NCBI RefSeq assembly: GCF_900010725.2
Contig: NZ_LR734875.1
Coordinates: 54,955-97,028, forward strand
Length of the DNA: 42,074 nucleotides
Direction: 5' to 3'
Source: Planktothrix serta PCC 8927
Lineage (GTDB): Bacteria > Cyanobacteriota > Cyanobacteriia > Cyanobacteriales > Microcoleaceae
Every line of letters begins with the position of its first letter. The stretch's first letter is position 1. The notes below the pieces were generated by a model. That model did no database searches. It was not told the origin of the DNA and worked only from the letters and a program-made list of their open reading frames with translations. This document shows, one piece after another, positions 1-42,074 of this stretch. The translations under genes and the position numbers were made by a program.

Positions 1-190
1 GACGATAGGGTTCTGGATAAACTGACGCTTCAGAATGATTAAAATAAACTTGAATTAAAGGATCTTGAGGTAAAGGTTGTAAACGGGGCTTTAAGACAGA
101 TTGGGATGAAGTTTTAACACAAGCATCCAAACTCAAAGCCAGTAATACAGTTAAACTTAATCGCAACGAAATTCGGCTGAATTGATCCAC
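1..190 (-). CDS. Partial lipoprotein, possibly phospholipase D-like (5' end only)
   Basis: Only the first 63 codons are inside the window; the gene leaves it at the left edge. Reading from a GTG at 190 gives a short basic N-terminus, a hydrophobic run (LRLSLTVLLALSLDAC) ending in Cys at about residue 24, so a lipoprotein or secreted signal is likely, although Asp in the -2 position is not ideal for a lipobox. The next part (PLIQVYFNHSEASVYPEPYR) resembles, from memory, the start of cyanobacterial phospholipase D-like proteins; the catalytic HKD motifs would lie outside the window. An in-frame TGA three codons upstream of the GTG limits the start. The ORF just upstream ends two bases before this start, which suggests an operon. 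Export signal fairly sure, family tentative. Confidence 0.6.
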   Translation of the reverse strand, partial: MDQFSRISLRLSLTVLLALSLDACVKTSSQSVLKPRLQPLPQDPLIQVYFNHSEASVYPEPYR

Positions 191-192
191 AA

Positions 193-375
193 TTAATCAA
201 AACAATGAATAGGTTCTATTAACAGTTTGACAGCAAGAGGAACAACAAACAAGGGATTTTTCCGAGTTTCCTGTAAAACTGAGGTCACGGGGCTGCTAAC
301 GGATGACGGTTCAACTCCTGCCTCCTGATTCGGGTAATCTATTAATAGGGGGGAGATTAACTTAATTTCTGCCAA
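193..375 (-). CDS. Small hypothetical protein, TTG start
   Basis: A 60-residue ORF with no family I recognise. It has a polar N-terminal half rich in Ser, Pro and Val and a hydrophobic C-terminal part (NPLFVVPLAVKLLIEPIHC). The only start is TTG at 375, shortly after an in-frame TAA, and no good ribosome binding site is visible. In favour of a real gene is its two-base spacing to the lipoprotein gene downstream on the same strand. It could equally be a chance ORF in the leader of that gene. Confidence 0.35.
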   Translation of the reverse strand: MAEIKLISPLLIDYPNQEAGVEPSSVSSPVTSVLQETRKNPLFVVPLAVKLLIEPIHCFD

Positions 376-477
376 GCTACCGAGTTAAAAGGATGTCACA
401 CTTTTTAACCGTCTGTGAGCGCCGTAAGCACTGGTTCAGGGCTTGTAGGCGCGGGTAATAACCCTCACTGCTGTGCT

Positions 478-879
478 ATGCCAAAACGAAAGAGGACATT
501 TCCCTGTGGCCATAAAGGATATGGGAAAATCTGTCATCGTTGTAATCAACAAGAGGTGACAAAGGATTCCCACCATCAGGCCATTGAGGACAAACGAACC
601 AAAAAACAACAGTGGGAAGCCTCCTTTGCTCAGGATATTATTGACCTGAGAGGCTTACCGGATTATGTGGTGATTAAAGCCAGGGCGATTATTGCTGGCT
701 TAAATGACCAGAAAAGTTATCGAGACTTTGGGGGGAAGCGACTTCGCCATAATCGATTTATTATCAGTATTCCCGTCACGCGGAATTATCGAATGCTTTG
801 TCAAGATAGTGGTAATTTCCTCGTTCCCCAAAAAGTTCTCTCTCATGAAGATTACAACGTTTGTAAACCCGGAGATTAA
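478..879 (+). CDS. Zinc-motif protein with RelE/ParE-like C-terminal region
   Basis: A 133-residue protein counted from the ATG at 478; a GTG at 415 would add 21 residues of low-complexity sequence and is less likely. The N-terminus carries a compact Cys/His cluster (PCGHKGYGKICHRC, Cys10, His12, Cys19, Cys22) that looks like a zinc-binding knuckle, then a charged helix rich in Lys, Gln and His. The last 75 residues (FGGKRLRHNRFIISIPVTRN, then YRMLCQ and VLSHEDYN) have the strand pattern and Arg-rich face of RelE/ParE-type toxins. No partner antitoxin gene is adjacent. This may be a cyanobacterial zinc-binding family of unknown function rather than an active toxin. Composition is like its neighbours. 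Confidence 0.7.
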   Translation: MPKRKRTFPCGHKGYGKICHRCNQQEVTKDSHHQAIEDKRTKKQQWEASFAQDIIDLRGLPDYVVIKARAIIAGLNDQKSYRDFGGKRLRHNRFIISIPVTRNYRMLCQDSGNFLVPQKVLSHEDYNVCKPGD

Positions 880-959
880 TGCACCCAAACCACTCTAAAT
901 CCTAACCTTTTTAATTTTTCCCTTGAAAAGAAAACTCAACTTTTGATTTAGAAATATCC

Positions 960-2138
960 ATGCAAATCTACCTCGACTATAGTGCAACCACTCCTCCCCG
1001 AACTGAAGTGATCACCCTGATGCAAAGGGTGATGGCTCAACAGTGGGGAAATCCTTCTAGTATTCATGAGTGGGGTCAGAGGGCGGCAACGGTTTTAGAA
1101 CGCTCTAGAATACAAGTGGCTCATCTGATTAATGCTCCACCGGAATCGATTATTTTTACTTCTGGGGGAACGGAAGCGGACAACCTCGCCATTATGGGCG
1201 TCGCTCGTCAATATTCTCAACCCCAACATCTGATTATTTCTGCGGTGGAACATTCGGCCATTGCTGAACCTGCACGACTTCTGGAACAGTGGGGATGGCA
1301 AATCACCCACTTACCCGTAGACAGTCGCGGACGCATTCACCCGTTGGACTTACAAGCGGCCATTCAACCGAATACGGTGTTAGTGTCGATTATTTATGGC
1401 CAAAGTGAAGTCGGAACATTGCAACCCATCGAAACCTTAGGCAAAATTGCCCATGCTCACGGGGTTCTGTTCCATACCGATGCGGTACAGGTGGCGGGAC
1501 GTTTACCTGTGGACGTGCAGCATTTACCCGTTGATTTATTATCCCTATCCAGTCATAAATTGTATGGCCCCCAAGGAGCCGGGGCTTTATATGTTCGGGA
1601 TACGGTAGGGTTAACGCCTTTATTCGGGGGAGGAGGACAGGAATTTCAACTGCGTTCTGGGACGCAGGGGGTTCCCACGATAGCCGGATTTGGGTTAGCC
1701 TGCGAATTAGCGGATCAGGATCTGACAACAGAAATGCTGCGGTTAATGGGGTTACGCGATCGCTTATTTGACTTATTAGCCGATGTGCCCTATTTATTAC
1801 CCACAGGCGATCGCTTAAATCGTTTACCCCATCACGTTAGTTTCTCTGTGATCCCCCCCAAACACATTGACCCCAAAACCCTGACGGGAAAAACCCTAGT
1901 CCGTCAACTGAATTTAGCTGGAATTGGCATTAGTGCAGGTTCGGCTTGTAGCAGTGGTAAACTCAGTCCCAGTCCGATTTTATTAGCAATGGGATATGAG
2001 GAAACTGCGGCTTTAGGAGGGATTCGGTTCACCTTGGGACGGGATACCACCGAAGCGGATATTGATTGGACAGCAATGGTTCTCAAACAAGTCTTAGAAC
2101 GACTAATTCCAAATCAGTTGTTAGCCATGAGTGTTTAA
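960..2138 (+). CDS. Cysteine desulfurase (IscS/NifS family)
   Basis: PLP-dependent class V aminotransferase fold of 392 residues that mobilises sulfur from L-cysteine as an enzyme persulfide for Fe-S clusters and other thio-cofactors. Visible hallmarks: N-terminal YLDYSATTPP, the TSGGTEADNLA cofactor-binding loop near 67-77, His98 (VEHSA) that stacks on PLP, Lys200 in SLSSHKLYG that forms the Schiff base, and catalytic Cys330 in SAGSACSSGK on the mobile loop. Residues 145-152 read IYGQSEVG where most family members have NNE(V/I)G, so Gln replaces the usual PLP-contacting Asn; this may mark a cyanobacterial subgroup. Length is normal. It stands alone, with no iscU or suf gene nearby. Family assignment is firm; which cellular desulfurase it is cannot be told. 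Confidence 0.93.
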   Translation: MQIYLDYSATTPPRTEVITLMQRVMAQQWGNPSSIHEWGQRAATVLERSRIQVAHLINAPPESIIFTSGGTEADNLAIMGVARQYSQPQHLIISAVEHSAIAEPARLLEQWGWQITHLPVDSRGRIHPLDLQAAIQPNTVLVSIIYGQSEVGTLQPIETLGKIAHAHGVLFHTDAVQVAGRLPVDVQHLPVDLLSLSSHKLYGPQGAGALYVRDTVGLTPLFGGGGQEFQLRSGTQGVPTIAGFGLACELADQDLTTEMLRLMGLRDRLFDLLADVPYLLPTGDRLNRLPHHVSFSVIPPKHIDPKTLTGKTLVRQLNLAGIGISAGSACSSGKLSPSPILLAMGYEETAALGGIRFTLGRDTTEADIDWTAMVLKQVLERLIPNQLLAMSV

Positions 2139-2170
2139 CTTAAAATCAGGTTGGTATAATTCTAAAGAGT

Positions 2171-3487
2171 ATGATCAATACAGTTGAACAACAGTTTCGT
2201 TCCTATTCACAGATTGTCGGAGAAATTCCTGATAATCTGGAGTCTGAAAAGTTTATAACTGTTGAAAGAGTTCCCCCTATAAAAGTCTATTCTTTAGGAT
2301 TCCAACCTGCAAAATTTATCCCAGAGATTCCTCGTTGGTTTCTCAAAAAATATGCTGATCCTGATTTTACGATTCTTGACCCATTTTGTGGCTCAGGTAC
2401 AACTTTATTAGAAGCCATTCAACAAAATATTTCAGCCTACTGGTTAGACTATCACCCTCTCAGTTGTTTAATTTGCCAAGTTAAAACCACTGTATTTTCA
2501 ACCCAGGAGATTTTAGAAGCAACAACCCAAATTATTGAAAAAACATCTACCCAAAAGTTTGCACCCGCAACCATCAATTTTTCCAATAAAGATTTTTGGT
2601 TTCAGCAACCTGTACAAGAAGGATTAGAACTTTTAAGAGAACAGATTTTATTAGCTGAATCTAGCCTTCAACCCTTACTTTGGTTAGCATTTGCCTCAAC
2701 CGTTAGAAAAACTTCTAATATGAATGATGGCATGATTTTGGCAGCCCGACGTTCCCATATTGAGAAAATCCCTATTCGTTCCCGTTCAGATGTATTTCAA
2801 TATTTTCAACACTATGTTAAACAATCTATTGAAGCGTTTGTGGAATGGAACCCTTTCTTAAATAAATTTGATGCTAAAATTCAACAACTCTCCTCTCAAG
2901 ATGCTCGCCAACTTCCAGAACAATTAAAAGTTGATGCAATTATTACTTCTCCACCCTATATTAATGCAATTGATTATGTTTGGGCTTCTAAGTTTGAACT
3001 GCATTGGTTAGGATTGGTGAATAGCAACCAGGAACGTTTAAACTTATACTCTAAAGAAATCGGAACTGAACGAATCCCAAAGCAGGAGTGTAAAGAATTA
3101 GGAAAAACTGGCTATTTACATTTAGATCGGTTAATCGAAGATATCTATTATGGGAAAAGATATCAAGCAACTTCAGGTCAAAATCAACTTAGATCTAGAG
3201 TTGTTTATCAATATTTTATGGATATGAAATCACATTTTTTACAGAGTTTAAAGGTATTAAAAAAAGGTGGGTATTACTGTTTTTCTGTAGGTGATGTTAG
3301 TAATATTTGTGGTGTGGAGATACCCGTTGCTTCTCTTTTATCAGAAATAGCTTTTGACTTGGGCTTTAAGCAAATATTCACTTTTAATCTTCTGTTGAAA
3401 AATCGGCGTTTGAATCTTCCAAGAAACGTTAATTGGGCAGGAACGATCAAACATGATACTACTATTGTTCTGGAGAAATTAAATTAA
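2171..3487 (+). CDS. DNA methyltransferase of a type II restriction-modification locus
   Basis: A 438-residue SAM-dependent DNA amino-methyltransferase. The SAM-binding motif I (DPFCGSGTTLLEA) lies near residues 74-86 and the catalytic motif IV (TSPPYINAIDY) near 260, so the FxGxG motif precedes the catalytic motif; the about 170 residues between may hold target recognition. TSPPY is most often seen in N4-cytosine enzymes, but N6-adenine cannot be excluded. The C-terminus has the expected KGGYYCFSVGD strand. A TATAAT at 2155-2160 lies only 10 bases before the ATG. The stop codon overlaps the next ATG (TAATG), coupling it to the endonuclease-like ORF. Since that partner looks truncated, this may now be an orphan methylase. 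Confidence 0.88.
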   Translation: MINTVEQQFRSYSQIVGEIPDNLESEKFITVERVPPIKVYSLGFQPAKFIPEIPRWFLKKYADPDFTILDPFCGSGTTLLEAIQQNISAYWLDYHPLSCLICQVKTTVFSTQEILEATTQIIEKTSTQKFAPATINFSNKDFWFQQPVQEGLELLREQILLAESSLQPLLWLAFASTVRKTSNMNDGMILAARRSHIEKIPIRSRSDVFQYFQHYVKQSIEAFVEWNPFLNKFDAKIQQLSSQDARQLPEQLKVDAIITSPPYINAIDYVWASKFELHWLGLVNSNQERLNLYSKEIGTERIPKQECKELGKTGYLHLDRLIEDIYYGKRYQATSGQNQLRSRVVYQYFMDMKSHFLQSLKVLKKGGYYCFSVGDVSNICGVEIPVASLLSEIAFDLGFKQIFTFNLLLKNRRLNLPRNVNWAGTIKHDTTIVLEKLN

Positions 3488-4722
3488 TGTTTAATTCAAT
3501 TGATGATGACCCACTTGAATCAATTTTACAACAGTATAGTCTATCATTCACTGACAAAAAGTTTATAAATAAATTGTCGGAAGAAGATGATTTAATGGTG
3601 GTTTTTGGCTTAACACAAGAAATCAAAGATCTCAATAAACAGTATTGGGGGAGAGAGTTAGGGAAATGTTGGGAACGTCTGGTTATTGAAGTTTGCAGAC
3701 AAAGTTGTGCAGACTTTTATCCCGCAGGAAAAGATGAATTATGTGATTTAAGGATCGGAACTGATGCTATTGATACAAAATATAGAATTGGATCGGGAGA
3801 TATAGGAACTTTAAAAAACTTCAGAGAACACGCTAAAGAATTAAAGGATAGAGGATACACACCTATTTTATTGATTTCGATTTACAAGCTTGGTTACAAG
3901 CCCGAAGAGGGTTATACTCAAGATAAATTAACAAACAACAGCAACTCGATCAAAAACCTTAATAATCACATTGCAGTTATGTCCCAACTCCCTAACAGCT
4001 TAGAAGAAGCAATTGAACAAGCTAAACAAGCAACTAAAGCAGCTTTAGCTGATGGTTATAAGTTAATTCAAGTTGAATTAGTTTTTCCTGAAATTGAACT
4101 AGAAGCGCAATCTATTGCCCAAGAATTTATTCCAGTTATCGAACAACCTGATCGTCAATTAGTTGTCTTATTTCCCGATACAGGCGCCGCAGCTTTAGCC
4201 CGTCGGGACTGGGGAAAAACCTGTTTTCGGGTAACAGATTTAGGAACCTCTCGCTCTCCCGTTGAAACTCGCTTAGAACCCGAAGATCAACAGTTTTTAG
4301 TCGTATCTCCTTCGGCTGTAGAAGTGGCACAGATGGAAAAATTGTCTCAATTGGCCGGAGATCGTCCCGTAATTTTACTGAATCCAAAACTCGAAGATAT
4401 TGCTATTATAGGAATAGGATACGCTGCTCGTCAGTTACGCGAACGGTTTATCAAGACCATTGAGTCTTGTTATTATCTCAAATTCTTAGAAGGTGCCGCA
4501 CTCAGACGTTGTTATCCTTCAATCTGGGAAGTTTGGTTAGAAATTGATGGGCAGTACCAGTTAATAGCCGAACAAGCGACAAAACCTGTCGGGGATGAAC
4601 TGGATCTGATTTTGGCACAGGTGACTCAAGGAAGTGATGAGTCAGTGGGACAACCTGTCCAACGGCCCAAAAAAGGTGTTTTGTCTGGACTTCAGAGTTT
4701 TATTCGCGCCTTAAGCCAATAA
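3487..4722 (+). CDS. In-frame fusion: restriction endonuclease remnant plus DUF1995 protein
   Basis: The 411-residue ORF joins two unrelated parts. Residues 1 to about 160 look like a type II restriction enzyme core: CWERLVIEVC helix, then CDLRIG and IDTKYRIGSGD, a PD-(D/E)XK pattern (Asp...Asp-x-Lys), and a helix-strand GYTPILLISIY. I cannot name the enzyme family. From Met165 (ATG at 3979) the text switches to MSQLPNSLEEAIEQAKQATK, the typical start of cyanobacterial/plastid DUF1995 proteins (relatives of plant LPA3, linked to photosystem II assembly), and continues to the end. The first part overlaps the methyltransferase stop codon. Likely history: a restriction-modification locus landed just upstream of the DUF1995 gene and the endonuclease lost its own C-terminus. 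Translation could also begin at 3979. Confidence 0.8.
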   Translation: MFNSIDDDPLESILQQYSLSFTDKKFINKLSEEDDLMVVFGLTQEIKDLNKQYWGRELGKCWERLVIEVCRQSCADFYPAGKDELCDLRIGTDAIDTKYRIGSGDIGTLKNFREHAKELKDRGYTPILLISIYKLGYKPEEGYTQDKLTNNSNSIKNLNNHIAVMSQLPNSLEEAIEQAKQATKAALADGYKLIQVELVFPEIELEAQSIAQEFIPVIEQPDRQLVVLFPDTGAAALARRDWGKTCFRVTDLGTSRSPVETRLEPEDQQFLVVSPSAVEVAQMEKLSQLAGDRPVILLNPKLEDIAIIGIGYAARQLRERFIKTIESCYYLKFLEGAALRRCYPSIWEVWLEIDGQYQLIAEQATKPVGDELDLILAQVTQGSDESVGQPVQRPKKGVLSGLQSFIRALSQ

Positions 4723-4768
4723 TTCCTGTTCCGACGAACATCCTCTAACTGTGTGCAAGTGAATCAAA

Positions 4769-5524
4769 ATGCTGACTCGACGCATTGTTATTGGTGACGT
4801 ACACGGGCATTATGACGGGCTAATAACCCTTTTAGAGCGTCTTGCTCCGGGTGCAAATGATCAAGTGTATTTTTTAGGAGATTTAATTGATCGTGGCCCT
4901 AAAAGCGCCCAGGTCGTTGAATTCGTCAAAAATAGCCCCTATCACTGTTTACGGGGCAACCATGAACAACTGATGTTAAATGCTTTGCCTGAAGATGGAA
5001 AAAATCCTCAAGCTTGGCAAGCCTGGTTATACAGTGGCGGTCTAACCACCATTACCAGTTATCAGGATATAGGGATTATTCCCAGGGATCATGTTCATTG
5101 GATGGCCTCTTTACCTTTATATCTGGATTTAGGAGATGTTTGGCTCGTTCATGCGGGTGTCCATCCCAAATTGTCGATTAAAGAACAAAATGAAGATGAA
5201 TTTTGTTGGATACGGCGAGAATTTCACAATATCCCTAAACCCTATTTTGCTAATAAGTTAATTATTGTCGGTCATACAATCACCTTTACCTTTGATGGCA
5301 TAGAACCGGGACAGTTAGTTCAGGGTCAGGGGTGGTTAGGAATTGATACGGGGGTTTACCATGCCAGAAGTGGCTGGTTAACCGGATTGGATATTACCAA
5401 TAAAAAAGTTTATCAGGTGAATGTTCTCCATCATAACCAAATTCGGATTTTACCCTTAAATCGGATTGTTACTCATTTAAAACCGCCTTCTTTATTAGCG
5501 CGATTAAGTTATGTTAGACCTTAA
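4769..5524 (+). CDS. Metallophosphoesterase, PrpE/PP2A-like protein phosphatase
   Basis: A 251-residue calcineurin-type phosphoesterase. All metal-binding motifs are in order: GDVHG at 9-13, GDLIDRGP at 37-44, RGNHEQ at 62-67, then LVHAGVHP and VGHT further on. In bacteria this architecture covers diadenosine tetraphosphatases and Ser/Thr protein phosphatases (PrpA/PrpE type); the substrate cannot be read from sequence. It sits alone between the fusion gene and the ATPase pair, with a short AT-rich leader and no clear ribosome binding site. The C-terminal 40 residues after the catalytic core are not motif-bearing. Confidence 0.85.
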   Translation: MLTRRIVIGDVHGHYDGLITLLERLAPGANDQVYFLGDLIDRGPKSAQVVEFVKNSPYHCLRGNHEQLMLNALPEDGKNPQAWQAWLYSGGLTTITSYQDIGIIPRDHVHWMASLPLYLDLGDVWLVHAGVHPKLSIKEQNEDEFCWIRREFHNIPKPYFANKLIIVGHTITFTFDGIEPGQLVQGQGWLGIDTGVYHARSGWLTGLDITNKKVYQVNVLHHNQIRILPLNRIVTHLKPPSLLARLSYVRP

Positions 5525-5595
5525 AATTTCGGTTCAATTCTTAAAAGATGACCTGTTGAATCTGAAATATAATCATGACACTTGAGGAGTAATCC

Positions 5596-6645
5596 GTGTT
5601 AGATAATTTAATTATTAAAAACTTGACAGTTTTTCCCGAAGCTGATCTCCAGTTCTCCAAATATCTTAATGTGATAGTTGGAGAGAACGGAACGGGAAAA
5701 ACTCATCTTCTTAAGATGGCTTATTCAGCACTTGCTACCAGTTGGGAAGAAGGGCGAAAACCAACAAGTAGCTTGCCAACAAAAGCTTTAATACAAACTC
5801 GGTTAGCAGAAAAGCTTGTTAATGTGTTTCGTCCTGAGTCTCTTGGACGACTTGCTCGACGGAAACAAGGGCGTGAGAGATGCGATATCAAACTAAACTT
5901 TAAAAATAGACAGTTCAATTTTGCCTTTAGCTTCGCCACTAATAGTAAGACAGAAGTTTTACTAGAGCAAGTCCCAGAGCATTGGCTTGATGCGGCGGCA
6001 GTCTATCTTCCAACCCGTGAATTACTTACCATTTTCCCAAATTTTGTCTCAGTATACGAAGGTCATTATCTTGAGTTTGAGGAGACTTGGCGAGACACTT
6101 GTCTGCTCCTTGGTGCCCCTTTGCAGCGAGGGCCCAAGGAGAAACGAATTCAGGAGTTGTTGAAACCGCTTGAGTCGGCAATGAGTGGTTCAATCGAGCT
6201 AGATACAAATGGGCGTTTTTATTTGAAGAATGAGCGTGGTCGATTTGAGATGCCTCTCGTTGCAGAAGGACAGCGTAAGCTGGCGATGTTGGCACGTCTA
6301 ATTGCAACTGGCGTGTTACTGGACAAAGGTGCTTTATTCTGGGACGAGCCTGAAGCAAATCTCAACCCGCGTCTTATCAGAGAGGTGGCTCAGAGCATCG
6401 TGAATCTAAGTAGTGCAGGCATCCAAGTATTTATTGCTACTCATAGCTTATTTCTATTGCGCGAGCTTGAAATACTGATGACTAACAAATCTAACCCCGG
6501 ACTTAATGCACGATTTTTTGGATTACACTTCTCAGATGGTAGTGTTATGGTCAAACAAGGAGATGCAATTGATGAGATTGGGGACATCGCTGCACTAGAT
6601 GAAGATCTTGCCCAATCTGACCGCTTTCTGGATAGTGGAGACTGA
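5596..6645 (+). CDS. AAA-type (ABC/OLD-like) ATPase of a two-gene module
   Basis: A 349-residue ATPase beginning with GTG; GAGGAG seven bases upstream supports this start, and a TATAAT at 5568-5573 could be its -10 box. Walker A GENGTGKT at 29-36, a signature-like [12 protein letters not shown] at 221-232, Walker [14 protein letters not shown] around 246-258, and the switch histidine ATHS at 281-284 show the split-domain ATPase fold shared by RecF, OLD and many phage-defence ATPases. There is no long coiled coil and no TOPRIM domain, so it is not a full OLD nuclease, GajA or SMC. The next gene begins two bases after the stop and encodes a nuclease-like protein, so the two probably act together. 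By eye codon usage is a little less AT-biased than its neighbours, which fits acquisition. Confidence 0.85.
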
Positions 6646-6647
6646 GC

Positions 6648-7151
6648 ATGGTGACTGTCACCGTTGATAGTTTGACGTTTGATTTTCCAGACTCATGGAG
6701 CGTCACTAAGTATGACGACTGGGCTTTTTACCAGAACCAATTCTCTAAGATGTGGGACGGTATTAAGGCAGTTGATCTTCTCGCTATTGAAAACCAAGTC
6801 ACATGGCTTATTGAAGTCAAGGATTATCGTCAGCATCCTCGGACAAAAACTATAGATTTGGCCGATGAAGTGGCAAAGAAGGTGTTCTCTACCCTTGCTG
6901 CTATGCTACCTGCCAAAATTAATGCTTCGGTAATTGAAGAATGTAATTTTGCCGGGAAGGTTCTGAAAACCACTCAATTACGGGTGGTGCTACATCTTGA
7001 ACAACCAGAAAAAGACTCAAAACTATTTCCGCGTGCTATTGATCCTTCCAATGTACAACTAAAACTAAGAACCTTGATCAAACCGATTGACCCGCATCCA
7101 AAGGTTGTTGAGTCTACTCAGATGCGAGGCTTAGAATGGACAGTGACGTGA
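6648..7151 (+). CDS. PD-(D/E)XK-like nuclease partner of the ATPase
   Basis: A 167-residue protein of no family I can name. The region KAVDLLAIENQVTWLIEVKD has Asp43, then Glu56-Val-Lys58 at the end of a hydrophobic strand, the classic spacing of a PD-(D/E)XK nuclease active site, followed by a charged helix (TIDLADEVAKKVFSTLAA). The remainder has alternating strands (LRVVLHLEQP) and a polar tail. The ATG lies two bases after the ATPase stop, so the pair is translationally linked. Inference: an effector nuclease controlled by the ATPase. It could instead be a non-catalytic adaptor with the same fold. Confidence 0.7.
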   Translation: MVTVTVDSLTFDFPDSWSVTKYDDWAFYQNQFSKMWDGIKAVDLLAIENQVTWLIEVKDYRQHPRTKTIDLADEVAKKVFSTLAAMLPAKINASVIEECNFAGKVLKTTQLRVVLHLEQPEKDSKLFPRAIDPSNVQLKLRTLIKPIDPHPKVVESTQMRGLEWTVT

Positions 7152-7238
7152 TTCACCTATATTAATGTGAGTTCAATTTACAGTGAGGAGATGTGCAGGC
7201 TAATATCTTCTGGAGCCGATAAATCTCCATATTAAATG

Positions 7239-8081
7239 TTAAAATTCAGTTTGATATTGAACCAGGCGATCGCTTTCTTCAGAAGCACAATAAGCCTGAA
7301 TAATCGTATATAAATCAATATCATTTTCTAATAAACACGCATGACCGCTATCGGGTAAAACCACCATTTGAGCATTAGGTAAAGTTTGAGTTAAAAATTG
7401 TCCTTCTAAAACAGAAGGTAATAATCGATCAGCACCACTCGCAATTACTAAAACCGGAATATTAATCTCACGAAGATGGGATTCTTTTGGTTTAAACCCT
7501 TGCAATAATTCTAATCGCCATGCTGATGTTTCTTTAGGAACTGAATTCATTGCTGCTAATAACGCTTGACGTTCTGAGGCTTCAATTCGTCCTAAAGACG
7601 CCAAAAACGGCAGTAAACCGATTACTGAACCGGGATAAAACCAATCAGGAAGCCATTGAGTTAAATAGGAACCCCATCTTAACCAAGGTCGTTGTTTAAA
7701 GGATGAAGCCGGATTAACTAAAATTAAACGACTAAACCATTCAGGAGCAACAATTGCGACTAATAAAGCTAAACATCCGCCAAAGGATTCTCCACATAAA
7801 TAAATCTCCCGTTTGGGGTTAGCTTGGCGTTCAACTTCAATTAAATCTATGGTTTTTTTAGCTAAGGTTTCCCAGTCAGATTGATCAGTTTTCGGAATCG
7901 TTAAACAACGAATTTCAAACGCATCCATTAACCGAGGAATTTGAACATTAAACAGTTGACCTGTTCCATCCATTCCCGGTAAAAACAAAAATAACGGTAA
8001 ATCTGGTCGAGGAGAAGTGGGTTTGAGAAAATTTAGGGTGTTTTCCGTGACTCTGGATGATGTTAAGGAAGAAACAGTCAT
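7239..8081 (-). CDS. Alpha/beta hydrolase
   Basis: A 280-residue alpha/beta-hydrolase. Oxyanion region FLPGMDGTGQLF near 34-45, nucleophile elbow GESFGG with Ser99, acid in ASGADRLLPS and His in PDSGHACLLEN complete a catalytic triad. The sequence resembles, by general pattern, the hydrolase part of cyanobacterial/plant phytyl-ester-synthase-like proteins, but the acyltransferase half is absent, so substrate is unknown (lipid or ester likely). No signal peptide is visible, so cytosolic or membrane-peripheral. It reads toward the ATPase-nuclease pair, ending 87 bases from it tail to tail. Confidence 0.82.
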   Translation of the reverse strand: MTVSSLTSSRVTENTLNFLKPTSPRPDLPLFLFLPGMDGTGQLFNVQIPRLMDAFEIRCLTIPKTDQSDWETLAKKTIDLIEVERQANPKREIYLCGESFGGCLALLVAIVAPEWFSRLILVNPASSFKQRPWLRWGSYLTQWLPDWFYPGSVIGLLPFLASLGRIEASERQALLAAMNSVPKETSAWRLELLQGFKPKESHLREINIPVLVIASGADRLLPSVLEGQFLTQTLPNAQMVVLPDSGHACLLENDIDLYTIIQAYCASEESDRLVQYQTEF

Positions 8082-8092
8082 AATTTAGCTGG

Positions 8093-8150
8093 GGTTGGCG
8101 GTTGGTTGTTGACGGTTGACCGTTGACGGTTGTTGGTTGTCGGTTCACGT
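8093..8150. repeat. Degenerate GGTTGAC-type tandem repeat
   Basis: Repeats of GGTTG, GTTGACG and GTTGACC follow one another with small variations just upstream of the hydrolase gene. The same wording returns at 37987-38022 upstream of the SLH protein gene. It fits the short tandem repeat class common in filamentous cyanobacteria. Confidence 0.65.
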
Positions 8151-8152
8151 TC

Positions 8153-8385
8153 GTAGGGGCGGGGTTACCCCCATGGGTGTCAACTTAAGCCGAAAACCCG
8201 TGATTAAAGCCGAGATTAGATCCCCCTAAATCCCCCTTAAAAAGGGGGACTTGGATCTCCTGTTCCCCCCTTGTTAAGGGGGGTTAGGGGGGATCGTTGA
8301 CTGGGAATCAGATAGCGCGTGAATTCGGGTTTAAGCGCCTACTTCTAGCGTTAAGTTGACACGCTTTGGGTTACCCCGCCCGTAC
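8153..8385. mobile_element. MITE-like element, copy 1, with nested palindrome
   Basis: The ends are imperfect inverted repeats: the left end reads GGGGCGGGGTTACCC then GTGTCAACTTAA, and the right end reads TTAAGTTGACAC then GGGTTACCCCGCCC. No ORF lies inside. A second element with closely related ends occurs at 39184-39384. The interior holds a separate palindrome at 8219-8295. It fills the 328-base gap between the hydrolase and fabD genes; the rest of the gap is tandem repeat. Confidence 0.65.
8219..8295. repeat. GATCCCCC palindromic repeat nested in the MITE-like element
   Basis: The left arm begins GATCCCCCTAAATCCCCC and the right arm ends GGGGGGTTAGGGGGGATC, giving about 30 paired bases with a short centre. 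Each arm is itself a hairpin (CCCCCTT...AAGGGGG). This type of C-rich/G-rich dispersed repeat is widespread in cyanobacteria. Confidence 0.7.
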
Positions 8386-8388
8386 CAG

Positions 8389-8407
8389 TCAACTGTCAAC
8401 TGTCAAC
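8389..8407. repeat. Short tandem heptamer repeat (TCAACTG)
   Basis: TCAACTG-type units are repeated two to three times immediately downstream of the fabD stop codon. It is short and could be chance, but it matches the heptamer tandem repeats found elsewhere in the window. Confidence 0.5.
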
Positions 8408-8409
8408 CA

Positions 8410-9270
8410 TTAACTTATATTTTGTAACAGAATTTTAGGACAAGTCCGTTTCATTAAACCCGTCAAGACATTTCCGGGGCCAATTTCTACGACTTGTTGA
8501 ACCTCTAATGCTGATAATTGTAAACAAATTTCTCGCCACCGGACAGAACCCGTCATTTGTTGAGTTAGACGTTGTTTTAACAGAGTTGGATCGGTTGTGG
8601 GTGTGGGATCAACATTGGATAAGACCGGAACTTCAGCAGAATTAAAGGTTATTCCGTCTAAAATTTGTTGAAATTCTGTAGCAGCTTCCGCCATTAAGGG
8701 AGAGTGAAATGCACCGGAAACATTCAATTTAATCGCCCGTTTTACTTTAATATTTGCTAACAGTTGATCAACGGCTTCAGGAGTTCCTGAAATTACAACT
8801 TGTGCGTCACTATTATCATTGGCTAAAACCACATTTTCTATTTGTTGAATTTGTTGTTCCAGTTGTTCTCGATTAAACCCTATTAACGCTGCCATTTGTC
8901 CGCCAGCCGTCTTAGCCATTAATTCTGCACGACATTTAACTAACTTCAAACCCGTTTCAAAATCAAACACCCCAGCCGCATATAAAGCCACATATTCCCC
9001 TAAACTATGACCTGCAACATAATTAGGAGATTGCCCTTGTTTTTTTAACTGATCTACCAGTAACGTTTCAACCACATATAAACTCGGTTGAGTGTATAAA
9101 GTTTTAGAAATTTTATCTTCTGGATCACTACAAATTTCAGGAATAGACCACCCCAGAATATTTTTAGCTAATTCTAATTGAGCTTGAAGTTCAGACTGTT
9201 CAAATAAATCTGCCCCCATGCCAATCTTTTGCGAACCCTGACCCGGAAAAATCCATGCTGTTGTTGTCAT
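8410..9270 (-). CDS. fabD: Malonyl-CoA:ACP transacylase FabD
   Basis: A 286-residue enzyme that moves malonyl from CoA to acyl carrier protein, supplying the extender unit for fatty acid synthesis in the cytosol. N-terminal FPGQGSQKIGMG, nucleophile GHSLGEY with Ser89, and the catalytic His in SGAFHSPLM are all present, as is the C-terminal QVVEIGPGNVL. Length is normal. It is the last gene of plsX-fabH-fabD on this strand, 72 bases after fabH, the gap containing a perfect hairpin (9314-9332) that may modulate or process the transcript. Confidence 0.95.
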   Translation of the reverse strand: MTTTAWIFPGQGSQKIGMGADLFEQSELQAQLELAKNILGWSIPEICSDPEDKISKTLYTQPSLYVVETLLVDQLKKQGQSPNYVAGHSLGEYVALYAAGVFDFETGLKLVKCRAELMAKTAGGQMAALIGFNREQLEQQIQQIENVVLANDNSDAQVVISGTPEAVDQLLANIKVKRAIKLNVSGAFHSPLMAEAATEFQQILDGITFNSAEVPVLSNVDPTPTTDPTLLKQRLTQQMTGSVRWREICLQLSALEVQQVVEIGPGNVLTGLMKRTCPKILLQNIS

Positions 9271-9313
9271 TTTTATTTTTTAACGATTAACTGTTTACTT
9301 TTACACTGATTCT

Positions 9314-9332
9314 GGGCGGGGAAACCCCGCCC
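9314..9332. repeat. Perfect GC-rich hairpin between fabH and fabD
   Basis: GGGCGGGG, a three-base AAA loop, then CCCCGCCC. Eight perfect G/C pairs make it very stable in either transcript. It shares the GGGCGGGG core with the larger palindromic repeats of the window and may be the smallest member of that family. No T run follows on the minus strand, so it is probably not a simple terminator. Confidence 0.7.
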
Positions 9333-9342
9333 CTACAACTGA

Positions 9343-10335
9343 TTATCTTCCCCATTCAAAAATAGCCGCACCCCAGGTTAATCCAGCGCCAAAACCAGAA
9401 GTAACAATGCGATCGCCGGGTTTAATTTTTCCCTCTCGAACAGCTTCATCTAGGGCTAAGGGAATAGAAGCCGCAGAAGTATTACCATATTTTGCTAAAT
9501 TACTAATCACTTTTTCTGAGGGAATATTTAACTCTTCTGCGACCGCATTTAAGATGCGTTGATTCGCTTGATGGAGAATTAACCAATCGATTTGATCAAC
9601 AGTTAAATTTGCTCTAAATAATGCTTTTTCAATGATTTCTGGAACTTTTTTAACAGCAAATCGATAGATATCTTTACCATTCATTGTAATCGGATGATAA
9701 CTCCCTTGACCAATCGTAATTCCGGGTAATATTTCTTGCGGTTGGGGTTGATAGGATAAATTTAAAGATTGATTTTGTCTGCCATCACTTCTAATTTCAA
9801 ATCCCAAGAGGCGATCGCGTTCATCCGCCTGTAAAATCACAGCCCCAGCCCCATCACCAAATAAAATACAGGTGGAACGATCTGACCAATCAACCCAACG
9901 AGATAGAATATCAGCCCCAATTAAAAGAACAGTTTGATAAACCCCAGTCCGAATAAATTGGGAGGCGGTAACTAACCCAAATACAAACCCCGAACAAGCG
10001 GCGGTCATATCAAAAGCCACTGCTTTCGTTGCACCCAATTGAGCTTGAATTAAACTAGCACTTCCAAATAGATCATCAGCTGTTGATGTAGCTAAAATAA
10101 TCAAATCAATATCCCCAGGATCAATTTGGGCCATAGCGATCGCCGATTTAGCCGCCGATGTTGCTAATGCACTTAAGCAAGTATTCGGATCAGCTAACCG
10201 TCGCTGCTGAATTCCCGTGCGAGAAGTAATCCATTCATCGGAAGTTGCGACCCGTTCAGACAGTCCATAATTATCGAGTAAAACCGAGGGAGTCGCCGAT
10301 CCGCAGCCTGTAATTGCAATGCCTGTTATTGTCAT
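9343..10335 (-). CDS. fabH: 3-oxoacyl-ACP synthase III FabH
   Basis: Condenses acetyl-CoA with malonyl-ACP to start fatty acid chains. From ATG at 10335 it is 330 residues, the family norm; AGAGG five bases upstream supports this start. The frame stays open further upstream, but that extension covers a GGTAAAA tandem repeat and has no counterpart in the family. Catalytic triad: Cys114 in DMTAACSGF, His in LILHQANQRI and Asn in KYGNTSAASIP. The GFGAGLTWGA C-terminal loop is intact. It lies between plsX and fabD in the same direction, so the three probably form one lipid-synthesis operon. Confidence 0.95.
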   Translation of the reverse strand: MTITGIAITGCGSATPSVLLDNYGLSERVATSDEWITSRTGIQQRRLADPNTCLSALATSAAKSAIAMAQIDPGDIDLIILATSTADDLFGSASLIQAQLGATKAVAFDMTAACSGFVFGLVTASQFIRTGVYQTVLLIGADILSRWVDWSDRSTCILFGDGAGAVILQADERDRLLGFEIRSDGRQNQSLNLSYQPQPQEILPGITIGQGSYHPITMNGKDIYRFAVKKVPEIIEKALFRANLTVDQIDWLILHQANQRILNAVAEELNIPSEKVISNLAKYGNTSAASIPLALDEAVREGKIKPGDRIVTSGFGAGLTWGAAIFEWGR

Positions 10336-10383
10336 CGAACCTCTGTTCTTTGTCATGAGCTTGAAGAAGGCGATCAGTGACGA

Positions 10384-10418
10384 GGTAAAAGGTAAAAGGT
10401 AAAAGGTAAAAGGTAAAA
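10384..10418. repeat. Heptamer tandem repeat (GGTAAAA x5)
   Basis: Five uninterrupted copies of GGTAAAA upstream of the fabH start, in the plsX-fabH gap. This is a typical cyanobacterial short tandemly repeated repetitive (STRR) sequence. On the minus strand it would be translated as a fake N-terminus for FabH if an upstream start were used. Confidence 0.9.
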
Positions 10419-10467
10419 ACAAGAACATTTTGCCATTTTACTTTTTACTTTTCCCTTAAAATTAGGA

Positions 10468-11511
10468 TTAACTACTGACAGCTTTTTGATCAGGTTGAGA
10501 GTGTTGTTGATATTGGGATTGAATGCGTTCTAGCACTTGGTTATCGATCGCCTCTTTTGCCAAACGAACTGCATTAGCAATCGTTGCACCTTTCGAGGAA
10601 CCATGACTAATAATACAAACCCCCGCCACCCCTAAGAGCAAAGCGCCGCCATGTTCAACATGATCCACCCGTTGTTTAAACCGCATTAAACTCGGTTTCA
10701 GCAGCGTTGTTCCCAATTTTGCCTGTAATCCCGAAGTTAACTCCTCCTTGAGCATTTGCAGAACTGCTTCTCCCACTCCTTCAGCAAATTTCAATAGCAC
10801 ATTTCCTACAAAACCATCGCAGACAATCACATCAAATTTCCCCGTGAGGACATCTCGGCCCTCAGCATTTCCACCAAAGGCAATTTCAGGATGATTTTCT
10901 AGGAGTTGATAGGTGCGAATTGCCAGATCATTGCCTTTACAGGCTTCCTCACCAATATTGAGTAACCCCACTTGGGGTTGAGGCGTTCCCAGGACATAAC
11001 GACTGTAAATCGTTCCCATTACGGCAAACTGTTCTAAAAATTTGGGGCGACAATCAACATTCGCACCCACATCTAAGACCAAAACCGGAGAATCAAGCTT
11101 CATGGTGGGCAAAACAGCACCAATAGCAGGGCGATCAATACCGGGGAGACGTCCCAAACGCAACAAAGCCGAAGCCATTGCTGCACCGGAATGACCCGCC
11201 GAAACGACTGCATCGGCTTTTTTTTGCTTAACTAAATTCATTGCCACGTTAATTGAAGCTTTGGGTTTGCGTTTCAATGCTCCCAAGGCTTCTTCGTGCA
11301 TTTCGATCGTTCCCTCAGCCGGAATAATTTGGGGTAGGGGCAAATTGCTAGAGTGGTGTTTGAGGGCGGATTCAATTTGATCGGGATCACCGACCAAAAA
11401 GACTTCCACGTCCCATTTTTCCTGTGCCATAATTGCCCCTGCAACGATTTCGGCCGGAGCATGATCTCCGCCCATAGCGTCAATTGCAATTCGTGTGCGA
11501 GTTGAACCCAT
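10468..11511 (-). CDS. plsX: Phosphate acyltransferase PlsX
   Basis: A 347-residue protein that converts acyl-ACP to acyl-phosphate, the first step of phospholipid synthesis by the PlsX/PlsY route. The N-terminus IAIDAMGGDHAP, the DAVVSAGHSGAAM loop, LDVGANVDC, and VCDGFVGNVLLK are hallmark PlsX motifs. Start at ATG 11511 with the usual few residues before the first strand. It is first in the plsX-fabH-fabD set, the arrangement shared by many bacteria. It is divergent from the carboxypeptidase gene, with 137 bases between for both promoters. Confidence 0.96.
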   Translation of the reverse strand: MGSTRTRIAIDAMGGDHAPAEIVAGAIMAQEKWDVEVFLVGDPDQIESALKHHSSNLPLPQIIPAEGTIEMHEEALGALKRKPKASINVAMNLVKQKKADAVVSAGHSGAAMASALLRLGRLPGIDRPAIGAVLPTMKLDSPVLVLDVGANVDCRPKFLEQFAVMGTIYSRYVLGTPQPQVGLLNIGEEACKGNDLAIRTYQLLENHPEIAFGGNAEGRDVLTGKFDVIVCDGFVGNVLLKFAEGVGEAVLQMLKEELTSGLQAKLGTTLLKPSLMRFKQRVDHVEHGGALLLGVAGVCIISHGSSKGATIANAVRLAKEAIDNQVLERIQSQYQQHSQPDQKAVSS

Positions 11512-11648
11512 TGACCAACGTTAGAGAAACCTTCAAAATTTTACCGGAAGATTGCCAAGTCTAAAAGAGGGGAGCACCGGGAGCAGGGGAAGAGTTTTTC
11601 CTTTATTCTTTAGTATTGGGTTGGTTTGATGTTTTTTAGCGATTAAAT

Positions 11649-12971
11649 ATGATTGATATTATTAGTTCGGGATTAGTGAGTGTTTGGTTGGAAATGGCGG
11701 GGATGGATCAGGCGGGACTGAATGCCTCTCTACTGGACAATTTAGAGACTGAGTTATCGCAAGCCGTATTTCCTCAACAGCCTGATCCGGTTGCAGAAGC
11801 GGTGATGCAGCAATATTTGAATCGCTTATCAGCAAAAGGACTTTCAAAGGATATACAGGGGATCTGGGTGCAGTCGAGTTGGGTTCCCTTGGCTAAGAAT
11901 TCGGGGACAACACCCCTACCTGCGGCTTCTCTGACGAAGATTGCGACTTCTTTGGCATCCCTACAGGTTTGGAGTCCTGAACATCGGTTTGAGACGTTAA
12001 TCGGGGTCACTGGGCCGATTGTTGGGGGTGTGGTACAAGGGGATTTAGTGATTACGGGGAATGGTGATCCGTTTTTTATTTGGGAAGAAGCGATCGCATT
12101 AGGAAATACCCTAAATCAAATGGGAATTCGTGGGGTAACAGGGAATTTAATTATTGCGGGTAATTTCTATATGAATTATGAAGTTGATCCCCTTAAGGTG
12201 GGTGAATTATTAAAACAAGCATTAAATTCAACTTCTTGGAACGAAGAAATTATCTATCAACATTCTCGAATGACACCGGGAACCGCTAAACCTCAAGTTA
12301 TGATTGCGGGAAATGTAATCTCTCAATTTGGGGGAGCTAATTCAACATTAATTATCCGTCATCAGTCTTTAGCCTTAGTGGAAATTATTAAACAAATGAA
12401 TATTTATAGTAATAATCCGATGGCTGAAATTTTAGCGGCTAATGTTGGGGGGGCAGCTACAGTTAGGCAATTAGTATCACAAGCGGCAGGAGTTCCTATA
12501 GAAGAAATTCGGTTAATTAATGGTTCGGGATTAGAACCTGAAAATCAAATTTCTCCGAGGGCTGTTGTCGGAATGTTCATGGCTTTAGCTCGATATTTAC
12601 AAGAGACTAATATTACCGTTGCTGATTTATTTCCGATTGCCGGAATAGACACCCAAGGAACTTTAGAAGACCGAAAAATACCCGTTTCTACTCCGGTAAA
12701 AACTGGAACGTTATCGGATGTTAGTGCGTTAGCCGGGGTTTTACCCACCCGTGACCGGGGTTTAGTTTGGTTTGCTATTATTAATCGCGGAACGGATTTA
12801 GATGGGTTAAGAGCCGATCAGGATTTATTATTACAACAATTGGTAAGTCAATGGGGTTCTCCTAATACCTTACCCGAATTAATTCAACCTCATATTGATG
12901 GTCGTCGTCCGGGTATTGGTGATCCGAATCGCAATCAAATTTTAGTCCAAACCGTTGCACCATCTTCATAA
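11649..12971 (+). CDS. D-alanyl-D-alanine carboxypeptidase / endopeptidase (PBP4-like, S13)
   Basis: A 440-residue penicillin-binding protein of peptidase family S13 that trims or cleaves peptidoglycan cross-links. Active-site motifs in order: SLTK at 94-97 (acylating Ser94), YSNNPMAE (SxN) and PVKTGTLSDV (KTG). The stretch between SLTK and SNN is about 190 residues, as expected for the inserted domains of this family. No classical signal peptide is visible at the chosen ATG, which is odd for a periplasmic enzyme; export may use an unusual signal or start. Monocistronic; a hairpin with a T run follows at 13004-13029. Confidence 0.9.
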   Translation: MIDIISSGLVSVWLEMAGMDQAGLNASLLDNLETELSQAVFPQQPDPVAEAVMQQYLNRLSAKGLSKDIQGIWVQSSWVPLAKNSGTTPLPAASLTKIATSLASLQVWSPEHRFETLIGVTGPIVGGVVQGDLVITGNGDPFFIWEEAIALGNTLNQMGIRGVTGNLIIAGNFYMNYEVDPLKVGELLKQALNSTSWNEEIIYQHSRMTPGTAKPQVMIAGNVISQFGGANSTLIIRHQSLALVEIIKQMNIYSNNPMAEILAANVGGAATVRQLVSQAAGVPIEEIRLINGSGLEPENQISPRAVVGMFMALARYLQETNITVADLFPIAGIDTQGTLEDRKIPVSTPVKTGTLSDVSALAGVLPTRDRGLVWFAIINRGTDLDGLRADQDLLLQQLVSQWGSPNTLPELIQPHIDGRRPGIGDPNRNQILVQTVAPSS

Positions 12972-13003
12972 ATTTTTATTAATTTAATCATCAAATATCA
13001 GGT

Positions 13004-13029
13004 GTTTAGATGGGACACCTAAACTTTTT
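13004..13029 (+). terminator. Candidate Rho-independent terminator after the carboxypeptidase gene
   Basis: GTTTAG pairs with CTAAAC around a loop, followed at once by TTTTT. An alternative pairing of AGGTGT with ACACCT overlaps it. The stem is weak, so confidence is moderate. Confidence 0.45.
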
Positions 13030-13057
13030 AACGTTTGAATAAGGAGTAAAAAATTTA

Positions 13058-13807
13058 ATGACTTCACCCTATGAAGGTTTAAGTATTGAGCAATGGAAAT
13101 CCAAAACACAGGAGTTAATTGAAAATCATCCGCTTCATTTAGAAATGATTAGAGAAATTGCTTTGAAAAGTTGGGATATTTTATGGCAAACAACAATTGG
13201 AGAAGGTGAATTAGCAATACCACTTTATAGCTTAGATGTTCCTGCTATGGTCGTTGGTTACTTTTTTGAAAAGTTATTTGCTAAAGAACTACAAATGAGA
13301 GCACCTCAATTGTGGAGGGGTGGTATTAGTAAAGAAGAAAAAGATCTAGTTTATATTTCAGATCAATCTTATTCTATTGAGATCAAAACATCAGGTCAAC
13401 TGGGTTCAAAAATTTTCGGAAATCGCAGCTATGGAAAATCAGTGGAAAATCCTGATTTAGCTAAAAAAGAAAAATCGGGTTATTATATCACCGTTAATTT
13501 TTACGATCAGATGATCAACTTGATCAGATTTGGTTGGATTGATCATTCAGATTGGAAAGCACAATTATCACAAACAGGTCAAGCCGCAGGTTTAAGTGAA
13601 GAGACTTACACCTATAAGTTAATCCCTATTACTGGAGAATATCGGTTAAATACTCCTGTCACATTGCTTAAAGGTGTTGGCAAAAAGACAGCTAAAATAT
13701 TTGAAGCAGAAGGCATTAAAACAGTTCGAGAGTTGAAAAACTATCAAGGTAACAATCAAAAATTGTTGGAATTTAAACAAAAGCTTGAAGATTTAGAATT
13801 GAGATAA
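13058..13807 (+). CDS. ScaI-like type II restriction endonuclease with C-terminal HhH tail
   Basis: A 249-residue protein whose body matches what I know of the ScaI endonuclease family: SPYEGLSIEQW at the start, KDLVYISDQSYSIEIKTSG (Asp...Glu-x-Lys, PD-(D/E)XK site), FGNRSYGKS and LIRFGWIDHSDW. ScaI itself cuts AGTACT; whether this enzyme shares that site is inference. After about residue 200 a helix-hairpin-helix follows (LLKGVGKKTAKIFEAEGIKT), a DNA-binding element probably extra to the core. AAGGAG lies upstream of the ATG with rather long spacing. The methyltransferase gene faces it tail to tail, 31 bases away, completing a restriction-modification pair that looks intact. Confidence 0.85.
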   Translation: MTSPYEGLSIEQWKSKTQELIENHPLHLEMIREIALKSWDILWQTTIGEGELAIPLYSLDVPAMVVGYFFEKLFAKELQMRAPQLWRGGISKEEKDLVYISDQSYSIEIKTSGQLGSKIFGNRSYGKSVENPDLAKKEKSGYYITVNFYDQMINLIRFGWIDHSDWKAQLSQTGQAAGLSEETYTYKLIPITGEYRLNTPVTLLKGVGKKTAKIFEAEGIKTVRELKNYQGNNQKLLEFKQKLEDLELR

Positions 13808-13838
13808 TGTAACAACTATTCGTTACCAGATTTGTAGA

Positions 13839-14696
13839 TTAATTATAAATTAAAGGCAATAATGAAGTTTGTATGAAATTTATTTCTTCTAAATGATTTT
13901 GTATTCTTTGAGTTGCAATTTCACAATATTCGGGTTTAATTTCAAAACCAATTACCGGACGATTTAAACTTAAAGCTGCGATCGCAGATGTTCCCGAACC
14001 TAAAAAAGGATCTAGAATTAAATCTCCTTGATTAGAAGAGGCTTTAATAATCCGATCAATAACAGAAACGGGAAATTGTGCAGGATGAGAAGTTCGTTCT
14101 TTAGAAGCACGATTTTTACCGGAGGTTACTTTAGGAAATGACCAAACATCCGTCGGGTTTTTTCCTAATGGATTGACTTTAATTTTACCATTTTTCTTTT
14201 GATTGGGATATTTAACATTGGGATCACGAATTTCATCTAAATTAAAAATATAATTATTAGGATCTTTGACATACCAGAGAAATTTTTCGTTTCGGGGTGA
14301 AAAGAACTTTTTTCCAGCAACTCCTGCTCCATAATTCCAAACAATCTCTTGAATTAAATAAAACGGTATTTTATCCCATAATAAATAAGGAATCGGAATT
14401 GCTTTAGCAGAACCTGGAATAGAGGTATAACCTAAATTTAACCAAAATGCACCGTTAGGATTTGTCAGTCGAAAAATTTCTTGAATCCATTCAATGCACC
14501 AACTTAAATATTGATTGAGAGGCAAACAATCTTCATATTCTTTACCAATGTTATAAGGAGGACTTGTAACGGTTAATTTAAAGCTATCAGAAGGAATTTT
14601 TTTTAATGCTTCTAAGCAATCTAAATTATAAATCAAGCAGTTCTGAGTTTTAAAATAAGGTTCACCCAAAATCCCAATTATTTCAGTTAAATTCAT
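13839..14696 (-). CDS. DNA methyltransferase partner of the ScaI-like endonuclease
   Basis: A 285-residue DNA amino-methyltransferase with catalytic motif IV TSPPYNIGKEYED near residue 45 and SAM-binding DPFLGSGTSAIAA near 225, the order of the beta class; the target-recognition segment lies between. TSPPY and small size point to N4-cytosine methylation, but N6-adenine is possible. The sequence also has VWSFPKVTSGKNRASKERTSHPAQFPV, split here by function: the HPAQFP part is usual for this class. It is convergent with the endonuclease gene, so it can be expressed independently and protect the host genome. No strong ribosome binding site is seen. Confidence 0.92.
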   Translation of the reverse strand: MNLTEIIGILGEPYFKTQNCLIYNLDCLEALKKIPSDSFKLTVTSPPYNIGKEYEDCLPLNQYLSWCIEWIQEIFRLTNPNGAFWLNLGYTSIPGSAKAIPIPYLLWDKIPFYLIQEIVWNYGAGVAGKKFFSPRNEKFLWYVKDPNNYIFNLDEIRDPNVKYPNQKKNGKIKVNPLGKNPTDVWSFPKVTSGKNRASKERTSHPAQFPVSVIDRIIKASSNQGDLILDPFLGSGTSAIAALSLNRPVIGFEIKPEYCEIATQRIQNHLEEINFIQTSLLPLIYN

Positions 14697-14832
14697 TTTT
14701 TGTTTTTAGGATATAGAAAAGATTAAATCACTTTAATTATACCAAAATAATTAAATTTTGTATCAAAAGCAATAATGATTTTTCTAAAATATGCTAAACT
14801 TGTTTATATTAGGAACGTTAAGCTCTGATAAT

Positions 14833-15489
14833 ATGGTATCCACTTTAACAACTCTCCCCCTAGAAAACGGTGATCAATTAACTCGGATTGAGTTTGAACG
14901 TCGTTATGCCACGATGTCTGATGAAAAAAAAGCAGAATTAATTGAAGGAATTGTCTATATGGCAGCCGCATTACGTTACAAAAGTCACGGAGAACCCCAT
15001 GCTTCTATTATCGGTTGGTTAGCTTTCTATAAAGCAGCAACACCCGGAGTCGGTTTAGCGGATAATACAACTGTTCGTCTGGATCAAGATAATGAACCTC
15101 AACCGGATGCTTTATTAAGAATTGAACAGGGGGGACAATCAATAATTAGTGAAGATGATTATGTCGAAGGAGCGCCAGAATTACTTGTTGAAATTGCCGC
15201 TTCCAGTGCTTCTATTGATGCTCATCAAAAGTTAAAGGTTTATCGTCGTAACCAAGTCCAAGAATATTTAATTTGGCGAGTGTATGAACAACAATTAGAT
15301 TGGTTTAGATTAAGAGAAGGACAATATATTAAACTTTTAGCAGATTCAGAAGGAATTCTAAAAAGCGAAGTATTTCCGGGTTTATGGTTAGATGAACAAG
15401 CTTTATTAGCGGGTAATTTAGCTCAGGTTTTAAATATATTACAACAGGGAATAGCCACCACTGACCATCAAGATTTTATTAAAAATTAA
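14833..15489 (+). CDS. Uma2 family (DUF820) putative endonuclease
   Basis: A 218-residue member of the Uma2 family, a PD-(D/E)XK fold expanded massively in cyanobacteria with unknown biological role. Features: LTRIEFERRYATM opening, KKAELIEGIVYM (Glu), EPQPDALLRI (Asp) and PELLVEIAASS (Glu-x-Ala in place of the usual Lys pattern) and KLKVYRRNQVQEYLIWR. An in-frame ATG 14 codons earlier exists, but MVSTLTTLP at 14833 fits the family start better. Divergent from the methyltransferase gene; no partner gene. Function is unproven. Confidence 0.85.
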   Translation: MVSTLTTLPLENGDQLTRIEFERRYATMSDEKKAELIEGIVYMAAALRYKSHGEPHASIIGWLAFYKAATPGVGLADNTTVRLDQDNEPQPDALLRIEQGGQSIISEDDYVEGAPELLVEIAASSASIDAHQKLKVYRRNQVQEYLIWRVYEQQLDWFRLREGQYIKLLADSEGILKSEVFPGLWLDEQALLAGNLAQVLNILQQGIATTDHQDFIKN

Positions 15490-15516
15490 TCCAATTAACA
15501 ATAATTGCAGTGTTCC

Positions 15517-15735
15517 TTAGTAGGGGCGGGTTCGCCAGAATATTTGTTAATAATAATAAACCTAAATAAACCCGCCCTCTTTCTCTTTCTCAACTGGGGT
15601 GGGGCGGGTTTACAAAGATTATTTCTGGGATTTGTTAGATTGTATAGAACCCGCCCCTACGGGTTTTGGGAAATGTAGGGGCGGGTTCGCCCAGATTTTT
15701 GTTAATAATAATAAATCTAAATAAACCCGCCCCAC
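15517..15735. repeat. Three GGGGCGGGTT...AACCCGCCCC palindromic repeats
   Basis: Three units of about 60 bases, each opening with GGGGCGGGTT and closing with AACCCGCCC. Units at about 15520-15578 and 15677-15735 are near-identical inside (TTTGTTAATAATAATAAA core), while the middle one at about 15599-15661 has a different core. They fill the whole gap between the convergent Uma2 and glycosyltransferase genes and reach the stop codon of the latter. Two more units occur at 21692-21862. Confidence 0.85.
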
Positions 15736-16979
15736 TATTCTAAACTACAAGAGTTGAGGATAATAGTTGCTAATTTTTGGGCGGCTCCTGGTTTCCCTCT
15801 GACTTGTTGTAAACGCTGGCGCATGGCTTCTAATTGTTCAGGATGATCTAAATAATATAAAACTAAATTAGCGATATCTTCGGGTTTGAGTTCTCCTACT
15901 AATTCGGGTACAATTTCCTGTTTTGCCCAAATATTCGGCCATGCAAATAGTTTACCCTGTTTTAATATTAACCCATTAATAATTTTAGCAAAAATAGAAC
16001 CCAATCCGGGTAAATTGGCTAACATTCCGGGTATCCCATCCCAAGAACGCATCGCATCTAATTGTTGAGTAGGTAATAACACAATCATGGGAACAGCTAA
16101 GGCGCCTAATTCGGCGGTATTGGCTCCCACTGTTGTTAAGCAAATCTGACAGTTTGAAAGTAAATCATAAGCGGGAAACTGGGTATAAAGTTCTATTTTT
16201 ACCCCATTTTTTGTTTCTAAATAAGCTGGATCTCCTAAATGCAGTTGGGCTGAAATTCCTCCAAATTTTGCTATAATTGGGTTAGATTGAGGAGCGGCAA
16301 AATTAGCTAAGGTTTGTAAATCTAAGGTAGGCGCAACAGGAATAATAAATCTGGCTTGAGGTCGTTTTTGGTGTAAATATTCAGCGATCGCTAAGGCTAA
16401 TGGGATACCTTGGGTTAATTTTGCAGATTTAGATCCGGGTAATAATCCAATGATGATATCATCAGAAATTATAGCGGAAGAACTTGATAAAGCTACATCT
16501 GCCATTAAATCTCCGATCACTTCAAATTTAGCTTGATAAGGTTGAGGAATAGTATCTAAAATCTCTGATTTCATCACCCCAAAACGATTAATATAACGCC
16601 ACCAACGCGCCTCCCATTCGGCATAAATTACGCTGTGATAGCCTAAGCGTTTACTAATAACTACGGTAAAAAATTGATCTCCCCCTAAAAATAAAACGAC
16701 ACCTTGTTTATACCAGTCCCAGTTTTCTTGAGTTTTTCCCCATAATAAAAATTGCCAAAAATATTCCGCACCTTGAACTCGATCAATTTCTGGGTAAGAA
16801 TGAGCTATATTAACTTCTTTTCCGGTCGCATTTGGACAAGGAGATAATATTAAAGAAATTCTCACCTGAACAGGTTGATTTTGTAGTTGTTCTCGTAAGG
16901 CTTGAACAACGGGACGCACCCAGGTTGTAATTTCACCGGGGCCATTAGAAAGGATTAAAATATCAATAGGATTTTCCAT
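15735..16979 (-). CDS. Lipid-A-disaccharide synthase-related glycosyltransferase
   Basis: A 414-residue protein with the LpxB-like beginning ILILSNGPGEITTWVRPVV and a C-terminal GT-B half (IGLLPGSKSAKL, LTTVGANTAELGAL, MIVLLPTQQLDAM). Cyanobacteria carry this LpxB-related family in addition to, or instead of, true LpxB; its sugar donor and acceptor are unknown. The N-terminal GxGE-like glycine loop and the EWEARWWRYINRFGVM segment are characteristic of the group. Cytosolic or peripheral membrane. It is followed on the same strand upstream by a lipase-like gene, spaced by a GAATTAC tandem repeat, so not a tight operon. Confidence 0.8.
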   Translation of the reverse strand: MENPIDILILSNGPGEITTWVRPVVQALREQLQNQPVQVRISLILSPCPNATGKEVNIAHSYPEIDRVQGAEYFWQFLLWGKTQENWDWYKQGVVLFLGGDQFFTVVISKRLGYHSVIYAEWEARWWRYINRFGVMKSEILDTIPQPYQAKFEVIGDLMADVALSSSSAIISDDIIIGLLPGSKSAKLTQGIPLALAIAEYLHQKRPQARFIIPVAPTLDLQTLANFAAPQSNPIIAKFGGISAQLHLGDPAYLETKNGVKIELYTQFPAYDLLSNCQICLTTVGANTAELGALAVPMIVLLPTQQLDAMRSWDGIPGMLANLPGLGSIFAKIINGLILKQGKLFAWPNIWAKQEIVPELVGELKPEDIANLVLYYLDHPEQLEAMRQRLQQVRGKPGAAQKLATIILNSCSLE

Positions 16980-16990
16980 ATTAAAGCAGG

Positions 16991-17022
16991 GAATTGTGAA
17001 TTACGAATTACGAATTACGAAT
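16991..17022. repeat. Heptamer tandem repeat (GAATTAC x3)
   Basis: Three perfect GAATTAC copies, preceded by the variant GAATTGT and followed by a partial unit, just upstream of the glycosyltransferase start. Another cyanobacterial heptamer STRR with a different word from those at 10384 and 38038. Confidence 0.85.
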
Positions 17023-17095
17023 GGAAATAAAAAGACTTGACTATTTAGGTTTGAGGATCAATATTTGTCCTAATCATACTGGCGATCGCTATAAA

Positions 17096-18007
17096 TCAAA
17101 TATTTTGCAATTGATCCAAACTGATGATATCAACAACAGGAGAACGACAATTTAATATAATATCATTATGTCTTTTAAGCAAGATAATCTGAGCTATAAA
17201 TACCCAAAATAGTTGTGATAGATTACGAGATTTAAGATGCTTTTTAATTTCTGAAAGGTTTGCTTTTGCTATTATTTTATTTTCTAGTTTATAAACCCAA
17301 TTAACTCCCCGTTTAGAGATTTGAAAACAATAACCGGGGAGATAACTGCCTTGATTTGCCCAAAACGCATAGCGTTCTCCTAATGTAAAATAGTGAAAGA
17401 TATTATTAATTTTACTATTTTTAGTTAATTCGGGTGAAATTCCCAAGGAATTATAAGTCACCGTTGAGCGAATATAATCTGAGTATTTGAGTACAATCTG
17501 TTGAGCCACTTTTCCTCCTAAACTTTCCCCAATAATATCGGGTTTCTGTCCCTGTTGACTGTGTTGTTTTAACCAAGCGATCGCTCCTTTTTTTTCTGCC
17601 GCTTTTAACTGTCCTTGCCAACTGGCAATAAACACATCGGGTGTATCTTCTAAAACTCGATAAAATGGATACCATGACCCATATCCTCGAATCACTAAAA
17701 CGGGAGGTTGATTCGCTTTTAAGGGAAGACGACCCTCGGCATAAAATCCGGTTAGTTTATCTTCAAACACTTGATCAATAATATAGTCTCCTAAAACCTT
17801 TTGTCCGATGTTATGATTAATATAAATCGAAGGAGCATCCGGTTCAAACAGTCCTTTAACTTGCGGTTTAGCAAATTTTTCATAGAGACGATCCAAACTA
17901 TGCCGACCCGTTACCGAATCAATAAAACCCTCTTTAAGAATAGCAGAAGGGTTTGAAGCTTGATTTTTAGAGAAAAAATTAAACCAATTTTTGATCAGGA
18001 ATTTCAC
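17096..18007 (-). CDS. Lipase-like alpha/beta hydrolase, hypothetical
   Basis: A 303-residue protein. A central nucleophile elbow GESLGG (PDIIGESLGGKVAQQIV) preceded by VLVIRGYGSWYP and DVFIASWQGQ indicates a lipase/alpha-beta hydrolase core. The N-terminal 90 residues (ASNPSAILKEGF, TGRHSLDRLYEKF) and the C-terminal 80 residues are not recognised; the last part has a hydrophobic helix (LFWVFIAQIILL) that could touch a membrane. The acid and His of the triad are not obvious, so activity is uncertain. Neighbours are a glycosyltransferase and a phosphatase on the same strand with loose spacing. Confidence 0.65.
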   Translation of the reverse strand: MKFLIKNWFNFFSKNQASNPSAILKEGFIDSVTGRHSLDRLYEKFAKPQVKGLFEPDAPSIYINHNIGQKVLGDYIIDQVFEDKLTGFYAEGRLPLKANQPPVLVIRGYGSWYPFYRVLEDTPDVFIASWQGQLKAAEKKGAIAWLKQHSQQGQKPDIIGESLGGKVAQQIVLKYSDYIRSTVTYNSLGISPELTKNSKINNIFHYFTLGERYAFWANQGSYLPGYCFQISKRGVNWVYKLENKIIAKANLSEIKKHLKSRNLSQLFWVFIAQIILLKRHNDIILNCRSPVVDIISLDQLQNI

Positions 18008-18057
18008 CGCACATTAAACCCATATTGACGCTGATTTTTAATAAAAAGGCAATTAGA

Positions 18058-18843
18058 TTAAGAAATTAAGTCCTTAATTTTTGCGGGAGTTAATTCTTCT
18101 AATTGATTTAATACAATTGTTGCTCCCGCCTTTTCTAAGTTTTGCTGATAGGTTTGACGACGTTCTAAATCAGCTTGTTGAATATGGGGCGGAAGCACCC
18201 CAACACCGATCCAAAAACGCTCAGGTTGTTGTTGTTTCGCTTTAGTTACAGTGTACAAATCAGCAACAGTATCCCCAACATAAAGAACGGGAGTTTGTTG
18301 ATTTTCTTCGGTTTCTAATTCTGCAATGACTTCAAATAGTCCCGTTGGATCAGGTTTCCCTGGAACATCTTCCATCGCCCTTAATACGGGGATACCTAAA
18401 TTCAGTTTACCTTGCAAAACATAGAGGGCTTCATCTCGCATCGCACCACTAAAGAAACCCCAAAGCATCTGATTTTCGGTCAAATTTTTGAAATAATTAG
18501 GGGTACAGAGTAGGGGTTCTGAGCCAATATAACCTGTCCACTGTTCGGGATCTGGCCCTCGATAGCGGGACTGGAAAAAGTCGATCAGGTGTTGATAATT
18601 GAGGGAAATTCCGGTTCTGGCTTGTCCCTGGGCTTCAAAATAACGATAGACTAATTCTTGAGATGCTTCCCAATCGTTATTCCAAATACCCTCAGACTTG
18701 AGGTAATCAATATCCGTGAGGGTGGGACGGGAGGCGCCACCTGTAAAGTGTTCTACGGTATCGGCGATCGCCCGTCGATAGGAACCCCCGACATCCCGAA
18801 TTACCCCATCAATATCAAAAACCACGATAGCTGTTTTCATCAT
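18058..18843 (-). CDS. HAD-superfamily phosphatase (subfamily IA)
   Basis: A 261-residue HAD hydrolase counted from the first ATG of a double ATG at 18843/18840; an AAGGG lies upstream, whereas a start further out adds MSMAEAQRSKGDS, which does not belong to the fold. Motif I FDIDGVIRDVGG, motif II around LWGFFSGAMRDE, and motif III/IV GKPDPTGLFEV and LYVGDTVADLYT are present. It matches a cyanobacterial subfamily IA group of unknown substrate. Cytosolic. It is divergent from the PSRP-3 gene with a 180-base shared promoter region. Confidence 0.85.
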   Translation of the reverse strand: MMKTAIVVFDIDGVIRDVGGSYRRAIADTVEHFTGGASRPTLTDIDYLKSEGIWNNDWEASQELVYRYFEAQGQARTGISLNYQHLIDFFQSRYRGPDPEQWTGYIGSEPLLCTPNYFKNLTENQMLWGFFSGAMRDEALYVLQGKLNLGIPVLRAMEDVPGKPDPTGLFEVIAELETEENQQTPVLYVGDTVADLYTVTKAKQQQPERFWIGVGVLPPHIQQADLERRQTYQQNLEKAGATIVLNQLEELTPAKIKDLIS

Positions 18844-19024
18844 TGAGTCACCCTTAGACCGTTGAGCTTCTGCCATGCTCAAGGCTACACCTGAATCCTA
18901 CATCCACGCAAATCTCGATAAAAATTGATCAAGTTAACAAATTCTGGAAGATTCAGTTCAAGATCAGGTATTATAAAGGATTGTAGTATTTTTAGTTAAG
19001 CCTGGGGTAGACCTGGAGGTGTAA

Positions 19025-19324
19025 TTGTCAAGGTTTGTATTAAAAGTTCTCTGGCTGGATGAGAATGTTGCACTGGCGGTGGATCAAGTGGTGGGTAAAG
19101 GCACAAGTCCTTTAACCTCTTACTTTTTCTGGCCCCGCAACGATGCTTGGGAACAACTGAAAACAGAAATGGAATCCAAGCGTTGGATTTCCGAAGAAGA
19201 TCAAATCAGTTTGCTTAACAAAGCAACCGAAGTGATCAATTATTGGCAAGAAGAAGGCAGAAATCGCCCGATGAGCGAAGCCCAAGGCAAATTTCCTGAA
19301 GTTATCTTTACAGGGAGCAGCTGA
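19025..19324 (+). CDS. ycf65: Ribosomal protein PSRP-3 / Ycf65
   Basis: A 99-residue small-subunit ribosome protein shared by cyanobacteria and plastids (PSRP-3, cS23). The sequence [37 protein letters not shown] and [11 protein letters not shown] is highly characteristic. The start is TTG at 19025: GGAGGT at 15-20 of the same block (19015-19020) lies four bases upstream and no ATG or GTG fits. Monocistronic, closed by the strong terminator at 19365-19397. Acts in the cytosolic 30S subunit. Confidence 0.93.
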
Positions 19325-19364
19325 TCTCCTTCACCTTGAGATATGTTTTGATTGTGTGAAGACT

Positions 19365-19397
19365 CCAACGCCATAGCAAATGCTGGGCGTTGGTTTT
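19365..19397 (+). terminator. Rho-independent terminator after ycf65
   Basis: CCAACGCC pairs perfectly with GGCGTTGG, with an inner AGCA/TGCT stem, followed by TTTT. A convincing intrinsic terminator 40 bases past the stop codon. Confidence 0.85.
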
Positions 19398-19550
19398 GCA
19401 TTAATTAGCAGAGTTTGTCCGTCACTTCTAGGAATTCAAAGTTAGCATAGGAATAGGCAGAAAAGCTTAGTCTTGTTCTTCCGAGGAACTCAACGGAAAA
19501 TAACAGGGACTAAGAAATTTGGATAGGAGATATTGCGAAGAGGCCAACCT

Positions 19551-20246
19551 ATGACTAGCACATCTCAAACTTTATATACCAAAGAGCAAACCCTGGCTTG
19601 GATGCGGGGACTGTTAACCCTAGCTTGGGCGGATGGGAATTTTGATCAAGAAGAACATCAATTAATTGATGCGTTAACCCATGATGAATTAGTCGCTGTT
19701 ACGGATGTTGACAGTTTAGATCCGATTTCACCCCAGGAGTTAGGGGCTGTTTTGGGGACTCATCCTAAAATAGCAGAAAACTTCCTGAGAACGGCTGTAA
19801 TGGTGGCTTTAGCCGATGGAATTTACTCAATTTGTGAGGATGATTTATTACACCAATATTGTCAAGCATTAAACCTACAAGTTGATGCGTTAGACACGTT
19901 GCGAAAAACCTTACAAGATTTATCCCAAATTCAAGCGGGTGAATTAGGAGAAATTTGTATTAATCAACACAGCCATGATGATCATCATCTTGATGTTCTT
20001 TCCCCAGTTAAACATTGGTTAGATGACTTAGAAATTCATGATTCTAAAGTTGCCCATGCGGTGTGTAAATTAATTCCTCCTCAATGTCCTTTTGAACGAG
20101 ATCTCACTATCTTTGGACGCAAAATTGTTCATATTCCTCCGATGTGCAAACTGAATCCTTTATATGAACAATTTATCGGGTTACGTTTCCGGGCGTTGTG
20201 TTATCTAGCTGATGATTGTCATGAAGATATCTCGAAATATTGTTAG
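19551..20246 (+). CDS. TerB-like / Mo-dependent nitrogenase C-terminal domain protein
   Basis: A 231-residue protein from ATG 19551 (GAAGAGG seven bases upstream); a TTG at 19533 behind TAGGAGA is an alternative. The N-terminal 130 residues have a TerB-like helical pattern (AWADGNFDQEEHQLIDAL, then VALADGIYSICEDDLL), acidic repeats typical of metal-binding TerB folds. The C-terminal 85 residues (AHAVCKLIPPQCPFERDLTI, HIPPMCKLNPLYEQFIGLRF) are the Mo-nitrogenase C-terminal family (Mo-nitro_C), found across cyanobacteria including non-fixers, with Cys-rich conserved residues. Despite the family name no nitrogenase gene is near. Role unknown. Confidence 0.85.
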   Translation: MTSTSQTLYTKEQTLAWMRGLLTLAWADGNFDQEEHQLIDALTHDELVAVTDVDSLDPISPQELGAVLGTHPKIAENFLRTAVMVALADGIYSICEDDLLHQYCQALNLQVDALDTLRKTLQDLSQIQAGELGEICINQHSHDDHHLDVLSPVKHWLDDLEIHDSKVAHAVCKLIPPQCPFERDLTIFGRKIVHIPPMCKLNPLYEQFIGLRFRALCYLADDCHEDISKYC

Positions 20247-20346
20247 GTTTTGGGGGTAAATATAGCAGGGAATAGGGAATAGGGCTGTTTGATTTTCTCT
20301 CAAAAACTTGTGTAATTATAGATGCTACTGATGCTTCTCCTAACCC

Positions 20347-20380
20347 CCTGTAGAGACGTTGCATGCAACGTCTCTACAGG
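20347..20380. repeat. Perfect 34-base palindrome
   Basis: CCTGTAGAGACGTTGCA followed by its exact reverse complement, with no loop. A degenerate half (GCAACCTCTCTACA) is also seen near 31036. The word GTAGAGACGTTGCA is a recurrent dispersed repeat in cyanobacteria. It lies in the gap between convergent genes and may end both transcripts. Confidence 0.9.
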
Positions 20381-20397
20381 TGCATAAGTAGCAAACA

Positions 20398-20450
20398 TTA
20401 GTCGAAGTTGGAAGCCCACACTTACTCGTAGAGAAGTGTGGGTAGTTCAC
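20398..20450. mobile_element. Probable relic of an IS200/IS605-type right end
   Basis: GTCGAAGTTGGAAGCCCACA is followed by a hairpin, CCCACACTT (20415-20423) with AAGTGTGGG (20434-20442), and then TAGTTCAC. This GGAAGCCCAC...GTGGGTAGTTCAC layout is what I recall from the 3' end of TnpB-type insertion sequences in cyanobacteria (the right-end hairpin and omega RNA scaffold). No tnpA or tnpB reading frame is present nearby, so it would be a solo end. Confidence 0.5.
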
Positions 20451-20656
20451 CCAAAGACTTCATCTTCAATTCCTAACCACCATTCTCCCAAATTAATTAA
20501 CTCTTGATGCAGTTCGGCTAACTCTTGGATATATTCTTCCTGGGAGATTTCTGCTCGACGTTCTTGGAGTTTTTTTAACCTCAATTGCATTAATAACCAA
20601 GGTTTAGAAATACCATTTGTACTTTCAATATATCGGGCTAGTTCTTGACTATTCAT
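20447..20656 (-). CDS. Small conserved-looking hypothetical protein
   Basis: A 69-residue, highly charged helical protein (RLKKLQERRAEISQEEYIQE, then LAELHQELINLGEWWLG). No domain recognised. The composition, regular codon usage and position 10 genes' worth of similar spacing after a terminator favour a real gene. Its 5' side is 33 bases below the sodB terminator, so it has its own promoter. Its 3' end overlaps the tail of the IS605-like relic, so the final residues (EDEVFG) may be shaped by that sequence. Confidence 0.65.
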   Translation of the reverse strand: MNSQELARYIESTNGISKPWLLMQLRLKKLQERRAEISQEEYIQELAELHQELINLGEWWLGIEDEVFG

Positions 20657-20689
20657 GATCAGAATTTTAATCTAGGGGACAAGCCGAAA

Positions 20690-20736
20690 ACTGTAAAAAC
20701 AAACAAGACAGCCCTCGAAATAGAATGACTGTCTTG
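20690..20736 (-). terminator. Rho-independent terminator of sodB
   Basis: CAAGACAG (20704-20711) pairs perfectly with CTGTCTTG (20729-20736). Read on the minus strand, the stem is followed by TTTGTTTTTAC. It lies 36 bases past the sodB stop codon. Confidence 0.8.
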
Positions 20737-20771
20737 GTCTGGTTTCAATCTAACTGTTCAGGAATCTTTAA

Positions 20772-21374
20772 TTAGGCAGAAGCTAAATTTTCTGCAACAA
20801 AGTCCCAATTCACCAGTTGACTGAGGAAGTTCTCAATGTAAGCGGGTCTAGCGTTTTGGAAGTCGAGATAATAGGCGTGTTCCCAAACATCTAGGGTTAA
20901 TAAGGGAGTCGCCCCATCAACAATGGGGTTAGCCGCATTAGCCGTTTTTGTGACTTTCAGTGTGCCATTATCCAACACTAACCAAGCCCAACCACTACCA
21001 AATTGAGTAGTAGCCGCAGCCTTGAATTGTTCTACAAATTTGTCAAACCCACCAAAATCTTTATTGATTTTTTCTGCTAAAGCACCTGTGGGTTGACCGC
21101 CTCCACCGGGTTTCATGCAATTCCAGAAGAAAGAATGATTCCACACCTGAGCCGCATTATTGAAAATTCCGGCTTTGGCGGGGTCATTCGCCGTTGCTGT
21201 GACAATTTCCTCTAAGGATTTATCCGCCAGGTCAGTGTCTTTGATCAGATTGTTTAGATTTGTAACATAAGCCGCGTGGTGCTTACCATGATGGAAGGAA
21301 AAGGTCTGCGCCGACATCTTGCTTGCTTCTAAAGCATCGGCCGGATAGGGTAACGCTGGAAGTTCAAAAGCCAT
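20772..21374 (-). CDS. sodB: Iron superoxide dismutase SodB
   Basis: A 200-residue Fe/Mn superoxide dismutase that detoxifies superoxide in the cytosol. Metal ligands are visible: His28 (SFHHGKHH), His80 (QVWNHSFFW), Asp162 and His166 ([12 protein letters not shown]). Gln76 in NNAAQVWNH and the [10 protein letters not shown] segment point to the iron type. No signal peptide. Monocistronic, with GAGAGAGGAT upstream of the ATG and a strong terminator downstream. Confidence 0.96.
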
Positions 21375-21913
21375 TGTGTTCTATCCTCTCTCAATAGGTA
21401 TAGGAATTAGGAAACGTTGAGCCAGATTTTGATTCTCTGTAGAGTTTAGGGTTACTGGGGGTAACTCTAAACAAATCTTTACGTCGATTTGATTTTAGCT
21501 CAAAAATTACACAATTTTGCCGTTTTGCGCTTAATTATCTGAAAGAATCAGGATTATCTATCCTTAGACGGAGCAGGGCTGTTTCATTTTCCATTGCCAA
21601 CCCTAAGACCTAAACCCCCAACCCGCTTCCCATCTCTCCCTGCCCTCTCCTACAAGGAGAGAGGAAAGGCGATCGCTTTTAAGAGGGGCGGGTTTATAAA
21701 AGCTCTTGGTGAGAATTGAAGATAATTACAGAACCCGCCCCTACATTTTGTGGTTGAAAAAATCCGCTCGCCTTTGAGCAATAATCAACAATTAAACCGT
21801 AGGGGCGGGTTCCGAGACAATCTTTAATGATCAGTAATTATCTGACTAAACCCGCCCTCTATTCTCAGGCTGTTGGGGAAGAATATAATCAACGGCCAAC
21901 AGCCAACAAAGAA
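21375..21913. other. 539-base gap: sodB promoter region plus palindromic repeats
   Basis: No ORF of note. The first 150 bases form the sodB leader. From about 21590 a C-rich stretch (CCCTAAGACC, CTCTCC...GGAGAG hairpin at 21645-21665) is followed by HIP1 and the two GGGGCGGGTT repeats listed separately. Nothing else is recognised. Confidence 0.6.
21692..21862. repeat. Two more GGGGCGGGTT...AACCCGCCC palindromic repeats
   Basis: Units at about 21693-21754 and 21800-21862 open with GGGGCGGGTT and close with AACCCGCCC, each about 60 bases. The first shares the layout of the middle unit at 15599-15661 (TTTA near the start, ACAGAACCCGCCCCTAC at the end); the second has its own core. They lie downstream of the chemoreceptor gene. 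Confidence 0.8.
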
Positions 21914-23800
21914 TTATAAAACTTCTTTTAAATTATGAGTAGCGTCATTCAGTTTTTCACTTCCGCTTTTAATTTGATTAACTCCCAGGGCGGTTTCATT
22001 CGCACCTTGGGTTAGATTATTCATGGCTTGATTCACTTGTTGAATCGCTAAAGCTTGTTGTTTAGAAGTTAAGGCAATCTGTTGACTACTTTCGACAATT
22101 TGTTCCATTGATTTTGCCACATCGGTAAAAACCTGAGCCGTTTGGTGAGCAATATGAACCCCAGATTCAACATTTTTTGTGCCTTCTTCGGTGACAACAA
22201 CTGTTGTTTGAATCATCCGTTGAATATCGTTAACTAAGGTATTGATTTTTTGGCTAGATTTTTGACTCGCATCGGATAGTTTTCTAATTTCAGAAGCAAC
22301 AACAGCAAATCCTTTACCATGTTCTCCGGCTCGTACCGCTTCAACGGCGGCGTTTAAGGCTAACATATTGGTTTGATTGGATAAATCACTGACCACATCA
22401 GAAACGCTACCAATTTGATGAGTTTGTTCACTTAATTGCACAATTTTTTCGGCTATGGATTCTACTTTAATTTTTAGGGTTTCCATTTCTTGCAATGCTT
22501 TTTGAATCGCAGTTGTTCCCTGTTCTACACGCACTAAAGCTTGTTTAGCACCGAATACAGCGCCTTCTGCTTGTTGAGCCGACTGTTGAGAGGATGCGCT
22601 TAATTCATCCATAGTAACGTTTGTTTCTTGAACCGCAGATAATTGTTGATTAGCAATGCGTTCTTGTTCATTAATTGTGGAAAAGATCTGATTTGAAAAG
22701 GATGTAACTACACCCACAACTTCCAGAATAGAATTAACTAACTTTCTGAATAAAATTACTCCAAAAATAATAAAGATTCCTCCAGTTACTAAGGTAACAA
22801 TGATCGCTACTCTAATAAAGTGATTAATCGGTTCTAAAACAACAGATTTAGGAGTTTCATAGATTAAAATGAAAGGGTTTTGACGAGTAACTGTATTGGG
22901 GAATATGGTATTAAAAGTAATAATAGAATTAGAATTTTCTGTAATCAAACCATTTTCTCCCGATAGCAGTTGATTAACAATAGGTTCTGGATAATCATTC
23001 TTTAAATTATTATTGTTATTGAATTCAAATCCCCAGCGCTTTTCTGGAATGGGGTGACTTAAATAATATCCCTCTTGATTAATGACTAAAAATTGTTGGC
23101 TCATGTCCGAAGTCAAACTATCATTGTCAGCCAGTTCAAACAACCGTTCAATTAAAATGTTAGCAATGATGATTCCTCGTTTTTCTCCCGCTTGATTATA
23201 AATGGGAGTTGCATAACGAATAATCGGCTTATAGGGAATTTCAATCTGATCGTTTTCTCGATTCAAATTAATCGGAGATATATAAACTTGTCCCGGTGCT
23301 AATGCTAAACTTTTAGAAAAGTATTCCGATGAGGATTTATTCTGTAACTGGTTAGAGGGAATGACTAAAACTTGACCATTGACTACTTTAACTCTCAATA
23401 GTTCATTCCCTTTTTCATCCAGATAACGCAATTGATCGTAATAGGGTCGATTGTGCAGGAAAGATGTAAAAATAATTGTTAAGCGCTCAATCCAGTTTTC
23501 ATAGGTAGATTTATCTTGAGGATCAATCCCTTTATTATCTCTAGCTCGAACAATTCCTTGAATGGGGGGTGTTTCACTTAAATATAAAACATCAGATTTA
23601 AAATTTTCCAACAAAAGATTGATTGTTTCTCCACTATTTTGTTGTTCATTTTTCATGGAACGAACAACGGAATCTATTAAATATTGGCGAGAATTAATAA
23701 TATTGAAAGAACTAACAGCCAGAACGGGAAAAATAATACTAGCGATGAGTAAATATAAAAATTTACTTTGAGATTTTCCATACCAGTTAAACTTTGACAT
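21914..23800 (-). CDS. Methyl-accepting chemotaxis protein
   Basis: A 628-residue membrane receptor. N-terminal membrane segment (about 14-35), a periplasmic sensory region of about 290 residues with dCache character ([41 protein letters not shown]), a second membrane segment near 333-354 ([20 protein letters not shown]), then a long cytoplasmic coiled coil. The signalling hairpin [20 protein letters not shown] with [14 protein letters not shown] is unmistakable and binds CheA/CheW. A recognisable HAMP domain between membrane and coiled coil is weak or missing. No che genes are adjacent. In filamentous cyanobacteria such receptors feed phototaxis or chemotaxis of gliding; the ligand is unknown. 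Confidence 0.92.
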
Positions 23801-24141
23801 ACGCTTTTTTGAGCTAGTTATTTCTTCAATATTGTATCATTATAATCCTATCATACTTTTTCTGATCTTCGCAGGTTTACGAATTATTTACATCCGTTAT
23901 CATAACTCCCTTTTTTGCAGGATAACAAATGCAATAAAAGCGACTTTAGGGAAGCTCTAGCTTAATTAAACCTAAAGGGTCAAAAAATTAGCAGACAGAA
24001 GTTAAAATCAACAAATTAGTCCCAAATCTGACAGATACTTACAGCAAAACTCTAAATTAAAGTAAAATTTAATACCCAAGCTGTCCCTTTTCTGGGATAA
24101 TCTAAACTGAGATAATTTTATTAACACTCTTGGTTTTCCAG
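23801..24141. other. 341-base divergent promoter region
   Basis: AT-rich gap between the divergent chemoreceptor and dynamin-like genes. It should contain both promoters, but I see no clearly spaced -35/-10 pair or operator. A small hairpin (AGCTGTCCC...GGGATA) lies near 24078-24100. No ORF, RNA gene or repeat recognised. Confidence 0.4.
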
Positions 24142-26547
24142 ATGAATAATCCACTATCACCTCAGTGCCAAAATTTACAACATCAAGTTGATGGCTTAGT
24201 CAAACTCCTGCATCAAGAACCTTCCCTGCGACAACAAGATATTACTGCTATTCGTGCTTCTTTGAATAAAGTCATTTCTCCCAAGTTTGAAATTGTGTTT
24301 GCGGGGGCGTTTAGTGCGGGAAAATCAATGTTAATTAACGCCCTTTTAGAACGGGAGTTATTATATAGTGCAGAGGGACACGCCACCGGAACAGAATGTT
24401 ATATTGATTATGCGGAACCGGATGAAGAACGGGTGGTTTTAACCTTTTTAAGTGAAGCCGAAATTCGGGAACAAGTCGCGGCTTTATGTCAACTTTTAGG
24501 ACTGTCTTCTAATGTTAATATTAATCGCAATGATGTGATTGATTTATTAGTAGAAGGATGTGACAAAATTATTCAGCAAGAAGGAGGCGTGAATAAATCT
24601 GAACGGGCCAAAAAAGCCAAGGCTTTAGATTTATTAATCAAAGGGTTTGTGGAAAACCGCGATCGCATTCACACCCTCAACAACGCCACCTATTCGATGG
24701 AACAGTTCAACTTTTCCAACCTCAAAGAAGCGGCGGGTTATGCCCGTCGTGGCAGTAATAGCGCGGTCTTAAAACGCATCGAATACTATTGCTATCATCC
24801 CCTATTAAAAGATGGAAATGTCATTATTGACACCCCTGGAATTGATGCCCCAGTTGAAAAAGATGCCCAATTAACCTATAGCAAAATCGAGAACCCCGAT
24901 ACATCGGCGGTGGTCTGTGTTTTGAAACCTGCATCGGCGGGAGAAATGACAATAGAAGAAACAGAACTGTTAGAACGGATGCGTCAAAATCCCAGTATCC
25001 GCGATCGCGTTTTTTATATCTTTAATCGCATTGATGAGACTTGGTATAATGCCCAACTGCGTCAACGGTTAGATAACTTAATTTATTCTGATTTTCAGGA
25101 TACTACAAGAGTCTATAAAACCAGTGGATTATTAGGGTTTTATGGGAGTCAAATTAAATCAACAACGGGACGCGATCGCTTTGGATTAGATAGTATTTTT
25201 GCTGAAAGTATAAAAGGATTTGGGGGAGAAGAAGAAACCCCTCAATTTGTCTATGCTTTTAATAACTATTGTGGTAGTTCTCGGAAGCTTCCGCTCCAAT
25301 TTCGAGTCACCATTAATGGCTATGAATCTCCCAACCAAAACTATGTGAGAATTTTAGCAGATTGGGGACAACCCTTAATGGATCAGTTAATTAAAGATAG
25401 TGGAATTGAAGATTTTCGTACCGCAATTACTTACTATTTAACCCAAGAAAAACGTCCCCAACTGTTTAAAAATCTAGCCGATGATTTAGAAGATATTTGT
25501 ATTCCTCTCCGCAAGTATTACGAATCAATTCAACGGGAATTAGACAGTCAACCGCGTGAAATTGAATCGATGAAAGCCCAGGAATTACAACTTCTAAATC
25601 AACAATTGCAAGAAGCCGGACAGGAGTTTCGAGATCATATTGCAGAAGAAGTGAATCGGATTATTACCAGTAAATGTGATGGCTTTGAGCAGGATTTTAA
25701 TCAATTACAATCTCGGATGGTAAGACGTTTAGATGAATTATTAGATGCTTTTTCTGTAAAAGAAGCCTATAGTCGTGCAACCTTCAGCCATCCTCGCAAT
25801 GCAACAGCACCGTTATTAGCGGTTTTAGTCGAAGCTTTGTATTATTTGGCGAACCAATTAGAGGATATTTTAGTAGAGGCGGTTCAATCTGTAAATGCTG
25901 GGTTTTTCCGTCGTTTAGTTGAACGAGTTCGCAAGACCGAATATTATCGCAAACTCAATCGTTTATTAGGGAATGATGGCGGAATAGAACTGCGGTTAAA
26001 ACGGTTAGAAGAAGAAGTTAATCAAGCGTTAGTTGCGATGGCTAAAACAGAATGCGATCGCTATGTCCGAGAAAGTCCTAACTTCTATGATGAACGGACA
26101 TTTTCAATTTATCAATTTCGCCAAACCCTATTACAAACCTCATCCAGTTATGATATTAAAGCAATGCTTGATGCAGAACCCGCTATTCGTCAATTGTTGA
26201 AGTTAGATTTAGAACCTAAAGTTGCAGAAACCATTAATCAAACCTTCCGTCAAACCGTTAACCAAACCCTAAAAACCCAGTTATTACCGATGACAGAAAT
26301 TCAAGGGGAAGAAATTATGCAGCAATACAGTCAAGCGCGAGCTTATTTAGAGAATACCTTAGAACAGGAAGCGGAGGAAAAAATCAAAACTAATGCTCGA
26401 TTTCAGTCAGAAGTGAATCAAAAGATTGAGGAATACAATCAATTTGTTTCAGAGATTAATAGTTGTTTACAGTCGATGCAACTGTTTGAACATTTATTAC
26501 CAACCATCTCTAATTCTAGTACCAGTGATCAGCGTTTAGACTTCTAA
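24142..26547 (+). CDS. Bacterial dynamin-like GTPase
   Basis: An 801-residue protein from ATG 24142 (a TTG four codons earlier is possible). GTPase motifs: G1 GAFSAGKS at about 55-62, G2-like Thr in HATGTECY, G3 DTPGID and G4-like FNRIDE. The rest is long helical bundle (stalk) with coiled-coil stretches and a moderately hydrophobic patch (PLLAVLVEALYYLANQLEDI), consistent with a dynamin-like protein that binds and remodels membranes. Cyanobacteria use relatives in thylakoid maintenance, and others serve phage defence; which applies here cannot be told. It is a single gene and not paired, unlike many bacterial dynamins. A GC-rich hairpin follows. Confidence 0.85.
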   Translation: MNNPLSPQCQNLQHQVDGLVKLLHQEPSLRQQDITAIRASLNKVISPKFEIVFAGAFSAGKSMLINALLERELLYSAEGHATGTECYIDYAEPDEERVVLTFLSEAEIREQVAALCQLLGLSSNVNINRNDVIDLLVEGCDKIIQQEGGVNKSERAKKAKALDLLIKGFVENRDRIHTLNNATYSMEQFNFSNLKEAAGYARRGSNSAVLKRIEYYCYHPLLKDGNVIIDTPGIDAPVEKDAQLTYSKIENPDTSAVVCVLKPASAGEMTIEETELLERMRQNPSIRDRVFYIFNRIDETWYNAQLRQRLDNLIYSDFQDTTRVYKTSGLLGFYGSQIKSTTGRDRFGLDSIFAESIKGFGGEEETPQFVYAFNNYCGSSRKLPLQFRVTINGYESPNQNYVRILADWGQPLMDQLIKDSGIEDFRTAITYYLTQEKRPQLFKNLADDLEDICIPLRKYYESIQRELDSQPREIESMKAQELQLLNQQLQEAGQEFRDHIAEEVNRIITSKCDGFEQDFNQLQSRMVRRLDELLDAFSVKEAYSRATFSHPRNATAPLLAVLVEALYYLANQLEDILVEAVQSVNAGFFRRLVERVRKTEYYRKLNRLLGNDGGIELRLKRLEEEVNQALVAMAKTECDRYVRESPNFYDERTFSIYQFRQTLLQTSSSYDIKAMLDAEPAIRQLLKLDLEPKVAETINQTFRQTVNQTLKTQLLPMTEIQGEEIMQQYSQARAYLENTLEQEAEEKIKTNARFQSEVNQKIEEYNQFVSEINSCLQSMQLFEHLLPTISNSSTSDQRLDF

Positions 26548-26550
26548 TAG

Positions 26551-26572
26551 TAGGGTGGGCTTTGCCCACCTT
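26551..26572. terminator. Hairpin after the dynamin-like gene
   Basis: GGTGGGC (26554-26560), a three-base loop, then GCCCACC (26564-26570), starting a few bases after the stop codon. Only TTATT follows, so it may act as a weak terminator, or it may be one of the dispersed TAGGGTGGGC palindromes found in cyanobacteria. Confidence 0.55.
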
Positions 26573-26593
26573 ATTCCCTGTTGCTATTTTTTT

Positions 26594-26636
26594 AGGAAAC
26601 ACAAAGGCACTAAGACACAAAGGAAGAAGGATTATC
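26594..26636. repeat. ACACAAAGnnAC...GAAGGATTATC repeat, left copy
   Basis: Reads AACACAAAGGCACTAAGACA and then CAAAGGAAGAAGGATTATC. An inverted relative at 28994-29040 has CACAAAGACACAAAGACACG and then GAAGGATTATC. The pair flanks the KGK and kinase genes. Confidence 0.55.
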
Positions 26637-26728
26637 TACATTTACCTGAATAATTCATTTAATTTACTATAATATTTTGAAATTGACAAATTATATTTAT
26701 AACTCTATAATAAATTTATGGATATTTT

Positions 26729-27160
26729 ATGAGGCTAATAATCAATATGAGTGATGTTGTTGATTCAGAAAATTGTGAAGATTATGAAGTTCTATTGTTT
26801 GAGAATCATACTTCTCTTGTTCAAAAAATTAAACAAAATTTTGAGAGTGCTTTAAAAGACTCTATACAGTCTATTATAATCTCAGTTTCTGGTCAACAAT
26901 CTAGTGACATATTTCATATAATTGTAGGTGGTAAATATTGTAATCAACAATGGTTTGAAGAAGGAAAAGAGTGTAAACTTTTAAAATTAGGAGCGAAGGA
27001 ATGGCAACCCGGAAAGGTTAGAATTAAAGTTACTCTCGAATTTTGTCCTGATGAACTAGAAGAAGTAGAATTTCAAGAGGAAGAAAAAATAGACGAAATG
27101 GATAAAGTAGCAAAATCCTTAGATGATATTCGTCAGAAATTAAACCAGGAGACGAAGTAG
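26729..27160 (+). CDS. KGK family protein
   Basis: A 143-residue acidic protein. The segment LKLGAKEWQPGKVRIKVTLE followed by FCPDE matches the KGK family, a small cyanobacterial family of unknown function named for a short conserved motif; here the motif is PGK in place of KGK. The C-terminal 30 residues are a charged helix (EEKIDEMDKVAKSLDDIRQK). A second in-frame ATG at 26747 is a possible start; neither has a clear ribosome binding site. Located 80 bases before the kinase gene in the same direction, so they may be cotranscribed. Confidence 0.75.
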   Translation: MRLIINMSDVVDSENCEDYEVLLFENHTSLVQKIKQNFESALKDSIQSIIISVSGQQSSDIFHIIVGGKYCNQQWFEEGKECKLLKLGAKEWQPGKVRIKVTLEFCPDELEEVEFQEEEKIDEMDKVAKSLDDIRQKLNQETK

Positions 27161-27297
27161 TCTGGTTTCTTCTACTCCCTCTTGAAATTGGCGAAGGTAT
27201 TGTTTAACAAATCTGGTTTTTACTCTATATACGACTAAGGATGAGTTGTGCTATTATCGGCTCAACAATCCTTTTTCCCCATCCCCCCACCCCTGCG

Positions 27298-28941
27298 ATG
27301 AGTTACTGTTTTACCGTAGGATGTTCTCACCCAGAAAATCCCAACTCAGCCGAATATTGTCAAGGTTGTGGTCAATTTCTATTACTTCAAAACCGTTATC
27401 TCGCTATAAAACCTTTAAGCCGAGGGGGTTTTGGTAGAACATTTTTAGCAATTGATCAACAAATTCCTTCCCATCCCTATTGTGTGATTAAACAATTTTT
27501 GTTTCAATATGAAAACCCCAAGGATTATGAAACCGCAGCCAAATTATTTCGTCAAGAAGCAGTGCGTTTAGATCAATTGGGAAAACACCCTCAAATTCCT
27601 CAACTTCTAGCTCATTTTGAGCAAAATCAACAATTGTTTATTGTGCAAGAATATATTGAGGGAAAAACTTTATTTGATGAACTTAAAGAAAGCGGATTAT
27701 TTTCAGAGAAAAAAATCTGGCAAGTGTTAAAACAAATTCTTCCAGTTTTACAGTTTATTCATGAACAAAATATTATTCATCGAGATATTAAACCCGCTAA
27801 TTTGATGCGGCGATGTTCTCTCGATCCGCTTCAAAATTTATTAAATCCTGTTGAAGATTTAACCCAAAGTCCTCCAACTTTGAAAATGGGAGAACAGGAA
27901 CAGGTTCAAATTAGTCTGAAACTCAAACAGCAGATTTCAAATATTTTTTCAGAGAAAAATTCTCAAAATACAATTAACCAAAATATAGAAACAGGTGATA
28001 TTGTTCTCATTGATTTTGGCGTAGCAAAAGTGTTAACAGGAACTGCTTTACTCCACAGTGGAACAATTATTGGAACACCGGAATTTATGGCTCCTGAACA
28101 AACTAGAGGAAATGTTTATCCAGCCAGTGATTTGTATAGTTTGGGAGTCACTTGTTTATATTTAATTACGGGAATTTCCCCAGGAAAATTATATGATGAG
28201 CATAATGATCAATGGAATTGGAAAAATTATTTATCGTCTCAACAAATCATTAGCGATCGCTTAGAAACCGTATTAAATCGGTTAATTTCCCCCGCAATTA
28301 ATCAGCGTTATAAATCTGCCGAAGAAGCCTTAAAAGACATTGAATCTTTTGAAAGTTCTATAAATATTGCAGTTAAACCTGTTATTTCTATTAAAAAGAC
28401 ATCTCCAAAACTCCCCCAAACTCCTCCTAAAACGCCTAGTTTATTAGATCGAATTAAAGAGAATTTTGGCTATCAGCCATTAAATGATCCTTTAAAATCT
28501 GCCGTTGGTGTTGATTATACTAAACTACAAACTCTATTAGCTCAAAAACGGTGGAAACTAGCGGATCAAGAAACCTGGCTCGTCTTGTGTGCAGCACTCA
28601 AAAAATCTAAAAAAGCCTACATACACGCCAAGGATTTAGAAAACTTACCCTGTGAAGATTTAAAAACTATTAATCATCTTTGGGTAAAATATAGTAATGG
28701 ACGGTTTGGGTTTAGTATTCAAAATCAAATTTATCAACAAACTGAAAGAGATTATGGAGAATTTTGTCAGCAAGTTGGATGGTTAACTTATAATCCCCAT
28801 AATCCTAATTATGGCATTGAATATAAAATCTCTGCTCCCATCGGACATTTACCCACCCGTAATTGGATTATTGCTACCGGAAAATGGTGGCAACATTTAG
28901 AAATTTTAGCAGAAAAAATAGAAACTTGTAAAATCAATTAA
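27298..28941 (+). CDS. Ser/Thr protein kinase with N-terminal Cys motif and C-terminal GUN4 domain
   Basis: A 547-residue protein from ATG 27298; an ATG at 27241 would add 19 residues that precede the conserved start. Order: a four-Cys knuckle (Cys4, Cys9, Cys21, Cys24), then a Hanks-type kinase with glycine loop GGFGRTF (43-49), Lys65 (VIKQF), HRDIKPAN (161-168), DFG (239-241), GTPEFMAPEQ and SDLYSLGVT. About 60 extra residues rich in Gln, Asn and Glu separate HRDIKPAN from DFG, far more than normal. After a Pro/Lys linker comes a GUN4 domain (YTKLQTLLAQKRWKLADQET ... YGIEYKISAPIGHLPTRNW), the porphyrin-binding module that stimulates Mg-chelatase. No membrane segment. It suggests signalling tied to tetrapyrroles; that is inference. 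Confidence 0.9.
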   Translation: MSYCFTVGCSHPENPNSAEYCQGCGQFLLLQNRYLAIKPLSRGGFGRTFLAIDQQIPSHPYCVIKQFLFQYENPKDYETAAKLFRQEAVRLDQLGKHPQIPQLLAHFEQNQQLFIVQEYIEGKTLFDELKESGLFSEKKIWQVLKQILPVLQFIHEQNIIHRDIKPANLMRRCSLDPLQNLLNPVEDLTQSPPTLKMGEQEQVQISLKLKQQISNIFSEKNSQNTINQNIETGDIVLIDFGVAKVLTGTALLHSGTIIGTPEFMAPEQTRGNVYPASDLYSLGVTCLYLITGISPGKLYDEHNDQWNWKNYLSSQQIISDRLETVLNRLISPAINQRYKSAEEALKDIESFESSINIAVKPVISIKKTSPKLPQTPPKTPSLLDRIKENFGYQPLNDPLKSAVGVDYTKLQTLLAQKRWKLADQETWLVLCAALKKSKKAYIHAKDLENLPCEDLKTINHLWVKYSNGRFGFSIQNQIYQQTERDYGEFCQQVGWLTYNPHNPNYGIEYKISAPIGHLPTRNWIIATGKWWQHLEILAEKIETCKIN

Positions 28942-28993
28942 TCATTGAGTGATAGATAAAAACCCGGTTTCTCAAACAATACCCTCGCCTTGA

Positions 28994-29040
28994 TAATCCT
29001 TCTCTCTTTCTTCGTGTCTTTGTGTCTTTGTGGTAACTTC
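28994..29040. repeat. GATAATCCTTC...CTTTGTGTCTTTGTG repeat, right (inverted) copy
   Basis: Inverted relative of the repeat at 26594-26636, sharing GATAATCCTTC and several CTTTGTGT units. It lies just after the kinase-GUN4 gene. Confidence 0.55.
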
Positions 29041-29087
29041 AAAAATGGCGACAGTATTGTCAAAAAAACAGGGTTTTATGGTATAAT

Positions 29088-29642
29088 CTATTGAGGAGAA
29101 ATCGGTTGTACAAACCGTTGATTTGCCCGCACAAAACATTGGGAAGGTGCGCCTGCTTCATCGGTTTTTTCAACATAAATCCAAGGTTGTTGTTTCGTAT
29201 CGTAAACCACACCAAATCCCGCAGGGCCTAAATTAATTTCAAAATCTTGTCCGGGTTTTAATTGTCCAACTACAGGCCAATTATCAATATTTAATTCGGT
29301 TTTATTGCTGGGATTTTCTAATTTTTCATAAGTGGTATTTCCTAACATCCGACAATCAATTCCTTGAGCATTGGGGTTGGTTGCTTCCCAGGAAGAATGA
29401 GGCGATCGCTGATAATCTCCATTCGCCTGCGGTTGGGGTAATTGTACGGGATTTTTCTCTGTTTCCCCAGTATTTAAGGGAACTTTTGGTAACTCCCAAT
29501 AATAATTTACAGTCTCCTCCCCTTGAGGAGTTAGGGAATTAAAGGAGGTTTGACAGGCGATCGCACTCACTCCCATTCCTGTTACAACTAACCCCAAACC
29601 CAAGGATAAAATCGTCGTTCTCAAATGATTTTTAGCGGTCAT
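29088..29642 (-). CDS. Exported or lipoprotein of unknown function
   Basis: A 184-residue protein. The start at 29642 overlaps the miaB stop as ATGA, so it is translationally coupled; four extra residues from an upstream start are unlikely. A basic N-terminus and hydrophobic core ([22 protein letters not shown]) give a signal peptide, with Cys in AIAC a possible lipidation site. The mature part is Pro/Gln/Asn-rich, with [20 protein letters not shown] and [14 protein letters not shown], a pattern like an SH3b-type beta domain, followed by a short C-terminal FVQPI. Probably periplasmic. No known function. Confidence 0.7.
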
Positions 29643-30997
29643 ACAGGTATACACAACTCAACAGGTTCTCCAGTTAGACTAAAGGGTCTTACCTGGGTTA
29701 TTTTCACTTTCACCTGTTGACCTTTTAATTCCGCTAAATTTCCAGAGAAAAACGTTAAACGATTTCCCCGTGTCCGCCCCATAACTTGAGAAGGATCTTT
29801 AGAATTTGTTCCCTCAACTAACACTTCTTCAATTCTGTTAAAATAACGCTGTGAACGTTCAGCAGCTTTAACAGAAACTAAGCGATTTAATCGTTGTAAA
29901 CGATCAGCTTTCACCTCCTCACTCAGTTGATTTTCCCACAACGCCGCCGGAGTCCCTGGACGAGGAGAATAAGCTGCGGTATTTAACAAATCAAAGCCAA
30001 TATCATCCACTAATTTTAGTGTATTTTCAAACTGTTCCTCGGTTTCCCCAGGAAATCCGACAATAGCATCCGCACTAATAGAAGCATCCGGCATATACTC
30101 CCGAATCGTATTAATAATTCGGCGATATTTTTCATGGGTATAACCCCGTGCCATTGCCTTTAAAAGCTGATTATCTCCCGACTGAAACGGGATGTGAAAA
30201 TGTTCACAAACTTTCGGAAGTTCCGCACAAGCTCGAATCAATCTTTCGGTAAAATAACGGGGGTGACTGGTGGCAAATCGAATCCGTTCAATACCGGGTA
30301 CATCATGAATAAAATATAATAAATCCGTGAAGTTATATAAATGCCGACCTTCAGGAGTTGAACCGGGCAAATCACGACCGTAGGCATCAATATTTTGTCC
30401 TAATAATGTTATTTCTTTATACCCTAAACGAGCTAATTCTTCAATTTCAGCACGAATAGCTTCTGGTCTGCGAGATTGTTCAATCCCGCGCACATTAGGA
30501 ACTACACAATAAGTACAGCGTTCATTACAACCATAAATCACATTAACCCATGCCGTCACTTCACTATCTCGACGGGGTTTAGTAATATCTTCGATGATTT
30601 CTATGGCTTCTGTCGCAACAATTTGATTGCCATCAAACACCTGTTCTAATAAGTCTTGTAAACGGTTGGCGTGTTGTGGCCCCATAACTAAATCGATTTC
30701 AGGAACCCGACGCAGCAAGGTTTCCCCTTCCTGTTGAGCAACACATCCGGCGACAATAATGGTTAAATTCGGTTCTTCCTGTTTGCGTTTTGCCTGTCTT
30801 CCTAAATAGGAATAAACCTTTTGTTCGGCATTATCTCGAATCGTACAAGTATTATAAAGAATCACATTGGCATCATTGGGATCTTCAGTAAAATCAAATC
30901 CCATTTCTTCTAAAACACCCGCCATGCGTTCAGAGTCAGCTTTATTCATCTGACAGCCGAAAGTTGTAATATGGTAACGTCGAGAATTTGTACTCAT
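29639..30997 (-). CDS. miaB: tRNA-2-methylthio-N6-dimethylallyladenosine synthase MiaB
   Basis: A 452-residue radical SAM methylthiotransferase that adds a methylthio group to i6A37 of tRNAs reading UNN codons. N-terminal UPF0004 domain with Cys15 ([12 protein letters not shown]), Cys51 and Cys85 ([11 protein letters not shown]) for the auxiliary Fe-S cluster; radical SAM triad Cys157/161/164 ([10 protein letters not shown]); and a C-terminal TRAM domain ([20 protein letters not shown]). Full length. It overlaps the following exported-protein gene by an ATGA junction. Divergent from a small membrane-protein gene, with a T-rich promoter-like gap (TTATAAT near 31057). Confidence 0.96.
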
Positions 30998-31104
30998 CGA
31001 ATTTTAGCAGTCTCCTATTTCTTGAAAAAGGTTAAATGCAACCTCTCTACACAGTTTATTATAATTGATTTTGTCTGTTTTTGTAATATTTACGGTTCAG
31101 AACG

Positions 31105-31272
31105 ATGAAACCCAAACAAATTGTCTACACTTTAGCTGCTATTTCCATTGTCGGGTCTTTTTTGTTAACAACTCAAAATCCGGCGTTAGAATTAGCATTT
31201 TTAACAGGATTTTTGTTAGCAATTTTAACCAAAGGAATCAGAAAACGGCGCTCTGTGTCTAAAGATATTTAA
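31105..31272 (+). CDS. Small membrane protein, 55 residues
   Basis: A short ORF from ATG 31105 that overlaps a longer, unlikely ORF in another frame. Translation begins MKPKQIVYTLAAISIVGSFL, a basic end with a membrane helix, then a second hydrophobic stretch (LELAFLTGFLLAILTKG), then a basic tail (RKRRSVSKDI). The topology of two helices with positive ends and the normal codon usage make it more convincing than the competing frame. There is no strong ribosome binding site. It is divergent from miaB. Function unknown. Confidence 0.55.
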   Translation: MKPKQIVYTLAAISIVGSFLLTTQNPALELAFLTGFLLAILTKGIRKRRSVSKDI

Positions 31273-31360
31273 AAATTATTATTGAAAAAATTAGATTTTA
31301 GAGTTAAACTATAATTAGGATAATTGTAGGGGATCTGAATCTAAAACAAGGGAGTAAAAA

Positions 31361-31576
31361 ATGGTTAATATTGACTATCTTACCAATAAAGATGGAGAAG
31401 CGATCGCTGTGGTCATTCCGATTGATATCTGGCGAAAATTGTTGCCAACTGACGAAGTTTCCTTTGAAGAACTTACTGAAGCTATAGAAGATTATTGCAT
31501 GAATAAAGCGATTGATGAAGCTGTGAATACACCATTGCTGAATCGTTCTGAAGCCTTAGCTTATCTGGAGGAATAA
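31361..31576 (+). CDS. Antitoxin of a RelE-type toxin-antitoxin pair
   Basis: A 71-residue acidic protein. The N-terminal part (VNIDYLTNKDGEAIAVVIPI) has the strand-helix pattern of Phd/RelB-type antitoxins and the C-terminal part is an acidic helix suited to wrap a toxin. GGGAG lies at good spacing before the ATG. The toxin gene starts five bases after its stop, the usual antitoxin-first order, so the operon is probably autorepressed by the complex. Confidence 0.8.
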   Translation: MVNIDYLTNKDGEAIAVVIPIDIWRKLLPTDEVSFEELTEAIEDYCMNKAIDEAVNTPLLNRSEALAYLEE

Positions 31577-31580
31577 TGGC

Positions 31581-31850
31581 TTGAAAGTTCAATATCGTCA
31601 GGCTTTCTTAAAAGATCTCAAACAACTGAAAAGTTCGACATCCTACCAACGCATCTATGAGGTAGTATTTATAACTCTGGAAGCTATCAACACTTTAGAA
31701 GAAATTCCTAACATTAAAGCGATGCGAGGTTATACAAGTCGCTATCGAATTCGTATCGGTGATTACCGCATAGGAATAGAAGTGAATGGAGATATTATAG
31801 AAGTAATGCGGGTTCTACATCGTCGAGAATTTTATCGTTACTTTCCGTAA
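31581..31850 (+). CDS. RelE/ParE-family toxin
   Basis: An 89-residue basic protein. RQAFLKDLKQLKSSTSYQRI, then MRGYTSRYRIRIGDYRIGIE and VMRVLHRREFYRYFP are the canonical RelE-type mRNA interferase segments, with Arg-rich strands. The only fitting start is TTG at 31581, with GGAGG nine bases upstream in the end of the antitoxin gene; an ATG at 31574 runs straight into a stop. Activity would be cleavage of mRNA at the ribosome. It ends one base before the stop codon of the convergent DUF2281 gene. Confidence 0.88.
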   Translation: MKVQYRQAFLKDLKQLKSSTSYQRIYEVVFITLEAINTLEEIPNIKAMRGYTSRYRIRIGDYRIGIEVNGDIIEVMRVLHRREFYRYFP

Positions 31851-32048
31851 TTATTGAGAATCAAAATCATCTGCCATCCAGATTTTACCTTTCCAGATTC
31901 CAAGTCCTCCTCGCTTGGTAGGTTTCTCTATTTGAGGTGTTTCCTCATTGTATCGGTTCACAAGAAATTCCGTATAGTCAAGCACTGCTTGTTTAACAGA
32001 TTTAGGTAATTTTTCGACATTTTTTAAGATCGCTGTTTCTATTTTCAT
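31851..32048 (-). CDS. DUF2281-like antitoxin, unpaired
   Basis: A 65-residue protein: ILKNVEKLPKSVKQAVLDYT, then EFLVNRY, a charged linker and GLGIWKGKIWMADDFDSQ. This is the layout of DUF2281/VapB-type antitoxins, which normally precede a PIN-domain toxin. AGAGGAT upstream of the ATG supports the start. Downstream lies only the convergent RelE toxin, so its own toxin is missing: an orphan, or a trans-acting antitoxin. Confidence 0.8.
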   Translation of the reverse strand: MKIETAILKNVEKLPKSVKQAVLDYTEFLVNRYNEETPQIEKPTKRGGLGIWKGKIWMADDFDSQ

Positions 32049-32096
32049 TTTTCACTATCCTCTAAATAAATTTGAGAAAACGTCGATAAAAGAGGG

Positions 32097-32840
32097 TTAA
32101 ATTTCTCCCCTATCTAAACCCAAAGCGTCAGCAATTTGTTCATTTGTTAACCCCATTTCTCGTAACCGAGGAATCGCGTTGCGTCGAGATTTCTCCGCCC
32201 GTTCAGCCTGTTCTTTTCCGGTGGGAATAATAACCCCTTTATCATCACACCATCGCAACCAAAGCTCCTGTTTTTCTTCATAAATTCCTGACCAAATAGT
32301 TAACCCTAAACCAATTTGTTCTAACCAAAAGATAGATTGATTTTCAATTTTCGTTGGTGCTAACGCTTGATAGTTTCCCTCGCGTAAAACATAAACTCGT
32401 AATAAAATATCGCCTAATTGTTGTAACGGGTCAAAGACTGCATAATAAGTTACCCGCATTCGAGCATAATCGATTAACTTCCGCCCCAGTTCATTACCTT
32501 CTTGATTAGAAACAATTTCAATTACCACATCGGGCGGTTTACCAAACTCCCAAATAAAATAAGTTCGATTTCGTTTTTCTCGAAAATCTGGCGGGACTTC
32601 AACATCTAAAGATAAAAATACATCCGGTACAATAGGAGGATGACGAATTGCATAGAAAATCCCCACATTTGCATCGGCTAAAAAGGTTGAATTTTCTCCT
32701 GTTCTTTGCCAAGAACTATATAAACATTCAACTAATAAACGCTGTAACTTTGCCGAGAGAAAATTATCCACAGGAGTATCATCCTCGGTAATAACTTCTG
32801 TTAAATCAATTGTTGGAGGTTGAATCGGTGTGATAGACAT
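32097..32840 (-). CDS. Uma2 family (DUF820) putative endonuclease
   Basis: A 247-residue Uma2-family protein, more diverged than the one at 14833. Core motifs: VPDVFLSLDVEVP (Asp), PDVVIEIVSNQEGNE (Glu) followed by KLIDYARMRVTYYAVFDP. A C-terminal helical extension after about 205 (EQAERAEKSRRNAIPRLREM, then GLTNEQIADALGL) looks like the coiled tail common in this family. It is 48 bases upstream of the DUF2281 gene on the same strand, with no toxin between. Function unknown. Confidence 0.85.
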   Translation of the reverse strand: MSITPIQPPTIDLTEVITEDDTPVDNFLSAKLQRLLVECLYSSWQRTGENSTFLADANVGIFYAIRHPPIVPDVFLSLDVEVPPDFREKRNRTYFIWEFGKPPDVVIEIVSNQEGNELGRKLIDYARMRVTYYAVFDPLQQLGDILLRVYVLREGNYQALAPTKIENQSIFWLEQIGLGLTIWSGIYEEKQELWLRWCDDKGVIIPTGKEQAERAEKSRRNAIPRLREMGLTNEQIADALGLDRGEI

Positions 32841-32978
32841 AATATAATGATGCTATCTGTTTACAGACTATTATAGCAATTCTTGCTGATATTGTAATAT
32901 TTTATTGTAGGGGTTTGGTCTTCAAACCCCCATCCCAAATCAGGGAACAAGAACAAATCTTTATAATGAAATCAAGGT

Positions 32979-34892
32979 TTATTTTGCAGGTTCAAAACCA
33001 AAGACTTTGGCATAAAAATTAAATTCACCATCAATAGCGGATTTAATATTTTCGGCTTTTCTAAAACCGTGTTGTTCTCCTTCAAACAGAACATATTCTA
33101 CGGTGACACCTTTTGCTTTTAATGCTGCTACCATCATTTCTGCTTGGTTAGGAGGGACAATTTTATCCTCTGACCCTTGAAAAAATATCACTGGACAAGA
33201 TAATTTATCAACAGAATAAATCGGTGAACGCTGTTGATAAATGGCTTTTTCTTCAGGATAAGCCCCAATTAAACCATCCAAATAACGGGATTCAAATTTA
33301 TGGGTATCCGTTGCTAAAGCTTCTAAATCACTGACTCCATAATAACTGGCTCCCGCCTTAAATACATCCTTAAAAGTTAAGGCGCATAAAGTGGTATAAC
33401 CGCCCGCACTTCCCCCCGCAATTGCCATCCGGTTTCCATCGACTAAACCCTGTTCTGCCAGATATTTTGCCCCATTACAACAATCATCAACATCCACAAT
33501 TCCCCAACTTTTATTTAACCGTTGACGGTATTCTCGTCCGTAACCTGTACTTCCCCCATAATTGACATCTAAAACTGCAAATCCTCGACTCGTCCAATAT
33601 TGATTTTTTAAGCTCAAACTGCTAGAAGTGGCAGCCGTTGGCCCCCCATGACTTTTAACCACTAAAGGCGGTTTTTCGGCTTCAGAAGCTTGATAATCTT
33701 TGTTTTGAGGAGGATAGAAAAATCCATAAGCCGTTTTACCATTTTCTGTGGGGAATTCTATCGGTTGAGGTACGGATAAATAGCCTTTATCCAGTACAAT
33801 TTGACTAGAACGTCTTAATACTTCCAGTTCTCCGGTGTCTAAATTGAGTTTGACAATAGCACTGCTTTCTGTCGGAGAACTGCCAATAAATAAGACTTGA
33901 TTTCCTGAAACTTTTAAGGAATCAATAGCCGTGTAGGAGGTGTCAATATCCTGTAATTGCAGAGTTTTAGTATCCAAACTTGCTAGATAGGAATTACCAT
34001 TTTTACTATAGGTGCAAATAATCTTTTCTGCGGAACTAAACCCATAAGTTGACATTCCAAAGACCCACAGGGGTAAACCAAATTCTGCCGCTATTGGATG
34101 TAAAGGTTCTATTGTTCCTGTATAGCGATATAAGTTCCACCAATTCGAGCGATCGCTAACAAAATATAATACCCCATCCGGCGACCATTGCGGTTGAAAA
34201 ATAGATTCTTCTGTTCCTCCCGCAATTAAGATTTTTTCTCCTAAAGAACCCTCAGAATTAACATCAGCAATCCATAATTCTGTACCATCCCAAGGCATAT
34301 TCGGATGATTCCATGAAATCCAAGATAATTTTTTATTATCGGGGCTTAAACGGGGAAAGGCATAAAAATCATGACCCTCGACTAAAACTCGAATCTCCTG
34401 ACTGTTATTAAGATTAATACTAACAATTGTATTAACAGGTTCTCCCCCTTGGGTATGGTCTTCTCGGACACAAATTAACCGTTGATTTTGGGAATCAATA
34501 ACTCCATCTGCATAACGATATGCACCTTCTGGAGTAATAGGTGCGGGAGTAATTTGATGAGGGGTATTTTCTCCTTGAATTTTCTGTTGATAAAGACGTT
34601 GATCAACAAAATTAGAAAAATAAACATTTCCTTGATTAACAATATAGGAACCCCCCCCATATTCATGAACACGAGTTCTAGCATTCAAGGGTTGAGGTGT
34701 GACATCATTTAATTGATTATCAGGTGTCAAACGAACAATCACACTGCGTCCTGCTTCCGATGGCCGTCCTTCTATCCAATAAATATTATCGCCATCCCCC
34801 GTCAACCCACCCAGTCCAACGGTTCCTTCTACGATTAAATCGGCGATAAGGGGAGATTTCCAAGACCCGTATTGTGCTGTTTTTTTGCTCAT
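32979..34892 (-). CDS. S9 family prolyl oligopeptidase-like peptidase
   Basis: A 637-residue serine peptidase. The N-terminal 350 residues form a beta-propeller (WSPDGVLYFVSDRSNWWNLY and similar WD-like blades), the C-terminal part an alpha/beta hydrolase: Ser in AGGSAGGYTTL, Asp in FQGSEDKIVPPNQ and His in EGEQHGFR. This is the acylaminoacyl-peptidase/dipeptidyl-peptidase layout of family S9. No signal peptide, so cytosolic. Standalone gene; ATG at 34892. Confidence 0.92.
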   Translation of the reverse strand: MSKKTAQYGSWKSPLIADLIVEGTVGLGGLTGDGDNIYWIEGRPSEAGRSVIVRLTPDNQLNDVTPQPLNARTRVHEYGGGSYIVNQGNVYFSNFVDQRLYQQKIQGENTPHQITPAPITPEGAYRYADGVIDSQNQRLICVREDHTQGGEPVNTIVSINLNNSQEIRVLVEGHDFYAFPRLSPDNKKLSWISWNHPNMPWDGTELWIADVNSEGSLGEKILIAGGTEESIFQPQWSPDGVLYFVSDRSNWWNLYRYTGTIEPLHPIAAEFGLPLWVFGMSTYGFSSAEKIICTYSKNGNSYLASLDTKTLQLQDIDTSYTAIDSLKVSGNQVLFIGSSPTESSAIVKLNLDTGELEVLRRSSQIVLDKGYLSVPQPIEFPTENGKTAYGFFYPPQNKDYQASEAEKPPLVVKSHGGPTAATSSSLSLKNQYWTSRGFAVLDVNYGGSTGYGREYRQRLNKSWGIVDVDDCCNGAKYLAEQGLVDGNRMAIAGGSAGGYTTLCALTFKDVFKAGASYYGVSDLEALATDTHKFESRYLDGLIGAYPEEKAIYQQRSPIYSVDKLSCPVIFFQGSEDKIVPPNQAEMMVAALKAKGVTVEYVLFEGEQHGFRKAENIKSAIDGEFNFYAKVFGFEPAK

Positions 34893-35440
34893 ATTTTTGC
34901 TTTTCTCATTTGGGGCAATATCTTAAATTTTAACACTTGTAGAGTTTAGGAATATAGACTTAAATTTCTGCACTCATTTAATTGTTCTGTAAGAGCAATA
35001 AATAACAATTCGCAAAGATGTCTAGCTAAAGAGGAATATAGCATTCTAAATTAGTTGTACAAGTTCCTAAACCCGATGAGTCACTTGTTTAAAATGCGAT
35101 CGCCTGTTTATTTTTTCTTCAAAAAAGGATGAATTGTTCTCCAAACTCAACCCTTGAGGCCAGTTGATCTTCTTGGAGACTTCCCTGACACTCAGAAACC
35201 CGACGCTGTGCTAATTTCTGCTGTGGGGGTGTGCAGGACTGATAAACAAGCTAAAATAAATGCCAACGTAACTGACCTTAAGTAATTTTGAGTTCAACAT
35301 AATCTGTATCATTCAGGGGCGGGATACAGAATCGTTGACCAACAACAGTTATAAACACAACATCACGAACGCTAGTAAATCTGTATCCTGTTACCCAGAC
35401 GATTGTTTGAACGCTAATTGATGCTCAGAAAGGAGACTGA
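34893..35440. promoter_or_regulatory. 548-base gap upstream of glgP, with an operator-like hairpin
   Basis: Divergent leader between the S9 peptidase and glgP. No ORF. TCTGTATC (35303-35310) and its perfect complement GATACAGA (35323-35330) enclose 12 bases, and TCTGTATCC recurs near 35379; they may be a regulator site or an mRNA hairpin in the long glgP leader. AAAGGAGA precedes the glgP ATG. I see no other element. Confidence 0.4.
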
Positions 35441-37978
35441 ATGACTCAATCCTTGATTCCGATTAATCAATGTCCCATCCAAATTGAGGACGATCGCACT
35501 GGAACGAGTGTGGAAACTCTAAAACGGGCCTTTGCCGATAATCTATTCTATGAACTGGGCAAATATGAAGCCATCGCCACAAAGGAAGATTTTTACATGG
35601 CCTTGGCCTATACCTTGCGCGATCGCCAGTTAAGCCGTTGGTTGAAAACGGTTAAAACCTACGAGGACAATAGTGTCAAAATTGTTTACTATCTGTCCGC
35701 CGAATTCCTGATGGGACGCCACCTTGGTAACAGTTTAATTAACTTACACCTCTATGATCGCGTCCGTCAGGCCGTCGAAGAATCGGGACTGAATTTAGAT
35801 GAACTCCTCGAACAAGAACCCGACCCCGGTTTAGGAAATGGCGGTTTAGGACGATTAGCCGCCTGTTTCCTCGACTCCCTGGCTACCTTGGAAATTCCCG
35901 CCGTTGGTTATGGAATTCGTTATGAATTTGGGATTTTTCACCAAACCATGCAAGATGGATGGCAAGCGGAAATTCCCGACAAATGGCTAAGATTTGGTAA
36001 TCCTTGGGAAATTCCTCGTCCTGAACAGGCGATTGAAGTCAAATTTGGCGGTCTGACCGAGATTTATCACGATGAGAAAGGACGGGAACGGATTCGCTGG
36101 ATTCCCGCCAAAACCGTGATCGGAATTCCCTACGATACGCCAGTTCCAGGGTATGACACCAATACCGTTAACCCTCTGCGACTGTGGAAAGCAGAAGCAG
36201 GTGATGATTTTAACTTTGAAGCCTTCAACGCCGGAAATTATGATGGCGCGGTGTCCGATAAAATGCGATCGGAAACCATTTCTAAAGTCTTGTATCCCAA
36301 TGACAACACCCCCCAAGGGAAACAATTGCGCTTAGAACAGCAATATTTCTTTGTGGCTTGTTCTTTGCAAGATATTGTTAAACGTCATCTACGCCACAAT
36401 AGCGGTCTTTATAACTTAAATGAAACCGCCGCCATTCAATTGAATGATACCCATCCGGCGATTGCGATCGCAGAATTAATGCGGTTATTGTTGGATGAAC
36501 ACGGGATTGATTGGAATTCCGCTTGGCGAGTCACCCAAAAAACCTTTGCCTATACCAACCATACCCTGTTACCCGAAGCACTAGAAAAATGGTCAGTGCG
36601 TTTGTTTGCCTATTTGTTACCTCGTCATTTGCAAATTATCTATGAAATTAACCGTCGTTTCATTGAAGATATTCGCCGTTGGTATCCCGAAGATGATCAG
36701 TTAGTCGGACGCTTATCTTTAATTGAAGAAGGGCCAGAACAATTTGTGCGAATGGCTCATTTAGCCTGTGTTGGAAGTCATGCCATTAATGGGGTGGCGG
36801 CACTACATACGGAATTGTTGAAACAAGATACCCTCCGAGATTTTTATCAACTCTGGCCAGACAAGTTTCTGAATAAAACCAATGGTGTTACTCCTCGCCG
36901 TTGGATTTTATTAAGTAATCCCACTTTATCGGCGTTTTATAGCTCTAAAATTGGCGATGGTTGGCTCAAGGATTTGGATAAACTGCGTCAATTAGAAAGC
37001 CACATTGATGATCCTGAGTTTTGTGAACAGTGGCGTCAAATTAAACTGTACAACAAAAAATTGTTAGCCGATTATATCTGGAAATATAATGGCGTTGAAG
37101 TTGATCCCCATTCGATTTTTGATATTCAGGTGAAACGGATTCACGAATACAAACGTCAACATCTGGATGTTCTGCACATTATTACCCTGTATAACCGGAT
37201 TAAACAGAACCCCAATATTAATATCTCTCCCCGAACGTTTATCTTTGGGGGGAAAGCGGCTCCGGGCTATTTTATGGCAAAATTAATCATTAAATTGATT
37301 AACGCCGTTGGGGAAGTTGTTAATAAAGATCCCGATGTGCGGGGACGGTTAAAAGTGGTGTTTTTGGCAAACTTTAACGCCTCTTTGGGTCAACGCATCT
37401 ATCCGGCGGCGGATTTATCGGAACAAATTTCAACGGCTGGAAAAGAAGCCTCTGGAACTGGAAACATGAAGTTTGCCATGAATGGTTCCTTAACAATTGG
37501 CACCCTGGATGGGGCGAATATTGAAATCCGAGAAGAAGCGGGTTTTGATAATTTCTTCCTATTTGGATTAACCGCAGCCGAAGTTTATGCCTTAAAATCT
37601 AAAGGCTATAAACCCAGCGATTACTATCATCGAAATGCTGAGTTAAAAGGAGTGATAGATCGAATTTCATCAGGTTATTTCTCCCATGGAAATGAGGAAT
37701 TATTTAAACCTTTGGTGGATTCCTTAATGTACCATGATGAATATATGCTGTTCGCCGATTATCAAGCTTATATTGATTGTCAGCGACAAGTTAGTTTAGC
37801 TTTCCAAGATACAGCCAAATGGACAAGAATGTCGATTCTGAATGCCCTTCGCATGGGTAAATTCTCTAGCGATCGCACTATCCGCGAATATTGCAACGAG
37901 ATCTGGAACGTTAAACCTGTTCCTGTTGAAATGGAAGGATATAACCCCGAAGCAGCAGGATTGCGTGTGATTAATTAA
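35441..37978 (+). CDS. glgP: Glycogen phosphorylase GlgP
   Basis: An 845-residue enzyme that releases glucose-1-phosphate from glycogen, for dark catabolism. The sequence contains EPDPGLGNGGLGRLAACFLD, the polymer and catalytic site segments NDTHPAIAIAEL and VKRIHEYKRQ, and the PLP site EASGTGNMKFAMNGSLTIGT with the cofactor Lys. Full length for the family. AAAGGAGA precedes the ATG at proper spacing. It has a 548-base upstream gap with an inverted repeat; it is followed after about 95 bases by the SLH gene. Soluble, cytosolic. Confidence 0.97.
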   Translation: MTQSLIPINQCPIQIEDDRTGTSVETLKRAFADNLFYELGKYEAIATKEDFYMALAYTLRDRQLSRWLKTVKTYEDNSVKIVYYLSAEFLMGRHLGNSLINLHLYDRVRQAVEESGLNLDELLEQEPDPGLGNGGLGRLAACFLDSLATLEIPAVGYGIRYEFGIFHQTMQDGWQAEIPDKWLRFGNPWEIPRPEQAIEVKFGGLTEIYHDEKGRERIRWIPAKTVIGIPYDTPVPGYDTNTVNPLRLWKAEAGDDFNFEAFNAGNYDGAVSDKMRSETISKVLYPNDNTPQGKQLRLEQQYFFVACSLQDIVKRHLRHNSGLYNLNETAAIQLNDTHPAIAIAELMRLLLDEHGIDWNSAWRVTQKTFAYTNHTLLPEALEKWSVRLFAYLLPRHLQIIYEINRRFIEDIRRWYPEDDQLVGRLSLIEEGPEQFVRMAHLACVGSHAINGVAALHTELLKQDTLRDFYQLWPDKFLNKTNGVTPRRWILLSNPTLSAFYSSKIGDGWLKDLDKLRQLESHIDDPEFCEQWRQIKLYNKKLLADYIWKYNGVEVDPHSIFDIQVKRIHEYKRQHLDVLHIITLYNRIKQNPNINISPRTFIFGGKAAPGYFMAKLIIKLINAVGEVVNKDPDVRGRLKVVFLANFNASLGQRIYPAADLSEQISTAGKEASGTGNMKFAMNGSLTIGTLDGANIEIREEAGFDNFFLFGLTAAEVYALKSKGYKPSDYYHRNAELKGVIDRISSGYFSHGNEELFKPLVDSLMYHDEYMLFADYQAYIDCQRQVSLAFQDTAKWTRMSILNALRMGKFSSDRTIREYCNEIWNVKPVPVEMEGYNPEAAGLRVIN

Positions 37979-37986
37979 CCTAAATA

Positions 37987-38022
37987 CGGTTGACCGTTGA
38001 CCCTTGACGGTTGACCGTTGAC
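37987..38022. repeat. GGTTGACC-type tandem repeat
   Basis: GGTTGACCGTTGACC and CTTGACGGTTGACCGTTGAC follow one another after the glgP stop. Related to the repeat at 8093-8150. Confidence 0.7.
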
Positions 38023-38037
38023 TATTCCCAGTTAAGC

Positions 38038-38060
38038 TGTTCCCTGTTCCCTGTTCCCTG
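38038..38060. repeat. Heptamer tandem repeat (TGTTCCC x3)
   Basis: Three perfect TGTTCCC copies plus a partial one, just ahead of the SLH gene ribosome binding site. A cyanobacterial STRR with its own word. Confidence 0.85.
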
Positions 38061-38074
38061 ATTAGGAGTGATCC

Positions 38075-39172
38075 ATGTCACAATCTTATCCCCCTGATCC
38101 CCCCAATGGTCGGTCGAATCCCCGCTTAGATGAGATCATTGCCATTATTGTTGCCTTAGCAACGATGGGTACAATTTTGTTTTGGACTTTAAGCCACCCC
38201 AACCGTAAATTAACCCTTACCCCCGATCAAACTCCCCCACAAACTCAAACTTCTTCCGAAAATCAAACCTTATCCAAAATCCTAGAAGATTCCCTTCCAG
38301 ACGGGGTTTCGGCTCCATCGGGAACGACTTCCCAACCCCCAACAACTGCCACTACACCTGCACCAACAGTCAATCAACCTTGGTGGATTGCTTTAGGGTT
38401 AGTTCCCCAAACTGCACCGGATACGTCCATTGCTACGTCCCCCCAGCCCCAAGTTACCCCAGTTCCCCCCGAAACAACGAACATCAACCCAACGGAAACG
38501 GCTTGTCCGACTCAACCTAATGGGGGAAATATTTGTTCAACGACTCCACCTCCTGTAACAACAAAATCCACACCTCAAACAGCCAAATCTTCTTTGATTC
38601 CAGAAGGATATTGGGCGAGTCCGTTTGTGGTCTATTTTATTAATAAAAATTGGGCAACAGGGTCTGATCAAAAACCGTTAAAACCCGATGAAAAAATTAC
38701 ACGCGGAGAATTTGCCGCTCAATTAGAAAAGGCGTTTAATAAACAACCCGAACAACCCCCGATAAAATTTAAGGATGTTCCGCAAAACTTCTGGGCTAAA
38801 CCCGCTTTAAAAGAAGTAACTCAATCGGGTTTTTTAGTAGGATATCCAGGAGATATCTTCCGACCTAAACAAGAAATTCCCCGTGTTCAAGTGTTAGTCG
38901 CTTTAGCAAGTGGGTTAGAGTTAAAACCCCCTACAAATCCTCAACAAACCCTGAAAATATTCACAGATGCTAATCAAATTCCTCCCTGGGCTATTGAGGG
39001 TGTTGCCGCCGCCACAGAAGCGGGATTAGTCGTTAATTATCCTGATAAAAATACCCTCAATCCCAATCAAACTGCAACCTATGGTGAAGTGTCATCTATG
39101 ATTTACCAAGGGTTAGTTTATCGGGGAAAAGCACAACCCATTGCTTCTGATTACATTGTGAATTCACCCTGA
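38075..39172 (+). CDS. SLH-domain envelope protein with one membrane helix
   Basis: A 365-residue protein. Residues 21-40 (IIAIIVALATMGTILFWTLS) form a membrane helix, so it is anchored in the inner membrane. A long Pro/Thr/Gln-rich linker (about 45-165) follows, then three S-layer homology repeats to the C-terminus (FKDVPQNFWAKPALKEVTQS, GFLVGYPGDIFRPK, then FTDANQIPPWAIEGVAAATE). SLH domains bind peptidoglycan-linked polymers, so it probably spans the periplasm to the wall. GGAG precedes the ATG. Function otherwise unknown. Confidence 0.88.
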   Translation: MSQSYPPDPPNGRSNPRLDEIIAIIVALATMGTILFWTLSHPNRKLTLTPDQTPPQTQTSSENQTLSKILEDSLPDGVSAPSGTTSQPPTTATTPAPTVNQPWWIALGLVPQTAPDTSIATSPQPQVTPVPPETTNINPTETACPTQPNGGNICSTTPPPVTTKSTPQTAKSSLIPEGYWASPFVVYFINKNWATGSDQKPLKPDEKITRGEFAAQLEKAFNKQPEQPPIKFKDVPQNFWAKPALKEVTQSGFLVGYPGDIFRPKQEIPRVQVLVALASGLELKPPTNPQQTLKIFTDANQIPPWAIEGVAAATEAGLVVNYPDKNTLNPNQTATYGEVSSMIYQGLVYRGKAQPIASDYIVNSP

Positions 39173-39183
39173 CTATTGACAGC

Positions 39184-39384
39184 TACGGGCGGGGATACCC
39201 AAAGTCCGTCAACTTAATGCCAAAAGCCTTGAAATAAATTTCAGGCTAAAAGCTTAAACCCGTTAAAACGGGTTAAGAAAGACAAGTCTTGAGTCATCTT
39301 TAGATGACTTTAGCTCTTAGCCCGAACTTTAGTTCAGGGCTAACATGGGTTAAGTTGACGGACTTTGGGGGATACCCCGCCCCT
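39184..39384. mobile_element. MITE-like element, copy 2, made of nested palindromes
   Basis: About 200 bases with no ORF. Left end GGGCGGGGATACCC followed by AAAGTCCGTCAACTTAA; right end TTAAGTTGACGGACTTT then GGGGGATACCCCGCCC: about 30 bases of near-perfect terminal inverted repeat, related to the element at 8153-8385. Inside are further perfect hairpins in series: AACCCGTT/AACGGGTT, AGTCATCT/AGATGACT, and TAGCCC...GGGCTA. It fills the gap between the SLH and nucleotidyltransferase genes. Confidence 0.8.
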
Positions 39385-39414
39385 AAAAATCCGTAAAATC
39401 TGTGAAATCCGTGA

Positions 39415-40503
39415 TCAAAATCCCTGTTGAGAAACTAACTCAATACAAAGTTGATTCACCGCTTCCCCATTCACTTGTTTGGGTAAAGTAGAATTTTCCT
39501 CCGCTTGATCCAATTTTTGATACAAGGTTTTTGCCATTTCCATAACTTCATCATAGGCATATTTCCCCTTTTTAATATCCAATAACTCCTCTGCATCCCC
39601 CGCTTCTCGACGGTCTACGATTAAGGATTGAGTTTCTAAAATCTCAATTCCTGTTTTTAATAACCGAATGGCTTGCATGGCAAATTTGCAATCATATCCG
39701 ACTTTAGCTTCCATTTCAGCGCGTTCAGGATTGCGATTTTTCTTCCAATCTTGATAATGTTGGTATTCTCGACAAGCTCGTTGATACTGTTGACTTTTTT
39801 GCAATAATTGAATAAAATCCTTAGAAGAATTTGCCAACTGTTGGGTCATTTCTAAGGTGTCTTCGGGTAAGGGATGTTGTTTTAAAATCCCTTTAAAATC
39901 AATATCAGCAGTTAGGAGTTTATACAGTTCTTTGGCGGGTTCTAAAAATTCAATGCGATCGCGCACTAACCCATACAAATACTCCAAAAAAGTATTCATT
40001 TGACTAACAGTTAATGGCGGGGTATCCACTAACCCAAATTCTGCCGCCGTCGGTTTATGAGTCGGAGGATTCAATAACCAACGGCGATGGGATTCTAACT
40101 TTTTAATTTGAGCATAACCATAGCCAGAATAGGTTTGTTTGACTTTTTTAGATAAGAACATCTGGCGATGCTGTTTTAGATATTCCCCAACTTCTGTAAT
40201 CTCAACATAGTTTTTAAACCACAATAATTCTAAAATATTGGGGTTATTTTCCGTTGATAATCTCAGAAATTTCTTTAATTCATACAAACAGGTATCTTTT
40301 GATAAAAATGGAAATTTACCCGCAGGTTCATCCGTCCAGCCTGTATCTTTTTGTTCAATTAAATTAAATCCTAAATAATAGGGCTTTGTGGCAATAAAAA
40401 CCCCACGATAATCATAATCCGAGGTGATTGTTGCTAGTCCATAGCCTCTGGAACCTGTTAAGGTGAGTAAAATAGTACGGTTTTCAATTTCTAAACGGTT
40501 CAT
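39415..40503 (-). CDS. YcgL-like nucleotidyltransferase
   Basis: A 362-residue protein from ATG 40503; an open extension of 37 residues further upstream looks like read-through AT-rich sequence. The N-terminus has the nucleotidyltransferase pattern GSRGYG (17-22) then SDYDYRG (Asp29 and Asp31), as in polymerase-beta-fold enzymes of the YcgL group (COG3541). The rest is helical (NPNILELLWF, YSGYGYAQIKKLESH). Members of this group are widespread in bacteria and phages, with unknown substrate. No antitoxin-like partner is adjacent, so it is not an obvious MntA/HepT-type system. Confidence 0.8.
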   Translation of the reverse strand: MNRLEIENRTILLTLTGSRGYGLATITSDYDYRGVFIATKPYYLGFNLIEQKDTGWTDEPAGKFPFLSKDTCLYELKKFLRLSTENNPNILELLWFKNYVEITEVGEYLKQHRQMFLSKKVKQTYSGYGYAQIKKLESHRRWLLNPPTHKPTAAEFGLVDTPPLTVSQMNTFLEYLYGLVRDRIEFLEPAKELYKLLTADIDFKGILKQHPLPEDTLEMTQQLANSSKDFIQLLQKSQQYQRACREYQHYQDWKKNRNPERAEMEAKVGYDCKFAMQAIRLLKTGIEILETQSLIVDRREAGDAEELLDIKKGKYAYDEVMEMAKTLYQKLDQAEENSTLPKQVNGEAVNQLCIELVSQQGF

Positions 40504-40660
40504 AGCCAGTTTTAAATAGATAATCAATTGAATTAAGAGGCAATATTTTGACAAATTGCCTGTTAATATTTTATTGTGTAATATAAATGTAGCATATAAA
40601 TCAAAGTTTGCCAAGGGTTAATAAAATTTAACCCTCTATAGATCTATTTTTAACTATAAT

Positions 40661-40870
40661 ATAACTGAGGATTATCGTTATAAACGTTCAGAATATGCAG
40701 CATTAGGAATTCCTGAATATTGGATTATTAATCCCCAGGAATCAAAGATATCCATTTTAACTTTAGTAGATGGGTTTTATGATGGGGTAGAGTTTCGGGG
40801 AGAAGATGCGATCGCTTTCCCAACTTTCCCCGAATTAAACGTAACTGTTGCACAAATTTTTAATGTTTAA
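40661..40870 (+). pseudogene. Uma2-family relic (C-terminal piece)
   Basis: A continuous frame gives TEDYRYKRSEYAALGIPEYW, IINPQESKISILTLVDGFYD and EDAIAFPTFPELNVTVAQIF, which is the C-terminal third of a Uma2-type protein. There is no start codon and an in-frame TAA at 40622 closes the upstream part, so the N-terminal two thirds with most of the catalytic residues are missing. It contains a HIP1 site. Third Uma2 sequence in the window. Confidence 0.8.
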
Positions 40871-40909
40871 TTTTTCCTGGTTATGGAAATTAGAGTCCTG
40901 AAGGACTCA

Positions 40910-41509
40910 CTACGAATGATAATATTTCATTAATATTTCTCCGGCTTCGTTTAAGTCTTTTCCAAAGGTTAGAAAGCCCTCTTCATGTCCAGCCATGACT
41001 AATATTTTCTTTTCTGCTAAATTTTCTTGATCAAATAATCTCAACATTTCTTTTGCCATTTGTGGTGTTCCATATTGAACATCTTTGCTAGTAGTGGGAA
41101 CTTGATTTAATAGTTTTCGCCACAGTTGGGGGTGATGAACATGAATAATTGCGTTAATATGGGGTTCATAACTATAAATTGCAGCATGAGTTAAGGATTC
41201 AGAAGAAGCTTGAATGGGGCCACAACAGGTGAGATGATTGTGTTCAATATTAAAATCTGTGACAACAGTATAATGATCGGGATTGAGTTGAGCTAAATGT
41301 CCGGTTTGGCTTCCAGAAATAATAAATTGTAAACTATTCGCAATCCGAATACTAATATTACCGAATCCGATGCCATTTTCATAGACTCCAATTAGTCCTA
41401 ATTCATGAATGCGATCGCGCCATTCCATTAAAGATTCGATCCATTCAACCGCAACCTTGTCCCCAGGAATACATTCACAGGAATATTTCACCACACCTTC
41501 ATCGATCAT
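40910..41509 (-). CDS. Class II aldolase/adducin-family protein
   Basis: A 199-residue protein of the class II aldolase/adducin fold. Zinc ligands His123 and His125 in INAIIHVHHPQLW, a C-terminal His in VMAGHEEGFL, and Glu104 in SSESLTHAAIY as a catalytic acid are in place, as are GFGNISIR and ISGSQTGHL for substrate phosphate binding. Substrate (an aldose phosphate or methylthioribulose-type compound) cannot be read. Standalone gene; ATG at 41509. No methionine-salvage gene is next to it. Confidence 0.82.
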   Translation of the reverse strand: MIDEGVVKYSCECIPGDKVAVEWIESLMEWRDRIHELGLIGVYENGIGFGNISIRIANSLQFIISGSQTGHLAQLNPDHYTVVTDFNIEHNHLTCCGPIQASSESLTHAAIYSYEPHINAIIHVHHPQLWRKLLNQVPTTSKDVQYGTPQMAKEMLRLFDQENLAEKKILVMAGHEEGFLTFGKDLNEAGEILMKYYHS

Positions 41510-41829
41510 TTTGAACCTCTGACTAGAAACTGCAACTTGCTTTAGTATTTTAGCAATGACTCGATCTCTGAGTCCTCCTGTAACAGATTGTTAAGAGTAA
41601 GTTCAGTAATTTTACGGAAAAATTTAAGGTTTACCCAAAAAATAATTCATCCCAGAGGTCAACAACCGCGAAAAAAGATGAAGTTACTCTAAAAGATTCC
41701 TGATCGAAATCTACCCTTTACCAAATCTTTACATGAATAATTTTAAAGTTTTACAAAAAAATCTAGTAATGTTTGGGGGTTTTAGTGTAAAATTTAAGGA
41801 TTCAAAACCCTATCCTTCCACTTGACATA
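41510..41829. other. Gap before the structured RNA, nothing recognised
   Basis: AT-rich sequence that holds the promoter of the minus-strand aldolase gene at one side and, presumably, a promoter for the plus-strand structured RNA at the other. No ORF over 50 codons on sight and no repeat family member. If the RNA beyond belongs to an IscB-type element, the last 15 to 20 bases here would serve as its guide. Confidence 0.3.
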
Positions 41830-42074
41830 ACTACCGAGTAGTAACCCTTCATTCCTCATATTAGCTACATTGATGGGTAAGCGACGAATTAGATCGAAGT
41901 CTCTCCGTCAAAGAAACGGGTGGCCGAGCCGAGAGAATCGAAGGGAAATAAAAGAGAACTGCTCGATAGAAGTCAACAACCCACCACTGGCTTGAGTACA
42001 AGTACAGTGGGGGCTTGAAATACAGCCCTAGTTGACCCGCCTAAGTCTTAACTGACTCCGTTATTTGGGTCACG
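41830..42074 (+). ncRNA. Highly structured RNA, HEARO/omega-RNA-like (cut by window end)
   Basis: From 41830 the sequence becomes GC-richer and full of complementary blocks: ACTAC/GTAGT (41830-41842); CCCTTC-ATTC (41845-41854) with GAAT-C-GAAGGG (41935-41945); CTCTC/GAGAG (41901-41935) around CCGT/ACGG; CGAGC (41925-41929) with GCTCG (41961-41965), perhaps a pseudoknot; AGTCAAC/GTTGAC (41971-42036) enclosing CACTG/CAGTG, CTTG/CAAG and GGGCT/AGCCC; AGTC/GACT (42044-42057); GACCC/GGGTC (42034-42071). Compact, multi-stem and without ORF, it resembles a long structured RNA ahead of a gene. My best guess is a HEARO RNA (omega RNA of an IscB endonuclease), common in Arthrospira-type cyanobacteria; the protein gene would lie beyond the window. 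Confidence 0.55.

Follow-up and report, generated by a model that had tools for sequence, protein, structure and literature searches.

Two features abut at 41971/41972 and together make up the right end of the window (the whole stretch of 42,074 nucleotides analysed here, C55:54955-97028 of a draft genome): a stretch specific to one genus (Planktothrix) that precedes a glycosyltransferase gene, here called part A, and a HEARO element that has landed directly behind it. We hold this reading with high confidence, and it corrects the borders of a feature that a preliminary description had taken for a single RNA. The features are listed below, with the evidence for each in brackets.

41716-41793, plus strand: promoter-like conserved region (column conservation, 8 congeneric sequences)
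41820-41971, plus strand: part A, a structured, genus-restricted stretch that is not HEARO (match to model R1; no Rfam match)
41835-41842, plus strand: 5' arm of the part A outer stem, pairing with 41958-41965 (MFE; 90.5% of cells paired)
41845-41857, plus strand: 5' arm of the part A main stem, pairing within 41931-41945 and including a ten-pair stem (MFE)
41931-41945, plus strand: 3' arm of the main stem (MFE)
41956-41971, plus strand: putative 16-nt HEARO guide, immediately adjoining the element on its 5' side (precedes HEARO model position 1; boundary from the empty site)
41958-41965, plus strand: 3' arm of the outer stem, overlapping the putative guide (MFE)
41972-42074, plus strand: HEARO (omega) RNA, 5' half, forming the left end of a mobile element (cmscan)
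42074, no strand: final base, with a presumed scaffold join (single N, C55:97029) behind it

Fold and distribution of part A

The strong fold previously reported for 41830-42074 was reproduced (-77.4 kcal/mol, z -3.6, equalled by 0 of 200 dinucleotide shuffles), and 41830-41971 folded by itself gives z -3.4. Folding energy by itself is weak evidence, since z -3.4 or lower is also reached by 4 of 120 controls, segments of the same length (142 nt) cut from the window. Three segments with strong inverted repeats elsewhere in the window (21651-21900, 20251-20460, and 39151-39380) are among the five best-folding of the 120 control segments. The ten-pair stem of the preliminary description is present in the MFE structure exactly as given, joining 41845-41850 to 41940-41945 and 41851-41854 to 41935-41938, nested in a larger stem with closing pairs at 41835-41842/41958-41965; part A as a whole takes the shape of one long stem with interruptions. 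The stated lack of ORFs is borne out in that those crossing the region have at most 46 aa. Both halves of the proposed pseudoknot, CGAGC at 41925 and GCTCG at 41961, are there; because GCTCG pairs with 41835-41839 in the MFE structure, forming the pseudoknot would come at the expense of the outer stem.

A DNA query of 41700-41975 found a match in 8 of the 10 genomes of the genus, the window's own included. Six of those eight match over part A itself; the match in G007 reaches 41842 and that in G008 covers 41717-41765 only. Outside the genus there is a match in one genome, again in about this upstream part. Part A has one match per genome. Model R1, built from six sequences, matches 7 of 61 genomes of the family under stricter filters, all of them of this genus (one of 11 genera); it finds G008 (E 1.7e-5) and misses G007. 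A pattern scan of GTDB contigs for part A returned five stretches: G004, G005, and G006 account for three, and the other two, in a euryarchaeal MAG and in Haliotispira, were taken as chance. At Rfam gathering scores the whole window gave zero matches, and 41830-41971 matched no Rfam family up to E = 5, a covariance match to HEARO likewise being absent.

RNAalifold on part A beats 297 of 300 column shuffles, and in the six sequences 86.8% of cells are paired, versus 31-41% in slid controls. Over these six sequences the outer stem, taken one pair shorter, has 90.5% of cells paired, and the main stem has 82.1%, with double changes in three pairs. Double changes occur in four part A pairs altogether (9 of 500 shuffles as high), while further pair types show no excess, 223 of 500 shuffles being as good; both covariation counts come from six related sequences only, with the structure derived from the same alignment. 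Between the insertion point and the gene a consensus fold found no support (45 of 300 shuffles as good).

Part A as a candidate leader of a glycosyltransferase gene

The gene that follows the locus, at L017:5300-6526, encodes a glycosyltransferase with a WecG/TagA/CpsF domain and, at its C-terminal end, a domain match to an MshE-related c-di-GMP-binding domain. A close homologue (E 1e-167 or better) is present in the same eight genomes as the DNA match; G001 and G009 have distant paralogues only and no DNA match. The distance from part A to the ATG of the gene is 259-271 nt in the five congeners measured, and G002 and G003 align alike. This arrangement points, tentatively and at nearly balanced confidence, to part A acting in cis as a leader of the glycosyltransferase gene. 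It would then resemble bacterial exopolysaccharide-gene leader RNAs as a general class in being structured, upstream, and co-occurring with one gene; unlike them, part A has no Rfam match, c-di-GMP riboswitches included, and occurs in one genus only.

The conserved region upstream of the structure (41716-41793) contains the promoter-like boxes TTTACC (41717) and TTTACA (41728 and 41750) and an extended -10-like box, TGTAAAAT (41786-41793), and may on this pattern have promoter activity. The TTTACA-type repeats at 41716-41759, upstream of the leader, are conserved in eight congeneric sequences and partly in another genus (L030); we take them to resemble a response-regulator binding site.

A free-standing small RNA, with no role as a leader of the glycosyltransferase gene, would account for the compact stem with its closing helix and for part A having a conserved promoter-like region of its own. 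In none of the eight sequences, however, is there a run of at least five T within 70 nt counted from the outer stem's 3' arm, the longest being TTTT in G005, and the locus was seen only in genomes that carry the gene downstream; we regard this explanation as somewhat less likely than a leader. We also doubt that the conserved stretch is mainly promoter or operator DNA whose fold is incidental, a reading to which we would give about one part in four of our belief. Conservation by column is at its highest in, among others, the TTTACA repeats and the -10-like box, which extend to G007, G008, and partly another genus, and the control segments that fold equally well (see above) speak for it too; yet in six sequences conservation and pairing extend about 130 nt beyond the promoter region, and half of the pairing is lost in slid-partner controls. 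The preferred reading remains a leader acting in cis.

An incomplete HEARO copy at 41972-42074

In E-value mode, run on the last 575 bases of the window, the Rfam covariance search that had been suggested for this region returned HEARO as the sole family: cmscan places RF02033 at 41972-42074 with 39 bits and E 1.5e-6, covering model positions 1-92 of 211. The HEARO label therefore stands for the last 103 bases and falls for 41830-41971. The piece scores below the gathering score (39 vs 83 bits), the match ending at the window end. It is called an incomplete HEARO copy on account of a full-length relative rather than its own score: over 103 nt it is 98% identical to C24:234419-234521, which lies inside a full-length HEARO (142.4 bits, C24:234421). 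Identity to the copies at C24, C63, C58, and C5 is 96-98% over about 100 nt. The genome has 41 HEARO matches, 31 of them above the cut-off; across the genus 9 of 10 genomes have matches, 1 to 41 each, 8 of 10 with one above the cut-off, and none was found in 14 control genomes.

Position 42074 is followed by a single N at C55:97029, then by other sequence, and then by a second single N at C55:101649; we read both as scaffold joins. Single Ns in fact lie at both window edges, C55:54954 adjoining a minus-strand IscB fragment and C55:97029 a HEARO copy. The 4.6 kb between the two downstream Ns (L017:530-5150) contain comEC and other genes and are probably a mis-scaffolded contig: in G003 comEC shares a contig with the glycosyltransferase gene and lies beyond it, whereas in the other six congeners the two are on separate contigs. 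As a regulated gene comEC was ruled out, since part A continues to the glycosyltransferase gene in the seven other congeners with the locus.

The stretch after the second N matches 11 other places in the genome, with a HEARO copy seen upstream at five of them. It carries, 4.7 kb further along the scaffold, the right end of the element, a subterminal hairpin (DNA fold z -4.4) followed by GGAGGAAGAAAA and directly by ATGA; what comes after GGAGGAAGAAAA is ATGACAATGATGC, with which the leader continues in relatives. The element is thus flanked by ...GATAGAA on the left and ATGACAATG on the right, the right half of the site reading GGAAGAAAA up to the junction and ATGACAATGAT beyond it. The empty site in G006 reads GGGAA and then, past the same point, ATGACAATGA, and the comparison with G006 reveals no target duplication at the junction. 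All seven other congeners with the locus are free of the insert. Among them only G003 and G006 have ATGA there; the junction bases are missing in G002 and are other letters in G004, G005, G007, and G008.

Judged from these alignments, the insertion point lies between the leader and the gene and immediately precedes ATGA. HEARO elements are defined by insertion directly before ATGA or GTGA, and the window copy sits in such a position if the two site halves are taken as one site. Of the 12 right ends of this genome 10 were inspected, and all 10 have ATGA next; at C24:288824 a pattern scan found ATGA with a 12-aa ORF. A follow-up check at C1:194 and C24:288824 yielded nothing.

The HEARO copy could also be a relic that was truncated in the genome and not split by the assembly, which seems to us improbable. 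At C5:55481-55579 another copy likewise breaks off behind this 5' part although the adjoining sequence inspected is free of Ns, and a HEARO match read across the N join reaches just 33.8 bits. Against this, the window copy breaks exactly at the single N, the matching right end adjoins the remaining half of that empty site, and further HEARO copies finish at Ns or contig ends (C6, C5:1, C63). The single 245-nt HEARO RNA of the preliminary description, spanning 41830-42074 with its guide before 41830, has a continuous predicted fold (z -3.6) in its favour and is counted as refuted by the homology boundary at 41971/41972, since the HEARO model starts at 41972, 41830-41971 is found in congeners lacking the right part, and at the 20 further genomic sites that match the right part, whole or in pieces, no match extends left of query base 269 (41968). 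We return to two abutting units, part A and an element probably split by the assembly.

Putative guide, nuclease, and transposase

In IscB systems the sequence flanking the HEARO scaffold on its 5' side serves as the guide. It had been placed ahead of 41830; with the left end of the element at 41972 it moves to 41956-41971, the 16 nt that would serve as guide and that overlap the 3' arm of the part A outer stem. Compared with this putative guide the empty allele is identical at 14 of 16 bases in G003 and at 12 of 16 in G006, with ATGA next in both. The omega RNA and the target-adjacent motifs of IscB are dealt with in PMC9755519 and PMC9581776.

An IscB gene, expected earlier on the plus strand downstream, did not appear in the 11 kb from C55:96500 (L017): none is assembled at the window copy, where an N follows 42074. 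The related complete element, C58:53224 to about 53696, is about 470 bp and so too short for an IscB gene. The window element would likewise be without one here, and it is probably non-autonomous. Elsewhere the genome has nine matches to PF14239 (IscB-type domain), with surrounding ORFs that show an HNH-like motif by eye and of which several run into Ns or contig starts, and nine matches to Y1 transposases, five of them above 90 bits and without internal stops.

The element agrees with HEARO RNA RF02033 (IscB omega RNA) in the model match from position 1, in its place before ATGA, in its many genomic copies, and in the IscB pieces of the genome; it differs in being assembled for model positions 1-92 only and in the shortness of its complete relative. 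Like non-autonomous elements of the IS200/IS605 type it shows no target duplication, a subterminal right-end hairpin, and a fixed tetranucleotide at one end in a genome with Y1 transposases.

Transcription running from part A into the element could yield, after processing, an omega RNA that carries the end of part A as its guide. That guide would match the empty allele next to ATGA. Alleles without the insert could then be cleaved by an IscB provided in trans, which would favour retention of the element.

HEARO right ends at start codons

The most interesting observation lies beyond the window: HEARO right ends of this genus often stand directly before a start codon. From six genomes 60 HEARO loci (L138-L197) were taken, with G005, G006, and some matches of the window's genome (G000) outside this sample; nine without a right end were dropped, and merging orthologous sites reduced the remaining 51 to 47. 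At 28 of these 47 independent right ends an ORF of at least 60 aa opens, versus 17 of 89 control sites (binomial p 1e-9), the control being the intergenic ATGA/GTGA insertion points of one 42-kb window. The right-end motif list was composed after viewing the data and required ATGA or GTGA, so that the count is no test of the motif. Two right ends, L172 and L182, were placed by hand; without them the count is 26 of 45 (p 1e-8). As background, ATGA or GTGA opens an ORF in 378 of 2049 cases in the same loci and in 96 of 554 in the window. The excess stems from the five congeners (22 of 29 right ends), not from the window's own genome, which alone has 6 of 18 (p 0.11 vs the control).

Two other patterns were counted. 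The first, which contained the Shine-Dalgarno sequence and counted orthologous sites repeatedly, gave 26 sites, 25 with ATGA next, 21 of the 25 before ORFs of at least 60 aa. A pattern for the IscB 3' end, which includes no ribosome site and no ATGA, was matched at 12 sites, spread over three genera of the family; ATGA lies 54-70 nt downstream in all 12, and in 10 of 12 it opens an ORF of at least 237 aa, two of the ten being orthologous. Ten products were scanned, and nine have a Pfam family; L162 is without one. Products at HEARO right ends include DnaN, EF-P, trigger factor, peptide deformylase, and a FabH-type synthase, so that housekeeping genes are among those affected; the Pfam alignment starts at residue 1 for the N-terminal domains of DnaN and trigger factor and at residue 3 for EF-P.

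One type of right end (L097-L122) has a Shine-Dalgarno-like GGAGG or GGGGG some 7 nt ahead of the flanking ATG, reading GGGGGAAGAAAG or GGAGGAAGAAAG before ATGA; an nhmmer model of it matches 6 of the 60 loci. The other types show no Shine-Dalgarno sequence by eye, so a built-in ribosome site holds for one right-end type only.

We lean slightly towards the view that the HEARO/IscB elements of this genus are start-codon-docking, sitting between the 5' UTR of a gene and its coding sequence. The guide of an element so docked would read the native 5' UTR, and a right end of the Shine-Dalgarno type would bring its own ribosome site. Start-codon insertions may persist because the element itself restores the signals required for translation and the empty allele can be cut, and the pattern would fit survival of such insertions better than targeting. 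The window copy itself is no start-codon case: it has a right end of the Shine-Dalgarno type, but the ATGA within the leader opens only 15 codons. In the portions of the literature covered by our search, which lay outside the original HEARO/IscB reports, we did not find the start-codon pattern of HEARO elements described.

Implications

The locus provides a natural pair of filled and empty alleles for an IscB omega RNA, and the division at 41971/41972 exposes a genus-specific candidate leader without an Rfam family before a glycosyltransferase gene with a c-di-GMP domain. If IscB elements prefer start codons, or survive there, their guides would be 5' UTRs by construction; such a preference, if true, would fit the ATGA/GTGA rule, and it would open a possible route for IscB nucleases to become regulators of host genes.
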